Shown here piece by piece: positions 1 to 64,000 of a stretch of 64,000 nt of DNA. The stretch comes from an uncultured Prevotellaceae bacterium (GTDB taxonomy: Bacteria; Bacteroidota; Bacteroidia; Bacteroidales; Muribaculaceae). Below the pieces are notes generated by a model that was given only the letters and a program-made list of their open reading frames with translations, had not been told where the DNA came from and did not search any database. The position numbers were made by a program, and so were the translations under genes. Position 1 is the stretch's first letter. Each line of letters begins with the position of its first letter. The stretch is from the NCBI GenBank assembly GCA_900318335.1, contig ONKF01000017.1, positions 8,416 through 72,415 of the forward strand, written 5' to 3'.

Positions 1-321
1 GATGCTGCTGCCATCATACTTCATCATGGTGTTGTCGGCAGCGATGTTGTTGAGACCCGAACCCGGGGTCCACTGATAGGTGAATTTCCACATGTTGGGA
101 AGGCTGTAGTAGAATACATCTGCTACGTCGGTAGTAACTACCACTTGATCCTCGGTGAAGGTCACATTGGGCTGAATGGTCAAGTCATAGGTGCCACAGA
201 TTTGGCCTGTGTGGTCCCACAACTGCAAAACCCATTTTCCTGAGTCTGCATTGGCGTTGAATGCAAACGCCACTCCTACAACAAGGAGCATTAGGTGTTT
301 AAGTAAATTAAATTTTTTCAT
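1..321 (-). CDS. Secreted protein, N-terminal part only (cut by window edge)
   Basis: The reading frame opens at the ATG at 321 and stays open to base 1, giving the first 107 residues. Residues 1 to about 25 form a signal peptide (MKKFNLLKHLMLLVVGVAFA, then an Ala/Asn-rich cleavage region). The mature part starts with SGKWVLQLWDHTGQICGTYD and is rich in Thr, Val, Trp and Tyr, which suggests a beta-rich extracellular domain. I do not recognise the family. A TAnnTTTG box on the same strand at 522-515 could drive it with a leader of about 190 nt. The rest of the gene lies left of the window, so function and length cannot be judged. Confidence 0.7.
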   Translation of the reverse strand, partial: MKKFNLLKHLMLLVVGVAFAFNANADSGKWVLQLWDHTGQICGTYDLTIQPNVTFTEDQVVVTTDVADVFYYSLPNMWKFTYQWTPGSGLNNIAADNTMMKYDGSSI

Positions 322-514
322 AAAATAACAATTAAAAAGTTAATTAAGTTCCCTGCTCACGGCCGATTCAAACAGGGTGGAAATATAAACGTTGAAGTGC
401 GGGCCGCTCACGCCATCTACCACAAGCAATCATGCGGAACAATGAGCATGACACTTCTTTTTCATCAGGTTTCGATAATGTGCATCAACAATAGATACAT
501 CCTTAAGATTTGCG

Positions 515-522
515 CAAATATA
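515..522 (-). promoter_or_regulatory. -7 promoter box (TATATTTG) for the leftmost gene
   Basis: On the minus strand the sequence TATATTTG fits the Bacteroidota -7 consensus TAnnTTTG. It is back to back with the box at 565-572, so this is a divergent promoter region. The implied 5' leader is long, about 190 nt. Confidence 0.4.
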
Positions 523-564
523 TAACATTTTTTTAGAATAACAAACTGTTTTACAAAAAAATTA

Positions 565-572
565 TAACTTTG
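565..572 (+). promoter_or_regulatory. -7 promoter box (TAACTTTG) for the HAD gene
   Basis: TAACTTTG matches TAnnTTTG. It ends 8 nt before the ATG at 581, so transcription should begin at or next to the start codon. Confidence 0.6.
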
Positions 573-580
573 TCGCCAAA

Positions 581-1468
581 ATGGACATAAAATACACACA
601 TATTATCAAATTTAATCAGACGAGGACGTTATATGTAAGCGACCTGGACGGGACCCTGTTGGGCAGCGACTCGCAACTGTCGCCTGGAACCATAGCCACG
701 CTTAACCGTATCATCGGCGAGCGGGGTGGCTTGTTCACCGTGGCTACGGCGCGCACACCGGCTACTGTCGTTCCATTGATGAGCAAGGTGAACGCCACAT
801 TACCCTTTATCGTCATCGGGGGATCGGCGATGTGGAATCCCGTGACTGGCGGCTATGAGCACACGCGCGGCATTGACGACCAGACGGTGGGTGACGTGAC
901 CAATGTGTTTGACCGCCATGGAGCGCATCCCTTTATCTACAGGCGCCATGGCAAGAGCCTGCTGCACACCCATCACTACGGTCCCCTGTCGCCCCAGGAG
1001 GAGCGCTTTGTAGCCGAACGCCAACACCTGCCGTTGAAACGGTTCTTCCTCGACGACATCAATTACCGCCACAGCGATGACGAGGCGCTACTCATCTTCT
1101 CAATCAACAAGTATGCCGTGTTGAGTGCCATCGCAGCCGACCTGCGGGCCACGGTGCCCAGATGCATGGTCATGGCCTATCACGACATCTTTGACCCCAA
1201 TGAGGGGTACCTCGAGATCTATGCCGCAGGCACGAACAAGGCCGCCGCCATCCGAGAACTCGCCCAGCAACTGGAAGCCACCAGAGTCGTCGTGTTTGGC
1301 GACAACCGCAACGACATCGCCATGATGCAGGCTGCCGACCACAGTGTGGCGGTGGGTAACGCATTTGACGAGGTCAAGGCCATCGCCCACGAGATTATCG
1401 GCCCCAACACCGATGACAGCGTCGCCCGCTGGATCGAGCAAGACCTGGCGATAAACTCTAAACTTTGA
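581..1468 (+). CDS. HAD-superfamily phosphatase, Cof type
   Basis: This is a 295-residue cytosolic hydrolase of the Cof/YbjI-like HAD group, which remove phosphate from sugar phosphates or similar small metabolites. The nucleophile motif is DLDGT at residues 21-25 (Asp21 nucleophile, Asp23 acid/base). The C-terminal motif VFGDNRNDIAMM supplies the Mg2+ ligands, and between them lies the large C2-type cap expected of Cof proteins. Family proteins are usually 260-290 residues, so the protein is full length. The start was chosen because the promoter box ends 8 nt upstream. The substrate cannot be read from the sequence. It stands alone, with a new promoter in front of the next gene. Confidence 0.85.
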   Translation: MDIKYTHIIKFNQTRTLYVSDLDGTLLGSDSQLSPGTIATLNRIIGERGGLFTVATARTPATVVPLMSKVNATLPFIVIGGSAMWNPVTGGYEHTRGIDDQTVGDVTNVFDRHGAHPFIYRRHGKSLLHTHHYGPLSPQEERFVAERQHLPLKRFFLDDINYRHSDDEALLIFSINKYAVLSAIAADLRATVPRCMVMAYHDIFDPNEGYLEIYAAGTNKAAAIRELAQQLEATRVVVFGDNRNDIAMMQAADHSVAVGNAFDEVKAIAHEIIGPNTDDSVARWIEQDLAINSKL

Positions 1469-1499
1469 ATAATCTACCTTATTAACTAAAAAAAAGTAC

Positions 1500-1507
1500 T
1501 ACCTTTG
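1500..1507 (+). promoter_or_regulatory. -7 promoter box (TACCTTTG) for the histidine kinase
   Basis: TACCTTTG is a perfect TAnnTTTG box ending 6 nt before the ATG at 1514. A possible in-frame TTG start at 1505 lies inside this box, which argues against it and for a leaderless message beginning at 1514. Confidence 0.65.
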
Positions 1508-1513
1508 CACCGT

Positions 1514-2752
1514 ATGGCCAACCTGCGCAACATCTATGACTCACGACGCATCTGGAAGGTGGTGTTCCTCGCCATCTCCCTGCTGCTTGTCGCGCTGTTC
1601 CTCTACATCTCCAACAATCTGGTCAAGGACCTTGCCGAGCAAGAGCGTGAACGCATGGAGATCTGGGCCGATGCCACCCAGGAACTGGCCACCATGGGCA
1701 GCGGCAGCGAAGTCGATGACGAGGGTAACCCCATCGGCACCAATGCCACCGATGTGGATTTCCTGCTCAGCATCATTGAAGCCAACCACAACATCCCCGT
1801 GCTGCTTGTCGATGATCAGGACAACATCCTGCTGCACCGCAACTTCCGCCTGCCCGAGCCCGAGGACAGTCTTGCCTTTGAGATCTCTCCCGTCAATTTG
1901 GAATACCTCAACAAGAAACTGCGTCACCTCAAGGGCTCCGAGAACAAGATAGACATCAAAATCGACGAGCACACAACCCAATACCTCTACTACGAAGACT
2001 CGACGCTGCTGCGCCGCCTAGCCTACTTCCCCTACATCCAGCTGGCAGTGCTAATCCTGTTTTTTGCCATCGCCTACTTTGCCCTGATGAGCATCAAGAA
2101 GGCCGAGCAGAACAAGGTGTGGGTCGGCTTGTCTAAGGAGACCGCCCACCAGTTGGGCACCCCCATCTCGTCGCTCATGGCATGGACCCAGTTGCTCGAG
2201 TCGATGGGCGTGGACCAGAGCATCGTCACCGACATGGACAAGGATGTGAAACGCCTCTCGACCATTGCCGACCGCTTCTCCAAGATCGGCTCCATGCCCG
2301 ACAAGGAACTCGTGCCCATCAACGAGGCCGTGACCAGCAGCCTGGAATACATGCGCGCCCGCATCCCCAAGCGCGTCAACCTCTATATCCACACCAATGA
2401 TCAGACCAATAATGGCGTGATGCTGAGTCAGACGCTGTTTGCCTGGGTGATGGAGAACCTCACCAAGAATGCTGTGGATGCGATGGACGGTGAGGGACAG
2501 CTCGACATCACCGTCGAGGACAGCCCCAACAACGTCGTCATCCTGGTTAAAGATACCGGCAAGGGCATTCCCCGCAAGAATTTCAAGAACGTCTTCAATC
2601 CCGGCTTCACCACCAAGAAGCGTGGCTGGGGTTTGGGCCTGACCCTCGTCAAACGCATCATAGAGGAATACCACAACGGTCAGATCTACATCAAGGAATC
2701 GGAAGTGGGCCACGGCACCACATTCGGCATCGAACTCCCCAAAGTCAAATAA
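1514..2752 (+). CDS. Membrane sensor histidine kinase
   Basis: This 412-residue two-component sensor kinase autophosphorylates on a histidine and passes phosphate to a response regulator. Two membrane spans, about residues 13-32 and 171-193, bracket an extracytoplasmic sensor region of roughly 140 residues. The cytoplasmic part has the H-box KETAHQLGTP (His near 212), the N-box ENLTKNAVDAM, the G1 box DTGKGIP and the G2 box GWGLGLTLVKR, so the HATPase is intact. The HQLGTP form of the H-box is common in Bacteroidota kinases. There is no response regulator next to it, so it is an orphan kinase. The metallo-beta-lactamase gene follows after 7 bp, so the two are probably co-transcribed. Confidence 0.9.
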   Translation: MANLRNIYDSRRIWKVVFLAISLLLVALFLYISNNLVKDLAEQERERMEIWADATQELATMGSGSEVDDEGNPIGTNATDVDFLLSIIEANHNIPVLLVDDQDNILLHRNFRLPEPEDSLAFEISPVNLEYLNKKLRHLKGSENKIDIKIDEHTTQYLYYEDSTLLRRLAYFPYIQLAVLILFFAIAYFALMSIKKAEQNKVWVGLSKETAHQLGTPISSLMAWTQLLESMGVDQSIVTDMDKDVKRLSTIADRFSKIGSMPDKELVPINEAVTSSLEYMRARIPKRVNLYIHTNDQTNNGVMLSQTLFAWVMENLTKNAVDAMDGEGQLDITVEDSPNNVVILVKDTGKGIPRKNFKNVFNPGFTTKKRGWGLGLTLVKRIIEEYHNGQIYIKESEVGHGTTFGIELPKVK

Positions 2753-2759
2753 GATCAAC

Positions 2760-3587
2760 ATGAGCTCTACCGACACCAATACCTCACGCATCACCATGCT
2801 GGGCACGGGCAATGCCATGTGCGTCAACTGTTACAACACGTGCTTCTACCTGCACACGCCCCGCGGCGGCATGCTCGTGGATGGTGGCGGCGGCAACGGC
2901 ATCCTGCGCCAGCTCATCGCAGCCCACATCCCCTTCGAGAGCATCCGCAACATGTTTGTCACCCACAGTCACACCGACCACATCCTGGGAGCCATCTGGA
3001 TGATGCGCAAGATTTCGCCCATGATCTTCAAGGGCAAGCACAAGGGGCCGTTCACCATCTACTGCAACGACGTCGTGAAGCAGGCCATCTACACGATGGG
3101 CGAACTGATGATTCCCCGCAAGATTTTTGATTCCATCGGCCAGACCATCATCCTGCGCGAGGTCCATGACGGCGAGTCGCTCGACATCGACGACATGAGA
3201 GTCACCTTCTTTGACATCGCCTCGACCAAGGTCAAGCAATACGGCTTTGAAGCCAAACTGCCCGACGGCCAGCGCATGGTCTGCCTGGGCGACGAACCTT
3301 ACAGCATGCAGAGCGAGCCCTATGCCCGCAACTGCGACTGGCTCATGTGCGAGGCCTTCTGCCTCTATAAGGACCGCTTTGTGTTCAACCCCTACGAGAA
3401 AAGCCACAGCACCGCCCTCGACGCGGGCATGCTCGCCCAGGAACTCGGCGTCAAGCACCTCGTCCTCTACCACACCGAGGACACTCACCTCGACACCCGC
3501 GCCGCCACCTACAGTGCCGAGGCCGGCCAGTACTACAAGGGTCCCATCCTCGTCCCCGCCGACCTGGAATCCTTCGACCTCAAGTAG
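2760..3587 (+). CDS. MBL-fold metallohydrolase (RNase Z / PhnP-like)
   Basis: This 275-residue protein has a metallo-beta-lactamase fold. It opens with a glycine-rich strand (ITMLGTGNAM) and has the metal-binding motif THSHTDH at residues 68-74, a later Asp/His (CLGDEPY) and a C-terminal YHTED segment. The order of motifs resembles the RNase Z, PhnP and arylsulfatase-like branch rather than true beta-lactamases. It has no signal peptide and should be cytosolic. It begins 7 bp after the histidine kinase stop, so it is likely in the same operon. The substrate could be RNA 3' ends, a cyclic phosphate or a thioester, and the sequence does not decide. Confidence 0.8.
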   Translation: MSSTDTNTSRITMLGTGNAMCVNCYNTCFYLHTPRGGMLVDGGGGNGILRQLIAAHIPFESIRNMFVTHSHTDHILGAIWMMRKISPMIFKGKHKGPFTIYCNDVVKQAIYTMGELMIPRKIFDSIGQTIILREVHDGESLDIDDMRVTFFDIASTKVKQYGFEAKLPDGQRMVCLGDEPYSMQSEPYARNCDWLMCEAFCLYKDRFVFNPYEKSHSTALDAGMLAQELGVKHLVLYHTEDTHLDTRAATYSAEAGQYYKGPILVPADLESFDLK

Positions 3588-3756
3588 TTCCACCGCGACA
3601 TTCTTCTGCTACGATTCATCAAACAGCAACTCAGGCATAGATGCTAAGGCATTATGTCACAAAAACTTAGCGACTTTGCACCTAAGCGTGAGGTTTTTTG
3701 TCAGAAGATTTGGTGAACAGTAACGTTATTCACAATTTCTCATAAAAAATGCTGAA
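3588..3756. repeat. Intergenic stretch with a degenerate dispersed repeat
   Basis: The stretch between the MBL gene and the next promoter holds CTTAGCGACTTTGCACC at 3666-3682 and a T-run at 3693-3699. The phrase resembles the degenerate cttagcg-ctttgcg intergenic repeat that I know from Bacteroidota genomes. A second relative is at 21164-21197. No gene is seen here. Confidence 0.35.
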
Positions 3757-3788
3757 TTTGCGGGAAATGGATAAAATGACTACCTTTG
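3757..3788 (+). promoter_or_regulatory. Complete Bacteroidota promoter (TTTG, 20 bp, TACCTTTG)
   Basis: The -33 element TTTG is at 3757-3760 and the -7 box TACCTTTG at 3781-3788, separated by 20 bp, the classical spacing. The expected start site near 3795 lies downstream of the upstream in-frame ATGs at 3749 and 3773, which decides for the ATG at 3806. Confidence 0.75.
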
Positions 3789-3805
3789 CAGTTCGGTATT
3801 ATATC

Positions 3806-5896
3806 ATGGGCAAGCATTGGATATACTGGTTGATGACGGCAGCTGTGGGCATTCTGCTCGCAGCGTGTGCCAGCATCGGGTCGCCCGAGGGCGGTCCGCG
3901 TGACTACACACCACCACAAGTCGTCAAGACCTCTCCAGCCCCCGGTGCACTCAATTTCAAGGGCAACAAGGTGGAAATCACCTTTGACGAAATCGTCAAC
4001 CTCAAGGATCAGCAGAAGAAGGTCATCATCTCCCCTGCCCCGCGCACCATGCCGCTCATCCGCACGGTGGGCAAGAAGGTAACGGTGGAATTCCGCGACC
4101 CCCTCGAGGAAAACACGACCTATGTCATTGACTTCTCTAACGCCATCGAGGACAACAACGAGAGCAACCAGCTGGACGGCTATACCTTCGCATTCTCGAC
4201 AGGCGATCAGATTGACACCCTTGCCGTATCGGGTATCGTGCTCAGAGCCAATGACCTGGAGCCGATGCAGCACGTCATCGTCGGCCTGCACAGCAACCTG
4301 GACGACACCGCGTTCACCAACTTGCCTCTGGAGCGCGTGAGCCGCACCAACGACCGCGGCAAGTTCACCCTGCGCAACCTCAAGCCTGGCAGTTACCACG
4401 TGTTTGCCCTGAATGACGTGGACGGCGACTACCGCATGGCGCGCACCGAGGACATCGCCTTCCTGGACGAGATTGTAGTGCCCACGACCAGCGAATACAC
4501 GTCCCAAGACACCGTGTTCACCTATGACCGCCGCGTTGACACTGTAATGACGGCGACCCACACGCTATACCTGCCCAACGACCTGCTGTTGTGCATGTTC
4601 AATGAGGGTTACCGCTCCCACTACGTTAAACAGACGAACCGCCCCGCCGACAATAAGCTATATATGCTCTTCGGCGCCCCCAACGACAGCCTGCCGCAGC
4701 TCGAGGTGTTGCGACCTGCCGAACACGAGCGCGACTGGTACCGCGTGGAACGCACGGTCGATAACGACTCGCTGTTCTACTGGATCACCGACTCGGCGAT
4801 GATCAAGACCGACACCATCATCGTGGCGATGACCTACTTACGCACCGACACCGCCGACCAGCTGCAACAGGTGACCGATACCATCCGTTTCGGCTACCGC
4901 AAGCCCAATTCCCAAATCAAGGAAGAGGAAAAGAAGGCCAAGGAGAAGGCTGACCGCGCCAAGCGCCTTGCCGAACTGCTCGAGAAGCAGGAAAAGGCCG
5001 TAGCTCAAGGTAAAGAGCTGGACGAAGGTCAACTGGAGGAAATCAAGGAACTGCAGCGCGTTGACCCCGACGAAACGCCCAAACTGAAGATGGATCTCGC
5101 CAAGAGCGGCACCATCGACATCGGGGACTCAATCATAGTCAAGTTTGATGCGCCCATCGCCAGTATCGACCCTGGCGGCATCCACTTTGAGGTGAAACGC
5201 GACACGCTGTGGGTACCCTACCCCGGTGCCGTGCCCCAGTTGCGCCCCATCGATGACTGCAACCCGATGCGCTACTGGCTACCCATTGCCATGCAGCCCG
5301 ACTCGACCTACCGTCTGAGCATCGACAGCGCAGCGGTGACATCGGTCTATGGCCTGCATAACGACCCGCTGAGCAAGGAATTGAAAATCAGGGGTCTGGA
5401 GGAATATGCCAACGTGTATTTCAAGGTCAACGTCAAGAACGGAGCCTTTGTAGAACTGCTTGGCTCGGGCGAGAAGGTCATGCGCACCGTGACGGTCAAG
5501 AACGGGGCCTTTGAGATAATGAATGTCCCCGCCGGCACCTATTACCTGCGCCTGACCATCGACAGCAACGGCAACGGCGTGTGGGACACGGGCAACTACA
5601 AGAACCACCTCCAGCCCGAGGAAGTGTACTATTACCCCAAGAAACTGAAATTGCGCCGCAATTGGGACCTCGACGAGAGCTGGAACATCTATGAGACCGC
5701 TCTCGACCTGCAGAAACCCGAGGACATCCGCCGCAACAAGCCTGAGCAGGCCAAGAACAAGGTCGAGAAGAAGCAGGACAAGAAGCAGGAGGACGAGGAA
5801 GAGGAGGACGAGTTCAGCACCGGCATTGGCGACGCCTACACGGGCAACAAGTACAACGATGCCAAGCGCAACCGCAACAACCGCCTCCAGCGGTAA
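3806..5896 (+). CDS. Large Ig-like domain lipoprotein
   Basis: This 696-residue protein is a lipoprotein: MGKHWIYWLMTAAVGILLAA is followed by Cys21 in an LAAC lipobox. Residues about 30-140 fit the Big_5/SbsA Ig-like domain (TPPQVVKTSPAPGALNF, then EITFDEIVNL), and a second Ig-like segment starts near TIDIGDSIIVKFDAPI. A Lys/Glu-rich, probably coiled segment lies near residues 370-430, and the C-terminal 45 residues are a highly charged tail (K/Q/E/D-rich). Proteins of this shape are common, conserved and uncharacterised in Bacteroidales. A role at the cell surface or outer membrane is inference. It has its own promoter and seems monocistronic. Confidence 0.8.
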   Translation: MGKHWIYWLMTAAVGILLAACASIGSPEGGPRDYTPPQVVKTSPAPGALNFKGNKVEITFDEIVNLKDQQKKVIISPAPRTMPLIRTVGKKVTVEFRDPLEENTTYVIDFSNAIEDNNESNQLDGYTFAFSTGDQIDTLAVSGIVLRANDLEPMQHVIVGLHSNLDDTAFTNLPLERVSRTNDRGKFTLRNLKPGSYHVFALNDVDGDYRMARTEDIAFLDEIVVPTTSEYTSQDTVFTYDRRVDTVMTATHTLYLPNDLLLCMFNEGYRSHYVKQTNRPADNKLYMLFGAPNDSLPQLEVLRPAEHERDWYRVERTVDNDSLFYWITDSAMIKTDTIIVAMTYLRTDTADQLQQVTDTIRFGYRKPNSQIKEEEKKAKEKADRAKRLAELLEKQEKAVAQGKELDEGQLEEIKELQRVDPDETPKLKMDLAKSGTIDIGDSIIVKFDAPIASIDPGGIHFEVKRDTLWVPYPGAVPQLRPIDDCNPMRYWLPIAMQPDSTYRLSIDSAAVTSVYGLHNDPLSKELKIRGLEEYANVYFKVNVKNGAFVELLGSGEKVMRTVTVKNGAFEIMNVPAGTYYLRLTIDSNGNGVWDTGNYKNHLQPEEVYYYPKKLKLRRNWDLDESWNIYETALDLQKPEDIRRNKPEQAKNKVEKKQDKKQEDEEEEDEFSTGIGDAYTGNKYNDAKRNRNNRLQR

Positions 5897-6299
5897 CTCC
5901 AACAACTAATCAAAAGACAACCCGCACAACTTGGCATCCGCACACAAATAATAAAAGGAAAACAACAAATACAATTTATTGTGTATGGGTGGATTGCGGG
6001 CGTTGCCCGCGGTGTATAGGTGAATTTGCGGAGAGTAGAGACATCAGCCCATTAGTGTAATTAGCGCAATTTGTAGTTTATAAAACGATGGCGGATGCCA
6101 TAGTATTGTGCTTATTGTCTTCCCATTATCCGTGTTGTTTTAGAAGAAAGAACCCGCCAGAGGCAGATGTGTGGACCTCCGGCGGGCGTTTTAGGATCAA
6201 ATGTATGTTTCAAACAATAACTGAATTATCTGAGTGTTCTGAAACCGTACAGCCGTAACAGTATTCTAAACGAGTGTGGATATAATCAGAAATATCGGA
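5897..6299. other. Intergenic region, 403 bp, convergent
   Basis: I see no gene here. It contains a short GC-rich hairpin GCGGGC-GTT-GCCCGC at 5996-6010 without a T-run, and an A/T-rich phrase at 6050-6082 (attagtgtaattagcgcaat) of the degenerate dispersed-repeat type. The terminator-like hairpin for cstA is at 6153-6186. Confidence 0.5.
6153..6186 (-). terminator. Rho-independent terminator of cstA
   Basis: Stem CCCGCC-x-GAGG pairs with CCTC-x-GGCGGG around one mismatch. On the minus strand it is followed by the T-rich TTCTTTCTTCT. On the plus strand it is followed by cgtttt, so it may also end the Ig-lipoprotein transcript. Confidence 0.6.
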
Positions 6300-7865
6300 C
6301 TATTTAGTTGTTATGTTTGAAGTGTCATTCAGTGAGCGGTCTTTCTTGAGCCAGATGGCGAACCAGACCACAGCCACAGCAATCACGGCGATGACTACCC
6401 AGGGCGAGAGGTCCTGGCGGCCCAGGGCGAGAGGCGAAGCCGTGAGGAAAGACACACCCACCACGGTCATGAACACAGCGGGTATCAAGGTGATGATATA
6501 GGCCTTGTGGTTGCGGGCCAGATAGACGGTAATCATCCACAGGGTGAACACCGACAGGGCCTGGTTGGACCAGCCGAAATATTGCCACAGCACGTTGAAA
6601 CCGTTAGGATTCTCCAATTGCCAGATGAGCAACATCAATGAGGCCAAGAACAGGGGCACGCTGATCATCAAGCGGCGCACCATGCTCTTCTGCTCAAAAT
6701 GCAGCGCCTCGGCAATGATGAGGCGTGCGCTGCGGAATGCCGTGTCGCCACTCGTGATGGGGGCAGCCACCACACCCAGCACCGCCAGTGTACCGCCGAA
6801 GATGCCGAGCCAACTGGCGCACACGAAGTTAACCACCTCGGGTGCTGAAAAATACTGGATCAAGGTCTTGCCGTCGGCCAACTGCACCTGGGCCATGAAT
6901 TCATTAACAGCCTCGGGGCTGACCACCTCTTTCCAGCCACCATAGTAGAAGAAATAGGACGAGACGGTCGCCCAGATAAGGGCCACAAGACCCTCGGTAA
7001 TCATCGCGCCATAGAATACCGGTCTTGCCAGGTGCTCACTCTTCAGGCAACGGGCCATGAGGGGGCTCTGGGTAGCATGAAATCCGCTGATGGCGCCACA
7101 GGCGATGGTAATAAACAGGCAGGGGAAGAAAGGATTCTTCTTGAAGAAGGCGCTAACGCCCAGGGTGTCCTTGCCGTCGATGACGTGACTCTGGGTCCAC
7201 TGTGACAAGTCGCCCATGTTCCACAACTCGGGCAAATGAGGCATCTTGACGAACAGCCCCACGAGCAGTCCAGCCGCCATCACCAGCAAGGCGATGGCAA
7301 ACAGGGGATAGATGCGGCCGATGATCTTGTCGATGGGCAGGAGCGTGGCCACTATATAGTAGCAAAAGATGGCAACAATCCACCAGATGGTAGAGGCCTC
7401 GCCACCCCACATATCCTTGAGGATGAGCGCTGGGCTATAGACAAACACGGCACCCACCATCAGCAGCAGGAGCACAGTGAAAATAAGCATCACGGTACGG
7501 GCACCGCCACCCAGGTACTTGCCGATGAGCGTGGGCAGGTTGGCACCATCGTGGCGCAGCGAGAGCATACCGCTCATGAAATCGTGCACCGCACCGGCAA
7601 AGATGCAGCCCAACACGATCCATAGATAGGACGCCGGACCAAACCACATACCCATGATGGCACCGAAGATGGGTCCCGTTCCCGCAATGTTGAGGAACTG
7701 GATCATAAACACTTTCCACGTGGGCAATGCCACATAATCCACACCGTCGGCAAGGCGCACGGCAGGCGTCTCACGGTCGTCGGGGCGCATGATGCGCTCC
7801 ACCACAGCACCATATACCAGATAGCCCAACACCAGGGCCACAAGGCTAATAATAAAGGATATCAT
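6300..7865 (-). CDS. cstA: Carbon starvation protein CstA family transporter
   Basis: This 521-residue integral membrane protein has well over ten hydrophobic spans. CstA proteins are permeases of the CstA/BtsT family, linked in enterobacteria to peptide and pyruvate uptake in starvation. Family signatures are visible early: QFLNIAGTGPIFGAIMG near residues 56-72, then VLGCIFAGAVHDFMSGMLSLRHDG. At 521 residues it belongs to the shorter form, compared with about 700 in E. coli. It has its own promoter box and a terminator hairpin, so it is probably transcribed alone. The name is firm, while the substrate in this organism is inference. Confidence 0.88.
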   Translation of the reverse strand: MISFIISLVALVLGYLVYGAVVERIMRPDDRETPAVRLADGVDYVALPTWKVFMIQFLNIAGTGPIFGAIMGMWFGPASYLWIVLGCIFAGAVHDFMSGMLSLRHDGANLPTLIGKYLGGGARTVMLIFTVLLLLMVGAVFVYSPALILKDMWGGEASTIWWIVAIFCYYIVATLLPIDKIIGRIYPLFAIALLVMAAGLLVGLFVKMPHLPELWNMGDLSQWTQSHVIDGKDTLGVSAFFKKNPFFPCLFITIACGAISGFHATQSPLMARCLKSEHLARPVFYGAMITEGLVALIWATVSSYFFYYGGWKEVVSPEAVNEFMAQVQLADGKTLIQYFSAPEVVNFVCASWLGIFGGTLAVLGVVAAPITSGDTAFRSARLIIAEALHFEQKSMVRRLMISVPLFLASLMLLIWQLENPNGFNVLWQYFGWSNQALSVFTLWMITVYLARNHKAYIITLIPAVFMTVVGVSFLTASPLALGRQDLSPWVVIAVIAVAVVWFAIWLKKDRSLNDTSNITTK

Positions 7866-7892
7866 CGTCTATTGAAATCATTAATGTTGGGG

Positions 7893-7900
7893 CAAATGTA
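7893..7900 (-). promoter_or_regulatory. -7 promoter box (TACATTTG) for cstA
   Basis: On the minus strand TACATTTG fits TAnnTTTG, 27 nt before the cstA ATG. Confidence 0.5.
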
Positions 7901-7940
7901 CAACTTTATCGTGAAAAGCAGAGAAATCACAGCACAAAAA

Positions 7941-7975
7941 CTGCCGCCGCATCGTGTGAAGTGATGCGGCGGCAG
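7941..7975 (-). terminator. Strong terminator of the first susC-susD operon
   Basis: A perfect 13-bp GC-rich stem (CTGCCGCCGCATC with GATGCGGCGGCAG) encloses a 9-nt loop. On the minus strand it is followed at once by TTTTTG. It lies 48 bp after the SusD stop. Confidence 0.9.
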
Positions 7976-8022
7976 CATTTATCGGGTTATCAGGTGTTAG
8001 ACTGAACTAACACCTAACGCCA

Positions 8023-9735
8023 TTACCAACCGGGGTTCTGCTTGGTGCCTTCCTTGCTCAGAGTAATCTGGTTGCTGGGAATCGGGCACAAGTAGTACTT
8101 ACTGTTGAAGATGCGGTCCTTGCTGACGGGGATGATGTAGCCGTTAGCATCCAGGGTGAAGGCCTCGTCGAGGTCGGGCACACCACCCAGGTAAGCACCG
8201 CGGTTGATGTTGGGATGATCCTGGGTGTCGAGGAGGTCGAGCTGATGCCAGCGGATGAGGTCCCAATAGCGGTACCAGTTGTCGGCCATCAACTCGCAAC
8301 GACGAGCACGGCGGATTTCCCACAGCAGGTTGCTCACGCCCATGTTGTTGTAGGGGTCGGCAGCGGGAGTCATGGTCATACCGGGCAGACCAGCGCGAGC
8401 CTGCAGCTTGTTGATGCTGATATCGAGGTCGCTCTGGGTGAGGTTACCCAGCTCGGCCTTGGCCTCGGCATAGTTCAGATAGATGACAGCCAGCCAGTAG
8501 ATGGGAGCATCGGTGTAGTTCTTGCCCGTGTTGATGCGGTAGTCCACTTCCATTGCGGTATTGTCATACTTGGCAATGTTGTAGCCAGTCGATGAGGTCA
8601 TCAGCATGGAGTTGGCACGAATCCAACCATGGCCCTTGAAGCACAGATACGGATCGAGCAGGACGCTCAGTCGCTTGTCGCGCTTTGAGAGCATGTTCTG
8701 GATGCTGTAAGCATTGTTGGTGGGATCCAGCACGGGATGGTCATCGGTGTTGAGCGAAGTGGTAGCCAGGGGCTTGCCGTCGAGGAACAAGAATGCCTCA
8801 ACAGCATCCTTGCTGATACCGCGCTGTTGTGAAGACGAAGCGGTATAGTCGGCAGTCGAGTGCATCACCTGATCCTTCACATAGTTGCGGAAGAAGATGA
8901 CCTCCGAAACCTTGCTCAGGTCAAGCGAGTTATAAACCTCGCCATAGTTGGCGGTGAGGCTATACTTGCCCGAGTTCATAATCTGCTGTGAAGCGTCAAC
9001 ACACTCAGTGAGGTACTTCTGGGCACGGGTAGGATCGGCAGCCTTGCCGTTCTCGTCGGCAGTGCGGTACTTGCAATAGGTACCCTCAAACAGGCAGATG
9101 TCGCTCTTCATGGCAAGTGCCATGTCCTTGCTCCAGGAATTCTTGCCACCATTGCCCAGGTGCTGGATAGCAAAGTTCAAGTCCTCAAGCACGAAGTCCA
9201 TGACCTGGTCACGGTCGGTGCGGGGACCATAGACTACATCACTCTGAGCCTCAGGGTCGAGAATGACCTCCTTGAGCAGAATCACGTCACCATACATGCG
9301 AACGAGCTGATAGTACTGCCAAGCACGGTTCAAGCGGCCAACAGCCATGTAATAGTTCTTCTCGCTCTCAAGCAGGGTCGAGTTATTCAAGCCGGTCAAC
9401 ATATAGTTGCAACGGCGGATCTCGGTATAAGGATCACTCCAGTAGCTGGAAGTGCCAGGAACGGTGGTGAACATCCAGTCATCAAAACTCGGATTCACCT
9501 GGTCATCACTGAGGCTCTTGAAATAGAACCAGCCAGAACCACCGCCAGTACCGTAGCCCACGTAGTTGCCATAGAGGACATTACTGTAGCTGGCTACCTG
9601 GTTGGCGTTATTCCAGAATTCCTGGCCAAGCTCGAACTTGGTGCGCTCGCTCTTGGAAAGCATATCATCGCATGAAGACAACGACAGCACGGCAACGCCC
9701 AGTCCACACAATATAATTGATTTCAATGATTTCAT
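8023..9735 (-). CDS. SusD/RagB-family outer-membrane lipoprotein
   Basis: This 570-residue surface lipoprotein is the lid and substrate-binding partner of the upstream SusC-type transporter. The signal peptide ends in the lipobox with Cys22 (MKSLKSIILCGLGVAVLSLS, then SCDD). The SusD_N-type helical segment and the C-terminal SusD/RagB region are present (EIRRARRCELMADNWYRYWDLIRWHQLD, and the common ending CPIPSNQITLSKEGTKQNPGW). The length is normal for the family. It follows the SusC gene after 98 bp in the same direction and is followed by a strong terminator. No glycoside hydrolase, ECF sigma or hybrid regulator is adjacent, so this is an orphan pair and the ligand could be a glycan, a peptide or something else. 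Confidence 0.92.
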   Translation of the reverse strand: MKSLKSIILCGLGVAVLSLSSCDDMLSKSERTKFELGQEFWNNANQVASYSNVLYGNYVGYGTGGGSGWFYFKSLSDDQVNPSFDDWMFTTVPGTSSYWSDPYTEIRRCNYMLTGLNNSTLLESEKNYYMAVGRLNRAWQYYQLVRMYGDVILLKEVILDPEAQSDVVYGPRTDRDQVMDFVLEDLNFAIQHLGNGGKNSWSKDMALAMKSDICLFEGTYCKYRTADENGKAADPTRAQKYLTECVDASQQIMNSGKYSLTANYGEVYNSLDLSKVSEVIFFRNYVKDQVMHSTADYTASSSQQRGISKDAVEAFLFLDGKPLATTSLNTDDHPVLDPTNNAYSIQNMLSKRDKRLSVLLDPYLCFKGHGWIRANSMLMTSSTGYNIAKYDNTAMEVDYRINTGKNYTDAPIYWLAVIYLNYAEAKAELGNLTQSDLDISINKLQARAGLPGMTMTPAADPYNNMGVSNLLWEIRRARRCELMADNWYRYWDLIRWHQLDLLDTQDHPNINRGAYLGGVPDLDEAFTLDANGYIIPVSKDRIFNSKYYLCPIPSNQITLSKEGTKQNPGW

Positions 9736-9833
9736 ATTATGTCTTAGTTATTAGTTTTTAGTCCTTAGTCCTTAGTTTTCAGCAATTTAGATTACATTAA
9801 AACTTTAAACCTTAAACTTTAAACTTGTTAATA
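9736..9833 (-). repeat. susC-susD spacer made of 7-nt repeats
   Basis: On the minus strand the spacer has two blocks with a 7-nt period: variants of GTTTAAA next to the SusC stop, then CTAAGGA, CTAAGGA, CTAAAAA, CTAATAA, CTAAGAC next to the SusD start. The second susC-susD locus has the same blocks at 39707-39802, and the last 59 nt up to the SusD start codon differ at only one base. Confidence 0.85.
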
Positions 9834-12800
9834 TTACTTCACGATAATCTCGCAGATGGAAACGCGGTTCCAGCTCAGTTCATCAAACATGTTGCTGATG
9901 CCCTGACCCTGGGCGTTGATGCGCTTAGCATCGATACCATACTTCTTGACAAGCATATCCTTCACGCTGGCGGCGCGGCCGTTAGCGAGGGTGATGTTGC
10001 GCTCCAGGGGACCGTCCTTGGATGCATAACCGTTGATGGTGCAGGTAGCCTCGGGATGGCTCTTCATGTAAGCGGCGATGCGCTCCACGTTGGGCTGCTG
10101 GTCGGCATACACTGCCATCGAGTTGATGGGGAAGTGCACCAGGATAGTCATGTACTGCAACGACTTGTCAATCATGCCGCTCTTGCTCTTCTGGCAGTCG
10201 GTCAGATCCTTCTGCAGCTGGCTGTTGCGGTTATTGGCAGCATTGAGCTGGTTCTGCAGGTCGGCGATGCGGGCCTTGTAGGTGTTCTCGGCATCGGCGA
10301 GCTGAGCACGCAGGTCATTAATCTGGGCATTCAGGGCGCTGTTGTCGGCGGGAGCGGCAACAGAAGCGCTGCGGGTAGTGCCGAAGGTCACTTGCAGACC
10401 CACCGACCAGGTGCGGTTGATGGGATAGGTGCGGCCCCAAGTGCCATAGCCAAGTGAACCCTGGCCGGCATTCATCTCGGGATCGATGGGGAGCTTGCCA
10501 CTGCCCTTGTGGAGCAGACAGAGGTTGTTCACGCTACCGTAGAGACGGAGCTTCTCGATAAAGGCCTTGCGGGTCAAGTTCTCGGGCAGGGTATAACCCA
10601 GCGTGATGTTCTTGAGGCGCAGGTAGCTCATGTCCACGAGGTACTTGGTCTGGGGATAGTAGTTGTGGCAACCACCCTGGCCAGAAAGGCCGACCACGTT
10701 ACCAGCGAACTCGTTGCCGGGGAACAGGCAGGGGAAGTCGTTGCTCTCGCTGATGTTCACGAGGCCGTTGTCGGGATCATAGATATTGTACTTGGTCTGG
10801 TTGGCATAGATGGCCAAGTCAGCCTCACGCATCATCGGGAAGACGAATGCCGACTGGGTCCACATGTCGCGCTTGCCCACGCCCTGGAAGAACAGGTCGA
10901 GGTCAAAGCCCTTGAAATTACCACCGACGTGGAAGCTGTACTCATAGCGGGGCATCATGTTACCGATGACCTTGAGGTCACCATGGTCTTCCTCGGTGCC
11001 CTTACCGCCGTCAATCGTGCCGCTGTGGTCAAGATCCTTATACTTGATGTCACCAGGGCCAAACACGAAGGTCTGGGTCTGGATACCAGTCTGGTCGGCT
11101 ACGCCGGGAGCATAAATCCAAGAGCCGTCAGGATTCTTGCCGGTAAAGTCGTTAACAGTGAAGTAACGGTCGGTCTCAAAACCCCAGATGTCACCCCAGG
11201 TCATGCCCTCATAGGCATAAGCACTGTTGCAGGGGTGGCCAATCAGGTGAGAGTCGTTGTTCCACTTGGTCACCTTAGTCTTAGCGTCACCGACGCTGGC
11301 GGTGAAGTAAGCGCCAAAGTCCTTGTTGAACTGCTTGCGCACGTTCAGGGTTGCTTCCCAACCACGGGTGCGGAGCTTACCGTTGTTGGTTACAGGAGCT
11401 GCAGCACCAACACTGGGAGGCAGTGCAGTGCCAGGACCCAGCATGTCGCTGGTGGTGCGCTGGTACCAGTCAAAGCCCATGGTGACCACGTCACCGAACA
11501 GACCCAGGTCAATACCGGCATCCATGGTGGTGATGCGTTCCCAAGTCAGCGAAGAGTTCACCCAGCTGGGCAAGCCCAGGGCGGTCACCTCAGCGCCATT
11601 CTCGTTGAGCCAATAGATATCGCCCTGAGCAATGGGGCTGATGAGCGACTGGAACTGGTTCTGTCCAACGGCCTCGTTACCGATGGTACCATAGGAGAAG
11701 CGCAGCTTACCGTTGTCCACAATGTGGCGAAGACGGTCCCAATACTTCTCCTGGGTGAAGCGGTAACCTACCGAGCCCGAGGGGAAGAATGCCCAGTGGT
11801 CATTCTTGGGGAAGCTTGATGAACCGTCATAGCGTCCGTTCAACTCGAGCAGATAGATGCCCTTGTAGTCATAGTTGATACGTCCGAAGTAACCGGCAGT
11901 AGCCTTGTCATAGGTGCTGCTGTTGATGTTCCACTTGGTCTGGTCGCCATAGGTCAAAGCCAGCTCAGGATACTCTTCACTATAGAGCTGGGGCCTGTAA
12001 GCGTAGAAGTAGTCACTGCTATAGTTGTCACCATTGACACCCACCATGACGTTGAAATTGTGAACATCATTGAAGCTCTTGTTCCAGTTCAGGGTGGCGT
12101 TGGCAGCCCACTTGTTGCTCTTGCTATTGTCACGCCAAGCATTGGTATTGCCGGCGTTCACGATCCACTGGGGGGTCACACCGCTCCAGTTGTAGCCATA
12201 GACGGTGTGGTCACTTGAACCGCTGTTCATGTTACCGATCTCATAGGTAAAGTCGGCCTTCAAGGTCAGGTCCTTGGTGATGTGTACAGTGGTGAACGCG
12301 GTCATGCTCAGGCGGTCCATCGTCACGTTCTTGCGGGCAGCCTGCTTCTGCATGGCAATCACGCGGAAGTCGAGCTGTTCACCGGTGGCGGGATCGGCAA
12401 TCGTGCCGCTGGGGATGAAGAATGAGCCCCAGCGCCAGATGTACTGATACATGTTGTTCCAGGTATCGGCACGTGAGAAGTGGCGGCGTGAGAAGTTGAT
12501 GCGTGCACCAACGGTCAACCAGTCGGTCAAGTCGGTCGAGATGTTGGCAGCGGCATTGTAGCGCTTACGCATAGCCGGATTCCACTTCATGTTGTCCTCC
12601 TTGTAGTTGTAACCGAAGGACAGATAGTAGGTAGTGCGGTTGCTGGCACCACGAACCGACACGTTGTGACCCTGTGAAGGAGCGGCGTGGTTGTACCAGA
12701 TGTTCTGGATGTCATAGTCGGCATAGTACATGGGCTGGCCGCCGTCAAAGCGGTAATCACCCACGTTGCCGTCGCTCTGCCAAGCATTCATCTTGCCATA

Positions 12801-13751
12801 GCCGCGCTTCTTGCCGCCGTTCTGCTGCTTCCATGCCTCGGCATAGGGCAGCAACTGGTCGAAGTACATACCGAAGAGCTCGACAGCGTCAGAGCCGGCA
12901 CGCTTCTTGGCCATGATGGCCGACTTCAACTGAGTGGGAACATCGGGGAAGTCGGGCAGATAGGTGGGATCATCCCAACCGAAGTTGTTGCTGTAGCTGA
13001 CGGTGGCACGCTCGCCCTTCTGACCACTCTTGGTCGTGATAAGCAGTACACCAAATGCTGCACGTGTACCGTAGATGGATGACGAAGCAGCGTCCTTGAG
13101 TACCGAAATCGAAGCGATGTCGTTGCCATTGAGCATCTGCAGACCGTCCATATCGCTCACGACACCGTCGATCACAATCATGGGAGGAGTTGACTGGTCG
13201 TTGCTCAGCGTACCGACACCACGGATGCGCATGGTGGGATTACCGTCGATATCACCGCTGGCATTGATAATGCTCAGTCCGGGAACAGCACCCTGCAGGG
13301 CACGGGAAACATCCTGCTCGGGGCGGGAGTTGAAGGTCTTGTCGACATCAACAGTCGATACGGCACCGGTGAGGTTCACCTTCTTCTGGGTACCGTAACC
13401 CACAACAACGAGTTCGTCGAGGAGGGCCTTATCCTCGGCCATAACAATGTTCATGCTGGCTGCTGCACGCGTGGTCACGGTCTTGTAGCCGATGAACGAG
13501 ATCTGGAGTTTGGCATTGACGCCTGCTCTCAACGAGAAGTTACCGTTCACATCGGTAGATGTGCCACGGGTCGTTCCAACCTCGACAATGCTGGCGCCGA
13601 TGACGGGTTCTCCCTGTTCATCGACAACGCGGCCTGTCACAATGCTGGTGGCGGTACTGGCCGCCACCTGGGGCGCAGGTGTTGCTTGGGCCTGGTAACA
13701 GGTACCTCCCAACATCAACAATGCGCCTAAAAGAGCTAAATGTCTTTTCAT
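9834..13751 (-). CDS. SusC/RagA TonB-dependent transporter fused to a coiled coil and an OmpA-like domain
   Basis: This 1305-residue protein starts at the ATG at 13751 (an in-frame GTG lies 6 bp upstream). The order is: signal peptide (MKRHLALLGALLMLGGTCYQ), carboxypeptidase-regulatory-like domain about residues 38-110 (VTGRVVDEQGEPVIGASIVE), TonB box-like DELVVVGYG, plug domain (ALQGAVPGLSI, IRGVGTLSN, VLKDAASSSIYGTRAAFGV) and a 22-strand-type barrel ending near WSVGLQVTFG. A normal SusC would stop there. This one continues with an Ala/Pro linker, a heptad-rich segment of about 60 residues (about 1136-1198) and an OmpA-like domain of about 107 residues (GYASKDG, LANGRAASVKDML, GQGISNMF). The extra part would be periplasmic and could bind peptidoglycan. 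Barrel and plug identity are certain; cell-wall binding is inferred from the OmpA family. Confidence 0.92.
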   Translation of the reverse strand: MKRHLALLGALLMLGGTCYQAQATPAPQVAASTATSIVTGRVVDEQGEPVIGASIVEVGTTRGTSTDVNGNFSLRAGVNAKLQISFIGYKTVTTRAAASMNIVMAEDKALLDELVVVGYGTQKKVNLTGAVSTVDVDKTFNSRPEQDVSRALQGAVPGLSIINASGDIDGNPTMRIRGVGTLSNDQSTPPMIVIDGVVSDMDGLQMLNGNDIASISVLKDAASSSIYGTRAAFGVLLITTKSGQKGERATVSYSNNFGWDDPTYLPDFPDVPTQLKSAIMAKKRAGSDAVELFGMYFDQLLPYAEAWKQQNGGKKRGYGKMNAWQSDGNVGDYRFDGGQPMYYADYDIQNIWYNHAAPSQGHNVSVRGASNRTTYYLSFGYNYKEDNMKWNPAMRKRYNAAANISTDLTDWLTVGARINFSRRHFSRADTWNNMYQYIWRWGSFFIPSGTIADPATGEQLDFRVIAMQKQAARKNVTMDRLSMTAFTTVHITKDLTLKADFTYEIGNMNSGSSDHTVYGYNWSGVTPQWIVNAGNTNAWRDNSKSNKWAANATLNWNKSFNDVHNFNVMVGVNGDNYSSDYFYAYRPQLYSEEYPELALTYGDQTKWNINSSTYDKATAGYFGRINYDYKGIYLLELNGRYDGSSSFPKNDHWAFFPSGSVGYRFTQEKYWDRLRHIVDNGKLRFSYGTIGNEAVGQNQFQSLISPIAQGDIYWLNENGAEVTALGLPSWVNSSLTWERITTMDAGIDLGLFGDVVTMGFDWYQRTTSDMLGPGTALPPSVGAAAPVTNNGKLRTRGWEATLNVRKQFNKDFGAYFTASVGDAKTKVTKWNNDSHLIGHPCNSAYAYEGMTWGDIWGFETDRYFTVNDFTGKNPDGSWIYAPGVADQTGIQTQTFVFGPGDIKYKDLDHSGTIDGGKGTEEDHGDLKVIGNMMPRYEYSFHVGGNFKGFDLDLFFQGVGKRDMWTQSAFVFPMMREADLAIYANQTKYNIYDPDNGLVNISESNDFPCLFPGNEFAGNVVGLSGQGGCHNYYPQTKYLVDMSYLRLKNITLGYTLPENLTRKAFIEKLRLYGSVNNLCLLHKGSGKLPIDPEMNAGQGSLGYGTWGRTYPINRTWSVGLQVTFGTTRSASVAAPADNSALNAQINDLRAQLADAENTYKARIADLQNQLNAANNRNSQLQKDLTDCQKSKSGMIDKSLQYMTILVHFPINSMAVYADQQPNVERIAAYMKSHPEATCTINGYASKDGPLERNITLANGRAASVKDMLVKKYGIDAKRINAQGQGISNMFDELSWNRVSICEIIVK

Positions 13752-13952
13752 AAGCACGTTTGAATTTGTTAATAATTATGATGTTACTTAAATTGTCTTC
13801 TCTTGCCACTGGAAAACACTTCAAACAAACAGTTTGGGTTTATCATTAATAATGTGCAAAATTCTACATTTTTTTTGAAATAGCAAAGAAATAGGCCGTT
13901 TTTTACAAATGCAAACGTTAAATTTCTCAAAAAACTGTACAAGACACCAAAA

Positions 13953-13982
13953 AACCGACCTCAGTTTTCACTGAAATCGGTT
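13953..13982 (-). terminator. Terminator-like hairpin between the lipoprotein gene and susC
   Basis: Stem AACCGA with TCGGTT, a 2x2 internal loop, then TCAGT with ACTGA around TTTC. On the minus strand it is followed by TTTTTTGG. It may end the rpoN-ispG-lipoprotein operon, or act as the expression platform of the structured RNA upstream of it. Confidence 0.7.
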
Positions 13983-14011
13983 AGATTCTACCAATCCATT
14001 AACCCGAAAAC

Positions 14012-14095
14012 GGATGATGCCTTTGGTTTTGCAAATTCTTAGGGTATGCGGCAGCAATGTGCCCTACCAGGTTCATTCACCTTGCGGTGGAAGGG
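14012..14095 (-). other. Structured intergenic segment, candidate regulatory RNA
   Basis: Two alternative folds can be drawn. One is a long interrupted hairpin: 14012-14033 with 14060-14078, built from GGATGA/TCATTC, CCT/AGG, GGT/ACC and GCA/TGC. The other is a compact fold: 14061-14065 with 14091-14095 (GCCCT/AGGGC), enclosing 14078-14089 (CACC-GGTG, which on the minus strand has the GNRA loop GCAA). They share bases, so they exclude each other. A terminator-like hairpin follows on the minus strand. It matches no riboswitch motif that I can name; I checked for the TPP and cobalamin consensus boxes and did not find them. Confidence 0.3.
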
Positions 14096-14096
14096 C

Positions 14097-15101
14097 TTAT
14101 TTCCCCTCTGGGGCGGCTTGAGTCATGGCCGTGTTGATTGCGGTATCCAGATTGGGTCCAGAGTAGGCCACAAGACCAGTCGCATCAATCACGGCATACC
14201 ATGGCATGGAATTGATGCCTAACAACTGGATACCCGGTTCGAGAGGTCCTCCAGGAGCCCAGTAGTGCTTCCACGGCTCGCCTTCAATGGTCTTGTGCCA
14301 GCGCAGGGTGTCGCTCTCGGTCAGAACATCGATGATGGTGACATTCTGGTCAAGTTTGTTCAACTTCTCGTTGACTGCCTTGCGGTTTTCCTGAGGATTG
14401 GCCCACAGATTGATTAGGGAGGTTTTACCCGTGAACTTGATTTCCTCAAAACCACCGTTGTGTTTAAGCAGCGTGAGAATCATCAGGCGAGGCAGATTGT
14501 TGCTCTTGCGGCCTGATGGTGTCTTTGTCAATGACGATGTGAGTGACTCTGGACGCACCTTGATGTCGATGCTGCTGAGTAACTTATCGACCGCAGCACG
14601 GTCGCTGTAATTGCTGTAATCCACGACGAGCAGCACCGTTGATAACAGATCAGAGGGATGCTCACGCACGTATTTCCCGATTGCGGCATCCAGCCGGCTC
14701 GGGTTCGGATCGCTGTAGAAGGCCGCATGCTCGTCACGGAAGAGCTGCCACTCCTCGTTCACCTTGTTGCCTCCCACCTTGATGTGCTTTCCAATACCGG
14801 CATCACCCTTTATCTTCAAGTGGTCACCATTGACGGCCACCATCACGGCTAACGGGTCGCCACGATGGTTATACACGGTCACGATGGATGGCTGGGACGC
14901 TTTCCCCTCATAGGTGAAACGGCCCTTCTTGTCCAAGTTTGTCCACTCATCAACCACGCCAGAGTCGCCGCGGAAGACCACCTTGACTGCTGTGCCGTCG
15001 AGATTGACCAAATTGCCGTCAATCTTGAAACTGTCGCTGCTGCACGAGGCGAGCGACAAAACCGTGAGCACGAGAAAGATATACTGTAAATGCCTCATCA
15101 T
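14097..15101 (-). CDS. DUF4369-type lipoprotein with thioredoxin-like C-terminal part
   Basis: This 334-residue lipoprotein starts at the ATG at 15101, because the longer frame would run into the end of ispG. The signal peptide ends in the lipobox Cys20 (VLTVLSLASC). Residues about 25-110 fit DUF4369 (FKIDGNLVNLDGTAVKVVF), which in Bacteroidota is often followed by a thioredoxin or AhpC/TSA fold. The C-terminal half has the fold's phrases (GKTSLINLWANPQENRKAVNE and MPWYAVIDATGLVAYSG) but no CxxC pair, so it is not a normal disulfide oxidoreductase. It follows ispG after 25 bp and is probably the last gene of that operon. Function unknown. Confidence 0.75.
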   Translation of the reverse strand: MMRHLQYIFLVLTVLSLASCSSDSFKIDGNLVNLDGTAVKVVFRGDSGVVDEWTNLDKKGRFTYEGKASQPSIVTVYNHRGDPLAVMVAVNGDHLKIKGDAGIGKHIKVGGNKVNEEWQLFRDEHAAFYSDPNPSRLDAAIGKYVREHPSDLLSTVLLVVDYSNYSDRAAVDKLLSSIDIKVRPESLTSSLTKTPSGRKSNNLPRLMILTLLKHNGGFEEIKFTGKTSLINLWANPQENRKAVNEKLNKLDQNVTIIDVLTESDTLRWHKTIEGEPWKHYWAPGGPLEPGIQLLGINSMPWYAVIDATGLVAYSGPNLDTAINTAMTQAAPEGK

Positions 15102-15126
15102 CTGCAACTCTAAATTATAACTGCTC

Positions 15127-16953
15127 TCAAGGCTCACGCCAGTCGCCGTGCTGCTTGATGAGCTCGACAAGGCGTTCGATAGCCTCTTCCTCGGGGATAT
15201 TCATCTCGATGCACTGCTTGCCCTTGTACAGACTGATGCGGCCTGCTGCGGCACCCACATATCCATAGTCGGCATCGGCCATCTCACCGGGACCGTTGAC
15301 AATGCAGCCCATGACGCCAATCTTGAGGTGGGTCAAGTGGGCGGTAGCCTGTTGCACACGCTTGACCGTCGTCTGCAGGTCAAACATCGTCCTGCCACAT
15401 CCAGGGCACGAGATGAATTCGGTCTTGCTGGTGCGCTGGCGGGCAGCCTGCAGGATAGCAAAAGCATATCGCACCACCTCGCCATTGCTGTGGCAGTTGG
15501 GAGCCTCAAGCCAGATGCCGTCGGCACGGTTGTTCAACAACACAGCGCCCAGGTCGGCACCAGCCTTAACCTGCAACCACTCGTTAGAGCTGTCACCATA
15601 GGTGTTGCGCATCACCACCGGGCAGTTGATGCCGGCAGCGTCCATCGCATGGGTCAAAGCCTGCTCCTCACCAGGAATGTTCTTGCCCACCGGAGTGATG
15701 ACCAGCACCGTGTCATCGCGTCCTTTCAGGAACTCCAAGCGATGCACTGGTGTTGTCGCGGGCAGTTGCAGGAAGCGTAACCGCGTCTCGGGACAACGTT
15801 CCCACTCACCCAGCGTGAGCAACGGATACACGTTGCGCTCGCCGCTCCAGCGGTCCAGGGGCACCAGGAACTGATGCATGCCGTCAATCAAGCCGTCGGC
15901 ACTGTAATAGAAGTCGGGTTGCAGATCGACGCCATCGAGTTCATCGGGACGATAACTGGCAATCACCACGGGAGGCTTATTATCACCAATGCGGTCGCCC
16001 ACCATCACAGTGCTGCGGCGCACGGGACTCAAGGGGTCATACCCCTCGGCATAGTCGCCCTCGATAGGCTCATGGCCCTCACGCGAGGCGATATAGTCAA
16101 CCAGCTTGCGGGCCACAGGAATCTCGAGCTCAGGTTCCTCACTGAGCGAGACACGTATCGTGTCGCCAAGACCCTCGGCCATCAGCGCACCTATACCCAC
16201 CGCACTCTTGATACGGCCATCCTCGCCAAATCCCGCCTCGGTCACGCCCAAGTGCAGCGGGAAATGCATATCCTCGCGGTCCATGGCATCGACCAGACGG
16301 CGCACCGCCTCGACCATGACCACGACATTAGACGCCTTCATCGAAATGACCACGTCCATGAATTTCTCCTCGACAAGCACCCTCAGGAACTCCATCACGC
16401 TCTCGACCATGCCTGCCGCAGTGTTGCCATAGCGGCTCATAATGCGGTCGCTCAGAGAGCCGTGGTTCACGCCCAAGCGCAATGCGGTGTGGTGCTCACG
16501 GCACACGGCGAGCAATGGCAGTAATGCCTCGCGGATACGTCCCAGTTCAGCCTGGTACTGCTCGTCGGTATACTCTATCTGCTTGAATGTGCGGGCCGGA
16601 TCGACAAAGTTGCCTGGATTGATGCGCACACCCTCACACACGGCAGCAGCTGCGATAGCAGCCTGTGGATTGAAGTGGATGTCGGCAATCAGCGGAATGT
16701 CACATCCCGCATCCCGCAGCTCACGGGACATCTCGCCGATGCTCTGGGCCTGCTTCACGCCCTGGGCCGTGAGGCGGACGTAATCGGCACCGGCATAGGC
16801 GATGCGCTGGCACTGGGCACCACTGGCTGCGACATCATCGGTAGGTGTATTGGTCATAGACTGCACACGCACGGGCCACTCGCTGCCCAGGGCGACTTGG
16901 CCCACAGGGACACTGACAGTGGCACGACGGCGATAGTTGAACGTTTTATTCAT
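15127..16953 (-). CDS. ispG: 4-hydroxy-3-methylbut-2-enyl diphosphate synthase (long form)
   Basis: IspG (GcpE) carries out the reductive ring opening of MEcPP to HMBPP in the MEP isoprenoid pathway, using a 4Fe-4S cluster. The N-terminal TIM-barrel domain starts with TVSVPVGQVALGSEWPVRVQ and has the phrase LIADIHFNPQ. The C-terminal domain has the cluster cysteines CPGCGRTMFD (Cys516, Cys519) and MGCIVNGPGE (Cys550). At 608 residues it is the long form with an extra middle domain, typical of Bacteroidota, Chlamydia and plants, against about 370 in E. coli. It lies 37 bp after the PAP2-like gene, in a probable rpoN to lipoprotein operon. Confidence 0.95.
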   Translation of the reverse strand: MNKTFNYRRRATVSVPVGQVALGSEWPVRVQSMTNTPTDDVAASGAQCQRIAYAGADYVRLTAQGVKQAQSIGEMSRELRDAGCDIPLIADIHFNPQAAIAAAAVCEGVRINPGNFVDPARTFKQIEYTDEQYQAELGRIREALLPLLAVCREHHTALRLGVNHGSLSDRIMSRYGNTAAGMVESVMEFLRVLVEEKFMDVVISMKASNVVVMVEAVRRLVDAMDREDMHFPLHLGVTEAGFGEDGRIKSAVGIGALMAEGLGDTIRVSLSEEPELEIPVARKLVDYIASREGHEPIEGDYAEGYDPLSPVRRSTVMVGDRIGDNKPPVVIASYRPDELDGVDLQPDFYYSADGLIDGMHQFLVPLDRWSGERNVYPLLTLGEWERCPETRLRFLQLPATTPVHRLEFLKGRDDTVLVITPVGKNIPGEEQALTHAMDAAGINCPVVMRNTYGDSSNEWLQVKAGADLGAVLLNNRADGIWLEAPNCHSNGEVVRYAFAILQAARQRTSKTEFISCPGCGRTMFDLQTTVKRVQQATAHLTHLKIGVMGCIVNGPGEMADADYGYVGAAAGRISLYKGKQCIEMNIPEEEAIERLVELIKQHGDWREP

Positions 16954-16990
16954 ATATCTTGTCCTTACTTATTGTTTATAGTTCTTAGGT

Positions 16991-17629
16991 TTAGCCAAAA
17001 AATCTCATGGTCAACGATACACAGGCAAAGCCCACGACCACGCCAGCCAGCACCTGCACCAAGTCATGGCGCTTGAGCACCAGGCGTGCCGACCCCAGGC
17101 CACCAGCCAGGATGATGATGAAGCTCAGCAGCCAGAAGAGGTCAAACGCACTCAGGTCCTGCACGTGAATCTGATACACGAGGGCGATAAGGCCACCGAT
17201 ACCTGCCATATGGGCACTGATTTTCCACTTGAGGTTGATGAGCGCCATCACCACTACCGTGAGTGCCGACCCCACCATGAACATCATGAACCAGCGTGGA
17301 GAATGGCAATAATACAGGTAGTAGGCCGCCCCAAAGTAACACAAGGCGGTAAACAGGTAGGGGATTAAGCGTTGCTCCCTTACCTCGACGTGCAGGCTCT
17401 TGACCAACTTGAAGTGGCGCATCACGCTCAAGAAAATGAGCGGCAAGATGCACGTGATGCCCATGCACACGAGCAGCACTGCCACTCGAGTACCGTAAGG
17501 CAGCACACACAGCACCGACACCGACAGTACCAGAAAGACACCATAAGTCGGCATCAGTATCGGGCTGAGCGCTGTGGACATGACGTTGGCCAGACCGGCG
17601 ATGAACTTGTTGACTGTATATCTTTTCAT
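16991..17629 (-). CDS. PAP2-like membrane protein with incomplete active site
   Basis: This 212-residue protein has about six membrane spans. The C-terminal part resembles the PAP2 (type 2 phosphatidic acid phosphatase) core: KISAHMAGIGG takes the place of the PSGH motif, and SARLVLKRHDLVQVLAG matches SRx5Hx3D-type motif 3 with Gln where Asp is expected. The first motif KX6RP is not present; EVREQRLIPY sits at its place. It is therefore either a divergent phosphatase or a non-catalytic relative. It lies 43 bp after rpoN and 37 bp before ispG. A role on undecaprenyl or other isoprenoid phosphates would fit the ispG neighbour, but this is inference. Confidence 0.65.
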   Translation of the reverse strand: MKRYTVNKFIAGLANVMSTALSPILMPTYGVFLVLSVSVLCVLPYGTRVAVLLVCMGITCILPLIFLSVMRHFKLVKSLHVEVREQRLIPYLFTALCYFGAAYYLYYCHSPRWFMMFMVGSALTVVVMALINLKWKISAHMAGIGGLIALVYQIHVQDLSAFDLFWLLSFIIILAGGLGSARLVLKRHDLVQVLAGVVVGFACVSLTMRFFG

Positions 17630-17672
17630 TGATTTCTAATCCAATGGAATCTGTTACCCTAACCCCTCTAAA

Positions 17673-19133
17673 CTACTTGGCCATCTTGCGGCGCACGGTG
17701 CTGCTGGGTATCTTGAGCGCATCACGGTACTTGGCCACCGTTCGGCGTTCCAGCTTGTATCCCATCTCCTTGAGACGGTCACACAGGGCGTCGTCACTTA
17801 ACGGGTGTCTCTTGTCTTCTCCCTCGACCAGTTTCTTGAGGTCATCATACACCTCGTGCCTGGACGCGCCATTGATATCCTCGCTGAAGAAGGACTTCAG
17901 GCTCTTCACGCCCCAGGGGGTCTGCACATACTTGTTGCTCACGGCGCGCGACACCACCGAGACATCCTTGCCAATCATGTCGGCAATCTGTTGCTGTCCC
18001 AATGGTTTCAAGTCACGTTCATCACCACTCATGAAGTAGTCTGGCTGACACTTGACAATGGCACTCATCGTATTGAACAGCGTCTCCTGGCGCTGCTTGA
18101 GCACCTCGATAAACATGCTGGCACGCTGGTAGGCGTCCTGTATCTGCTTTTTCTCCTTTGCTTCCTTGACGCTCAACACATTAGAACTACGGTAACGTTC
18201 ATTCATCAAGGCATAGCTCTCGCTGATCTGCAGTGAGGGGATGTTGTTGCGCAGGGTAACTGTCAGGCGCTCTGTCTCTTCGTCAAGCTCCACGTCAAAG
18301 TCGGGAGTGACCTGGTAACTCGAGTCGGAGCGGGACCCTATGGCATTACCGGGAAAAGGATTGATGCCACGGCGAATCTGGTGCTTAAACACCTCTTCCA
18401 AGCGCTTTTCATCCACTCCCATGCGTCTGCTCAGTACATCAAACCTCATGCTGGCCAACTCGTCGAAGTACTTCTCGACAATCTCGATGGCAAGTTCCAC
18501 ATCGGGGGTGTGAGGCTTGCGTCGCAACTGCAGCAGTATGCACTCGCGCAGGTCGCGTGCCGCAACGCCTGGCGGGTCTAACGACTGGACCACATCCAGC
18601 ATCTCATCCACCTGGTGGGTATCCACGACATAACCGTCGTTAAATGTCACGTCATCGGCGATTTCACTGGTCGTGCGATGCAAGTAGCCGTTTTCCTCGA
18701 TATTTCCCACAATGGCACGTGCGATCATCAACTGGGTCTCGTCAAGTTCCAGCTCGCCCAACTGATCAATCAGATAGTCGGCCAGCGTCTTTTCACTCAC
18801 GGCAGTTGGGGCGTAATACTCGTCATCGCGGCTGCGGTTGTTGGCAAAGTAGCGGTACCATGCCATCGTGTCGTCGTCACCGTTGACCTCGGAATTCACC
18901 TCATCGTTGGGCACACGGTCATTGTCGCGTTCATTATCATGCTCGCCACTGCCGCTATAATCATCGTTGTCGTCTTGCTTTTTCTCGAGGGCCTGAATCT
19001 CATTGACCTTATTGTCAATGAACTCGGCCATCTCGGCATCGTTTTTCTCCAGTACCAGGCCCAACATGCGCTGTTGCTCCAGCGCTAAGCGTTGGGTCTG
19101 CTTCTGTTCCAGTGTGAGTCCCTGTTTTGCCAT
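17673..19133 (-). CDS. rpoN: RNA polymerase sigma-54 factor
   Basis: This 486-residue sigma factor directs RNA polymerase to -24/-12 promoters and needs AAA+ activators to open them. The N-terminal region I is Gln/Leu-rich (LEQKQTQRLALEQQRMLGLV), followed by an acidic region II, and the C-terminus has the RpoN box as RRTVAKYRDAL (about residues 463-473), one step from the ARRTVAKYRE consensus. Length is normal. A TACCTTTG box 34 nt upstream indicates that it is the first gene of a run with the PAP2-like gene, ispG and a lipoprotein gene. No sigma-54 activator is seen in the window. Confidence 0.95.
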   Translation of the reverse strand: MAKQGLTLEQKQTQRLALEQQRMLGLVLEKNDAEMAEFIDNKVNEIQALEKKQDDNDDYSGSGEHDNERDNDRVPNDEVNSEVNGDDDTMAWYRYFANNRSRDDEYYAPTAVSEKTLADYLIDQLGELELDETQLMIARAIVGNIEENGYLHRTTSEIADDVTFNDGYVVDTHQVDEMLDVVQSLDPPGVAARDLRECILLQLRRKPHTPDVELAIEIVEKYFDELASMRFDVLSRRMGVDEKRLEEVFKHQIRRGINPFPGNAIGSRSDSSYQVTPDFDVELDEETERLTVTLRNNIPSLQISESYALMNERYRSSNVLSVKEAKEKKQIQDAYQRASMFIEVLKQRQETLFNTMSAIVKCQPDYFMSGDERDLKPLGQQQIADMIGKDVSVVSRAVSNKYVQTPWGVKSLKSFFSEDINGASRHEVYDDLKKLVEGEDKRHPLSDDALCDRLKEMGYKLERRTVAKYRDALKIPSSTVRRKMAK

Positions 19134-19166
19134 TGTCGTTAGAGGTTTTTATTTCGTCTTAACCCA

Positions 19167-19174
19167 CAAAGGTA
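19167..19174 (-). promoter_or_regulatory. -7 promoter box (TACCTTTG) for the rpoN operon
   Basis: Perfect TAnnTTTG match on the minus strand, 33 nt before the rpoN ATG. Confidence 0.6.
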
Positions 19175-19296
19175 ATAAAAACTTCTCAGTTACTCCACCA
19201 TGTCTGCCACATTTTTGTTTTTATCCCATGCTATTCTTGATTTAAGGGCACAGCACTCCCTGTGTGGGGCAAGGAGTTATCGGTAAGAGGGATGGA

Positions 19297-20007
19297 TTAC
19301 TCCATGGGGATGGCCTTGATGGTTCCGAGCTTGCGGACCGAGACCTTGTCGGGTTTTCCCTTGTAATAGACTTTACCGGTACCGCTGCCGTTGACCTTGA
19401 GGTTTCCGCCATCGACATAACAGCCTATCGACCCGGTGCCCATGATGCGGCAGGAGACGTTTTTAGCCTTCACTTGATCGGCCTGGATCTCGCCCGTGCC
19501 CACGAGTCTCACGGAGAGGTCGTCACACCCGCCACTGGCTATAATCTTGCCCTTACCGCTCAAGAGCTGCAATTCGAGTTTGGATGCCTTCAGGCCACGT
19601 GCGATGATTTTGCCGTTATCAAGCAGTCTAACCTTGAACAGCGGCATCATGGGCAGTCCAGACAAGCGCAGGGTGCTGTCGCCAGCGTTCTCGACCTCCT
19701 CGAGCGATGACGAGTAGATGGTCATGACGGGCAGTTGGGGAGGAAGTTTGGCTCCGTCCACAAACTGAATTGTCACGCGTCCCGATGCCGACACGCTAAA
19801 CATCATCATATCGGCTACCTCCTGGGGACAGGTGAACACGGCAATGCCAGCCGAATCGGGATTGCAACGGTAATTAACGTTGATGCCGTCAACAACTGCC
19901 AAGCGCTTGAAGTCACCTATTTTCACTTCGTGGCGAGTTGCCTGAGCACCAGCCATTAACGAAGTTATCACAAACATCAGAGCACTAATCAACAATCTGT
20001 TTTTCAT
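19297..20007 (-). CDS. DUF2807 (GIN-domain) secreted protein
   Basis: This 236-residue protein begins with a signal peptide (MKNRLLISALMFVITSLMAG, then AQA). The rest is a repeated beta pattern typical of DUF2807, described as a putative auto-transporter adhesin head: SASGRVTIQF, VENAGDSTLRLSG, LLSGKGKIIASGG, LVGTGEIQADQVKAKNVSCRI and MGTGSIGCYV. DUF2807 proteins form right-handed beta-solenoids. The ATG at 20007 is preferred, since the in-frame codon at 20016 is a TTG. The start lies 23 bp inside the end of dus, so the two are probably translationally coupled. Location is periplasm or surface; function unknown. Confidence 0.8.
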   Translation of the reverse strand: MKNRLLISALMFVITSLMAGAQATRHEVKIGDFKRLAVVDGINVNYRCNPDSAGIAVFTCPQEVADMMMFSVSASGRVTIQFVDGAKLPPQLPVMTIYSSSLEEVENAGDSTLRLSGLPMMPLFKVRLLDNGKIIARGLKASKLELQLLSGKGKIIASGGCDDLSVRLVGTGEIQADQVKAKNVSCRIMGTGSIGCYVDGGNLKVNGSGTGKVYYKGKPDKVSVRKLGTIKAIPME

Positions 20008-21013
20008 CTTCTTCAATACTTTGATTATCTATAGTTGGCAAAATGTCTTTCTCAATATGGTCCAGGATGGCATCCAGCTCGGCACGGGTATCGGCTTGGA
20101 GCATGGCAATGCGAGTGGGACGGAAGTTGCGGATGCCCTTGAACAGCGGGGTGGCAGCCAAGTGGCGGCGAATGTGCAGGATGCCGCGGTACTCGTCGAT
20201 GCGGTCGATGCTCTCGTCAATCTGGCGGCGCACGAGCGCCATCTTCTCGGCATTGGTGATCACGGGCACCTCACCCGTGAGCAGATACTGCTTCATCTCC
20301 CTGAATATCCAGGGGGCGCCGATGCTGGCACGCCCCACCATCACACCGTCAACGCCATAGCGGTCGAAGCACTCCTTCAAACGCTCGGGCGTGGTCACGT
20401 CGCCATTGCCGATGATGGGAATCTTCATGCGGGGATTGTTCTTCACCTCGCCGATAAGGGTCCAGTCGGCCTCTCCTGTATAGATTTGGGAACGGGTGCG
20501 GCCATGGATGGTAAGGGCGGCGATACCGCAATCCTGCAACTGCTCGGCAAGTTCCACGATGATTTTGCTGTTGTGGTCCCAGCCCAAGCGGGTCTTGACC
20601 GTCACGGGCAGGTCAACGGCCTTGACCACGGCACTCGTTATCTCGAGCATCAAGGGGATGTTGCGCAACATGCCAGCACCAGAACCCTTGCCCGCGATTT
20701 TCTTGACAGGACAACCCCAGTTGATATCGATGAATTCGGGACGTGCGGTGGCCGCAATACGCGCAGCCTCAACCATCGAGTCAAGGTCACGGCCATAAAT
20801 CTGGATAGCGGCTGGGCGTTCACCAGGGGCAATCGCCATCTTCTGGATTGAGCGCTCGATATTGCGTATCAGCGCGTCGGCACTGACAAACTCGGTATAG
20901 ACCATATCGGCGCCCTGTTCACGGCAGATGAGCCTGAACGACTGGTCGGTGACATCCTCCATGGGTGCCAACATCACTGGGCGCTCGCCTAAATCTATAT
21001 TCCCTATTTTCAT
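19985..21013 (-). CDS. dus: tRNA-dihydrouridine synthase, DusB type
   Basis: This 342-residue flavoenzyme reduces uridines in the tRNA D-loop with NADPH and FMN. The start MKIGNIDLGERPVMLAPMED matches the FMN-binding first strand. Further motifs are DINWGCPVKKIAGKGSGAGM (with the catalytic Cys), IHGRTRSQIYTGEADW and GNGDV with DGVMVGRASIGAPWIF. These place it in the DusB-like branch. The C-terminus has the helical tRNA-recognition domain. It is the upstream gene of a two-gene unit with the DUF2807 gene. A near-match promoter box (TAATTTCG) lies about 40 nt upstream on the minus strand. Confidence 0.93.
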   Translation of the reverse strand: MKIGNIDLGERPVMLAPMEDVTDQSFRLICREQGADMVYTEFVSADALIRNIERSIQKMAIAPGERPAAIQIYGRDLDSMVEAARIAATARPEFIDINWGCPVKKIAGKGSGAGMLRNIPLMLEITSAVVKAVDLPVTVKTRLGWDHNSKIIVELAEQLQDCGIAALTIHGRTRSQIYTGEADWTLIGEVKNNPRMKIPIIGNGDVTTPERLKECFDRYGVDGVMVGRASIGAPWIFREMKQYLLTGEVPVITNAEKMALVRRQIDESIDRIDEYRGILHIRRHLAATPLFKGIRNFRPTRIAMLQADTRAELDAILDHIEKDILPTIDNQSIEEDEKQIVD

Positions 21014-21354
21014 CGTGAATTTGTGCCTTGGACTTTGTTTTACCCTGCGAAATTACGACATTTTGCCCAACTGCACAAACTCTTTATCCCATTTAGACCA
21101 ACATTAAAGGAGTTTTTAATGCAATTTACACCAATTTAACGAATTACCTACACGCAATGCCCCCACGCTAAGATGCCAAGCCGCAAAGGTTTTAAGTTGG
21201 CTGCAGCAGCCCTCTATTATTGTCGGCTGATTTGACCGATTGAATGGATTGACAGAATGTCTATTATAAACCATAGCATTTATCCCGTCCATTCAAACAA
21301 AACAGCCAGGGGATTCCCTGGCTGTTTCACATAGCATAATGGCAACCGCTTTTC
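21014..21354. other. Intergenic region, 341 bp
   Basis: No gene is seen. At 21164-21197 there is a degenerate copy of the dispersed repeat (cacgctaagatgccaag, then ccgcaaaggttttaag), next to an A/T-rich stretch at 21121-21158. The terminator of the following gene is at 21300-21327. Confidence 0.5.
21300..21327 (-). terminator. Terminator of the mosaic dockerin gene
   Basis: A perfect 12-bp stem (AAACAGCCAGGG type) around the loop GATT, followed on the minus strand by TTGTTTG. It lies 28 bp after the stop codon. Confidence 0.8.
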
Positions 21355-24300
21355 TTACCACTGTGGCGCCAACAAATAATTGATGAGTGTGGTCGCGTCA
21401 CTGATATTGACGTCATTGTCCATGTCGCAGTCAGCAGCCTCGAGACTGATGCCGGATGCATCACCCGAAAGCAGGTAGTTGATGAGAGCGGTCACATCAG
21501 CGATGCTGACCATGCCGTCAATATCCACGTCACCACGCATCGCTACCGTCTGGGCAGTGACCGTGAAGTAATAGTCGCGGTCGGCTACAATGTCGTAGTC
21601 GGGCAACTGCAGGCCGTTGTTCCAGTTATTGAAAATCAGGTGATAATTGCCACCGTTGGTGTCCAGCAAGAAGACCTTGTAATTGAAACCGCCCACGATA
21701 GAATCGCCCACACTGGCCTCGCCAGGCCATGCACCGAAGAGTTCGCTGTCGCCCCAAGCATACAGTCCCAGAGCATCCCAACCCGTCTTGTCATTCACGA
21801 AGATATAGTGCTGCGATGCGGGAATCTTGGGCAACTCGCCACTGATGCTGAAATCGTCGATACTCAGCGCCATAGCACCCTGTGCAGCGTCGCCGCTGGC
21901 TACACTGATGTTCCATGCCAGATACAGGTCACAGCCACGAGAGAGCGTGGTCGGCAGTATAGCGCTCACGGGAACGGTCTCGCCAGGAACGGTCTCATAA
22001 CCTGCCGTCTCGCTGTCAGGAGCAAAGTAGGTGTAGAAGTCGTTGCCTGCGCTGGTCCAGTTGCGACCGTCGATGGAGTAATACAGCTGCACGGCAAAGC
22101 CTGCGCTGTTGTTACCCTTGCGGTATTTCTCAACGTTATAGGAGATGTTTACGTTCTCAATATCCTTCTTGCCTGTATTGAGCAAATGGGCATACACGTT
22201 GACACAGCGGGTTCCGTTAGCAACACCCGTCGAGATGCCACCCAGGGCACGGTCATCACCAGCATTGTCACCGAAGTTCCATGTGCCATTCTTTGCGTTG
22301 CTGGGCAGACTGACGCCACCACTGTACATCGTCTGGTCGTCGGCCTGATCATATCGGCCCACAGTGCGCGGAGCCGTGAGGATGCGGTCGATGCGCCATG
22401 CCTCGGGCAACTGGGCGGTGGCCTCGTCACCCATCACGTCAAAGTTCTGGCTGGCACTCAACGTCTCCTCGTTCAACTCGATGGCAGGATAGGTCACCAC
22501 CTCGGTCTGGGCTGCAGCAACCTTAACATTAGCAGTCTGGGTGAAATCGCCCATGGTCGCTGTCACGGTGTATTCGCCATTGCTGCCATTGCTGGTAAAG
22601 GTGCCGTCAACCAGTTCGCCACCGTCGCTCAGGGTCATTACCACAGGCTCAGGAGCCTCGATTTCCATGCCGAACTGGTCGCGCAGGGTCACCTTGTAAT
22701 GAACTTGTCCTGCGGTGTGGTCCACGTAGTTGGTGAAACCGTTCAGGGCACGGCTGGCATAGCCACGCATGGCAGCCGCATCGCTGCCGCTCAGGCCGTT
22801 AGGAGCCCACGTGATGGTTGCCGGGTCAATGCCATAAATGAGGCCAAACTCCATTGCGGCAGCCATATAAGTGGCCTTGAGCGTCGGGTGACGGTCATCG
22901 AGGAACCACGTCAGTGTACCCTCGCTGCCCTCCAGATCATAAACCTCCTGATAAGCCACGCCCACGGGGCACAAAGTCACGCCCAAGTCGACGGCCACAT
23001 CCTGATAGTTCTTGACAAAGGTTGAGTTGAAGGCAGTATAGTTTTCCCAGTCACCACTATAAGCCCAGTTGACAGGCACGATGATGATTGCATTGGGGTT
23101 GGGGCAATACTCGCGGATGTAGTCCACCCAGCGCTTGACGTTGGCACGGAAGGTCTCAACGTCGGTGCGGGGCAGCGAACTCTGCTCCTGCAGGATGATA
23201 TGGCTCCAGGCCTCACTGCGCACGAGCATCTTAGCACCGGGGTTACCGTCCTCGGCCACGCCGTCACCCTCGTCCCAATGGGTCTTGAGCGATTTGCCCA
23301 GCAGGGTGTGCTTGGTCCAATGGGCATCCTTACCCATGGCCAGGGCAATGCCATTGAACACGGCATCCTGGTCATTGTAGTAAATGAGGCTGTTATTCAG
23401 CGACAGCACCTTCACCTGCTCGGGCAGTTCGGGAACGAGCACGACATCGGCGGGCTGAAGCGTCATCGTAGTGGGAGTTGAGGCGGCCAACTCCAGGCTG
23501 TATTCACCCGTTTCAAGATTGAAGGTCACATCATAGGTACCCGGAGCGGTCGAAACACGACCGGTTGCACCCTTAATGAGCGTGCCATGGGTGTTATCGC
23601 CAGTGAGGTCGCTCTCGGCACCCCAGACGCCACCCATACCCAGACGCTGATAAATGCGCCAATGGCTGTAGCCGTCACCCACGGCGGGCATGGTCACTTG
23701 ACCCTTGAAAGTCTTGCCCTCGACGAGTTTCAACTCGCCCGAAGCGTCCATGTAGTTCCAACCGTTATTGTCACCGATGACATAGACCGAGGTCAAGCCC
23801 GTATCGTCGTCATTGCTCTCGAGCAGCAGTGCAGCAGCACCATCGGCAATGGTGAGGACAATGCGCTTGCAGACGAATGCGTTGCCGCCACAAGAGATAT
23901 TGTCATTGGTACCAAGGACGAGGCTATAGGGGACATCCATCTGGATGCTGGTGCCGTTACTGCCGTAATTGCAGGCGCTGCTCCAACCCGAATCGGCGAC
24001 CTTGAAGGCGCCACTTAACGTCTTGTCATAGAGCACATAGGTGCCATTACCCTCGTCGCTGAATTCCCATTCACTCACTGCGCCCCAGCTGTTAACCTCG
24101 CCACGCAGGTAGATGCCTGACGGATTGAACGGGGGGAGTGACGGGTCAACATAACCCGTGTAGTTGTCAGGATCGGTAATCTCGGTGGCTTCCTCCCCTG
24201 TCAAGCACAAGTAATAGTCACGGTTGGCAGTGATTGAGGCAGTCACCGTGTTGCCATTGCCATCGGCAAAGACGAGCGAATGGCCGTTACCGTCCATATC

Positions 24301-25194
24301 AAGCGACCACACCTTGTAGGTCACGCCATTGACAACCGCGCTGCTGGTAGCAAGCTGTGCCTCGCCACCGTCAACGGTCATGTACAAGTTGTTCCACTTG
24401 GTCACATCCTCAACGTGGATGTAGCAAGACTGGTCCTGAGAGGCAAAGGTGGCATCGATGACCACATTGTCAATAGATAAACCCATCGCTTTGTTGGGGC
24501 TCGAGCCGCTGGCAACGCTGATGTTCCAAGCCAAGTAGAGATCAGCACCGGCTGCGATGTCCACTTTAAGCTGCTTGCCGGTGATGGATGTTGTGCTGAT
24601 GGGCACGACGTCGGCACCGATCGTAGCAGCATCGGGAGCAAAGTAGGTGTAGAAGTCCTCGCCAGCATTGTTCCAATTGACACCATCGGTCGAGACATAG
24701 AGTTGAATGGCAAAACCTGCGGCATTATCACCGTCACGGTATTTCTCAATGTCATAACCGAGGTTGAGCTTAGTGATGGCCTCATCGGCCGCATTGTGCA
24801 CGCAGGTCATCACATTGATGCATCGGGTACCGCCATCCACCGTGGTGGACAGACCACCCACCGAGCAATCACTGGGCACACTGCTGGAAACAAAATTCCA
24901 CGTGCCGTTCTTGGCGTTGCTGGGCAAGCCCGTGCCGCCAGTGTACATCACTGAGGTTGAAGCGGCGCTGTAGTTGCCCACAGTGCGCGGTGCGGTCATC
25001 TGACGCTCGATGCGCCAGCCCTGTGGCATATCCAGGGTGGCTTGCTGGCCATCCCACATGCCATCAAAGTCTTGGGTCAACTGGGGTGCAGCAGCGGTGA
25101 GCTGGAGCGCGTCCTGGGCCCAAGTGGTAGTGTGCCAAGCGCCCATGAACAGGACGATGGCAACAAGCTTGAGTAAAGTCGATAATTTCTTCAT
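21355..25194 (-). CDS. Mosaic secreted protein: duplicated module, starch-binding-like domains, SGNH hydrolase, dockerin
   Basis: This 1279-residue exported protein has, in order: signal peptide 1-26; beta module A about 38-250; a CBM26-like segment about 253-335 (YIHVEDVTKWNNLYM); two SusE/F-like segments about 358-570 (GIYLRGEVNSWG, VYVIGDNNGWNYMD); an SGNH/DUF4886-like hydrolase about 593-795 with LSLNNS (Ser602), ILQEQS and the catalytic-type DDRHPT (Asp766, His769); an Ig-like segment about 830-895; beta module B about 915-1120, clearly a duplicate of A (both have RTVG, LPSNAKNGTWNF, YLAWNISVASG); a second CBM26-like segment about 1128-1213; and a type I dockerin 1219-1275 with two calcium loops (DVDIDGMVSIADVTALINYL, DMDNDVNISDATTLINYL). 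A surface esterase acting on polysaccharide is the best guess. The first SGNH block has Asn-Asn-Ser rather than Gly-Asn/Asp-Ser. It has its own promoter and terminator. Confidence 0.8.
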   Translation of the reverse strand: MKKLSTLLKLVAIVLFMGAWHTTTWAQDALQLTAAAPQLTQDFDGMWDGQQATLDMPQGWRIERQMTAPRTVGNYSAASTSVMYTGGTGLPSNAKNGTWNFVSSSVPSDCSVGGLSTTVDGGTRCINVMTCVHNAADEAITKLNLGYDIEKYRDGDNAAGFAIQLYVSTDGVNWNNAGEDFYTYFAPDAATIGADVVPISTTSITGKQLKVDIAAGADLYLAWNISVASGSSPNKAMGLSIDNVVIDATFASQDQSCYIHVEDVTKWNNLYMTVDGGEAQLATSSAVVNGVTYKVWSLDMDGNGHSLVFADGNGNTVTASITANRDYYLCLTGEEATEITDPDNYTGYVDPSLPPFNPSGIYLRGEVNSWGAVSEWEFSDEGNGTYVLYDKTLSGAFKVADSGWSSACNYGSNGTSIQMDVPYSLVLGTNDNISCGGNAFVCKRIVLTIADGAAALLLESNDDDTGLTSVYVIGDNNGWNYMDASGELKLVEGKTFKGQVTMPAVGDGYSHWRIYQRLGMGGVWGAESDLTGDNTHGTLIKGATGRVSTAPGTYDVTFNLETGEYSLELAASTPTTMTLQPADVVLVPELPEQVKVLSLNNSLIYYNDQDAVFNGIALAMGKDAHWTKHTLLGKSLKTHWDEGDGVAEDGNPGAKMLVRSEAWSHIILQEQSSLPRTDVETFRANVKRWVDYIREYCPNPNAIIIVPVNWAYSGDWENYTAFNSTFVKNYQDVAVDLGVTLCPVGVAYQEVYDLEGSEGTLTWFLDDRHPTLKATYMAAAMEFGLIYGIDPATITWAPNGLSGSDAAAMRGYASRALNGFTNYVDHTAGQVHYKVTLRDQFGMEIEAPEPVVMTLSDGGELVDGTFTSNGSNGEYTVTATMGDFTQTANVKVAAAQTEVVTYPAIELNEETLSASQNFDVMGDEATAQLPEAWRIDRILTAPRTVGRYDQADDQTMYSGGVSLPSNAKNGTWNFGDNAGDDRALGGISTGVANGTRCVNVYAHLLNTGKKDIENVNISYNVEKYRKGNNSAGFAVQLYYSIDGRNWTSAGNDFYTYFAPDSETAGYETVPGETVPVSAILPTTLSRGCDLYLAWNISVASGDAAQGAMALSIDDFSISGELPKIPASQHYIFVNDKTGWDALGLYAWGDSELFGAWPGEASVGDSIVGGFNYKVFLLDTNGGNYHLIFNNWNNGLQLPDYDIVADRDYYFTVTAQTVAMRGDVDIDGMVSIADVTALINYLLSGDASGISLEAADCDMDNDVNISDATTLINYLLAPQW

Positions 25195-25237
25195 TCTACC
25201 AGTTGTTTAAACATGAATAATGATTATGAATCTGACA

Positions 25238-25245
25238 CAAAGGTA
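25238..25245 (-). promoter_or_regulatory. -7 promoter box (TACCTTTG) for the mosaic dockerin gene
   Basis: Perfect TAnnTTTG match on the minus strand, about 43 nt before the start codon. Confidence 0.55.
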
Positions 25246-25421
25246 TTTAACTCCCATGACATCATCAATATACCGACTTGAAAATCAAACCCCATTATTT
25301 TACTAAAACACTATCATCCAGCAGCTTACAAGAACGTTTCCCATCCAAAAATCTAAATGGGTTTCAAACAAGGCGCAGAGGTGATGCCGCCAGCGCATCA
25401 CAATGAACCATAACAACAAGA

Positions 25422-25451
25422 AATCCCGATTTCATCGATGAAACCGGGATT
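25422..25451 (-). terminator. Terminator of the Cys-rich repeat gene
   Basis: Stem AATCCCG with CGGGATT, one mismatch, then TTTCAT with ATGAAA. On the minus strand it is followed by TTCTTGTTGTT. The core GATTTCATCGATGAAA is almost shared with the hairpin at 43612-43648. Confidence 0.65.
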
Positions 25452-25476
25452 ATTCATTCCTGTGACAAGAAGAACT

Positions 25477-26391
25477 TTATTTCTTCTTCTCTGAAATCTT
25501 CACGGGCTCTTTGCTGGAAGAGTTCTGGAGAGAAGTCTTCTTGGAACCAGCTATCTTCATGCCTTGAACCTTCTTGGGGGCATTCTTCTGGCCTGCGGCA
25601 TTCTTGCAGTCGTCGCACTGCTGGTCGGCGGGCTTAGTGCAGGGCTGACCATCCTTGTGGTCCTTGCACTCATGCTTCATGCCTGCGGCCTTCTCACACT
25701 GCTGGCCCTCGCCCTTCTTGCAATCGTGCTTCATGCCTGCAGCCTTCTCGCACTGCTGGCCCTCGCCCTTCTTGCACTCATGCTTCATGCCTGCGGCCTT
25801 CTCACACTGCTGGCCCTCGCCCTTCTTGCAATCGTGCTTCATGCCTGCGGCCTTCTCGCACTGCTGGCCCTCGCCCTTCTTGCAATCGTGCTTCATGCCT
25901 GCGGCCTTCTCGCACTGCTGGCCCTCGCCCTTCTTGCAATCATGCTTCATGCCTGCGGCCTTCTCGCACTGCTGGTCCTCAGCCTTCTTGCACTCGTGCT
26001 TCATGCCTGCGGCCTTCTCGCACTGCTGGCCCTCGCCCTTCTTGCACTCGTGCTTCATGCCGGCGGCCTTCTCGCACTGCTGGCCCTCAGCCTTCTTGCA
26101 CTCGTGCTTCTGCTCAGCGGCAGCAGCCTTGGCTTTGCAGTCGTCGCACTGTTGGTCGGCGGGCTTGGTGCAGGGCTGACCATCCTTGTGGTCCTTGCAC
26201 TCATGCTTCTTCTGAGCAACTGCCTGAGGCATCTCATAGCCGGTGGGAATGCCTTGACCCGAGGGATCCTTGGACAAGGACTTCATCTGGATGCGGTCGG
26301 GTTCCTCAACGACCGTTGTAGTGGTAGTTTGAGCCATTAGCGCGCTTGTGGCAACAGCCATAGCGGCAAGAGTCAATAAGAATTTCTTCAT
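25477..26391 (-). CDS. Secreted Cys/His/Lys-rich protein made of 18-residue repeats
   Basis: This 304-residue protein has a signal peptide (MKKFLLTLAAMAVATSALMA). Residues 94-237 are eight tandem copies of an 18-residue unit, consensus MKHECKKGEGQQCEKAAG, each with one His, two Cys and usually one Met. The array is flanked by two copies of a longer Cys unit (HECKDHKDGQPCTKPADQQC, with DDCK after it) at about 63-86 and 240-263. The C-terminal 40 residues are Lys/Ser-rich. The regular H-x-C-x7-C spacing suggests binding of soft metal ions or redox-active thiols, but no known family is recognised. It has its own promoter and terminator. The opposite strand is also open over the array, a by-product of the repeat composition. 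Confidence 0.85.
   Translation of the reverse strand: MKKFLLTLAAMAVATSALMAQTTTTTVVEEPDRIQMKSLSKDPSGQGIPTGYEMPQAVAQKKHECKDHKDGQPCTKPADQQCDDCKAKAAAAEQKHECKKAEGQQCEKAAGMKHECKKGEGQQCEKAAGMKHECKKAEDQQCEKAAGMKHDCKKGEGQQCEKAAGMKHDCKKGEGQQCEKAAGMKHDCKKGEGQQCEKAAGMKHECKKGEGQQCEKAAGMKHDCKKGEGQQCEKAAGMKHECKDHKDGQPCTKPADQQCDDCKNAAGQKNAPKKVQGMKIAGSKKTSLQNSSSKEPVKISEKKK
25681..26112 (-). repeat. 54-bp coding tandem repeat, eight copies
   Basis: The array is exactly 8 x 54 bp and encodes the 18-residue units. Copies differ by a few synonymous or conservative changes (Glu/Asp after His, Gly/Ala or Gly/Asp in the middle), so copy number may change by slippage or recombination. Confidence 0.95.
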
Positions 26392-26436
26392 GATTAATTA
26401 ATTGAATTGATTATGTTTGTAATTGATATTCTGCGC

Positions 26437-26444
26437 CAAAATTA
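26437..26444 (-). promoter_or_regulatory. -7 promoter box (TAATTTTG) for the Cys-rich repeat gene
   Basis: Perfect TAnnTTTG match on the minus strand, 45 nt before the start codon. Confidence 0.55.
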
Positions 26445-26504
26445 GCAAATAAAACCGAAATAATAGACGATTTAAGGTTTTTTTGGTTTAATAGTGAGCT
26501 AAAA

Positions 26505-26536
26505 TTTGAATTTTGAATGTAAAACGTGTACTTTTG
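26505..26536 (+). promoter_or_regulatory. Complete promoter of panB (TTTG, 20 bp, TACTTTTG)
   Basis: TTTG at 26505-26508 and TACTTTTG at 26529-26536 are 20 bp apart. Possible upstream starts at 26526 and later lie in the promoter, which decides for the ATG at 26583. Confidence 0.75.
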
Positions 26537-26582
26537 CACCCACTCTATCAACATTATTTATAATGAACTAAAGAAGCATCAC

Positions 26583-27404
26583 ATGTCAACTTATACCGTA
26601 TCAGACCCCCGAAAGGTCACCACCAAGCGCATTGCCGATATGCGCCTCGCTGGCGAGAAAATCGCCATGATTACCGCCTATGACTTCACCATGGCAACCC
26701 TTGTTGACCAAGCCGGCATCGACATCATCCTCGTGGGCGACAGCGCCAGCAACGTCATGCAGGGCAACGCCACCACAATTCCCATCACTATCGATGACAT
26801 GATTGTATATGGCCGCACCGTGGTGCGCGCCGTCAAGCGTGCGATGGTTATTGTGGACATGCCTTTTGGCACCTATCAGGGCGACCCCATCGAGGCCCAG
26901 CGCAATGCCGTGCGCATCATGCAGGAAACGGGCGCCGACGGTGTGAAACTGGAGGGTGGACGTGAGATGCGGGCCGCCATCGAAATGATCCTGCGCGCTG
27001 GCATCCCCGTAATGGGCCACCTGGGACTTACCCCGCAGAGCATCAACAAGTTTGGCACCTATTCCACCCGCGCTCAAGACGAGGCCGAGGCCACTCGCCT
27101 GCTGGCTGACGCCAAGGTGCTGGCCGAGATCGGTTGTTTCGGCATTGTGTTGGAGAAGATTCCCGCCACGCTGGCTGCTAAGGTCACCCAGTCCATCAAC
27201 GTGCCCACCATCGGCATCGGTGGCGGCGGTGCATGCAGCGGACAAGTGCTCGTGCTGCACGACATGCTGGGTCTGAACCGCGAGTTCAAGCCCAAATTCC
27301 TGCGCGTGTACAATAACCTGGGAGAGCAAATCATCGATAGCGTTGGCAACTACATCACCGACGTCAAGAGCGGCGATTTCCCCAACGCTGACGAGCAGTA
27401 CTAA
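26583..27404 (+). CDS. panB: 3-methyl-2-oxobutanoate hydroxymethyltransferase
   Basis: PanB transfers a hydroxymethyl group from 5,10-methylene-THF to ketoisovalerate, giving ketopantoate in pantothenate and CoA synthesis. The 273-residue length is typical. Motifs seen are MITAYDFTMATLVDQAGID, LVGDSASNVMQGNATTIPIT (with the Mg-binding Asp53), GADGVKLEGG, GHLGLTPQS and GIGGGGACSGQVLVLHDMLG. It stands alone between its own promoter and terminator; no other pan gene is in the window. Confidence 0.96.
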   Translation: MSTYTVSDPRKVTTKRIADMRLAGEKIAMITAYDFTMATLVDQAGIDIILVGDSASNVMQGNATTIPITIDDMIVYGRTVVRAVKRAMVIVDMPFGTYQGDPIEAQRNAVRIMQETGADGVKLEGGREMRAAIEMILRAGIPVMGHLGLTPQSINKFGTYSTRAQDEAEATRLLADAKVLAEIGCFGIVLEKIPATLAAKVTQSINVPTIGIGGGGACSGQVLVLHDMLGLNREFKPKFLRVYNNLGEQIIDSVGNYITDVKSGDFPNADEQY

Positions 27405-27442
27405 AGAAAAATAAAGTTCCTGATTTAGGGATTTTACATCAT

Positions 27443-27480
27443 ATAGACAGTCCGAGTATTCTCGGCTGTCTATTTTTTTT
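27443..27480 (+). terminator. Terminator of panB
   Basis: Stem ATAGACAG-t-CCGAG pairs with CTCGG-CTGTCTAT around the loop TATT, followed by eight T. It overlaps the stop codon of the convergent MATE gene at 27470. Confidence 0.9.
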
Positions 27481-28822
27481 GTGGCCGGCGGCGGAGGGTT
27501 TTACGGAAGAAATGGGTAATCAGGGGGATAGCGAGGATGAAGGCCAGAATATCGCACACGGCCTGGCAGATTTCCACACCCTTCAATCCCAACCAGTGAG
27601 GAAGAATCAGAATCAGGGGGATAAAGAAGATGCCGTTACGGGCCGCGGCAAGGATATTGGCGGGGATGCTGTGACCGCTTGTCTGCAATGTCATATTGCA
27701 CACGGTAACCACTGCCGCCATGGGCAATGCCACAAGCTGCCATCGCAGGGCGACGGCTCCCACAACAACCACATCGGGGTCGTCACGCAGGATATCCACC
27801 AGCTGCTCGGCAAACACAAAGGCGGGACCGCACATGACCAGCAGCACGGCCAGGTCAAGCAGGATGGTGAAGTAAAAACCCTTGAGCAAACGCTTATACA
27901 GACCCGCACCGTAGTTGAAGCCGCAGAAGGGCTGATACCCCTGTCCGATGCCGATGATGATGGCAAAGATGATGAACGCGAGCCGCGATACGATCGACAT
28001 GCCCGCAATCGCCGCGTCACCATACACGCCCGCTGCCACATTGAGCATCAACGTGGCAACACTGGCCAGCGCCTGACGTGTGAGCGACGGCGTGCCTCCC
28101 TTGAGAATCTCTTGCTGGAAATGCCACTTGGACGACGCCTGTGACAACTGGATGGGGATATTCTCGCCACGTCGCGACATCACCCACAGGACGATGAAAC
28201 CAAACAACTGGCTCAACACTGTGCCTATTGCCGTGCCCAAGATGCCCATATCGAGGGTGAACATGAACAACGGCACCAGCAACACATTGAGCACGGCACC
28301 AGAAATCATACCATACATCGCCTGGGTGGCATTACCCTGGAAACGCATCTGGTTGTTGATGACCATCGAGGCAGTCATGATGGGCGCTCCCAGCAGGATA
28401 ACACCCATGAAGTCCATCGTATAAGGCAAAATGGTGGGCGTGGAACCCAAGATGACTGACAGGGGGCGAAGGAAAATGAGGCCGAGTGCCATGATGACCA
28501 AGCCACAGATGATGCTGCCAACAAACGAAGTAGCGGCCATCTGCCGTGCCTCGTCGATGCGCCGTGCGCCCAAGTGGCGCGACATATAGGTGCCCGCTCC
28601 CTGACCAAAGAGAAAACCGATGGATTGGATTATCGCCATCACAGGAAACACAACACCCACAGCAGCAGTCGCCTGGGTGTTGAGCAGTCCCACATAATAG
28701 GTATCCACCAGATTATAGATACTTGTGACAAGCATACTGATAACGGTAGGAACCGCCATCGCTGGGATGACGCGCCTCACGGGTGCCGTTGTTAAGAAAG
28801 TATAGTTGTCCTGCTTGCGCAT
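27470..28822 (-). CDS. MATE-family multidrug/Na+ efflux transporter
   Basis: This 450-residue membrane protein has about 12 spans in two related halves, as expected for MATE exporters that use an ion gradient to expel cationic compounds. The start PVRRVIPAMAVPTVISMLVTSIYN is typical of the bacterial NorM/DinF-like branch common in Bacteroidota; GFLFGQGAGTYMSRHLGARR and later GQGYQPFCGFNYGAGLYKR are family phrases. The ATG at 28822 is preferred, because a longer frame would start with a TTG inside the -7 box at 28857-28850. The substrate is unknown. Confidence 0.88.
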   Translation of the reverse strand: MRKQDNYTFLTTAPVRRVIPAMAVPTVISMLVTSIYNLVDTYYVGLLNTQATAAVGVVFPVMAIIQSIGFLFGQGAGTYMSRHLGARRIDEARQMAATSFVGSIICGLVIMALGLIFLRPLSVILGSTPTILPYTMDFMGVILLGAPIMTASMVINNQMRFQGNATQAMYGMISGAVLNVLLVPLFMFTLDMGILGTAIGTVLSQLFGFIVLWVMSRRGENIPIQLSQASSKWHFQQEILKGGTPSLTRQALASVATLMLNVAAGVYGDAAIAGMSIVSRLAFIIFAIIIGIGQGYQPFCGFNYGAGLYKRLLKGFYFTILLDLAVLLVMCGPAFVFAEQLVDILRDDPDVVVVGAVALRWQLVALPMAAVVTVCNMTLQTSGHSIPANILAAARNGIFFIPLILILPHWLGLKGVEICQAVCDILAFILAIPLITHFFRKTLRRRPQKK

Positions 28823-28849
28823 CAAGTTTTGGTTATTTTTTTGAGGGTG

Positions 28850-28857
28850 CAAAGGTA
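28850..28857 (-). promoter_or_regulatory. -7 promoter box (TACCTTTG) for the MATE gene
   Basis: Perfect TAnnTTTG on the minus strand, 27 nt before the ATG at 28822. It rules out the in-frame TTG that lies within it. Confidence 0.6.
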
Positions 28858-28957
28858 CAAAAAAGTTTCGAGTTAGCAGTAGTCAGTACCTAAGTTTATA
28901 GTACCCATTCATCAGTTGCTGACATTTTTCCAGGGAACAATCACCCCCTATTGCCAA

Positions 28958-29641
28958 CTATTCATTTTCCATCAGCCACTTGATGCCCTTGACCACACGC
29001 AAGGGAGGATTTTTAAAATGATTACCGGGGTTGAACTCAAACTTCACATTCAGGCCCCGTTCGGCCAGCAGGAGAGCCAATGCCTGGGTGCGTTCCCCCA
29101 CAGTCTGCAACACGGCGTTGCGTGATGTGCTCTCCTTGTCGCCCACCGACAGATACACGCCCTGTAACGGCAGGGCGGGTTCATTGGCCCGGGCATAGTC
29201 CAGCCACCCGGGATACCACATTGACCCCGATGCCGACAGGATGCGGGAGAACAAGTCGGTGTGATAGGCAGCCCACACGGCAAACAACCCAGCCAGGGAA
29301 TATCCGGCCAGACAACGCCATGCGGGTGGCGCGTCGAGCAGGCGCTCAACCTGTGGCACCACATCGCCCGTGAGGACGGGCAGCCATTGAGGGGCCTCGC
29401 CTGCAAAGTTGTCATCCTTGGAAACCACCGTTTCGACAGGCCACGGGGACAATTCCTGGTTCCAGTGCAGGCCGCTGATGGTCACCAGATTAAATCCACT
29501 ACAGCCCACCTGCTTGCAGGCATCAAGCAGTAATTGCCCATTCTCATGATAATCAATGGAATAGACCAGTGGCGCACTACCATTGACCAAATGGTAGAGG
29601 CACACCCTGCGATGCCCGAAAAACAATTCCCGTATCTCCAT
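28958..29641 (-). CDS. Putative esterase, alpha/beta hydrolase fold
   Basis: This 227-residue protein resembles the PF00756 (esterase D-like) family. The nucleophile elbow is GYSLAG (Ser115) followed by LFAVWAAYHTDLFSRILSASGSMWYPG, typical of this family. The catalytic His is probably in NPGNHFKNPP near residue 209. No signal peptide is seen, so it should be cytosolic. In Bacteroidota such proteins include siderophore esterases and acyl-hydrolases; the substrate here is unknown. The promoter box ends 5 nt before the ATG, so the message is probably leaderless. Confidence 0.8.
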   Translation of the reverse strand: MEIRELFFGHRRVCLYHLVNGSAPLVYSIDYHENGQLLLDACKQVGCSGFNLVTISGLHWNQELSPWPVETVVSKDDNFAGEAPQWLPVLTGDVVPQVERLLDAPPAWRCLAGYSLAGLFAVWAAYHTDLFSRILSASGSMWYPGWLDYARANEPALPLQGVYLSVGDKESTSRNAVLQTVGERTQALALLLAERGLNVKFEFNPGNHFKNPPLRVVKGIKWLMENE

Positions 29642-29646
29642 AGCGG

Positions 29647-29654
29647 CAAAATTA
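29647..29654 (-). promoter_or_regulatory. -7 promoter box (TAATTTTG) for the esterase
   Basis: Perfect TAnnTTTG on the minus strand, ending 5 nt before the start codon; predicts a leaderless mRNA. Confidence 0.65.
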
Positions 29655-29828
29655 CAAAAATATCATTTCCATTGTTCCATTATGACCAATTAATAGAACC
29701 GTCACTGACGATGTGCTGTGCCTATAACAGGTGCCAGAACTGCATTCGTTACTGGCATTCTTACTCTATATCTTAAGGACTTAGGACCAAAAACTGAGGA
29801 TTAGGGATGGGAAGTGGAAACTTTTTCG

Positions 29829-29836
29829 TACCTTTG
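29829..29836 (+). promoter_or_regulatory. -7 promoter box (TACCTTTG) for metG
   Basis: Perfect TAnnTTTG, 47 nt before the metG ATG. A heptad-like A/G-rich phrase precedes it at about 29771-29806. Confidence 0.6.
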
Positions 29837-29883
29837 CAAGTTCAAACGGATATCAACACATTAAATATAGAAATAATAAGACA

Positions 29884-31950
29884 ATGGAGAAAGAGAAGAA
29901 ATTTGCCCGTACGCTGGTGACGACAGCGTTGCCCTATGCTAACGGTCCTGTCCACATTGGCCATCTGGCTGGCGTGTATGTGCCTGCCGACATCTATGTG
30001 CGCTACCTGCGTCTGCAGGGCGAGAACGTGCTGTTCGTCGGCGGTAGCGACGAGCACGGCGTGCCCGTGACCCAGCGCGCCCGCAAGGAGGGCATCACCC
30101 CCCAGCAGGTTGTGGACCGCTACCATAAAATCATCAAAGACTCCTTTGAGGAATTTGGTATCTCCTACGATATCTACAGCCGCACGACGTCCACGACGCA
30201 CCACCAGTTTGCAGCCGAATTCTTCCGCAAACTCTATGACGACGGAAAGCTCATCGAGAAGACCACCAAGCAGTTCTATGACGAGCAGGACGGCAAGTTC
30301 CTTACCGACCGCGACGTCGAGGGAGAGTGCCCCTATTGCCACCATCCGGCAGCCAAGGGTAACCAGTGTGAGGACGGTTGTGGCCGTGACCTGGACCCAA
30401 CCGAACTCATCAACCCGCACGCCAAGGACAGCGACCATCCCCTCGTCCTCAAGGACACCACCAACTGGTTCCTGCCCCTCAACGAGTATGAGGGCTGGTT
30501 GAAAGAGTGGATCCTCGAAGGTCACCAGGAGTGGCGCAGCAACGTCTATGGCCAGTGCAAATCGTGGCTCGACAATGGATTGCAGCCCCGTGCGATGACA
30601 CGCGACCTGGATTGGGGTATCCCCGTTCCCGTCGAGGGCGCCGAGGGCAAGGTGCTCTACGTGTGGTTTGACGCCCCCATCGGCTACATCAGCAACACCA
30701 AGGAGCTGTGCGAGGCCCAGCCCGAGCGTTGGGGTACCTGGCAGCAGTGGTGGCAGCAGCAGGACACACGCCTCATCCACTTCATCGGCAAGGATAATAT
30801 CGTGTTCCACTGCATCATCTTCCCGACAATGATGAAAGCCCACGGCGACTATGTGATGCCCGACAATGTGCCCGCCAACGAGTTCCTCAACCTGGAGGGT
30901 GACAAGATCTCGACCAGCCGTAACTGGGCTGTCTGGCTGCATGAGTACCTCAAGGACTTCCCCGGCAAACAGGACGTGCTGCGCTATGTGCTCACCGCCA
31001 ATGCTCCCGAGACCAAGGATAACGACTTCACCTGGAAGGACTTCCAAGCCCGCAACAATAATGAGTTGGTGGCTATTCTGGGTAACTTTGTGAACCGTGC
31101 TCTGGTGCTGACCCACAAGTTCTGTGGCGGCATCGTTCCCGAGGTGGGCGAGCTCACCGACATCGACCGCGAGGCCATCGAGGAGTTCAAGAACGTGAAG
31201 GCCACATTGAGCGACAACATTGAGCACTTCCACTTCCGCGAGGCCCAGAAGGACGCCATGAATCTTGCCCGCATCGGCAACAAGTACCTCGCCGACAACG
31301 AGCCCTGGAAACTCGCCAAGACCGACATGGCCCGCGTGCAGACCATCATGCACCTGGCCCTGCAGATCACGGCCAACCTGGCCATCGCCTTCGAGCCGTT
31401 CCTGCCCTTCAGTTCGCAGAAACTGCGCACCATGATTGGCATGGACGCCGCCGACTGGAGCCGACTGGGTGACATCGACATCCTGCCCGCTGGCCGCACA
31501 CTGGAGCAGCCCGTGCTGTTGTTCGAGAAAATTGAGGATGACGTGATCGACGCTCAGATCCAGCGTCTGGAGCGCATCAAGCAGGAGAATATCATCAACA
31601 ACTTCAAGCCCAAGCCCGTCACCACCTCGTGCACCATCGACGACTTTGCCAAGCTCGACATCCGCGTGGGCACCGTCCTGGAGTGTGAAAAGGTGAAGAA
31701 GGCCGACAAACTGTTGAAATTCACCATCGACGACGGCATGGCAGGCCGCACCATCATCAGCGGCATCGCCAAGTGGTACCAGCCCGAGGACCTGGTGGGT
31801 AAGCAAGTGTGCTTCATCGCCAATTTCCCGCCCCGCAAGCTCAAGGGCATCGAGAGCCAGGGCATGATCCTGAGTGCCGAGGACGCAGGCGGTCGCCTCG
31901 TCGTCATCGGCCCGACCGGTCCCGTCAAGCCCGGTTGCCAAGTCGGATAA
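29884..31950 (+). CDS. metG: Methionyl-tRNA synthetase
   Basis: MetRS joins methionine to tRNA-Met for initiation and elongation. This 688-residue class I enzyme has the HIGH motif ([10 protein letters not shown], about residue 24), the zinc-knuckle domain ([19 protein letters not shown], about 148-166), the KMSKS-type loop as KISTSR (about 340), the anticodon-binding helical domain, and a C-terminal EMAP/Trbp111-like tRNA-binding domain from about residue 582 ([20 protein letters not shown]). Length and domain order match Bacteroidota MetG. It is monocistronic, with its own promoter and terminator. Confidence 0.97.
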
Positions 31951-31991
31951 TGCTATAGCGGCAAGTACCGCTCGAAGTTTAGGGATTATAG

Positions 31992-32027
31992 ATTAGTGGT
32001 TAGAGAGTTCTCTATCCACTAATTTTT
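31992..32027 (+). terminator. Terminator of metG
   Basis: Stem ATTAGTGG with CCACTAAT and an inner TAGAG with CTCTA, followed by TTTTT. Confidence 0.8.
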
Positions 32028-32052
32028 ACTATTATCCCCATGGGAGAGCACT

Positions 32053-33420
32053 TTACTCGATGACATCAGGCTTGGTGTCGGGCAGATGGGTGCTGAGGAT
32101 GCGTTGTGGCTTGGGATAGAGGTTGTTGGCACGGTTGCCCAGGTTGTTGGCAAAGCCCAAGACAGCGCCATTGTGGGCGACGAGAATGTAGCCGCGAGGG
32201 CCGTCGAGGGCGACCGACTCTCCGCGCAGGTAGCGCAGGGCGGTCGGATAGTCCACTTCACAGACGGGGAAGGCACCCGCAGCTCTCACTGTTGACATGG
32301 CAAGCGCATGATGAGGTACCGTCTTGCGTCCCATCACTGTGGCCAATTCCACACCGGCATGCAGCACGTTTAACGAGGCACGCAGGGCTGCCACCTCGCG
32401 GTGGATGTCCTGTGGTACGGCGATATAGAGGTCGCCCTGCGGTTCGATGGCATAATCATCAGGGCTTGAAAGCCATTTTTTGCCGATTTCATCGGCTTTT
32501 TTCGGCAATTTTTCCTTTATTCTGATATCTTGTCTGAGTCCCTCACCGTCCTTGCGGAATATTGCCATAAACAGCCCCTCGCCATCCACACGGTGAGGCA
32601 TGAAGCGGTAACAGTGAGCATCGCTGCCGATGGCGGAATGGATGTTCCAAGACGGCTCAACGGGCACCTCCAGCGATGAGGCGCCTAATTCATTAACGAT
32701 GTACTCGGCCATCAACTCGTTTTCCTCACGGTTATAGGTACAGGTGCTGTAGATGAGCAGTCCACCAGGGCGCAATGCCTGCCACACGTCGGCAAGAATG
32801 TCGCGCTGGCGCTGGGCGCATTGCTCTACCAGAGCAGGCGACCACTGGGCCACAGCCTCGTCATCCTTGCGCATCATACCCTCACCGCTACACGGCACGT
32901 CGGTTGCGATGACGTCAAAGAAACGGGCCAACTTGCCTATCTGAGCCGGAGTGTTGCTCGTCACCATGCAACGGGGATCACCCCAACGGATGACATTGTC
33001 GGCCAGCACGCGTGCACGCTGCGGCACAATCTCATTAGCAACCACGAGCGATTGCAGCGGCAATGCCTGGATGGCTGATGTGGTCTTGCCACCAGGGGCA
33101 GCACACAGGTCAAGGTAACGCACGGGCGATTGAATAAAATGCCTGATGATGTGGGCGATGAACATCGACGAGGCATCCTGCACATAGTATCGCCCCGCGT
33201 GCCAGTCGGGGTCAAACGTGAACGCCGGCCGGTCAGTGAGATAAAAGCCCTGGTCACACCATGGCACACGGCGGGAACCAGCGGGAACAGCAGTCCCACG
33301 CGCTCCGTTAACACGCACAGCGACACTGGGCTGACTCGACGTGATAGCATCGGTCAACCGCTCCCATTCGTCAGGCAACAGCCCACGTAATTGCTCTATA
33401 AACGCTTCAGGCAGATTCAT
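32053..33420 (-). CDS. RNA cytosine-C5 methyltransferase, RsmF/NOL1-NOP2-Sun family
   Basis: This 455-residue SAM-dependent enzyme methylates cytosine C5 in RNA, probably 16S rRNA. The SAM-binding motif is DLCAAPGGKTTSAIQALP. The two catalytic cysteines lie in DVPCSGEGMMRKD (motif IV) and YSTCTYNREENE (motif VI). A C-terminal RsmF-like/PUA-like part (VALDGPRGYILVAHNGAVLGFANNLGNRANNLYP) supports RsmF over RsmB. The start is the ATG at 33420, 5 nt after a -7 box that covers the upstream in-frame GTG. Confidence 0.9.
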   Translation of the reverse strand: MNLPEAFIEQLRGLLPDEWERLTDAITSSQPSVAVRVNGARGTAVPAGSRRVPWCDQGFYLTDRPAFTFDPDWHAGRYYVQDASSMFIAHIIRHFIQSPVRYLDLCAAPGGKTTSAIQALPLQSLVVANEIVPQRARVLADNVIRWGDPRCMVTSNTPAQIGKLARFFDVIATDVPCSGEGMMRKDDEAVAQWSPALVEQCAQRQRDILADVWQALRPGGLLIYSTCTYNREENELMAEYIVNELGASSLEVPVEPSWNIHSAIGSDAHCYRFMPHRVDGEGLFMAIFRKDGEGLRQDIRIKEKLPKKADEIGKKWLSSPDDYAIEPQGDLYIAVPQDIHREVAALRASLNVLHAGVELATVMGRKTVPHHALAMSTVRAAGAFPVCEVDYPTALRYLRGESVALDGPRGYILVAHNGAVLGFANNLGNRANNLYPKPQRILSTHLPDTKPDVIE

Positions 33421-33425
33421 CGCCA

Positions 33426-33433
33426 CAAAAGTA
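33426..33433 (-). promoter_or_regulatory. -7 promoter box (TACTTTTG) for the RsmF-like gene
   Basis: Perfect TAnnTTTG on the minus strand, ending 5 nt before the ATG at 33420; predicts a leaderless mRNA. Confidence 0.65.
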
Positions 33434-33486
33434 ACATAAATGCCGAAAAACCTCCTTTAAATTATAGTTTTTTAAGGATTGAAAAT

Positions 33487-35555
<2,069 letters not shown>

Positions 35556-35577
35556 TTCAACCTCCAGCCTTTGGCTA

Positions 35578-35615
35578 CGCGGGGCGTAATCCCCGCGACG
35601 ATATATTATTTTTTT
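35578..35615 (+). terminator. First terminator-like hairpin after gyrB
   Basis: Stem CGCGGGG with CCCCGCG around CGTAAT, then an A/T stretch ending in seven T. Confidence 0.6.
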
Positions 35616-35623
35616 CTGCTACA

Positions 35624-35661
35624 ATCCCCTGGTGCCGCACTTGCCACACCGGGGGATTTTT
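35624..35661 (+). terminator. Second terminator after gyrB
   Basis: An 11-bp stem ATCCCCTGGTG with CACCGGGGGAT (one U-G pair), followed by TTTTT. Confidence 0.8.
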
Positions 35662-36001
35662 CTGCTCCTTACACCCGCATCACATTATTTACTCTTATCG
35701 AGCGGCCAGAGGCAAAACATGTAATCAGGTCATGCCTTTGTTAATTATTCAAAAAAAATAAAGTTAAAACATAACAAAATTGTGTGATTTTTTCTAAAAA
35801 ATAGGCATTTTGGACACTTTATGGGCATTTTTCTCGATAAGTTGTTTGTAGTATTAATTATTTTTTGCAATTTTGCCATTTGAAATTCTTGATGCAATGG
35901 TAAAGTCTGTTAAAATGGATGCTTCAACTTGTTATCAAGCCAATTAATAACATTAAGATATTAACCAATTCATTAACTTCAATTTTTAAAAGCAAGTGCG
36001 T

Positions 36002-39000
36002 ATGAAAAAACAATTAGCACTGTTGGCCGCCCTGGCTATCGCCTGCGGAGCTCCCGCTGGGATGACATCGCTTCCCAGCACGGGTTTCACAGCCAAGGGT
36101 ACCAACCGCGGTACCGCCACCGATGTGGACGGCAAGTATTCAATCAACGCCAATCGAGGTGACGTGCTCATCATTTCCTACGTGGGCAGCAAGCCCATGG
36201 AGGTTACCGTGGGCAGCAGTGCCATGGACATTGACATGGCAGCCAATGACCAGGTCCTCGATGAGGTTGTTGTAACCGCACTCGGTATCCGCAAGGACAA
36301 GAAGTCGCTGGGTTATGCAGTCGATGACTTGAAGGCCGAGGAACTGATGCGCAACAAGAACACCAACGCCATCAACTCACTTGCCGGTAAGATCGCCGGT
36401 GTAAACATCACCCAGTCGTCTGGTGCCGCAGGTTCGGGTGCTCAGATCATCCTGCGTGGTGGTACATCACTGGAGCGCGACAACCAGCCGCTGTTTGTTG
36501 TGGATGGTGTCATCTATGACAACTCCACCTCGATTATCGGTAACTCTGGCTTTGATGGCATGACCGGTGTGGCAACCACCAACTCCAACCGTGTGATGGA
36601 TATCAATCCCGAGGATATCGAGAGCATGAGTGTACTGAAGGGCCCCGCCGCAGCTGCGCTTTACGGCTCAAAGGCTGCCAACGGTGTTGTCATCATCTCC
36701 ACCAAGAAGGGTAAAGAAGGCCACGTGGAGGTTAACTTGAACGCTAAGTTCATCACCACCTGGGCAAAATACCTTCCCGAGACCCAAAAGAAATACAAAC
36801 GTGGTTATGTATGGCAACACTACAATGAAGATGGTTCTTACAAGGATTTCACCTATGATGACAAGACCTATTCATCGTGGGGAGCTCCCGCCGCTCCTGG
36901 CGAGACCGTGTATGATAACATCGGTAACTTCTTTGAGAGAGGTAATGCTTGGGACACCAACGTGAGCGTTAGCGGCGGTACCAAGTACAATAACTTCTTC
37001 CTGAGTGGTTCATTCTATGATCAGGACGGTATCATTCCCACCACGGGTTATACCAAAACCACCTTCCGCTTCAATGGTGAGCAACGTTTTGGCCATTTCA
37101 CCTTTGGTGCCAATGCCGCCTATAGCCAAGCCCGCACTACAAAGACTCTGACCAGTGCCGCTCTTTACGGTGATAACGGCCAGGGTACGATGTACACAGT
37201 GTATAACTGGAACCCATTTGAGGACATGAGGAACTATCTCAATGAGGACGGTTCGCGTGCCACCTTGCGTCCTGACTTGATGCCATGGGAAGAGCGCAAT
37301 AATCCTTACTGGATTCTGAAGAAGGACCGTCTGACTGATGATACCGAGCGTTTCACCGGCAACTTCAACGTGAAGTGGGACATCTTTGACTGGTGGTGGA
37401 TCAGCTACCGCATGGGTGTTGACTCTTACACAACCGAGAACACTAACAAACTCGCTTCTGGTGGTACCCACAAGGAGAACTGGAAGAACGGTATGTACAG
37501 TGAGAACTCTATGCGTTACCGTTACCTGTCCAACAACCTGATGACCAACTTCAACAAACAGTTCGGTGACTTCAACTTCAACCTGCTGTTAGGTGGTACT
37601 ACCGAGTACACCAAGCGCCAAAGGAACTCCCGCATGGCTTGGAACTTCCAGGTACCCGACTTCTTCTCGTTTGACAATGCGCTGAAGGAGGATCGCGATT
37701 TCTCAAATTACAAGAGCCGCAAACGTTTGGCTGGTGTCTTCGGTGAGTTCCGTATTGATTGGCGCAGCGCTCTGTTCTTGACAGTGACTGGCCGCAACGA
37801 CTGGTCTTCTACTCTGCCCAAGGAAAACCGCAGCTACTTCTATCCTAGTGTGAGCGGTGCTATTGTGTTCACCGAACTGATGGGTGACTCTCGTCCCGAT
37901 TGGCTGACCTTCGGTAAACTCCGTGCCAGCTGGGCTAAGGTAGGTAAGGATACCGATCCTTATGTAACAAACACCTATCTATGGCCCGTGGGCACTTACC
38001 TGAATGGTATGACCGGTGTGGGTAACACTTGGACCACTGGTAACCCCTTCCTGAAACCTGAGATCACCAAATCGACCGAGGTGGGTATTGAAATGCGCTT
38101 CTTCAACAACCGCCTGCACTTCGACTATGCTTATTATACCAACAACTCCATCAACCAGATCATGGAGCCTCGTCTGTCTAACTTCATCGGTTACATCCTA
38201 CGTAAGGTGAACGCTGGTGACGTTTACAACAAGGGTATGGAGCTCACGATTGGCGGTACACCCATCAAGACTCGTAACTTCACTTGGGAAACCAACCTGA
38301 TTATGAGTGGCAACCGCGGTACGGTGAAGAACCTCATCGACGGTGTGGACATCCTCTACGTGACCGACGTACAGGTGGGTAGCGCACGTGCTGCCTCATT
38401 CAATGGCGGTAACTTTATGGCCATCAGCGGTAGCGAATTAGACCGTGACCCCAAAGGCAACCTGATTCTTGATGACAACAACATGCCCACTGGTGGCAAG
38501 AACGATAAACTGGAAATCGGTAACCGCGAGCCCAAGTTCTCCGGTGGTTGGAACAATACCCTGACCTGGAGGAACTGGACTTTCAACATGTTGTGGGAAT
38601 TCCGTGTAGGCGGCCATGTTTACAACGGCACCCTTTACTCGATGGTTACCAATGGTACTGCTGCTTTGACCGAAGGTCGTAACCACCTTTCAATCACTGG
38701 TGTTCACCAGACTGGAACTCAAGATGTTGTTGGCGAAGATGGCAAAACGACTAAGGTTCCCGTTTACTCAGATCCTACGACTTATGAATTTGAGGCCGGT
38801 AAGCTCTATGACTATAATGGCAAGCAGACTCCGGGTGAGTGGATCATCAACAACTACTACACCGATTATTACTTGAAAGAGAGCACAAACTTCATGAAGA
38901 AGGTTAACGCACTGCGCCTGCGCACCATTTCGCTCTCTTATGCCCTGCCCAAGTCATTACTGGCACGCACCAAATACATCAAAGCTTGCTCGCTGACCGC

Positions 39001-39706
39001 TACAGGTACCAACCTGCTGCTGTTTACCAACTACGATGGTGATCCCGAGGTAGCTGCCGCTGGTGCTGGTTCGATTGGTTCAAGCTCCGTAGGTATCGAC
39101 TACTGCGGTGTTCCCTCAACGGCAAGTCTCTCCTTCGGTGTCAACATGACCTTCGGCACTGACTATGAGGCTCCCGCCCGCGTGAACAATGTTGAGCTTG
39201 AAAACCTGAACGGCCAGATCAACGACCTGCGCAACCAGCTTGCTAACGCTCAGAACGCCAGCAACGCCCGCATTGCCCAGCTCGAGAATGACCTCGCTGC
39301 TGCCAACAAGGCTCTGGCTAACTGCCGCAATGACCTGAATGCTGCCAAGAATGCCGCTCCCAAGGTGGTTGACAACAGCAAGCAGTACATGAACGTCCTG
39401 GTTCACTTCCCCGTGAACAAGACCGGTATCACCGCCGACCAGCGTGCCAACGTTGAGCGCGTGGCTGCTTACCTGAAGAGCCATCCCGGAGCAACTTGCG
39501 AAATCAAGGGTTACGCTTCGCCCGAGGGCAACCAGGAGAACAACATCAAGCTCGCTAACGGCCGCGCCGCCAGCGTGAAGGATATGCTCGTTAACAAGTA
39601 TGGTATCGCTGCCAACCGCATCAACGCTGCTGGCCAGGGTATCAGCAACATGTTTGACGAATTGAGTTGGAACCGCGTTTCCATCTGTGAGATCATCGTG
39701 AAGTAA
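36002..39706 (+). CDS. Second SusC/RagA transporter with coiled coil and OmpA-like domain
   Basis: This 1234-residue protein has the same rare design as the one at 9834-13751. The signal peptide (MKKQLALLAALAIACGAPAG) runs almost directly into the second half of the carboxypeptidase-regulatory-like domain (KGTNRGTATDVDGKYSI), so the first strands of that domain are missing. DEVVVTALG is the TonB box-like phrase; plug phrases are INSLAGKIAGVNI, ILRGGTSLERDNQPLFVVDG and VLKGPAAAALYGSKAANGVV. The barrel ends near SLSFGVNMTFG. Then follow a coiled coil of about 60 residues (about 1065-1127) and an OmpA-like domain (about 1128-1234: GYASPEG, LANGRAASVKDML, GQGISNMF). Codons are richer in GGT, CGT, TCT and ACT than in neighbouring genes, which may mean high expression. 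Confidence 0.92.
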   Translation: MKKQLALLAALAIACGAPAGMTSLPSTGFTAKGTNRGTATDVDGKYSINANRGDVLIISYVGSKPMEVTVGSSAMDIDMAANDQVLDEVVVTALGIRKDKKSLGYAVDDLKAEELMRNKNTNAINSLAGKIAGVNITQSSGAAGSGAQIILRGGTSLERDNQPLFVVDGVIYDNSTSIIGNSGFDGMTGVATTNSNRVMDINPEDIESMSVLKGPAAAALYGSKAANGVVIISTKKGKEGHVEVNLNAKFITTWAKYLPETQKKYKRGYVWQHYNEDGSYKDFTYDDKTYSSWGAPAAPGETVYDNIGNFFERGNAWDTNVSVSGGTKYNNFFLSGSFYDQDGIIPTTGYTKTTFRFNGEQRFGHFTFGANAAYSQARTTKTLTSAALYGDNGQGTMYTVYNWNPFEDMRNYLNEDGSRATLRPDLMPWEERNNPYWILKKDRLTDDTERFTGNFNVKWDIFDWWWISYRMGVDSYTTENTNKLASGGTHKENWKNGMYSENSMRYRYLSNNLMTNFNKQFGDFNFNLLLGGTTEYTKRQRNSRMAWNFQVPDFFSFDNALKEDRDFSNYKSRKRLAGVFGEFRIDWRSALFLTVTGRNDWSSTLPKENRSYFYPSVSGAIVFTELMGDSRPDWLTFGKLRASWAKVGKDTDPYVTNTYLWPVGTYLNGMTGVGNTWTTGNPFLKPEITKSTEVGIEMRFFNNRLHFDYAYYTNNSINQIMEPRLSNFIGYILRKVNAGDVYNKGMELTIGGTPIKTRNFTWETNLIMSGNRGTVKNLIDGVDILYVTDVQVGSARAASFNGGNFMAISGSELDRDPKGNLILDDNNMPTGGKNDKLEIGNREPKFSGGWNNTLTWRNWTFNMLWEFRVGGHVYNGTLYSMVTNGTAALTEGRNHLSITGVHQTGTQDVVGEDGKTTKVPVYSDPTTYEFEAGKLYDYNGKQTPGEWIINNYYTDYYLKESTNFMKKVNALRLRTISLSYALPKSLLARTKYIKACSLTATGTNLLLFTNYDGDPEVAAAGAGSIGSSSVGIDYCGVPSTASLSFGVNMTFGTDYEAPARVNNVELENLNGQINDLRNQLANAQNASNARIAQLENDLAAANKALANCRNDLNAAKNAAPKVVDNSKQYMNVLVHFPVNKTGITADQRANVERVAAYLKSHPGATCEIKGYASPEGNQENNIKLANGRAASVKDMLVNKYGIAANRINAAGQGISNMFDELSWNRVSICEIIVK

Positions 39707-39802
39707 GATTAACAAGTTTAAAGTTTAAAGTCTAGAGTTTAAAGCAATTAAATTACTGAAAACTAAGGACTAAGGACTAAAAACTAATAACTAAGACATA
39801 AT
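39707..39802 (+). repeat. susC-susD spacer made of 7-nt repeats (second locus)
   Basis: The spacer has GTTTAAA-type heptads after the SusC stop and the block CTAAGGA, CTAAGGA, CTAAAAA, CTAATAA, CTAAGAC before the SusD start. It is nearly the same as 9736-9833 on the other strand. Confidence 0.85.
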
Positions 39803-41671
39803 ATGAAACTATTCAAATCAATTATACTGTGTGGTTTGGCTGCAGTGGCATTGTCGCTCACTTCCTGCAACGATTGGCTTGATGTGAACAATGACCCCAA
39901 CACGCCGACCTCGGCCGATGCCAGCTACTCGACCCGCATGACCTTCATGCAGCACTACAGCATCGCTGCCTACATGATCCCATCGTCCAACACTGCATAC
40001 TATTGCGGACAGTTGGCTACATATACTGGTGCTCAACAGACGGCGGCTATGAATTGGAACCTGGGTGGCAGCAACCGTGCCAATAATGCCCAGCAATGGT
40101 TCCTCGTTCCCGTGGGTGGTAATCTGCCCGACCTCTACAATAGCGCTATGGAAGACGGTGCTTATCACTATGCTGCTATGGCTTGCTATTTCAAGGCTTT
40201 CGGTTTCATGAATTTGGCTGACCTCTTCGGTGAGGTGCCCTTTGATGAAGCCTTTGGCGATGCAGTGGCTCCCAAGTACAACACTGGTAAGGAAGTGTTC
40301 ATGGGTTGCATCAAACTCATTGATCAGGCTATCGAGCTCTTCCAGAGGGAACAGGATCCTAATGCACTCCCCCTTAGCGATGGCGACATGTGGAACGGTG
40401 GCGACACTGGCAAATGGATTAAGTTATGCTATTTCCTGAAAGCACGTTGGCTCAACCACTTGAGCAAGAAACAAGCTGGTAGCTATACCGAGGGTAAGTA
40501 TGACCAGGCTGCTATTCTGGACTGCCTCTCCAAGGCCATGCAGAGCAATGCAGACAACACTGTTGTTTATCACGAGGACAACAACAGCACCACCCATGAC
40601 CATGAGGGATGGGATGAGCCTGTTGACTATTCAGCACTGTATTCGTGCATCGGTATGAACAACAACCGTATGTTCGTTTCCAAGTGCTTTTATGACAACC
40701 TGACAAACTTTGCCGGTAATGGTGTGGAAGACCCCCGTGCCGACAAGTTCATTCCCTGGGCTCGCTCAGTCAAGAGTGACGATACTCCTGACGAAATCAA
40801 GTGGAGTGAAGATGGCAAGTGGCGTCGTTCGCTGGGTGTTGACCTGACTACCAACATCATCAGCAACGGTGGTCCTTTCCCCTCACTGTACAGTGGTAAC
40901 ATCCCTGGCTGGTATTGTAACACTACAGATAATGCACGTCAAGGCGACACCATCTATGTACAGGGTCAATCTGGCTCAACTGGCTACGGTGGCGGCAAGG
41001 ATATGCTCATGCGTAGAACAGCTGGCTATGACGAGTCAGCTATCTCTGGCGTTTTCTGGACACGTCCCACTTCTCCCACAGTGGTTGGTTCTTATGCCGA
41101 GGCTTGTATGATCAAGGCTGAGGTGCTCTTCCGTCAAGGTAAGACCACTGAGGCTTACAACGCCTATCGCGAGGGTATTAAGGCAAACATTGAGTTTGTT
41201 AACGACATGTGCAAGCGTTGGGTCGCTGATGATCCTACATTGGTTTCCTGCCCCTCCTTCACTCCGATGGAGCAGGCCGATATTGACAACTTCCTGAACA
41301 ACGGTATCGGCACCGCTAGTGACCTTACCATGGGCAAGATTATGACTCAGAAGCAGATCATCGTGTTCTTCACCACCGAGATGTGGCTTGACATGCGCCG
41401 CATGGACTACAATCCCGAGTACTTCTTGGGATGGCAAAAGCCGTTCATGTATCTGAATACCGCTAGTTACAAAACCTACTGTCCCGACGGCAAATATCCT
41501 CGCCGCTGGAACCAGGCTTCCTACGAGAAAGACTATAACACGACTAATCTCGATGCCATCGGCGATCTAGTGCCTGGTGCACGTGATCTCCCAGTTGGCG
41601 AGAATGGCAAGTGGTATCTCTCGGATCAGATCTGCACCCTCCCCGTATGGTGGGACAGCGACCAGGAGTAA
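39803..41671 (+). CDS. SusD-family outer-membrane lipoprotein (SusD-like_2 type)
   Basis: This 622-residue lipoprotein is the surface partner of the SusC-OmpA transporter just upstream. The lipobox Cys is Cys22 (MKLFKSIILCGLAAVALSLT, then SCND). The phrase DWLDVNNDPNTPTSADASYS right after the lipidation site is typical of the SusD-like_2 branch, while the partner at 8023-9735 is of the RagB/SusD branch, so the two pairs differ in the lid protein although their signal peptides and spacers are alike. The C-terminal part contains TEMWLDMRRMDYNPEYFLG. A strong terminator follows. The ligand is unknown. Confidence 0.9.
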   Translation: MKLFKSIILCGLAAVALSLTSCNDWLDVNNDPNTPTSADASYSTRMTFMQHYSIAAYMIPSSNTAYYCGQLATYTGAQQTAAMNWNLGGSNRANNAQQWFLVPVGGNLPDLYNSAMEDGAYHYAAMACYFKAFGFMNLADLFGEVPFDEAFGDAVAPKYNTGKEVFMGCIKLIDQAIELFQREQDPNALPLSDGDMWNGGDTGKWIKLCYFLKARWLNHLSKKQAGSYTEGKYDQAAILDCLSKAMQSNADNTVVYHEDNNSTTHDHEGWDEPVDYSALYSCIGMNNNRMFVSKCFYDNLTNFAGNGVEDPRADKFIPWARSVKSDDTPDEIKWSEDGKWRRSLGVDLTTNIISNGGPFPSLYSGNIPGWYCNTTDNARQGDTIYVQGQSGSTGYGGGKDMLMRRTAGYDESAISGVFWTRPTSPTVVGSYAEACMIKAEVLFRQGKTTEAYNAYREGIKANIEFVNDMCKRWVADDPTLVSCPSFTPMEQADIDNFLNNGIGTASDLTMGKIMTQKQIIVFFTTEMWLDMRRMDYNPEYFLGWQKPFMYLNTASYKTYCPDGKYPRRWNQASYEKDYNTTNLDAIGDLVPGARDLPVGENGKWYLSDQICTLPVWWDSDQE

Positions 41672-41696
41672 TCCCCCACTCCATTGATTAAAAACG

Positions 41697-41732
41697 ACCG
41701 CCGAGGCTACCACAGCCCCGGCGGTTGTTTTT
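41697..41732 (+). terminator. Terminator of the second susC-susD operon
   Basis: Stem ACCGCCG with CGGCGGT and inner GGCT with AGCC, followed by TTTTT. Confidence 0.85.
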
Positions 41733-41844
41733 ATCACCCAACAAGCTCTATCAAAGAACTCTTTCCTTCTTATTGGCGTCGTCCGGTAGAGCGTAGGGAT
41801 TGCGTACAAAAGGGGACCAACAGCGGCCATTAAGGCCGCTTCAA

Positions 41845-41902
41845 GGGGACGGTTCGGTTTGTAACAAAAGATTGATCTTTTGTTGCTAACGGAACCGTCC
41901 CC
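41845..41902. repeat. 58-bp REP-like palindromic element, copy 1
   Basis: Outer arms GGGGACGGTTC and GAACCGTCCCC (11 bp) enclose an inner hairpin AACAAAAGAT-tg-ATCTTTTGTT (10 bp). Arms of this sequence recall REP elements that are mobilised by IS200-like REP-associated transposases; no transposase gene is near. Confidence 0.85.
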
Positions 41903-41947
41903 ACATGATAGGCTAGTGTAGAACTTATATGCGATTTGACAGCTAGA

Positions 41948-42005
41948 GGGGACGGTTCCTCAGTCACAAAACTCTGCGAGTTTTCATGACAGACGAACCG
42001 TCCCC
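41948..42005. repeat. 58-bp REP-like palindromic element, copy 2
   Basis: It has the same outer arms GGGGACGGTTC and GAACCGTCCCC, the same total length and the same orientation as copy 1, but a different inner hairpin, AAAACTC-tgc-GAGTTTT. The copies are 45 bp apart. Confidence 0.85.
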
Positions 42006-42080
42006 GACACAGCCACCTAATGGTGGCTTATGGCAGTGCATCAACCAAAGATTGAAAAGTTTTACTGGACACCGATGGCC

Positions 42081-43205
42081 CTAATCCTCGATTGTAATGA
42101 CTGGCGCCTTCTCCAGCAGGCTACGGTAGAGGCCGGTCATCTTTTGATAGAAATTGGGATAGTCCAAATTGTCCTGGAAGTCCTTCTGAGCCTGGGTGCC
42201 CATGCGGCTACGGCCAGCGGCATCATTGATGAGCTGATTGATGGCTGTGGTCAACGCGGACTCGTCGCCTGGAGGCACGAGCAGACCGTTCACATTGTCC
42301 TTGACATACTCGGGCTGGGCTCCGTTGTTGCTGCAGATGTGGGCACGGCCAGCCATCATATACTCCAAATTGCTGATACCCAATGCCTCGGGCTGAATGG
42401 ACGGCAATACACCGAAATCAGCCTGCCGCAGGTACTCCAGGATGTTGTCCCTGAAGCCTAACAATGTGACATTGTTTACCATGCCCGCGGCAACGATAAA
42501 CCCCTTGATTTTGGCCTTATATTTGGGCTGTCCCTCACCGATAATGGCCAGGTGGTACTTTGCCTTATCCACGTGGGATAAAGCGCCCAGAAGCGTGTCT
42601 AAACCTTTTTCTGGGGCTAATTTTCCGTGATACATGATCAACGACTGGTGACTGTCGAGTTTCAACTCGCGTCGCAGGTCGGGCACCTGGGTGCCGATCT
42701 GGCTGTCACAGACGCTGTCACGCAAGACGACAGTACGGTCGGCATATTGCTTCTTGGCCTTGCCCAGGAACGCTTCCCGCGCCATCTCGGACGAGAAAAC
42801 AAAGCAGTCAATCGACTTATACAACTTGGTGTACATGTAGTTCTTCTTGGGCTTGTAAACGCCATGAACACTCACCACGACCCGAGTGTCGCGGTTTTCA
42901 CTGATGCGGCGAGCCATCACGGCCATAAAAGCATCCTTGAAGCTATGCACATGGATGATGTTCTGCCCCTTGCGCAACAGGCGGGCAAAGCGCACGGGAC
43001 TGTCGATGTCGGTCACCCCCTTGAGTGGCAGGATAGAGATGGGTATCTCCAATCGACGGTATTGCTTGAGCACATTGGGATGCTTGCGGCAGACAACCTC
43101 GACATAGAAGTCAGGGTCATTGCGCAGCCGTTCCACCAGGTCATAAGTATATTGCTCAGCTCCTGTCCAGTGCTTGTTGGAAACAATATGGAAAACGTTT
43201 ATCAT
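42081..43205 (-). CDS. Glycosyltransferase, GT4-like (GT-B fold)
   Basis: This 374-residue cytosolic enzyme transfers a sugar from a nucleotide-sugar donor. The N-terminal domain starts MINVFHIVSNKHWTGAEQYT (the glycine-rich acceptor loop). The C-terminal Glycos_transf_1 domain has LIMYHGKLAPEKGLDTLLGA, HLAIIGEGQPKYKAKI, VTLLGFRDNILEYLRQADFG and the E-x7-E-type motif SIQPEALGISNLEYMM. It is alone rather than inside a polysaccharide cluster; another GT4-like gene is at 53804-54946. A small ORF and a strong terminator lie in its upstream region (43309-43523), which may affect its expression. Confidence 0.88.
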   Translation of the reverse strand: MINVFHIVSNKHWTGAEQYTYDLVERLRNDPDFYVEVVCRKHPNVLKQYRRLEIPISILPLKGVTDIDSPVRFARLLRKGQNIIHVHSFKDAFMAVMARRISENRDTRVVVSVHGVYKPKKNYMYTKLYKSIDCFVFSSEMAREAFLGKAKKQYADRTVVLRDSVCDSQIGTQVPDLRRELKLDSHQSLIMYHGKLAPEKGLDTLLGALSHVDKAKYHLAIIGEGQPKYKAKIKGFIVAAGMVNNVTLLGFRDNILEYLRQADFGVLPSIQPEALGISNLEYMMAGRAHICSNNGAQPEYVKDNVNGLLVPPGDESALTTAINQLINDAAGRSRMGTQAQKDFQDNLDYPNFYQKMTGLYRSLLEKAPVITIED

Positions 43206-43308
43206 TAGGTTGATTCAGTTTGTTAAGGTAGGCATGAATTGAAAATATCCATGCGGCGCCACGAAGATAGTCATTTTTTTAGTAATACTTCATCAACGGG
43301 CCAAAAAA

Positions 43309-43338
43309 AATCAGTCAACCTTCACAGGCAGACTGATT
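43309..43338 (-). terminator. Strong terminator upstream of the glycosyltransferase
   Basis: Stem AATCAGTC with GACTGATT followed, on the minus strand, by eight T. It lies 103 bp before the glycosyltransferase start and 47 bp after the small ORF, so it ends a short transcript or attenuates the glycosyltransferase. Confidence 0.8.
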
Positions 43339-43384
43339 AATCTTGCTTAAATGTATTAAACGAGTGATTCACTATCACTCAAAG

Positions 43385-43501
43385 TCAAATAACACTTTTC
43401 AAGGATACTAATTCCATTCTCGTATTATTAATGCACATTTCTTTATCAGATAATAATCCCTTCATAAAACTTAAAGCCATGACTGTTACATCATCATCCA
43501 T
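43385..43501 (-). CDS. Possible small protein or leader peptide, 38 residues
   Basis: The frame ATG at 43501 to TGA at 43385 encodes 38 residues beginning MDDDVTVMALSFMKGLLSDK. A perfect -7 box TAATTTTG (43523-43516) lies 14 nt upstream and a strong terminator follows, so the piece has a complete transcription unit of about 200 nt. It has no signal peptide, and I do not recognise the sequence. It could be a small protein, or a leader peptide controlling the terminator before the glycosyltransferase. It has no clear ribosome-binding site, but that is usual in Bacteroidota. Confidence 0.4.
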   Translation of the reverse strand: MDDDVTVMALSFMKGLLSDKEMCINNTRMELVSLKSVI

Positions 43502-43515
43502 TAACAATCACAATG

Positions 43516-43523
43516 CAAAATTA
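43516..43523 (-). promoter_or_regulatory. -7 promoter box (TAATTTTG) for the small ORF
   Basis: Perfect TAnnTTTG on the minus strand, with TTTC (three of four -33 bases) 19 bp upstream. Confidence 0.55.
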
Positions 43524-43611
43524 CGAATAAATCACATGTGCGGAAACACTTGTTAACCGCCCCTTGGCTTTTTATTGTCGCATATCAATTTTTTTGACGA
43601 TTTTACACCAC

Positions 43612-43648
43612 AAAAACACCGATTTCATCGAAGAAAATCGGTGTTTTT
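43612..43648 (-). terminator. Terminator of the minus-strand AraC regulator
   Basis: A 14-bp perfect stem (AAAAACACCGATTT type) around CATCGAAGA, which on the minus strand ends in TTTTTG. It lies 20 bp after the stop codon. Confidence 0.8.
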
Positions 43649-43667
43649 TGAATATAACAATTTTAAA

Positions 43668-44819
43668 TTACAATTGTTGATTTCGCCACGCATTTGGACT
43701 GATTCCCACCTGCTTTTTGAACGTGCTGGAGAAAGTGGATTGAGACGTGAAACCCACCTCGCTGGCGATTTGCTCAATGGGCATGTTGCGGTCGGCCAGC
43801 ATGAGCGATTGGGCCTCCTGGATGCGCATCTGGGCTACCCATTCATAGAAGGTCATCTGCCTGACCTCGTTCAGGTATTTGGACAGATAACTGCGGTTGG
43901 TACCTATCTCGCGGGCGGCCTGCTCGATGGTGACCCCCTTGGTGCGGTAGCCGCCACGGGCCCGCCAGCGCGCTTCCTTTTCCTGCATCACCTCAATCAG
44001 GGAATCGCTAAATGAGCTGCGTTGCACATTCATATCACCCTCTTCATCGCCAGCATCATTCATTGCGCTAATCTCCTGTGCGTCACTACCGTCCTCACCA
44101 TCATTAAGTGCTGCTGCCAGCGACTTATAGGACGATGAGAAATTGATTATACAGATAAAGGTATAGATAATCATAATGATACCCAGAGCCACCTGATAAA
44201 CCCCAACCCAGCGGGGTAACCAGCAGACAAACGGCGCCGAGAGCAGGAAAACGAGGATACCCGCACCCACGCCCGGCATCCAACGTATCATATTTTCCAC
44301 CACATCAGAATAATAGGTTCTCAGGTTATTGATGGCCTTGCGATAGACGACAACACAGGAATAGATACCACTACACGTGATGATGAACAAAAACACACAG
44401 CACAACAACAGTCCTCGCACCTGCCACAGCCTATTGGGCAGGAAGTAGTTGATAACCAATATCGTGACAAAGGCAAGAAGCACCACAGCCGCAATGACTT
44501 GTTGCCTCCGGTCAACGGAACCTGGGCTGATCATTGTGCAATAACCCATTGCGAACAATAATGTAGCGAGATAGAAAACCAACAGGTAGACCGATACCGA
44601 CAGAATGGGATCACCCACTTCCAAAACCCGCATCACCCACTGGGACAGGATTTCGACACCGAACAGCAAAAATGCTATGGCACAGGTCAGCTTGCCCTTC
44701 TGATAATAGATGTGGGACTGGGTTTCGGGCGTCTTGATCACAAGCAAAACCAAACCCAACAGAATGGGGATCACCCACCCTATCAGCACAATGTTGAGTT
44801 CTAGTTCTTGTGAAATCAT
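43668..44819 (-). CDS. Membrane-anchored AraC-family regulator (divergent pair, left)
   Basis: This 383-residue protein has a multi-span N-terminal half (about 7 hydrophobic segments between residues 8 and 230), an acidic linker (DGEDGSDAQEISAMNDAGDE) and a C-terminal AraC DNA-binding domain of about 100 residues. Both helix-turn-helix motifs are seen: VTIEQAAREIGTNRSYLSKYLNE and MPIEQIASEVGFTSQSTFSSTFKKQVGISPNAWR. It could sense a signal in the membrane and bind DNA directly from there. It is divergent to a second protein of the same design, 152 bp away. Targets are unknown. Confidence 0.88.
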   Translation of the reverse strand: MISQELELNIVLIGWVIPILLGLVLLVIKTPETQSHIYYQKGKLTCAIAFLLFGVEILSQWVMRVLEVGDPILSVSVYLLVFYLATLLFAMGYCTMISPGSVDRRQQVIAAVVLLAFVTILVINYFLPNRLWQVRGLLLCCVFLFIITCSGIYSCVVVYRKAINNLRTYYSDVVENMIRWMPGVGAGILVFLLSAPFVCWLPRWVGVYQVALGIIMIIYTFICIINFSSSYKSLAAALNDGEDGSDAQEISAMNDAGDEEGDMNVQRSSFSDSLIEVMQEKEARWRARGGYRTKGVTIEQAAREIGTNRSYLSKYLNEVRQMTFYEWVAQMRIQEAQSLMLADRNMPIEQIASEVGFTSQSTFSSTFKKQVGISPNAWRNQQL

Positions 44820-44853
44820 AACAGCAATTCACACTTTAATTGATTCCTGGCTG

Positions 44854-44861
44854 CAAAATTA
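44854..44861 (-). promoter_or_regulatory. -7 promoter box (TAATTTTG) for the left AraC gene
   Basis: Perfect TAnnTTTG on the minus strand, 34 nt before the start codon, in the shared 152-bp divergent region. Confidence 0.55.
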
Positions 44862-44935
44862 CAACAATGCCGCGTATTTTGTTCAGCACAATCGTCATTT
44901 CGGTGGAAAAATGCTTGATTTTTTCGTTTTTTTCA

Positions 44936-44943
44936 TAATTTTG
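44936..44943 (+). promoter_or_regulatory. -7 promoter box (TAATTTTG) for the right AraC gene
   Basis: Perfect TAnnTTTG, 28 nt before the ATG at 44972. It has the same eight bases as the opposed box at 44861-44854. Confidence 0.6.
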
Positions 44944-44971
44944 TCGGCAATCACACGAAACAGGCTATCTA

Positions 44972-46063
44972 ATGACTCTATATGAATACTCCCAATTAGG
45001 CTGTGTCGTCGAGACTCTGTTCTGCGGCATCACTCTACTATTTATAGGTAATGTGAAGGCTAAGCTGTCATCCTGGCTCTCATGGGCCAAGTGGGCTGTG
45101 GCCATCGTACTCGTCATGGTTGGCATTTTCACTCTCGTACAGTATGCGTTAAGCTTAAACGAGAATTATCCCAAAGTGAATACCGCCCTGAACATCTCCA
45201 TGCTCTACACGGTAACCTTTATGTTGGCAGTAGCCTTTATCCCGCTGGCCAACAGGATGCACATAACCAATACCCGCATCATCCTCACGGCAATGATATT
45301 CTTGTTGAGCGGGGTGCTGGTGTGGATATCGCCATGGTGTGAACCATCACTGGCAACCATCATGATTGTGTCCTCCCTGGCATTGTATTTCATTGAATTA
45401 GTGAGGATTATCTTCGTTTTTGCCATCAGTTACAAGATGATATCCAGCCGACGCAATGAACTGAATGCCGAGGAAAGCTTCCGCTTCTCCTACCTTAACC
45501 TGCTGTGGCGCTGCGTTTTCTCGCTATCATTGTTTGCCATGCTATATGTGTTCCTTGTCATGTGGTCAGAGCATGCGCTGGCCGTCTATAACTTTGCGAC
45601 ACTGCTACTGTGGGCTTATGTGTATGTAACGTTTGTCAACCTGATTATCAATTACCGCAGTTCAACATCAAGGGCCGAAACGCAAATAACACATCTATCT
45701 GTAAACCAAATAGTTACAAGCAACACACGACTAATGGAAAACTTAGGTGCCAAGGTGGACAAATGGGTGGCATCGGGAGCTTATTGCCACAAGGGAGTCA
45801 CCATGGCTCAAGTGGCCGAGCAATTAGGCACCAACCGCACCTACCTGTCACGTTACATCAACAGCTACTACGGCTGCAACTTCAATGCCTGGCTCACCCG
45901 ATTGCGTATCGACGAGGCTAAGCGGCTGCTGGTCTCCTCCCCCACCCTGTCGATCGAGAAAGTATCGCTCCAATTGGGTTTCACATCCAAATCCCATTTC
46001 ATGAGCACATTTAAGGCCCAAGAAGGCCTTACCCCCGGCCAATGGCGTGACCAGCACGCCTAA
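44972..46063 (+). CDS. Membrane-anchored AraC-family regulator (divergent pair, right)
   Basis: This 363-residue protein has about six to seven hydrophobic segments in residues 8-220, a short cytoplasmic linker and a C-terminal AraC domain: VTMAQVAEQLGTNRTYLSRYINSYY and LSIEKVSLQLGFTSKSHFMSTFKAQEGLTPGQWR. Domain order and HTH phrases are like those of the left gene, so the two are paralogs. Its A+T content is higher than that of most genes in the window. The shared upstream region suggests mutual or joint control. Confidence 0.88.
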   Translation: MTLYEYSQLGCVVETLFCGITLLFIGNVKAKLSSWLSWAKWAVAIVLVMVGIFTLVQYALSLNENYPKVNTALNISMLYTVTFMLAVAFIPLANRMHITNTRIILTAMIFLLSGVLVWISPWCEPSLATIMIVSSLALYFIELVRIIFVFAISYKMISSRRNELNAEESFRFSYLNLLWRCVFSLSLFAMLYVFLVMWSEHALAVYNFATLLLWAYVYVTFVNLIINYRSSTSRAETQITHLSVNQIVTSNTRLMENLGAKVDKWVASGAYCHKGVTMAQVAEQLGTNRTYLSRYINSYYGCNFNAWLTRLRIDEAKRLLVSSPTLSIEKVSLQLGFTSKSHFMSTFKAQEGLTPGQWRDQHA

Positions 46064-46068
46064 TAGCA

Positions 46069-46106
46069 AGCAGGAGGATATGCCACAGATGGCACACCCT
46101 CCTGCT
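46069..46106. terminator. Hairpin between convergent araC-type gene and qmcA-like gene
   Basis: Stem AGCAGGAGG with CCTCCTGCT and inner TGCC with GGCA. T-runs on either side are weak, so it is a probable but not certain terminator for either direction. Confidence 0.5.
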
Positions 46107-46147
46107 ATTTAGTCAATTGGGGCTACTCTCCCCTACTCTATCGGCTT

Positions 46148-47113
46148 TTACTCCTTATTCTCTCCTCCGTTAAAAAGTTCCTTAATACCTCCAATGGAAC
46201 CTAACAGATTGGTGGCCTCGTAAGGCAGATAAACCGTCTTGGTCTTGTCACCGCTGGCCACAGTGTCGAGCATCTGGATATACTTCTGGGCCAGCAGGTA
46301 GTTGGCGGGATTGGTGCTCTTTCCAACAGCCTGGGTAATCTTGTCGATGGCGATAGCCTCGGCCTCGGCTTTACGGATGCGGGCCTGGGCCTCACCCTCG
46401 GCGCGCAGAATCTCGGTCTGCTTGTCGGCCTCTGCCTGATTGATGCGCGCGGTCTTCTGACCCTCGGACTGGAGGATGGCAGCCTGTTTCTGACCCTCGC
46501 TGGTAAGGATGGTAGCACGCTTGTTACGCTCGGCCTGCATCTGCTTCTCCATAGCCTGAAGAACGGTTTGAGGCGGCTGAATGTCCTGCAGCTCAACGCG
46601 GTTGACCTTAATGCCCCACTTGTTGGTCGCATCATCAAGGACGGTGCGCAGCTTGGAGTTAATGGTGTCACGCGAGGTAAGCGTCTGGTCCAGCTCGAGT
46701 TCACCGATGATGTTACGCAGCGTGGTCTGGGTCAGTTTCTCGATAGCATTGGGCAGATTATTGATTTCATAAACGGCCTTGAAGGGATCAACGATCTGGA
46801 AATAGAGCAACGCATTGATCTGAGTAAGAACGTTATCCTTAGTAATCACATTCTGCTTATCGAAGTCATACACCTGTTCACGCAGATCGATAGAGTTGGT
46901 GGTACGATAGCGGCCGTGCTCATAGGCGATAATCGTTTTGGGTCTGTCGATGAACGGGATGATCAGGTTGATGCCCGGCTTGAGCGTGGCGTAGTATTTA
47001 CCTAATCGCTCGATAATCTTGGTTTCGCTCTGGGGAATGATCACGAGAGCACTCTTAACAAGAATCAGAGCCAGTAAAACAATGACGATGAAAAAAATGG
47101 ATAGCGGTGTCAT
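46148..47113 (-). CDS. SPFH/Band 7 membrane protein, QmcA type
   Basis: This 321-residue protein has one N-terminal membrane span (about residues 4-24), an SPFH/prohibitin-like domain (SALVIIPQSETKIIERLGKYYATL ... LREQVYDFDKQNVITKDNV) and a long Ala/Glu/Gln-rich helical tail (about 190-270: KRATILTSEGQKQAAILQSE). Such proteins form ring-like membrane scaffolds and often work with NfeD proteins, one of which is the gene just upstream (40 bp apart). Members of the family are linked to membrane microdomains and quality control; a role here is inference. Confidence 0.9.
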   Translation of the reverse strand: MTPLSIFFIVIVLLALILVKSALVIIPQSETKIIERLGKYYATLKPGINLIIPFIDRPKTIIAYEHGRYRTTNSIDLREQVYDFDKQNVITKDNVLTQINALLYFQIVDPFKAVYEINNLPNAIEKLTQTTLRNIIGELELDQTLTSRDTINSKLRTVLDDATNKWGIKVNRVELQDIQPPQTVLQAMEKQMQAERNKRATILTSEGQKQAAILQSEGQKTARINQAEADKQTEILRAEGEAQARIRKAEAEAIAIDKITQAVGKSTNPANYLLAQKYIQMLDTVASGDKTKTVYLPYEATNLLGSIGGIKELFNGGENKE

Positions 47114-47153
47114 AATATTTTAATTTAGTGTTTGTATTTAAAACTTATAGACA

Positions 47154-47627
47154 TTAGTTTTCGGCTTGCGTCTGTTCAACAACAGGCTCAACCGTGAGGA
47201 TGATGCTGTCCATCTTAACGACGCGCACGCGCTCACCCTTATTGATAGCGGAACCACCAACGCCGACAGCCTTCCAATCGTCGCCGTCAATAGCGACACG
47301 GCCATAGCCATTGGCCTCGATAGGCTCGCTGACGCGACCCACCTGGCCAATCATGGCCTCGGCATTGCTGAGGCGCTCCTTGTGAGGTTTGTGAAGTTTC
47401 TTGATCAAAGCCGGACGCACCAGCAGCAGACTCAAAGCCGAAACGACGGCAAAGAGGACAATCTGAACACTGAGACTTGCACCGCATCCTGCAAAGATTG
47501 CACTCACGGCAGCTCCAATAGCAAAGCACAGAATGAAGAAATCTCCTGAGGAAAGCTCGAGGATCAAGCAGACAATGCTAATGATGACCCAAATGAGCCA
47601 GAGGTTGGAAGTGAAATAGTCAATCAT
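47154..47627 (-). CDS. NfeD-family membrane protein
   Basis: This 157-residue protein has three to four membrane spans (residues about 5-75) and a C-terminal soluble OB-fold of the NfeD type (EAMIGQVGRVSEPIEANGYGRVAIDGDDWKAV). It is the short, protease-less form. NfeD and QmcA/stomatin genes form a conserved pair in many bacteria, which supports both calls. It is the first gene of the two-gene operon. Confidence 0.9.
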   Translation of the reverse strand: MIDYFTSNLWLIWVIISIVCLILELSSGDFFILCFAIGAAVSAIFAGCGASLSVQIVLFAVVSALSLLLVRPALIKKLHKPHKERLSNAEAMIGQVGRVSEPIEANGYGRVAIDGDDWKAVGVGGSAINKGERVRVVKMDSIILTVEPVVEQTQAEN

Positions 47628-47704
47628 AATATCTAAATTTTATATGTTTGTAATGTTATCTTCAATTCTAACGTGTGTGACGTAGAGGTTCCATTAGACT
47701 TCCT

Positions 47705-47712
47705 CAAAGGTA
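47705..47712 (-). promoter_or_regulatory. -7 promoter box (TACCTTTG) for the nfeD-qmcA pair
   Basis: Perfect TAnnTTTG on the minus strand; the leader to the nfeD start is about 70 nt. Confidence 0.6.
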
Positions 47713-47986
47713 TAGATTTATCATCATACATGCAAATTTAATGCCAAAATTCTTTAAAAATTCGCCTACAGATACCCGAACGAATCAAAATAAGCGATTC
47801 TCAAGGGGTAAAAATGCGTTTTTACCCTGTTTTTCAGGGATTTTAGCGATTTTCGACTTTATGTCAGAAAAATCGGGTGGGGGAGACAAACGCCCCTCGG
47901 GGCGCCCCAATGGCCCATCTCCTGCAACATGGGCCGCCATGAGGCTAATTCTTGCCGATTTTTTCTTGTTTCTCAAATAATTGTGT

Positions 47987-47994
47987 TATCTTTG
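47987..47994 (+). promoter_or_regulatory. -7 promoter box (TATCTTTG) for ybeY-mnmG
   Basis: Perfect TAnnTTTG, 28 nt before the ATG at 48023. An in-frame upstream ATG at 47981 precedes the box and so cannot be the start. Confidence 0.6.
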
Positions 47995-48022
47995 TCTCCC
48001 GTTTTTCAAGAAGCATCAACTA

Positions 48023-48463
48023 ATGACCGAAATCAATTACATGTTACAAGGTAAAGTCGAGATGCCGTCCCTCAACGAGGAGGCGGTGCGTGACTGGATC
48101 GTGGCGGTGGCCGAGCAACACCAGCAACGGGTGGGGTGCTTGACCTATGTCTTCTGTGACGACGACTACATCCTGGAGACCAACCGTCAATTTCTGGGTC
48201 ACGACTACTATACCGACATCATTACCTTTGACTACACCAACTCTCGCCACATCGCGGGCGACATGGTCATATCGCTCGACACCGTGCGCAGCAATGCCGA
48301 AATGCTAGGCGCTGACTATGAAACCGAGCTCATGCGTGTCATTATCCATGGCGTGCTGCACCTGTGCGGCATCAACGACAAGGGCCCTGGCGAGCGTGAG
48401 ATCATGGAGCAACACGAGAATGCCGCCCTGGCCATCCTTCCCGATAACGTATTCAAGAAATGA
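48023..48463 (+). CDS. ybeY: Endoribonuclease YbeY (rRNA maturation factor)
   Basis: YbeY is a zinc-dependent RNase acting in 16S rRNA 3'-end maturation and ribosome quality control. The 146-residue protein has the zinc motif HGVLHLCGINDKGPGE, a Bacteroidota variant of HGxLHLxGxDH in which a few residues separate the last ligand (His in MEQHE). GHDYYTDIITFDY is also typical. Its stop codon overlaps the mnmG start (ATGA), so translation is coupled. Confidence 0.93.
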   Translation: MTEINYMLQGKVEMPSLNEEAVRDWIVAVAEQHQQRVGCLTYVFCDDDYILETNRQFLGHDYYTDIITFDYTNSRHIAGDMVISLDTVRSNAEMLGADYETELMRVIIHGVLHLCGINDKGPGEREIMEQHENAALAILPDNVFKK

Positions 48464-50337
48464 GGCACGACTATGATGTGATAGTGGTGGGTGCCGGTCA
48501 TGCCGGCTGTGAGGCTGCTTGTGCAGCAGCCCGATTGGGTTCACACACCCTGCTCATCACCATCGACATGAACAAGATTGCCCAGATGAGCTGCAACCCG
48601 GCTGTAGGCGGAATCGCCAAGGGCCAGATTGTGCGCGAAATCGATGCTATGGGCGGCCAGATGGGTATCGTCACCGACCGCAGCAGCATCCAGTTCAGGA
48701 TGCTCAACCGCAGCAAGGGTCCCGCCATGTGGAGCCCGCGTTCCCAAAGCGACCGCCAGCAGTTCATCCTCGAGTGGAGAAAAGTGCTCGAGAACACGCC
48801 CAACTTGTATATGTGGCAGGATTCCGTCGATGAATTCATCATCGAGGGTGGGGTAGTCAAGGGGGTCAAGACCGTCCTCGGCATGACTTTCCAGGCCCGT
48901 GCCGTCATTCTCACGGCAGGCACATTTCTCAACGGATTGATGCATGTGGGTCCCGTCAAGACCCCTGGCGGACGTGTTTCAGAACCGCCTGCGACCGGTA
49001 TTACCGAACAATTGGCCTCACTTGGCTTCACCGTAGGCCGCATGAAAACCGGAACGCCACCCCGTCTGGACGAGCGCACCATCGACTTCTCCCAATGCAT
49101 CAAGCAGGAAGGTGAGAACGATTTCCACCACTTTTCCTACCTGCCTGGCGTGACCTCACAGTTGCCCCAGCGCCCCTGCTGGATTGTGCACACCAACGAG
49201 CAAGTGCATGATGTGTTGCGCGAAGGACTGCCCCAATCACCGCTCTATAACGGCCAAATCACCAGTATCGGTCCCCGTTATTGCCCCAGCATCGAGACCA
49301 AGATCGTGACCTTTGCCGACAAGACATCCCACCAGCTATTCATCGAGCCCGAGGGCGCGACAACCCATGAGATGTACCTCAACGGGTTCTCTTCGTCACT
49401 GCCTTGGGAAGTGCAGATCGAGGCCTTGCGCCACATTCCCGCCCTGCGTGATGTGCATGCGTTCCGCCCCGGATATGCCATCGAGTATGACTTCTTTGAC
49501 CCAACCCAGCTGACACATACCCTCGAATCCAAAGTGGTGAAGAACCTGTTCCTCGCCGGCCAGGTCAACGGCACCACGGGTTATGAGGAAGCAGCAGGGC
49601 AGGGGCTCATAGCCGGCATCAATGCCCACCAGAATGTGACCGGAGGAGAGCCGTTCACCCTGGCTCGCAACGAGGCATATATCGGCGTGCTCATCGATGA
49701 CCTGGTAACCTGTGGCGTGGATGAGCCCTACCGCATGTTCACCTCACGCGCCGAGCACCGCATTCTGTTGCGACAGGACGATGCCGACATGCGCCTGACC
49801 GAGCGCAGCTACCGGCTGGGGTTGGCTACAAGCGAACGTTACGAACTGATGTGTTCCAAGCGCCAGCAGATTGACCGCCTCACCGAGTTTTGCCGTAACT
49901 ATACCGTCAAGGCTGCCCTCATCAACCCCACGCTCGAGGCCCTGGGCATGCAACCGCTGGCACAAGGGCAACGGCTCCATGACCTGTTGTTGCGTCCACA
50001 GCTGAACATGTCCATCCTTGCCGAGGCTCTGCCCGACCTTCAAGCCCAGATTGACGGACTCGAGACCGCGCGCCGCGATGAAATCGTCGAGGCTGCCGAG
50101 ATTGCCATCAAGTACCGCGGTTACATCGAGCGCGAGACGCAGATTGCCGACCGCGTAGCCCGACTCGAGAACGTGACGCTTAAGGGCAAGTTTGACTATT
50201 CCCAAATCCATCAGATATCTACCGAGGCCCGCCAGAAACTCCAGGCCATCGACCCCGACACCGTAGGGCAGGCCTCTCGCATTCCTGGCGTATCGCCCAG
50301 CGACATCAACATCCTGCTCGTTTTATTGGGCAGATGA
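48460..50337 (+). CDS. mnmG: tRNA uridine-5-carboxymethylaminomethyl synthesis enzyme MnmG
   Basis: MnmG (GidA), with MnmE, installs carboxymethylaminomethyl groups on U34 of certain tRNAs, using FAD, NADH and a folate. The 625-residue length is typical. Seen are the FAD-binding start DVIVVGAGHAGCEAACAAARLG, MSCNPAVGGIAKGQIVREID, and the C-terminal helical MnmE-binding domain (IAIKYRGYIERETQIADRVARLEN). It overlaps ybeY by 4 bp and is followed 3 bp later by a parS-like site. Confidence 0.97.
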   Translation: MRHDYDVIVVGAGHAGCEAACAAARLGSHTLLITIDMNKIAQMSCNPAVGGIAKGQIVREIDAMGGQMGIVTDRSSIQFRMLNRSKGPAMWSPRSQSDRQQFILEWRKVLENTPNLYMWQDSVDEFIIEGGVVKGVKTVLGMTFQARAVILTAGTFLNGLMHVGPVKTPGGRVSEPPATGITEQLASLGFTVGRMKTGTPPRLDERTIDFSQCIKQEGENDFHHFSYLPGVTSQLPQRPCWIVHTNEQVHDVLREGLPQSPLYNGQITSIGPRYCPSIETKIVTFADKTSHQLFIEPEGATTHEMYLNGFSSSLPWEVQIEALRHIPALRDVHAFRPGYAIEYDFFDPTQLTHTLESKVVKNLFLAGQVNGTTGYEEAAGQGLIAGINAHQNVTGGEPFTLARNEAYIGVLIDDLVTCGVDEPYRMFTSRAEHRILLRQDDADMRLTERSYRLGLATSERYELMCSKRQQIDRLTEFCRNYTVKAALINPTLEALGMQPLAQGQRLHDLLLRPQLNMSILAEALPDLQAQIDGLETARRDEIVEAAEIAIKYRGYIERETQIADRVARLENVTLKGKFDYSQIHQISTEARQKLQAIDPDTVGQASRIPGVSPSDINILLVLLGR

Positions 50338-50339
50338 TT

Positions 50340-50355
50340 TGTTCCACGTGAAACA
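50340..50355. promoter_or_regulatory. parS-like ParB-binding site 1
   Basis: TGTTCCACGTGAAACA fits the bacterial parS consensus TGTTnCACGTGAAACA. It lies between mnmG and apt. parS sites load ParB for chromosome segregation and are usually near oriC. No parA or parB gene is in the window. Confidence 0.8.
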
Positions 50356-50382
50356 ATTTAACCATAAACCATTGATATACAA

Positions 50383-50916
50383 ATGAATAAGCAAGAATTA
50401 GAAAAAGTAAAAAGTGTGGTACGTAACATACCCGACTTTCCGGTTCCTGGCATCCAGTTCAAGGATCTGACCACCGCATTCAAGGACCCCGAGGCCCTGC
50501 AAATCATGACCCGCGCCATGACCGACATATACCGTGACGCCGGCATCACCAAGGTTGTAGGCATCGAAGCCCGCGGCTTTATCGGCGGCGCCATCCTCGC
50601 CACCCAGCTGAACGCAGGCTTTGTTCCCCTGCGCAAGCCCGGCAAATTACCTGCCGAGGTCATCCAGAAGTCCTACTCCAAGGAATATGGCACCGACACC
50701 ATCGAGGTGCACCGGGATGCCATCACCCCCGACGACATCGTGGTCATCCATGACGACCTGCTCGCCACCGGCGGCACCATGCTGGCTGCCTATGAGCTCG
50801 TGAAGTCGATGAACCCCAAGAAGGTTTACATCAACTTCATCTGCGACCTGGCCGACCTGCACGGACGTGACGTCTTCCCGCCCGAAGTCGAGGTAACATC
50901 GCTCTTCACTTTCTGA
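50383..50916 (+). CDS. apt: Adenine phosphoribosyltransferase
   Basis: Apt converts adenine and PRPP to AMP in purine salvage. The 177-residue protein has the PRPP-binding motif VIHDDLLATGGTMLAAYELV, the phrase VGIEARGFIGGA and PLRKPGKLPAEVI, all typical. It follows mnmG after 45 bp, a spacer filled by a parS-like site, and precedes uvrC by 33 bp. Confidence 0.96.
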   Translation: MNKQELEKVKSVVRNIPDFPVPGIQFKDLTTAFKDPEALQIMTRAMTDIYRDAGITKVVGIEARGFIGGAILATQLNAGFVPLRKPGKLPAEVIQKSYSKEYGTDTIEVHRDAITPDDIVVIHDDLLATGGTMLAAYELVKSMNPKKVYINFICDLADLHGRDVFPPEVEVTSLFTF

Positions 50917-50949
50917 ACCCGATAGGGTACAAGCAGGAGTGTCCGCAAG

Positions 50950-52776
50950 ATGACCGACGAACTGAAACTTAAGTTGTCATTGCTCCCCGATGAGCCTGGC
51001 GTTTACCGCTACCGCAATCGGGAGGGCACCATCATCTATGTGGGCAAGGCCAAGAACCTGAAGCGCCGGGTAAACTCCTATTTCAACAGGGAGCACGCGT
51101 CGGTGCGCACGACTATGCTCGTGCGTAATATTGCCGACCTAGAGTACACCGTTGTCAACACCGAGGAGGAAGCCCTTGACCTCGAGAATTCCCTCATCAA
51201 GGAATACCAACCCCGCTACAACGTCCTGCTCAAGGATGACAAGAGTTATCCCTGGATATGTGTTTCGGGCGACCTTTACCCGCGCGTGTTCATTACACGT
51301 GACGCGCGCGCCAAGGGGGACCGTTTTTATGGCCCGTATCCCAAGGCCGAGGTCGCTAAGGTGCTTATAGACACCATCAGGCAGATTTATCCGTTACGCA
51401 CCTGCCGCCTGATTGTTTCACGTGAAACAATCGCCGAACGTAAGCACCGCCTGTGCCTGCAGTACCATATCCACCGCTGTGAGGGATGCTGCCAGGGGCT
51501 GGTGTCGCCCGAGCAATATGGTGAGTACATCAGCGAAATCAAGCAGATCCTGAACGGAGACACCCATGTGCTGATGGATGTGCTCATGCAGCAGATGCAG
51601 CAACTGGCAAGCGAGTTGAGGTTTGAAGAAGCCGAGATCATCAAGCGGCGCTACAAGCTGCTGGAGCACGTCAGACGGCGCTCGGTCATCGTCAGCCCCA
51701 CCATCCACAACATCGACATCTTCGGCCTGCTCAGGGACGAGGATGCCGCCTATGTGAATTACATGCACATGAGGGGTGGGGCAGTGGTCCAGTCATTCAC
51801 TCTCGAGTACCGGCTGTCCACGCGCGACGAGAGCGATGCCGAGCTCATGTCAATGGCCGTTGCCGAGGTGCACAAGCGCTTTGCTACCACCTATGCCAAC
51901 GACCGCGTCAGCGAGGCTGTCACCAACGTCATTCCCGATGTGGAGTTTTCAGGACTCAGCTTCGCCATTCCTCAACGTGGGGACAAGAAGAAACTGCTCG
52001 ACATCGCCATCAAGAATGCCACCCAACACCGCACCGACCGCCTGCACATGATGGAAAAACTCAATCCCGAGCAGCGCACGACACGAACTTTGACCACCAT
52101 CCAGCGCGACCTGCGCATGACGGTGCTGCCACGGCACATCGAGTGCTTTGACAACAGCAACATCAGCGGATCAAGTCCTGTTGCGTCATGCGTGGTCTTC
52201 CGCAACGCCAAGCCCGCCAAGAAGGAGTACCGCCACTTCAACATCAAGACCGTTGAGGGAGCCGATGATTTTGCCTCGATGCGTGAGGTGATTTCCCGTC
52301 GCTACAGCCGCTTGGTCCAAGAAGACCAGGAACTGCCACAACTGCTCATCGTCGATGGCGGCAAGGGACAGGTCACATCGGCACTCGAAGCGCTTGCCGA
52401 GATAGGCCTGCATGGCCAGATTACCGTCGTGGGCATCGCCAAGCGTCTGAACGAGGTCTATTTCCCTGGCGACAGTGTGCCCCTGTTTATCGACAAGAAC
52501 AGCGAGACGCTGCACGTCATTCAGCGCCTGCGCGACGAGGCCCACCGGTTTGCCATCACGTTCCACCGCAAGCAGCGCAGCAAGGGGCAAGTCCACAGCG
52601 CGCTCGACGACGTGCCGGGCATCGGTCCCAAGACCCGCACACTGCTGCTCAAGCAATTCAAGTCGCTCAAGCGCATCCGTGAGGCCTCCGAGGACGACCT
52701 CGCTGCCGTTATCGGTCCAGCCAAAGCCCGCAATCTGGTCGAAGCGCTAAAGGGGGCGGAACAACCCAAGGAGTAG
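50950..52776 (+). CDS. uvrC: Excinuclease ABC subunit C
   Basis: UvrC makes the two incisions in nucleotide excision repair. The 608-residue protein has the GIY-YIG nuclease domain (GVYRYRNREGTIIYVGKAKNLKRRV, residues about 14-38), a UVR motif (ASELRFEEAEIIKRRYKLL, about 218-236), the RNase H-like C-terminal nuclease (IECFDNSNISGSSPVASCVVF; LLIVDGGKGQVTSAL) and a helix-hairpin-helix end (LDDVPGIGPKTRTLLLKQF). It is complete. A perfect parS-like site lies inside the coding sequence at 51414-51429. Confidence 0.97.
   Translation: MTDELKLKLSLLPDEPGVYRYRNREGTIIYVGKAKNLKRRVNSYFNREHASVRTTMLVRNIADLEYTVVNTEEEALDLENSLIKEYQPRYNVLLKDDKSYPWICVSGDLYPRVFITRDARAKGDRFYGPYPKAEVAKVLIDTIRQIYPLRTCRLIVSRETIAERKHRLCLQYHIHRCEGCCQGLVSPEQYGEYISEIKQILNGDTHVLMDVLMQQMQQLASELRFEEAEIIKRRYKLLEHVRRRSVIVSPTIHNIDIFGLLRDEDAAYVNYMHMRGGAVVQSFTLEYRLSTRDESDAELMSMAVAEVHKRFATTYANDRVSEAVTNVIPDVEFSGLSFAIPQRGDKKKLLDIAIKNATQHRTDRLHMMEKLNPEQRTTRTLTTIQRDLRMTVLPRHIECFDNSNISGSSPVASCVVFRNAKPAKKEYRHFNIKTVEGADDFASMREVISRRYSRLVQEDQELPQLLIVDGGKGQVTSALEALAEIGLHGQITVVGIAKRLNEVYFPGDSVPLFIDKNSETLHVIQRLRDEAHRFAITFHRKQRSKGQVHSALDDVPGIGPKTRTLLLKQFKSLKRIREASEDDLAAVIGPAKARNLVEALKGAEQPKE
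51414..51429. promoter_or_regulatory. parS-like ParB-binding site 2, inside uvrC
   Basis: TGTTTCACGTGAAACA is the perfect 16-bp parS palindrome, and the symmetry extends to 22 bp (51411-51432). It is within uvrC, where it encodes part of the segment between the GIY-YIG domain and the UVR motif. Confidence 0.88.
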
Positions 52777-52842
52777 GGGAGGGCTATTCAGACCGACTGC
52801 AGATTTTTCACCGCATTTTCATTGCCAATAAAATAAAGTCAC

Positions 52843-52850
52843 TAAATTTG
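52843..52850 (+). promoter_or_regulatory. -7 promoter box (TAAATTTG) for nadK
   Basis: Perfect TAnnTTTG ending 5 nt before the ATG at 52856; predicts a leaderless mRNA. Confidence 0.65.
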
Positions 52851-52855
52851 CCACT

Positions 52856-53719
52856 ATGAAACGATTGGTGATATTCGGAAACACCTACCAGCAGAGTAAC
52901 ATCAACACCGTGCTCAGGCTGTTAGACTATCTGCGGCAGCAAGGCATTGGTGTCGCCGTCGAGCAAGAATACATGAGGTTCCTGAGCGGCAAGCAGTACA
53001 TCGGCCTGCCCACCTTTGACGCCAGCCAGGTACCCGATGCCGACATGGCCCTGTCGCTGGGCGGTGACGGCACATTCCTCACCACGGCCATGTGGGTGTC
53101 GCGCCAGGGAATGCCTATTCTAGGTATTAATTTAGGCCATTTGGGCTACCTCACCGCGGGCAACCTGGATGAGAACAGCAGCCTGATTGACGATGTCCTG
53201 GCAGGCAATTACCGCATCGAGGAACGCACCATGCTGCAGGCCTCGTGCGATGCCGTCAGGATCGATCACCCCTGGGCGCTTAACGAAATTGCCGTCCTGC
53301 GTCATGACACCTCATCGATGCTCGACATGCACACCCTGCTGCGTGGACGTGAACTTACCACCTACCGTGGTGATGGCCTCATCGTGAGCACCCCGACCGG
53401 CTCCACGGCCTATAACCTGAGCGTAGGCGGCCCCATCCTGGAACCCACAACGTCATGCCTGGTGCTGTCGCCCATTTCGGCCCACTCATTGACAATGCGC
53501 CCCCTCGTGGTGCGTGACGATAGCGAAATCGCCATCTGCACCCACTCGCGCGCCCCGCAATACGAGGTCAGCATCGATGGCGAGGTCACACTATGCCCCA
53601 CGGGTTCTACGCTGACCATCGGCCGGGCCCCTTACTGCGCACGCGTCATCCAGCTCAAGACCAACAACTTTGCGAGCACATTGAGGCAGAAACTCCTTTG
53701 GGGTACTGACAAGTTATAG
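52856..53719 (+). CDS. nadK: NAD kinase
   Basis: NadK phosphorylates NAD+ to NADP+. The 287-residue protein has the GGDGT motif (residues 69-73: LSLGGDGTFLTTA), GINLGHLGYLT, the ALNEIAV motif and TPTGSTAYNLSVGGPI. Length and order match bacterial NadK. The promoter box lies just before the start codon. Confidence 0.96.
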   Translation: MKRLVIFGNTYQQSNINTVLRLLDYLRQQGIGVAVEQEYMRFLSGKQYIGLPTFDASQVPDADMALSLGGDGTFLTTAMWVSRQGMPILGINLGHLGYLTAGNLDENSSLIDDVLAGNYRIEERTMLQASCDAVRIDHPWALNEIAVLRHDTSSMLDMHTLLRGRELTTYRGDGLIVSTPTGSTAYNLSVGGPILEPTTSCLVLSPISAHSLTMRPLVVRDDSEIAICTHSRAPQYEVSIDGEVTLCPTGSTLTIGRAPYCARVIQLKTNNFASTLRQKLLWGTDKL

Positions 53720-53747
53720 CGCCATTACCGTTCTATAAGAAAATACA

Positions 53748-53790
53748 ATAAAGGCAACAGATTCACGAATCCATTGCCTTTATCTTTTTT
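53748..53790. terminator. Terminator between convergent nadK and glycosyltransferase
   Basis: Stem ATAAAGGCAA with TTGCCTTTAT and an inner GATTC-ac-GAATC, followed on the plus strand by TTTTTT. It serves nadK and possibly the convergent gene. Confidence 0.8.
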
Positions 53791-53803
53791 ATTAACCACC
53801 AAA

Positions 53804-54946
53804 TTATTCCTGATAAAGTCTGCGGTGCATCAGTACCGACCGGTAGATGTGTATCATGTGGTCGGCGAGGACTTTGCCTGTAAAGCGCTCAGAGTTATCC
53901 TGGGCTGCCTGGAGCAAGGCGGCTTTCTTGTTTTCATCCTCGAGGACGTCGCTCAATGCTTCGGCTCCGTCATGGAAATTATCGTAGTAAATCACGCCAT
54001 CACCACCAAACTCACGGGCCTTGGCACTGTCCTTACAGATGACCACGGCACCAGTGCGCTGTGCATTAATCAGCTTGAAGCAGTCGCGGCTGCGATCGGT
54101 ATTGGGGATAATGACAGCCTGAGCCATCTTGGCAACAGCGGTCAAGTCGGCGTGGTGCACCTTGTCCACTTGCTTGAAGCGGTGGAAGATGTGCAGGTCG
54201 TGAGCCTGCTCCTTGATGACGTTGTCAAAGTGGTCGGTACGGTAGCCTAACAGCACAATTGATATCTTGCGGTCGCGCAACTCATGAACCAGCTGCATGG
54301 CCTCCTTGATGTTGTCGTCGCTATTCAATCGTCCCTTGTAGAGGACAAACTTCTCAGGAAGATGATACTTCTTGCGCAGGATATCGTACATGTTTTCGGG
54401 CACCGACTGGTCACAGCCCGAGAAGAAGCAGGGATGAACCACCTCCACATTGTCGGGAGACACATGATAGTGGTCGATGATAATCTGGCGGTCAACCTCA
54501 TTCAAGGCAATCACACGCTTGGCAATCTTGCAGGCCTTGCGGGCACGACGTTGCATGAGCATGCGGTCAATCCATCCGTGCGCATTCTTGTAGAGCGGGT
54601 CAAGCATCGTGAACACGGTGGGGAAGTTGCTGCCCTTGAAGCCCGACGAGATGCCATCGTCAATGCCATGGAAGGTGTTCACGCCATGGCCCTTGGCCGA
54701 GTGCACGATACCGTTACCAGTATACCAGCGCTCCTTGTTGTGGATGTGGTTGCGGGGGAACTTCACGCGCACGCTGTCCTCGTTGAAGATCGGCGTCAAT
54801 CGCTTGTTATGCTCGTTCTGAGGAGAATAAAGGATATAATAATTGTCGGGATAATTGACAGCAAGCGCTTTGATGAGGATGCGACCATAATAGGACGTAT
54901 CATCATTCTCCATGATAATCTTGCGGCCTCCGTAACCTACTACCAT
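53804..54946 (-). CDS. Glycosyltransferase, GT4-like
   Basis: This 380-residue protein resembles mannosyltransferase-type GT4 enzymes. The N-terminal part (MVVGYGGRKIIMENDDTSYY ... YYILYSPQNEH) and the central phrases NTFHGIDDGIS and IALNEVDRQIIIDHYHVSPDNVEVVHPCF are typical. The C-terminal domain has FVLYKGRLNSDDNIKEAMQL, IVLLGYRTDHFDNVI and AQAVIIPNTDRSRDCFKLINAQRTG, in place of the usual ExxG-x-P-x-x-E patch. It has its own promoter. The acceptor is unknown and no polysaccharide cluster surrounds it. Confidence 0.85.
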   Translation of the reverse strand: MVVGYGGRKIIMENDDTSYYGRILIKALAVNYPDNYYILYSPQNEHNKRLTPIFNEDSVRVKFPRNHIHNKERWYTGNGIVHSAKGHGVNTFHGIDDGISSGFKGSNFPTVFTMLDPLYKNAHGWIDRMLMQRRARKACKIAKRVIALNEVDRQIIIDHYHVSPDNVEVVHPCFFSGCDQSVPENMYDILRKKYHLPEKFVLYKGRLNSDDNIKEAMQLVHELRDRKISIVLLGYRTDHFDNVIKEQAHDLHIFHRFKQVDKVHHADLTAVAKMAQAVIIPNTDRSRDCFKLINAQRTGAVVICKDSAKAREFGGDGVIYYDNFHDGAEALSDVLEDENKKAALLQAAQDNSERFTGKVLADHMIHIYRSVLMHRRLYQE

Positions 54947-55016
54947 ATTCTGAATTCAATAAAGTGATTATTCTAAAAATTGATGTAAACCGGTTGCGTC
55001 TTCATGACACAAGATG

Positions 55017-55024
55017 CAAAATTA
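55017..55024 (-). promoter_or_regulatory. -7 promoter box (TAATTTTG) for the glycosyltransferase at 53804-54946
   Basis: Perfect TAnnTTTG on the minus strand; the leader is about 64 nt. It is divergent to the box at 55078-55085. Confidence 0.55.
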
Positions 55025-55077
55025 CTATTTTTTTTCTTTTGATACACTTTTTCTTGGGTCTTTTTCTTGATTTGAGT

Positions 55078-55085
55078 TAACTTTG
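55078..55085 (+). promoter_or_regulatory. -7 promoter box (TAACTTTG) for the DUF4923 gene
   Basis: Perfect TAnnTTTG, 12 nt before the ATG at 55098; it covers an in-frame TTG at 55083, which is therefore not a start. Confidence 0.6.
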
Positions 55086-55097
55086 CAGGAAATAACG

Positions 55098-55706
55098 ATG
55101 ATTATGAGACGAATAGCCACCATTTTATGCGCGATGCTCTTGTTGGCATCATGCGCCGCCAAGAAGAATGCGGCCAGCGACAGGCTGCATCCCGATCAAG
55201 TGTTTACCATCACCGAGGATGACATCGCCCGGGAGACCCGACAGATCAACGGACTCATCCAGGGCGAGTGGACCTATAAGGGTCCCAGCGTCGACGTGAG
55301 CGGCAGGAACCTGCTTGCCGGCATCGGCAAACCCATTGCCAAAGGCAAGTTGAAAAAGAAAATCAAGGAAGCGTTCAAGAAGATAGGACTGGACAAGGCC
55401 CGACCCCAGTTTACCTTTAATGTGGACGGCACATGCGCCATCAAGCTGCTGGGCAAGAGCATCAAGGGCACCTATAACTACAATCCCGACCTGGACAAGT
55501 TATCCATCAAGTGGCATGGTGTGCCTGTCAATGCGCGGCTCAAGCGTGATGGCAAGAAGAAACTGCACATCACATTTGATGCCGATAAGCTGCTGTCACT
55601 ACTCTCGCTTGCGAGCAATTTCAGCGACAGCTCCGCAATCAAGGCCCTTACAATGCTCATGGACAATTACGAGGACGTGATGGTGGGCTTCGAGCTTAAG
55701 AAGTAA
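55098..55706 (+). CDS. DUF4923 lipoprotein
   Basis: This 202-residue lipoprotein has the signal MIMRRIATILCAMLLLAS and the lipobox Cys19. The body has a conserved pattern seen in DUF4923 proteins of Bacteroidales: LIQGEWTYKGPSVDVSG, NLLAGIGKPIAKGKLKKKI, then FTFNVDGTCAIKLLGKSIKG and a hydrophobic C-terminal helix region. Its lipocalin-like look is my reading, not established. The ATG at 55104 is a possible alternative start. Function unknown. Confidence 0.82.
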   Translation: MIMRRIATILCAMLLLASCAAKKNAASDRLHPDQVFTITEDDIARETRQINGLIQGEWTYKGPSVDVSGRNLLAGIGKPIAKGKLKKKIKEAFKKIGLDKARPQFTFNVDGTCAIKLLGKSIKGTYNYNPDLDKLSIKWHGVPVNARLKRDGKKKLHITFDADKLLSLLSLASNFSDSSAIKALTMLMDNYEDVMVGFELKK

Positions 55707-55736
55707 CTCCATAATAGACACAATTCACTAAAAACC

Positions 55737-55815
55737 ATTGGTGCCCGGTAAAAGACGCATCGGGCACCAATAACTAAAAACAAAGAGGAAGGCTAATGTA
55801 GCCTTCCTCTTTGTT
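55737..55815 (-). terminator. Two hairpins between convergent genes
   Basis: The first (55737-55771) has an 11-bp stem ATTGGTGCCCG with CGGGCACCAAT. The second (55779-55815) has a perfect 16-bp stem AACAAAGAGGAAGGCT around AATGT; on the minus strand it is followed by TTTTTAG and ends the gene at 55841-56449. Confidence 0.75.
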
Positions 55816-55840
55816 ATCATGTCTATAAGCTGATGCACTC

Positions 55841-56449
55841 TCAACGGCGGGGGGGCTGGTTCATCATATGCTTGCCCTGGTTAACCGCCTGCTTCTTGGT
55901 CAAGCCGGGCTGGCTCTTGCTGCCAGGCTGACTCTTGGAAGTGCCATACTGCGAACCACCCATACCGGGCTTGGGCTGCGACTTGCTGTCGGGAGCGCCA
56001 AAGGTGCGACCGTTGTAAGCACTGTGGTCAAAGTAACGGTTTGAACCCTTATACACCTGGTATCCAGGAGGAGCTGCGCGATAATAGCGGTCCTTGGGAT
56101 AGTGGTTATAGACGGTGAAGACAAACTTCCTGTTCTCCCACGACACGGGGCGATAGAAGTATTCCAGCTGCAGGTAACGCTGGTACTGCATGGGGGAGAG
56201 CACATATTTCAGCTCATTGTTGCGGCGGGTCCAGAAGGTGCCGAAGATGTCATCATACACGTCCAGACACATGATGTAGTCCATGTTGATTTCAAACACG
56301 GCATTGTACTGGTCATCGCTCAGTCCAAGTTCATAGGCCATCTTGTCGGTCAGGAAGAACGCCTGATCGCGGGCTGACTTGTAACTCATCGCGTTAGCGG
56401 CCGAACCTAAGGTCAGCACTGCTACCATTGCTAAGATAAAGCGTTTCAT
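55841..56449 (-). CDS. Small secreted protein of unknown function
   Basis: This 202-residue protein has a signal peptide (MKRFILAMVAVLTLGSAANA). Residues 22-115 are rich in Tyr, Asp and aromatic residues, with LTDKMAYELGLSDDQYNAVFEIN recalling the LTxxQ helix of Spy/CpxP-like periplasmic chaperones; the similarity is weak. The C-terminal third (about 140-202) is low-complexity, rich in Ser, Gln, Lys, Gly and Pro (SKSQPGSKSQPGL). It has a promoter box at 56498-56491 and a terminator. I do not recognise the family. Confidence 0.7.
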   Translation of the reverse strand: MKRFILAMVAVLTLGSAANAMSYKSARDQAFFLTDKMAYELGLSDDQYNAVFEINMDYIMCLDVYDDIFGTFWTRRNNELKYVLSPMQYQRYLQLEYFYRPVSWENRKFVFTVYNHYPKDRYYRAAPPGYQVYKGSNRYFDHSAYNGRTFGAPDSKSQPKPGMGGSQYGTSKSQPGSKSQPGLTKKQAVNQGKHMMNQPPRR

Positions 56450-56490
56450 AGTGCGTATGTTTTTAAATTGTTATTAAATGTTTGTTGCCC

Positions 56491-56498
56491 CAAAGTTA
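56491..56498 (-). promoter_or_regulatory. -7 promoter box (TAACTTTG) for the small secreted protein
   Basis: Perfect TAnnTTTG on the minus strand, 41 nt before the start codon. Confidence 0.55.
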
Positions 56499-56705
56499 GC
56501 CTCACCGATGAATTGTTGCAAATTTTTTAGACAAATATTCATAAATAATCGACTAACTACCCACTAAACTGCATGTTTTATGCCATCTGCACCTGGATTA
56601 TTCCCAGGTGGCTCCACGGCCAGTCAAGGAGCATTATTCCATAGACAAATGAGGTGCTTTTCCCGATTTTTAGCCTCAAGTGCCTCTCATTTCGGTGTTT
56701 CTTAT

Positions 56706-56713
56706 TAATTTTG
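56706..56713 (+). promoter_or_regulatory. -7 promoter box (TAATTTTG) for the GH3-like gene
   Basis: Perfect TAnnTTTG ending 5 nt before the ATG at 56719; a longer in-frame start at 56680 would precede the box. Predicts a leaderless mRNA. Confidence 0.65.
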
Positions 56714-56718
56714 CGGAT

Positions 56719-58233
56719 ATGATAAACTTCACGCCATTAGTCCGCAATCATTTCCTGTCGCGCCTGCAGCAGCAAGTGCGCTACATTAATCACGCCGACT
56801 CTGTCCAGCAGGGTGAGCTGGTACGCCTCATCGAGAAGGCGGCACTGACGCGTTTCGGCCGCAAGTACGATTTTTCCTCCATCAGGACCTATAAGGAGTT
56901 TGCATCGCGCCTTCCCCTGTTCTCCTACGAGAACCTGGAACCCTATATCATGCGCATGGTCAAGGGCGCCAAGGACGAGTTGTGGCCCGGACAGTGTTTC
57001 AACTTCGCACAATCGTCGGGCACGAGCGGCCGCAGCAAGTATATCCCCATCACACGCGAGTCATTCCAGTGGAACCACTATTATGGCTCCAGCGATGTGG
57101 TTTCCCATTACCTGAACCTCAACCCCGAGAGCCGCATCTTCTCGGGTAAGGCGTTCATCCTGGGCGGCAGCTTTGCCAACAACCTGCAGTTGCAGCGTGG
57201 CGTGAGGGTAGGGGACTTGAGCGCCAACCTGATCGAGAACATGAACCCGCTGGCCAACCTGATACGCATCCCCTCCAAGCAAGTTGCCCTCATGGAGGAT
57301 TGGACCGAGAAATTGCCACGCCTTGTCGAGGCCAGCATCGGTGCCAACGTGACCAACCTGAGCGGTGTGCCATCCTGGTTCCTGACGGTTATCAAGGAAG
57401 TGCTCAACAAGACCGGCAAATCCAGCATACACGAGGTGTGGCCCAACCTGGAGGTGTTCTTCCACGGCGGCATCGCCTTTGAGCCTTATAGGCAGCAATA
57501 CGAGGCGCTGTGCGACATGAGCAAGATGCACTTCCTGGACACCTACAATGCCAGTGAGGGATTCTTTGCCGTGCAGAGTGATTGGGACACCGAGGCGATG
57601 CTGTTGCTGCTCGACGTGGGCGTGTTCTACGAGTTCCTGCCCGTTGAGGAGAGCGACAGCGATACGCCCGAGGTCTATCCCATCTGGGAAATCGAGGCAG
57701 GCCGCACCTACGAGCTCCTCATCACCGCCCCCAACGGCCTGTGGCGCTACCGCATCGGCGACACCGTGACCATCGAGCAGCTCAATCCCGTCAAGATCAG
57801 GATTGCCGGCCGCACCCACAGCTTCATCAACGCCTTCGGTGAGGAACTGATGGTACACAATGCCGACTCGGCCATCACATCAGCCTCGCGCGAAACCGGA
57901 GCCCAGGTGCTCAACTACACCGCTGCGCCCGTCTATGCACACGATAACGAGCGCGGCTACCACCAGTGGCTCATTGAGTTTGCCCACAAACCGGCCGACG
58001 AGGCTCGGTTCATGCAACTGCTGGACCAGCACTTGCGGGAGGTGAACAGTGACTATGACGCCAAGCGCACGGGCGACATCTTCCTGGCTCCACCCGCACT
58101 GGTTGTCGCACCCACGGGCCTGTTTGACCGCTGGCTGGCCTCAACCGGCAAGTTAGGTGGACAGCGCAAGGTGCCCCGATTGAACAACAACCGCGATACC
58201 ATCGACCAGATGCTTGCACTGATGAAACACTAA
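56719..58233 (+). CDS. GH3 auxin-responsive-promoter-family protein (acyl-adenylating fold)
   Basis: This 504-residue protein belongs to the GH3 family of the ANL adenylating superfamily. In plants GH3 enzymes join amino acids to hormones such as auxin or jasmonate; bacterial members have unknown substrates. The ATP-binding phrase is FAQSSGTSGRSKYIPIT (about residues 94-110). Further motifs are HFLDTYNASEGFFAVQ and LLITAPNGLWRYRIGDTVTI, both typical. It starts the two-gene operon with the LTA-synthase-like gene 6 bp downstream. A role in modifying a cell-envelope compound would fit that neighbour, but this is inference. Confidence 0.88.
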   Translation: MINFTPLVRNHFLSRLQQQVRYINHADSVQQGELVRLIEKAALTRFGRKYDFSSIRTYKEFASRLPLFSYENLEPYIMRMVKGAKDELWPGQCFNFAQSSGTSGRSKYIPITRESFQWNHYYGSSDVVSHYLNLNPESRIFSGKAFILGGSFANNLQLQRGVRVGDLSANLIENMNPLANLIRIPSKQVALMEDWTEKLPRLVEASIGANVTNLSGVPSWFLTVIKEVLNKTGKSSIHEVWPNLEVFFHGGIAFEPYRQQYEALCDMSKMHFLDTYNASEGFFAVQSDWDTEAMLLLLDVGVFYEFLPVEESDSDTPEVYPIWEIEAGRTYELLITAPNGLWRYRIGDTVTIEQLNPVKIRIAGRTHSFINAFGEELMVHNADSAITSASRETGAQVLNYTAAPVYAHDNERGYHQWLIEFAHKPADEARFMQLLDQHLREVNSDYDAKRTGDIFLAPPALVVAPTGLFDRWLASTGKLGGQRKVPRLNNNRDTIDQMLALMKH

Positions 58234-58239
58234 CACGAT

Positions 58240-60198
58240 ATGTTCAGGAGACTCATACATAGCAATATTGGGGCTGCGGTGCTTAATATGCTGGTGGCCT
58301 ATCTCGTGTGGATGCTCTCGCGTGTGGCATTCTTCGCCGAGAACTGGTCGTCGTTTGCCCCCTATATGTCATGGTCGCTGTTCAAGAGCATGCTGCACGG
58401 CGCACTGGTGTTTGACACGTCGGCGCTGCTGTATGTCAACAGCCTGTACCTGGTGCTCATGCTGCTGCCCTTTCACCTCAAGGAGCGCAAGGGCTTCCAC
58501 AAGGGCCTGCGGTGGCTATTTGTGATCACCAATGCAGTGGGCATAGCCATGAACCTCATGGATGCCGTCTATTTCCAGTACACGGGCCGGCGCTCGACGG
58601 TGACCGTCTTTACCGAGTTCCAATCCGAGGGCAACATCATGTCCATCATCCTGACCGAGTTCCTCCACCACTGGTATCTGGTACTGGCGTTTATCGCTCT
58701 GGTTTTCATCCTGTGGCGTTGCTACACGCGTCCACGGCTCGAGGTTTACCGCTTTGGGCACCACTATTATATCTCCCAACTCATTGCCCTGCTGGTGATG
58801 ATTCCGCTGGCCATCGTCGGCATTCGCGGCAGTGTCACTGCGGGCACGCGCCCCATCACCATCAGCAATGCCAACCAGTTTGTCAACCGCCCCGTCGAGG
58901 CATCGGTGGTGCTGAACACTCCGTTCTCGATGATACGCAGCATCGGCAAGAAAGCCTTTGTCACGCCCGACTATATGCCTCGTGAACAGATGGAAGCCAT
59001 CTACAGCCCCGTCCACAACACGAGCGGCGACGATGTCCAGAACCGCTTGACCAAGAATGTGGTAATCCTCATCGTCGAGAGCATGGGCAAGGAGTACATC
59101 GGCTCATTGAATCCTGACCTGGACGGCGGCAATTACAAGGGCTATATGCCATTTATCGACAGCCTGCTCACCAAGTCCATGACCTATGAGCACAGCTTTG
59201 CCAACGGCCGCATCAGTATGGATGCCATGCCCTCGATCCTGTCGGGACTGCCCATGATGGTCGAGCCTATTTTCCTCACCCCCGCTTCGCTCAACGACGT
59301 GGACGGCATCGCGTCGATACTGGGCCGCGAGGGCTATTCCTCGGCCTTTTTCCATGGCGGGCACAACATCTCGATGGGCTTCAGCGCCTATGCCCACAGC
59401 ATCGGCTACGAGCACTATTACGGGCTGGACGAGTACTGCCAGTCGCCCAAATACGGCGGCATGGACGATTGGGACGGCAAGTGGGCCATCTGGGATGAGC
59501 CTTTCCTGCAATTCTCCCTCGATAATATCGACACGATGAAGCAACCCTTCCTCGCCACGGTGTTTACCGCCTCGTCCCACCACCCCTATAACGTGCCCGA
59601 GCAATACCGGGACTCGCTCATCAACGAGGGCCGACAACCCATCCACAAGTGCGTGCGTTATACCGATCTGGCCCTGCGGCGCTTCTTTGAGCGCGCCAGT
59701 CGTGAGCCGTGGTACCAGAACACCATCTTCGTCCTTGTGGCCGACCACACCAACCAAGCCACCCACGACGTCTATAAGACTGACCTGGGTCTGTACAGCA
59801 TCCCCATCATCTTCTTCACTCCCGACGGCTCGCTACCTCACCTAATCGATGCCGCCAGCATCGCACAGCAGACCGACATCACTCCCACGCTGCTGCACCT
59901 GCTGGGCTACAGCAAGCCCTACCTGGCCTTCGGTAACGACCTGCTGGCCGACAAGCCCGAAGACACATGGGCCTTCAGCTACAACGCGGGCATCTACCAG
60001 CTCGTGAAAGGTGACCTGATGCTGCAGTTCGACGGCACAAGGACCACTGCCGTCTATCGCTACAAGTCCGACCCGCTGCTGAAAGAGAACATGGTAGGGA
60101 AATTACCCGAACAGCAAGGCATGGAGCTATTCCTCAAGGCCATCATCCAGCAATACATGTCCCGCATGAACGAGAACCGCCTGTTGCCCAACAAGTAA
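58240..60198 (+). CDS. LTA-synthase-like membrane sulfatase-fold enzyme
   Basis: This 652-residue protein has about five N-terminal membrane spans (residues about 8-195) and an extracytoplasmic sulfatase/alkaline-phosphatase-fold domain. The catalytic phrases are VVILIVESMGKEYIGS (metal-binding Glu280), ANGRISMDAMPSILSGLP (nucleophile position Ser326; LtaS of Firmicutes has Thr), FHGGHNISMGF and VLVADHTNQ. In Gram-negative bacteria relatives transfer phosphoglycerol or phosphoethanolamine to glycans or lipids. It is directly coupled to the GH3-like gene (6 bp). Confidence 0.87.
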   Translation: MFRRLIHSNIGAAVLNMLVAYLVWMLSRVAFFAENWSSFAPYMSWSLFKSMLHGALVFDTSALLYVNSLYLVLMLLPFHLKERKGFHKGLRWLFVITNAVGIAMNLMDAVYFQYTGRRSTVTVFTEFQSEGNIMSIILTEFLHHWYLVLAFIALVFILWRCYTRPRLEVYRFGHHYYISQLIALLVMIPLAIVGIRGSVTAGTRPITISNANQFVNRPVEASVVLNTPFSMIRSIGKKAFVTPDYMPREQMEAIYSPVHNTSGDDVQNRLTKNVVILIVESMGKEYIGSLNPDLDGGNYKGYMPFIDSLLTKSMTYEHSFANGRISMDAMPSILSGLPMMVEPIFLTPASLNDVDGIASILGREGYSSAFFHGGHNISMGFSAYAHSIGYEHYYGLDEYCQSPKYGGMDDWDGKWAIWDEPFLQFSLDNIDTMKQPFLATVFTASSHHPYNVPEQYRDSLINEGRQPIHKCVRYTDLALRRFFERASREPWYQNTIFVLVADHTNQATHDVYKTDLGLYSIPIIFFTPDGSLPHLIDAASIAQQTDITPTLLHLLGYSKPYLAFGNDLLADKPEDTWAFSYNAGIYQLVKGDLMLQFDGTRTTAVYRYKSDPLLKENMVGKLPEQQGMELFLKAIIQQYMSRMNENRLLPNK

Positions 60199-60223
60199 TG
60201 CTCGAATGCTCGCTGCGCTCGCA

Positions 60224-60251
60224 GTTTAGAGTTTAGAGTTTAAAGTTTAGA
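60224..60251. repeat. Four 7-nt repeats (GTTTAGA type)
   Basis: GTTTAGA, GTTTAGA, GTTTAAA, GTTTAGA in direct order. Same unit type as in both susC-susD spacers. Confidence 0.8.
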
Positions 60252-60254
60252 GTA

Positions 60255-60341
60255 GCATCCGCGCACATTTTTCAAACAACATATCGTCCACGAATTCCTC
60301 GAATTAAGTGGAGGGCATCCGCGCACATTTTTCAAACAACA
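60255..60341. repeat. 27-bp direct repeat, two exact copies 60 bp apart
   Basis: Copies at 60255-60281 and 60315-60341 begin GCATCCGCGCACATTTTTCA and are identical. The 33 bp between them are unique. Confidence 0.9.
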
Positions 60342-60381
60342 ATAACAACAAGGAACAACCAAAACAACTCTTTTAATATAT

Positions 60382-60460
60382 AAAACAAGAAATACAAGAA
60401 GTACAATATTTTGATTATCAATAAATTGTATTTGTTGTATTTCTTGTTTTTTCTTTTTTG
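60382..60460 (+). terminator. Long A/T-rich hairpin with T-run
   Basis: Arms AAAACAAGAAATACAA (60382-60397) and its perfect complement (60435-60450), then an internal loop and ACAAT with ATTGT. On the plus strand TTCTTTTTTG follows. It may end the GH3/LTA-synthase-like transcript. Confidence 0.5.
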
Positions 60461-60479
60461 TTGTTTGATGAAAAAAGAA

Positions 60480-60509
60480 ATCCCCGGCAATCGGCTGATT
60501 GTCGAGGAC
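60480..60509 (-). terminator. Terminator of tRNA-Leu
   Basis: Stem of about 13 bp with one mismatch (CAATC-agcc-GATTG at the tip), followed on the minus strand by TTCTTTTTTC. Confidence 0.8.
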
Positions 60510-60516
60510 TCTCGTT

Positions 60517-60601
60517 TGGTGCCCAGGGCGGGACTCGAACCCGCACACCTTGCGGCACACGCACCTGAAACGTGCGCGTCTACCAATTCCGCCACCTGGG
60601 C
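60517..60601 (-). tRNA. tRNA-Leu (anticodon CAG)
   Basis: On the minus strand the sequence starts GCCCAGGTGGCGGAATTGGT and folds as a class II tRNA: acceptor stem GCCCAGG with CCTGGGC, D-arm, anticodon loop TTCAGGT (anticodon CAG), a long variable arm (TGCCGCAAGGTG), T-arm GCGGGTTCGAGTCCCGC, discriminator A, and an encoded CCA at 60519-60517. The long variable arm and anticodon identify leucine. A promoter box and a terminator frame it. Confidence 0.97.
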
Positions 60602-60638
60602 TGATGGCTTTGCGCAATTCGTTTTGCGTTTAGCGGTG

Positions 60639-60646
60639 CAAAGGTA
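60639..60646 (-). promoter_or_regulatory. -7 promoter box (TACCTTTG) for tRNA-Leu
   Basis: Perfect TAnnTTTG on the minus strand, 37 nt before the tRNA 5' end. Confidence 0.6.
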
Positions 60647-60793
60647 GTACTTTTTTTTAATATACAAGCATTTTGGCAAAAAAAATCCTAAAAAATCGCT
60701 TTTTCTCCCCATTTCCGCCAACAGAGAAGGCATTACCCGGGGGCTATATCATAAAAAAGCCGCACTGCAGTTGACAGATTTAAGGAAAAACAT

Positions 60794-60801
60794 TACCTTT
60801 G
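60794..60801 (+). promoter_or_regulatory. -7 promoter box (TACCTTTG) for the aminopeptidase
   Basis: Perfect TAnnTTTG, 52 nt before the ATG at 60854. Confidence 0.6.
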
Positions 60802-60853
60802 CTATTTCAATAGCGAATACTTTAACAACCTTATAAACTGAAGAACTTTAATT

Positions 60854-62254
60854 ATGTTTAGTAAAGAGACTTACATGGGTCGCCGCAACGAGTTGAAGAA
60901 GCTCGTGGGCGATGGCGTGATTCTGCTGTTCGGCAACAATGAGTCACCGTGCAACTATCCCAGCAATGCTTATTATCCCTTCCGCCAGGACTCGTCGTTC
61001 CTGTACTACTTTGGCCAGCAACGTGACGGCCTGGTAGGTGTGATCGACATCGACAACAATGTGGAGACACTGGTGGGCGACGACATCGACATCGAGGATA
61101 TCGTGTGGTATGGCTCGGTGGACAGTGTGGCCGACATGGCTGCCCAGGTGGGTGTCGCCAATTCCGCACCGATGAAGCAGTTGCAGGTCATCTGTGACGA
61201 GGCTCGGGCCAAGGGGCGCCGCATCCACTTCCTGCCGCCCTACCGCCACGACACCAAAATCCAGATTATGGACCTGCTGGGCATCCACCCCGACAAGCAG
61301 GCCGAGGCCGTATCCCACGACCTGCGCATGGCGGTAATCAACATGCGCTCGGTCAAGACGGCCGAGGAAATCGCCGAATTGGAGCGTGCTGCCGAGGTGG
61401 GCTACCTGATGCATACCACCGCGATGCGCCTCATCAAGCCTGGCGTAACCGAGAAATACATCGGCGGACAAATCGATGGCATCGCCGAGAGCTATGGCGC
61501 CAAGGTGAGCTTCGCCACCATCTTCTCACAACATGGCGAAATCATGCATGGCAACCCCTCGATGGCCCCGCTGGAGGCTGGAAGGCTCGCCCTGTGTGAC
61601 TGCGGTGCCGAGACAATGGAGTTCTACTGCAGCGACAACACGCGCACGATGCCCGTCAACGGCAAGTATGACCAGCGCCAGCTGGAGATCTACCGCATTG
61701 TTGAGGAGTGCCACGACCTGGCCCTGGGCATCTCCAAGCCTGGCATGAAGTATATGGATGTGCACATGGCCGTCTGCCGCCTGATGACCGAGCGCCTCAA
61801 GGAACTGGGCCTGATGAAGGGCGACGTTGACGAGGCCGTTGCTGCTGGTGCCCATGCCATGTTCCTGCCTCACGGCCTGGGTCACATGATGGGTATGGAC
61901 GTGCATGACATGGAAGGCTTGGGACAGATCTACGTGGGCTTTGACGAGGAGACACGTCCCAATCTCGACCAGTTCGGCACTAATTGCCTGCGCATGGGAC
62001 GCCGTCTGCAAGAGGGCTTTGTCGTGACCGACGAGCCGGGCATCTATTTCATCCCCGCCCTCATCGACGACTGGCGTGCCAGCGGTCACTGCGCCGAGTT
62101 CCTGAACTTTGATATGCTGGAGACCTACAAGGACTTTGGTGGCATCCGCATCGAGGACGACATCCTCATCACCGCCGACGGCTGCCGCTTCCTGGGCGAG
62201 AAACGCATCCCCTACCATCCCAAGGATGTCGAGGACTTCATGGCTGCCAACTAA
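60854..62254 (+). CDS. Xaa-Pro aminopeptidase (M24B, AMP_N plus pita-bread fold)
   Basis: This 466-residue cytosolic metallopeptidase removes N-terminal residues that precede proline. The N-terminal AMP_N domain starts with YMGRRNELKKLVGDGVILLFGN and has RQDSSFLYYFG. The catalytic domain has the metal ligands in LCDCGAETMEFYCSDNTRT (two Asp), LPHGLGHMMGMDVHD (His), VTDEPGIYFIP (Glu) and GGIRIEDDILIT (Glu), so all five ligands are there. Length is typical. It is alone, with its own promoter and terminator. Confidence 0.93.
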   Translation: MFSKETYMGRRNELKKLVGDGVILLFGNNESPCNYPSNAYYPFRQDSSFLYYFGQQRDGLVGVIDIDNNVETLVGDDIDIEDIVWYGSVDSVADMAAQVGVANSAPMKQLQVICDEARAKGRRIHFLPPYRHDTKIQIMDLLGIHPDKQAEAVSHDLRMAVINMRSVKTAEEIAELERAAEVGYLMHTTAMRLIKPGVTEKYIGGQIDGIAESYGAKVSFATIFSQHGEIMHGNPSMAPLEAGRLALCDCGAETMEFYCSDNTRTMPVNGKYDQRQLEIYRIVEECHDLALGISKPGMKYMDVHMAVCRLMTERLKELGLMKGDVDEAVAAGAHAMFLPHGLGHMMGMDVHDMEGLGQIYVGFDEETRPNLDQFGTNCLRMGRRLQEGFVVTDEPGIYFIPALIDDWRASGHCAEFLNFDMLETYKDFGGIRIEDDILITADGCRFLGEKRIPYHPKDVEDFMAAN

Positions 62255-62280
62255 TTGCGTCCAACGATAGAAACACATCA

Positions 62281-62313
62281 AAAACCCGCCTGATAATCGT
62301 CAGACGGGTTTTT
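62281..62313. terminator. Bidirectional terminator between aminopeptidase and zinc-ribbon gene
   Basis: Stem AAAACCCG with CGGGTTTT and an inner CTGA with TCAG; the A and T runs serve both strands. Confidence 0.85.
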
Positions 62314-62333
62314 AATATTTCTTTATCAGGGAT

Positions 62334-62915
62334 TTATACTGCAGTCTCGATACTTGCACCAGCAACAATGAAGTACACAAACACAATGATCAGCGCGGCA
62401 ATTATCGTATAGGCTACTATCTTGAATGTCCTGCTTGGCATCGTGCCATGCTGATGCAACCTGGGATGCATTGTGCTGTAGTGATGGGGCATTGCGCGAA
62501 GGTTGGCCTCGGCCGAACGCCGACGGGCAACAGGCTTCTCCTGCTTTTCTTCCACCACAGGCTCAGGTACCTTGACGGGTTCGGGCTCGGGCACGTGTTT
62601 AGGTTCGGGCTCGGGAGCAGGCTGCACCATGTCAAACGGTGCCTTCAGGTCGGCGCCGCAATAGGGGCAGAAACTGATGCCGCTGGGCAACTGCTTGCCA
62701 CAACTGTGACAGAACTTGGAATTATCCTGCTTGACCGTACCGGCATTGGCGGTGTGGCGGTAAGGGGCATCCGAGTCATCGCGCACGACGAGCACGCCGT
62801 TCTCATAGGTGCACACGGCAAGGCACTGAGGGCACACGACCTGGCAGTCGTGTATCACCAGCTCCTCTTGCGATACAGCCATCCATTTACTGCACTGTGG
62901 GCATTGTAATTCCAT
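62334..62915 (-). CDS. Double zinc-ribbon protein with C-terminal membrane anchor
   Basis: This 193-residue protein has two cysteine clusters: Cys5/Cys8 with Cys28/Cys31 (MELQCPQCSK ... CPQCLAVC) and Cys69/Cys72 with Cys83/Cys86 (CHSCGKQLPSGISFCPYCG, a classical zinc ribbon). A Pro/Glu-rich linker (about 95-125: PEPEPKHVPEPEPVKVPEPV) follows, then a basic stretch and one membrane span at about 165-186. It has no signal peptide, so it should be a C-tail-anchored protein with the ribbons in the cytoplasm. Function unknown; it may be a protein-protein adaptor. Confidence 0.75.
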   Translation of the reverse strand: MELQCPQCSKWMAVSQEELVIHDCQVVCPQCLAVCTYENGVLVVRDDSDAPYRHTANAGTVKQDNSKFCHSCGKQLPSGISFCPYCGADLKAPFDMVQPAPEPEPKHVPEPEPVKVPEPVVEEKQEKPVARRRSAEANLRAMPHHYSTMHPRLHQHGTMPSRTFKIVAYTIIAALIIVFVYFIVAGASIETAV

Positions 62916-62948
62916 TAATTACAGTCATTATTAGTCCTGACGTGGGGG

Positions 62949-62956
62949 CAAAGATA
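62949..62956 (-). promoter_or_regulatory. -7 promoter box (TATCTTTG) for the zinc-ribbon gene
   Basis: Perfect TAnnTTTG on the minus strand, 33 nt before the start codon. Confidence 0.55.
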
Positions 62957-63097
62957 ATGCTTTAATGCCAATGCTGCAAATATTTTTTCAGTCGATTTTG
63001 ACTCCAAAAAGGTCAAAACATGCTATATGAGGCTGCCAAAAATGCGCAAAAATCAAAAATAGTTGCTTTTTTGCTTTTCAATGTTAAGAATAACTAT

Positions 63098-63105
63098 TAC
63101 TTTTG
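63098..63105 (+). promoter_or_regulatory. -7 promoter box (TACTTTTG) for the TPR gene
   Basis: Perfect TAnnTTTG, 43 nt before the ATG at 63149; an earlier in-frame ATG at 63020 precedes the box and is not used. Confidence 0.6.
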
Positions 63106-63148
63106 CACCCGCAAAATTGTCGAAAACATTAAATTAACGCAAGATAAA

Positions 63149-63829
63149 ATGGCAAAAAAACAAGATCAAGGTGCCCGCACAACCCTCGAAGAGGTGAATG
63201 AATCCCTCTCGACTACGGCACAACGCATTGAAGAAAACAAAAAGTACATCAATTGGGCTCTCATCGCTATCGCAGTGATCGTGCTGCTGGCAGTGGGCTA
63301 CATCTATGGTATCCGCAACCCGAACCTGCAGAAGGCTAAGGACCAGATCGGTAAGGCTGACCTGGAGCTGATGCAAGGTAATCAGGATGAGGCATTGAAG
63401 AAATATGAGGCCGTGGCTGCTGAGTTTAGCAACAAGCCCGCCGAGCGCGCCCACCTGAATGCCGCCATCATCCAATACGAGAAGGGTGAGTATGAGAAGG
63501 CTGCTAAGCATCTGGAGGAGTACACCACCAATGGTAACCTTATCGGTCCCGCAAGCCAGTCGCTGCTGGGTGACTGCTACGTTAACCTCAAGAAGCTCGA
63601 CAAAGCCCTGGCCGCATTTGACAAGGCTATCAGCCTGGCTGGTGATAACGAGGCTTATGTTCCCGCTTTCATGATCAAGAAGGCAACCATCCTGCATGAG
63701 CAGAAGAAGTATGCCGACGAGGCTGCTATCTATCAGACCATCAAGGACAAGTATCCCACCTTTGGTCAGCAGACTGGTTTCGCTATCGACAAGTACTTGG
63801 AGCGTGCCAATGCACTTGCCGGCAAATAA
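63149..63829 (+). CDS. Membrane-anchored tetratricopeptide protein (YfgM-like)
   Basis: This 226-residue protein has a short cytoplasmic N-terminus (MAKKQDQGARTTLEEVNESL), one membrane span at about 34-53 (INWALIAIAVIVLLAVGYIY) and a periplasmic TPR domain with about three to four repeats (MQGNQDEALKKYEAVAAEF, YEKGEYEKAAKHLEEY, LKKLDKALAAFDKAISLAG, QKKYADEAAIYQTIKDKYP). The layout is like YfgM, which binds SecYEG and periplasmic chaperones in E. coli; that role here is inference. It is followed by a terminator and by pyrH. Confidence 0.87.
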   Translation: MAKKQDQGARTTLEEVNESLSTTAQRIEENKKYINWALIAIAVIVLLAVGYIYGIRNPNLQKAKDQIGKADLELMQGNQDEALKKYEAVAAEFSNKPAERAHLNAAIIQYEKGEYEKAAKHLEEYTTNGNLIGPASQSLLGDCYVNLKKLDKALAAFDKAISLAGDNEAYVPAFMIKKATILHEQKKYADEAAIYQTIKDKYPTFGQQTGFAIDKYLERANALAGK

Positions 63830-63855
63830 TCACCGAACATAATGATTCACTAAAT

Positions 63856-63895
63856 AAAGGGTTGGACAAAACAATGTTTTGTGCCAACCCTTTTT
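63856..63895 (+). terminator. Terminator of the TPR gene
   Basis: Stem AAAGGGTTGG with CCAACCCTTT and inner CAAAAC with GTTTTG around AAT, followed by TTTTT. Confidence 0.9.
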
Positions 63896-63921
63896 CTTTA
63901 CCTAAAAACAGAAACAAAACT

Positions 63922-64000
63922 ATGACACCGATTTATCATCGCATACTGCTCAAGCTCAGCGGCGAGTCGCTGGCTGCCGAGCAAGGTTCTGGCATCGACG
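63922..64000 (+). CDS. pyrH: UMP kinase, N-terminal part only (cut by window edge)
   Basis: The ATG at 63922 opens a frame that runs to the window end, giving 26 residues. YHRILLKLSGESLAAEQGSG matches the N-terminus of bacterial PyrH (amino-acid-kinase fold), where RILLKLSGE is the first strand and the phosphate-binding loop. PyrH makes UDP from UMP. The rest lies outside the window. Confidence 0.85.
   Translation, partial: MTPIYHRILLKLSGESLAAEQGSGID

Follow-up and report, generated by a model that had tools for sequence, protein, structure and literature searches.

Importers of the SusC/RagA type, such as the levan SusC BT1763 and RagA, combine an N-terminal CarbopepD domain, a plug and a barrel with a SusD partner, and usually end at the last barrel strand. 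To our knowledge, SusC-like importers of the outer membrane are regarded as free of the wall, and the tethers between membrane and wall as separate proteins. In proteobacteria, OprF and OmpA unite a barrel, a linker and an OmpA domain on one chain, the barrel being a small porin, and OmpA-like porins of Bacteroidales, such as Pgm6/7 of P. gingivalis, carry a helix followed by an OmpA-like domain. Acinetobacter OmpA reportedly depends critically on Asp271 and Arg286 to bind diaminopimelate (PMC6572160), and in PapS of Rhodospirillum mutation of the corresponding Arg is reported to have abolished such binding (PMC11369160).

Can uptake and tethering reside in one protein? Among the systems considered, the functionally nearest is OmpM of Veillonella. 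Its channel is not TonB-dependent, and its stalk is presumably unrelated to the tail considered here. OmpM is an outer-membrane uptake channel and a wall tether in one protein, as would be the case for the fusion described below, but, unlike that fusion, it forms a trimeric porin whose stalk lies in the periplasm (PMC10628300).

A SusC/RagA importer with an OmpA-like tail

The window, i.e. the whole stretch of 64,000 nucleotides analysed, contains on its reverse strand an open frame of 1305 residues that holds the whole protein (9834..13751; an alternative GTG start at 13757 on the same strand is also possible). It shares its N-terminal CarbopepD domain, plug, barrel and SusD partner with the levan SusC and RagA, and differs from them in the 182 residues that it adds beyond the last barrel strand. 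Pfam assigns CarbopepD_reg_2 to residues 38-116, the plug to 125-235, the TonB barrel to 506-883 and an OmpA domain to 1207-1287, the last with 45.0 bits (PF00691, cut-off 27.2). The NCBIfam SusC profile TIGR04056 covers residues 38-1123 (10383..13640, reverse strand) with its positions 3-981 of 981 and 801.9 bits (cut-off 368.25), a SusC/RagA assignment that Foldseek shares, and a SusD/RagB lipoprotein gene, the partner of such systems, follows directly downstream (8023..9735, reverse strand; PF07980, 109.8 bits). The profile match ends on Phe1123, the equivalent of which is the last residue in most of the tail-less relatives examined; a chain end at this point is usual for the family and does not define its profile.

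The added region, also on the reverse strand, opens with Gly1124 and a Ser/Ala-rich linker (residues 1124-1137; 10341..10382), which is followed by a long helix of 55 residues with a heptad pattern (1138-1192; 10176..10340) and by a domain of OmpA fold (1201-1305; 9837..10151). An AlphaFold2 model of the tail built from 35 rows (mean pLDDT 77.9, pTM 0.53) places beta-alpha-beta-alpha-beta-(short helix)-beta after the helix, and the best solved structures that Foldseek finds for it are the OmpA domains 3td3 of Acinetobacter (3td3_A, E 6e-11), 5u1h of Pseudomonas OprF and, at rank 8, 9uu2, with TM scores on the target of 0.69-0.80; the fold is that of the proteobacterial OprF/OmpA domains. The model of residues 106-1305 is weak (pLDDT 58.8), its best matches being the levan SusC and RagA at a TM score on the target of about 0.7. 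In the best phase, 8 of 10 bulky hydrophobics of the helix fall on a/d positions, a count equalled in 49 of 20000 shuffles, which suggests a coiled-coil character of modest degree. A preliminary description, made from the letters of the sequence, had proposed a SusC/RagA body with an extra C-terminal region, a heptad-rich helix in it and an OmpA fold after the barrel, the last to be checked by structure prediction; body, extension and fold are all borne out, and the helix is likewise present, albeit with a heptad pattern that is moderate.

The diaminopimelate pocket and selection on the tail

Does such a tail retain what is needed to hold the wall? In the alignment with 3td3, Arg1259 (9975..9977, reverse strand) stands at the place of Acinetobacter OmpA Arg286, and Ser1244 (10020..10022, reverse strand) at the place of Asp271; thus, at these two places, the Omp38 pocket has Asp and Arg and that of the tail Ser and Arg. 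The same Ser is found in 92/92 distinct fusions and in all 31 stand-alone porins (369-438 aa) taken from the loci examined, a subset of all porins found, and in every one of these sequences Asp or Glu stands two residues beyond it, in the present protein as Asp1246. Two of the tails and one of the porins deviate from the pocket pattern, and all three have the Ser when read by eye; the Arg is present in each of the 90 conforming tails and in one of the two deviating ones, the last tail being cut before it. Because the Ser-for-Asp change is common to the parent porins, it does not represent decay of the fusion.

Both parts of the protein are maintained, one uncut fusion excepted. Median dN/dS within types is 0.10-0.17 for the OmpA part, 0.16-0.23 for the helix and 0.07-0.22 for the bodies. 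At least position 176 of a 181-position profile is reached by 88/92 tails; of the four that fall short, three run into the end of a contig, and the uncut one (L114 3944-7933) has lost the end of its domain. Another fusion (L134) ends slightly early. Purifying selection thus acts on the body as well as on the tail, and the tailed transporter presumably still functions. We give binding of peptidoglycan by the tail a somewhat better than even chance. The preliminary description had gone further in calling the OmpA domain complete and in predicting a SusC anchored to the wall, and had itself pointed to loss of the Asp/Arg pocket as evidence against such an anchor. Fold and PF00691 match hold, yet of the Asp and Arg that classically contact diaminopimelate only the Arg is retained, so the loss named in that description applies to one residue of the pair; anchoring nevertheless still offers the best reading.

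Distribution of the fusions

Whereas the preliminary description noted a single fusion, the window holds a second one, of 1236 residues, on the forward strand (35996..39706, ATG at 36002), with a PF00691 match at 39407..39649 (49.5 bits) and a SusD-like lipoprotein as partner (39803..41671, forward strand; PF12771, 111.9 bits). The first has a body of clade A1 and the second of clade B (see below), type A and type B thus lying 22 kb apart. Fourteen SusCs of this genome exceed the TIGR04056 cut-off (fragments below it were left aside), and three of them, all on the contig of the window, end in the tail, the third lying outside the window (L045 10911-14321); the other 11 have none. Neither a type D fusion nor ribosomal protein L2 was found in this genome.

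Of 101 genomes searched within the genus, at least 38 carry fusions, with at least 104 matches that run across the joint, from body into tail, without leaving the frame; among the matches listed in the wider searches below, none is a fusion outside the genus. Since fusions also occur in named MAGs from several projects, an assembly artefact is ruled out. The relatives that bear them are uncultured Bacteroidales from sheep, goat, roe deer and water buffalo, carrying the names Muribaculaceae, Prevotellaceae, Porphyromonadaceae or Bacteroidales; the RUG records among them we take to be rumen genomes.

Beyond the genus, a search with the tail through 198 genomes of the family gave, among the matches listed, frames longer than 700 aa in five genomes only (G000, G187, G193, G164 and G180), all of them of the genus. 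Through 247 genomes of the order it gave 28 rows with an E value no worse than 1e-16; 4 of these are the genome's own, and the other 24 lie in frames of 379-471 aa. When body and tail were searched together in 295 genomes of the order, with at most six candidates scored per genome, none of the matches listed outside the genome itself joined the two without a stop. One porin met in this combined search, in a frame of 424 aa, extends across the joint over ten positions. In a search of 80 genomes of the phylum for OmpA domains, Pfam found a TonB plug or barrel in none of five long listed frames, namely all four of at least 900 aa, the longest read over 889 of its 960 aa, and one of 875 aa; a listed frame of 895 aa (L173) stands outside these five. 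As the searches beyond the genus rest on the matches listed, distant and independent SusC-OmpA fusions may exist. Among the entries listed in searches of open-licence literature there was no SusC with an OmpA domain, in agreement with the earlier remark that no described family of this kind was known. We regard the fusion as a SusC variant whose tail was borrowed from a porin, notable mainly because the same tail reached at least five transporter types of one genus.

Fusion genes often sit in arrays. In six of the genomes in which arrays were read, types A and B stand back to back, type D adjoins B and type C lies apart; by eye, each type has a distinct kind of SusD behind it, and B and D have similar signal peptides. 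A neighbouring CstA gene was considered as a hint of peptide uptake and set aside as too weak, being seen at eight loci including the window, two pairs of which are the same contig twice.

One tail on five kinds of body

The stand-alone porins, including that of the genome itself (L046 4184-5497), possess the same kind of helix and OmpA-like domain as the fused tails. The porin of the genus is the closest relative of the tail; where it would have a small barrel, the fusion has a large TonB-dependent importer instead. The fused tails tested, 88 in number, all fall into one clade separate from the 31 porins (support 0.998, and 99% in an IQ-TREE run with 39 of the 88 and all 31 porins), the four tails that end before profile position 176 (three cut by contigs, one with an early in-frame end) being left out. 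The roots were chosen rather than inferred by the method, on porins of other genera in the first tree and at the midpoint in the IQ-TREE one. Nearest to the tail clade are four porins of fusion-bearing genomes, followed by porins from five further species within the genus. Because porin-like matches occur throughout the family and fusions, among the matches listed, in the genus only, the most likely donor of the tail is the lineage's own stand-alone porin.

The bodies tell a different story. Without the eight fusions whose bodies fall below 900 aa, 84 fused bodies divide into five clades (A1 13, A2 16, B 22, C 18, D 15), every one of which has a tail-less SusC as sister. The sisters of A1 and A2 are SusCs of the same genus, and those of B are a SusC of another Muribaculaceae record and a B-like SusC without tail that adjoins an A1 fusion (L108 4310-7564); those of C and D are distant SusCs on long branches, the placement of which is unsure (support for D 0.667). 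AU tests on 16 of the 84 fused bodies and all 23 non-fused rows reject a single clade of fused bodies (p-AU 7e-66) as well as A1+A2 (1.9e-5) and B+D (1.5e-4), the last two groups having been named post hoc from the tree. A subset tree needs five state changes, all forced by starred branches, in which gain and loss are indistinguishable. Furthermore, two B bodies bear A-type tails, and the B tails as one clade are rejected (p 2.6e-4). By all appearances, then, the tail arose after the bodies that bear it had diverged, and was passed between transporter genes. Since the tails make one clade and the bodies five, each beside tail-less SusCs, it was probably captured once and passed on thereafter.

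How could a tail move in this way? The joint is identical in 92/92 fusions, Phe-Gly, straight after the final residue of the barrel. Among 27 same-genome pairs of unlike body type, drawn from six genomes, DNA identity is near background over the final 660 nt of the body (43-57%), whereas it reaches 78-96% in the OmpA part and 83-97% in the last 150 nt; in six of six pairs read along the DNA, identity rises inside the tail. In two of three A-B pairs, 80-99% identity continues for some 150 nt beyond the stop, across the gap and through the signal sequence of the SusD, before it falls to background, while the third shows 75% past the stop in the single stretch aligned, and B-C and B-D pairs 52-79%. 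In G164, two contigs end within the tail at the same residue, as expected when an assembler meets a repeat. We infer that recombination or gene conversion between SusC/SusD genes accounts for this pattern of identity. It is conceivable, and we would put it only slightly short of even odds, that the tail is a wall-anchor cassette, one captured porin tail copied by gene conversion onto unrelated importers, up to four of them in one lineage, with the shared stretch from tail to SusD signal peptide serving as the recombination handle of the arrays.

Proposed mechanism and alternatives

In the reading that we prefer, at a probability of roughly 0.6, the tailed SusCs are SusCD importers with a periplasmic spacer and a wall anchor, the tail coming from the porin of the genus and having moved between SusC types. 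The sequences support a history in which, in part of this Bacteroidales genus of the ruminant gut, a SusC barrel gained the helix and OmpA-like end of that porin directly behind its last residue, and the tail then reached at least five SusC types, most likely via recombination among SusC/SusD genes. As the end of a SusC barrel should face the periplasm, the helix, 55 residues or by calculation about 8 nm long, may be the spacer that carries the OmpA-like domain to the peptidoglycan, which would be held non-covalently by a variant pocket composed of the Ser, the acid two residues on, a conserved Asn and the Arg. Every such importer would thereby become its own tether between outer membrane and wall, fixed in place and resisting the pull of TonB.

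Alternatively, and this is the main rival, the tail might be an assembly module, its helix bundling with other tailed SusCs or with the porin and so clustering transporters. The heptad pattern, the occurrence of the helix in both tail and porin, the absence of the wall-pocket Asp and the trimers reported for the OmpA-like Pgm6/7 of P. gingivalis (PMC6112661) are all compatible with bundling; however, the helix is under less constraint than the OmpA part, and its span varies from 60 to 65 residues in the 81/92 fusions measured, being mostly 60 in A1, A2, B and D and 63 in C. Because of this variation a spacer fits better than a bundle module, and we consider the latter unlikely. More improbable seems a tail of little use to the cell, i.e. 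DNA shared by neighbouring SusC/SusD genes and spread by recombination, despite the common arrays, the high identity that, for two of three A-B pairs, carries on as far as the signal sequence of the SusD, and the one fusion that lost its domain end. A mere hitchhiker would hardly display dN/dS far below 1 in all five types, keep 88/92 tails near full length (with three of the other four cut by contigs) or occur in at least 38 genomes.

Finally, the tail may never have moved, if one SusC-OmpA gene was duplicated and its bodies diverged fast, or if the tail-less sisters lost their tails. Arrays do suggest duplication, the signal peptides of B and D are alike, and counts of changes do not separate gain from loss; yet such a history must contend with the AU rejections of a single body clade, of A1+A2 and of B+D (the latter two post hoc), with same-genus tail-less SusCs as sisters of A1 and A2, and with A-type tails on two B bodies amid B tails that do not form one clade. 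It is therefore disfavoured, and very improbable in our estimation.

Implications

The case shows domain travel between paralogous transporters inside a genome, and identifies the final Phe of the barrel as a clean joint for the addition of a domain. Having importer and tether fused in several transporters amounts to a natural experiment: can a TonB-driven importer be fixed to the wall, or even benefit from it? If the tail is indeed a wall-anchor cassette, this lineage would have turned as many as four nutrient importers into tethers to the wall.

Irregular fusions

Judged by their N-terminal starts, other B-type fusions of a SusC/RagA transporter with a C-terminal OmpA-fold domain differ at the start of the CarbopepD domain from the second fusion of the window (35996-39706, + strand), in which the profile match to this domain begins only at position 21 and which seems to lack about 20 residues there. 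Another B-type fusion, in a genome of the same genus (G164; L044 1-3581, - strand), is divided into two overlapping frames of 500 and 707 aa, a split that reflects either a frameshift or an assembly error, and in one A1 fusion (L114 3944-7933, + strand) the OmpA domain stops early in frame.

Genomic surroundings and a further OmpA fusion

The gene for the carbon starvation protein CstA (PF02554; 6300-7865, - strand) lies immediately after the A-type SusD gene in the window, an arrangement repeated at several related loci, and a gene for an MscS-type mechanosensitive channel (L045 5769-8333, - strand) adjoins the C-type fusion cluster located elsewhere in the same genome. Despite its stated completeness of 92.9%, this genome yielded no match to ribosomal protein L2 (PF00181), the gene for which is probably absent from the assembly.

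In a genome from the phylum-wide search (G607), a proton-pumping pyrophosphatase (PF03030, 881 bits; L170 599-3370, - strand) bears an OmpA domain at its C-terminus, within a single frame.
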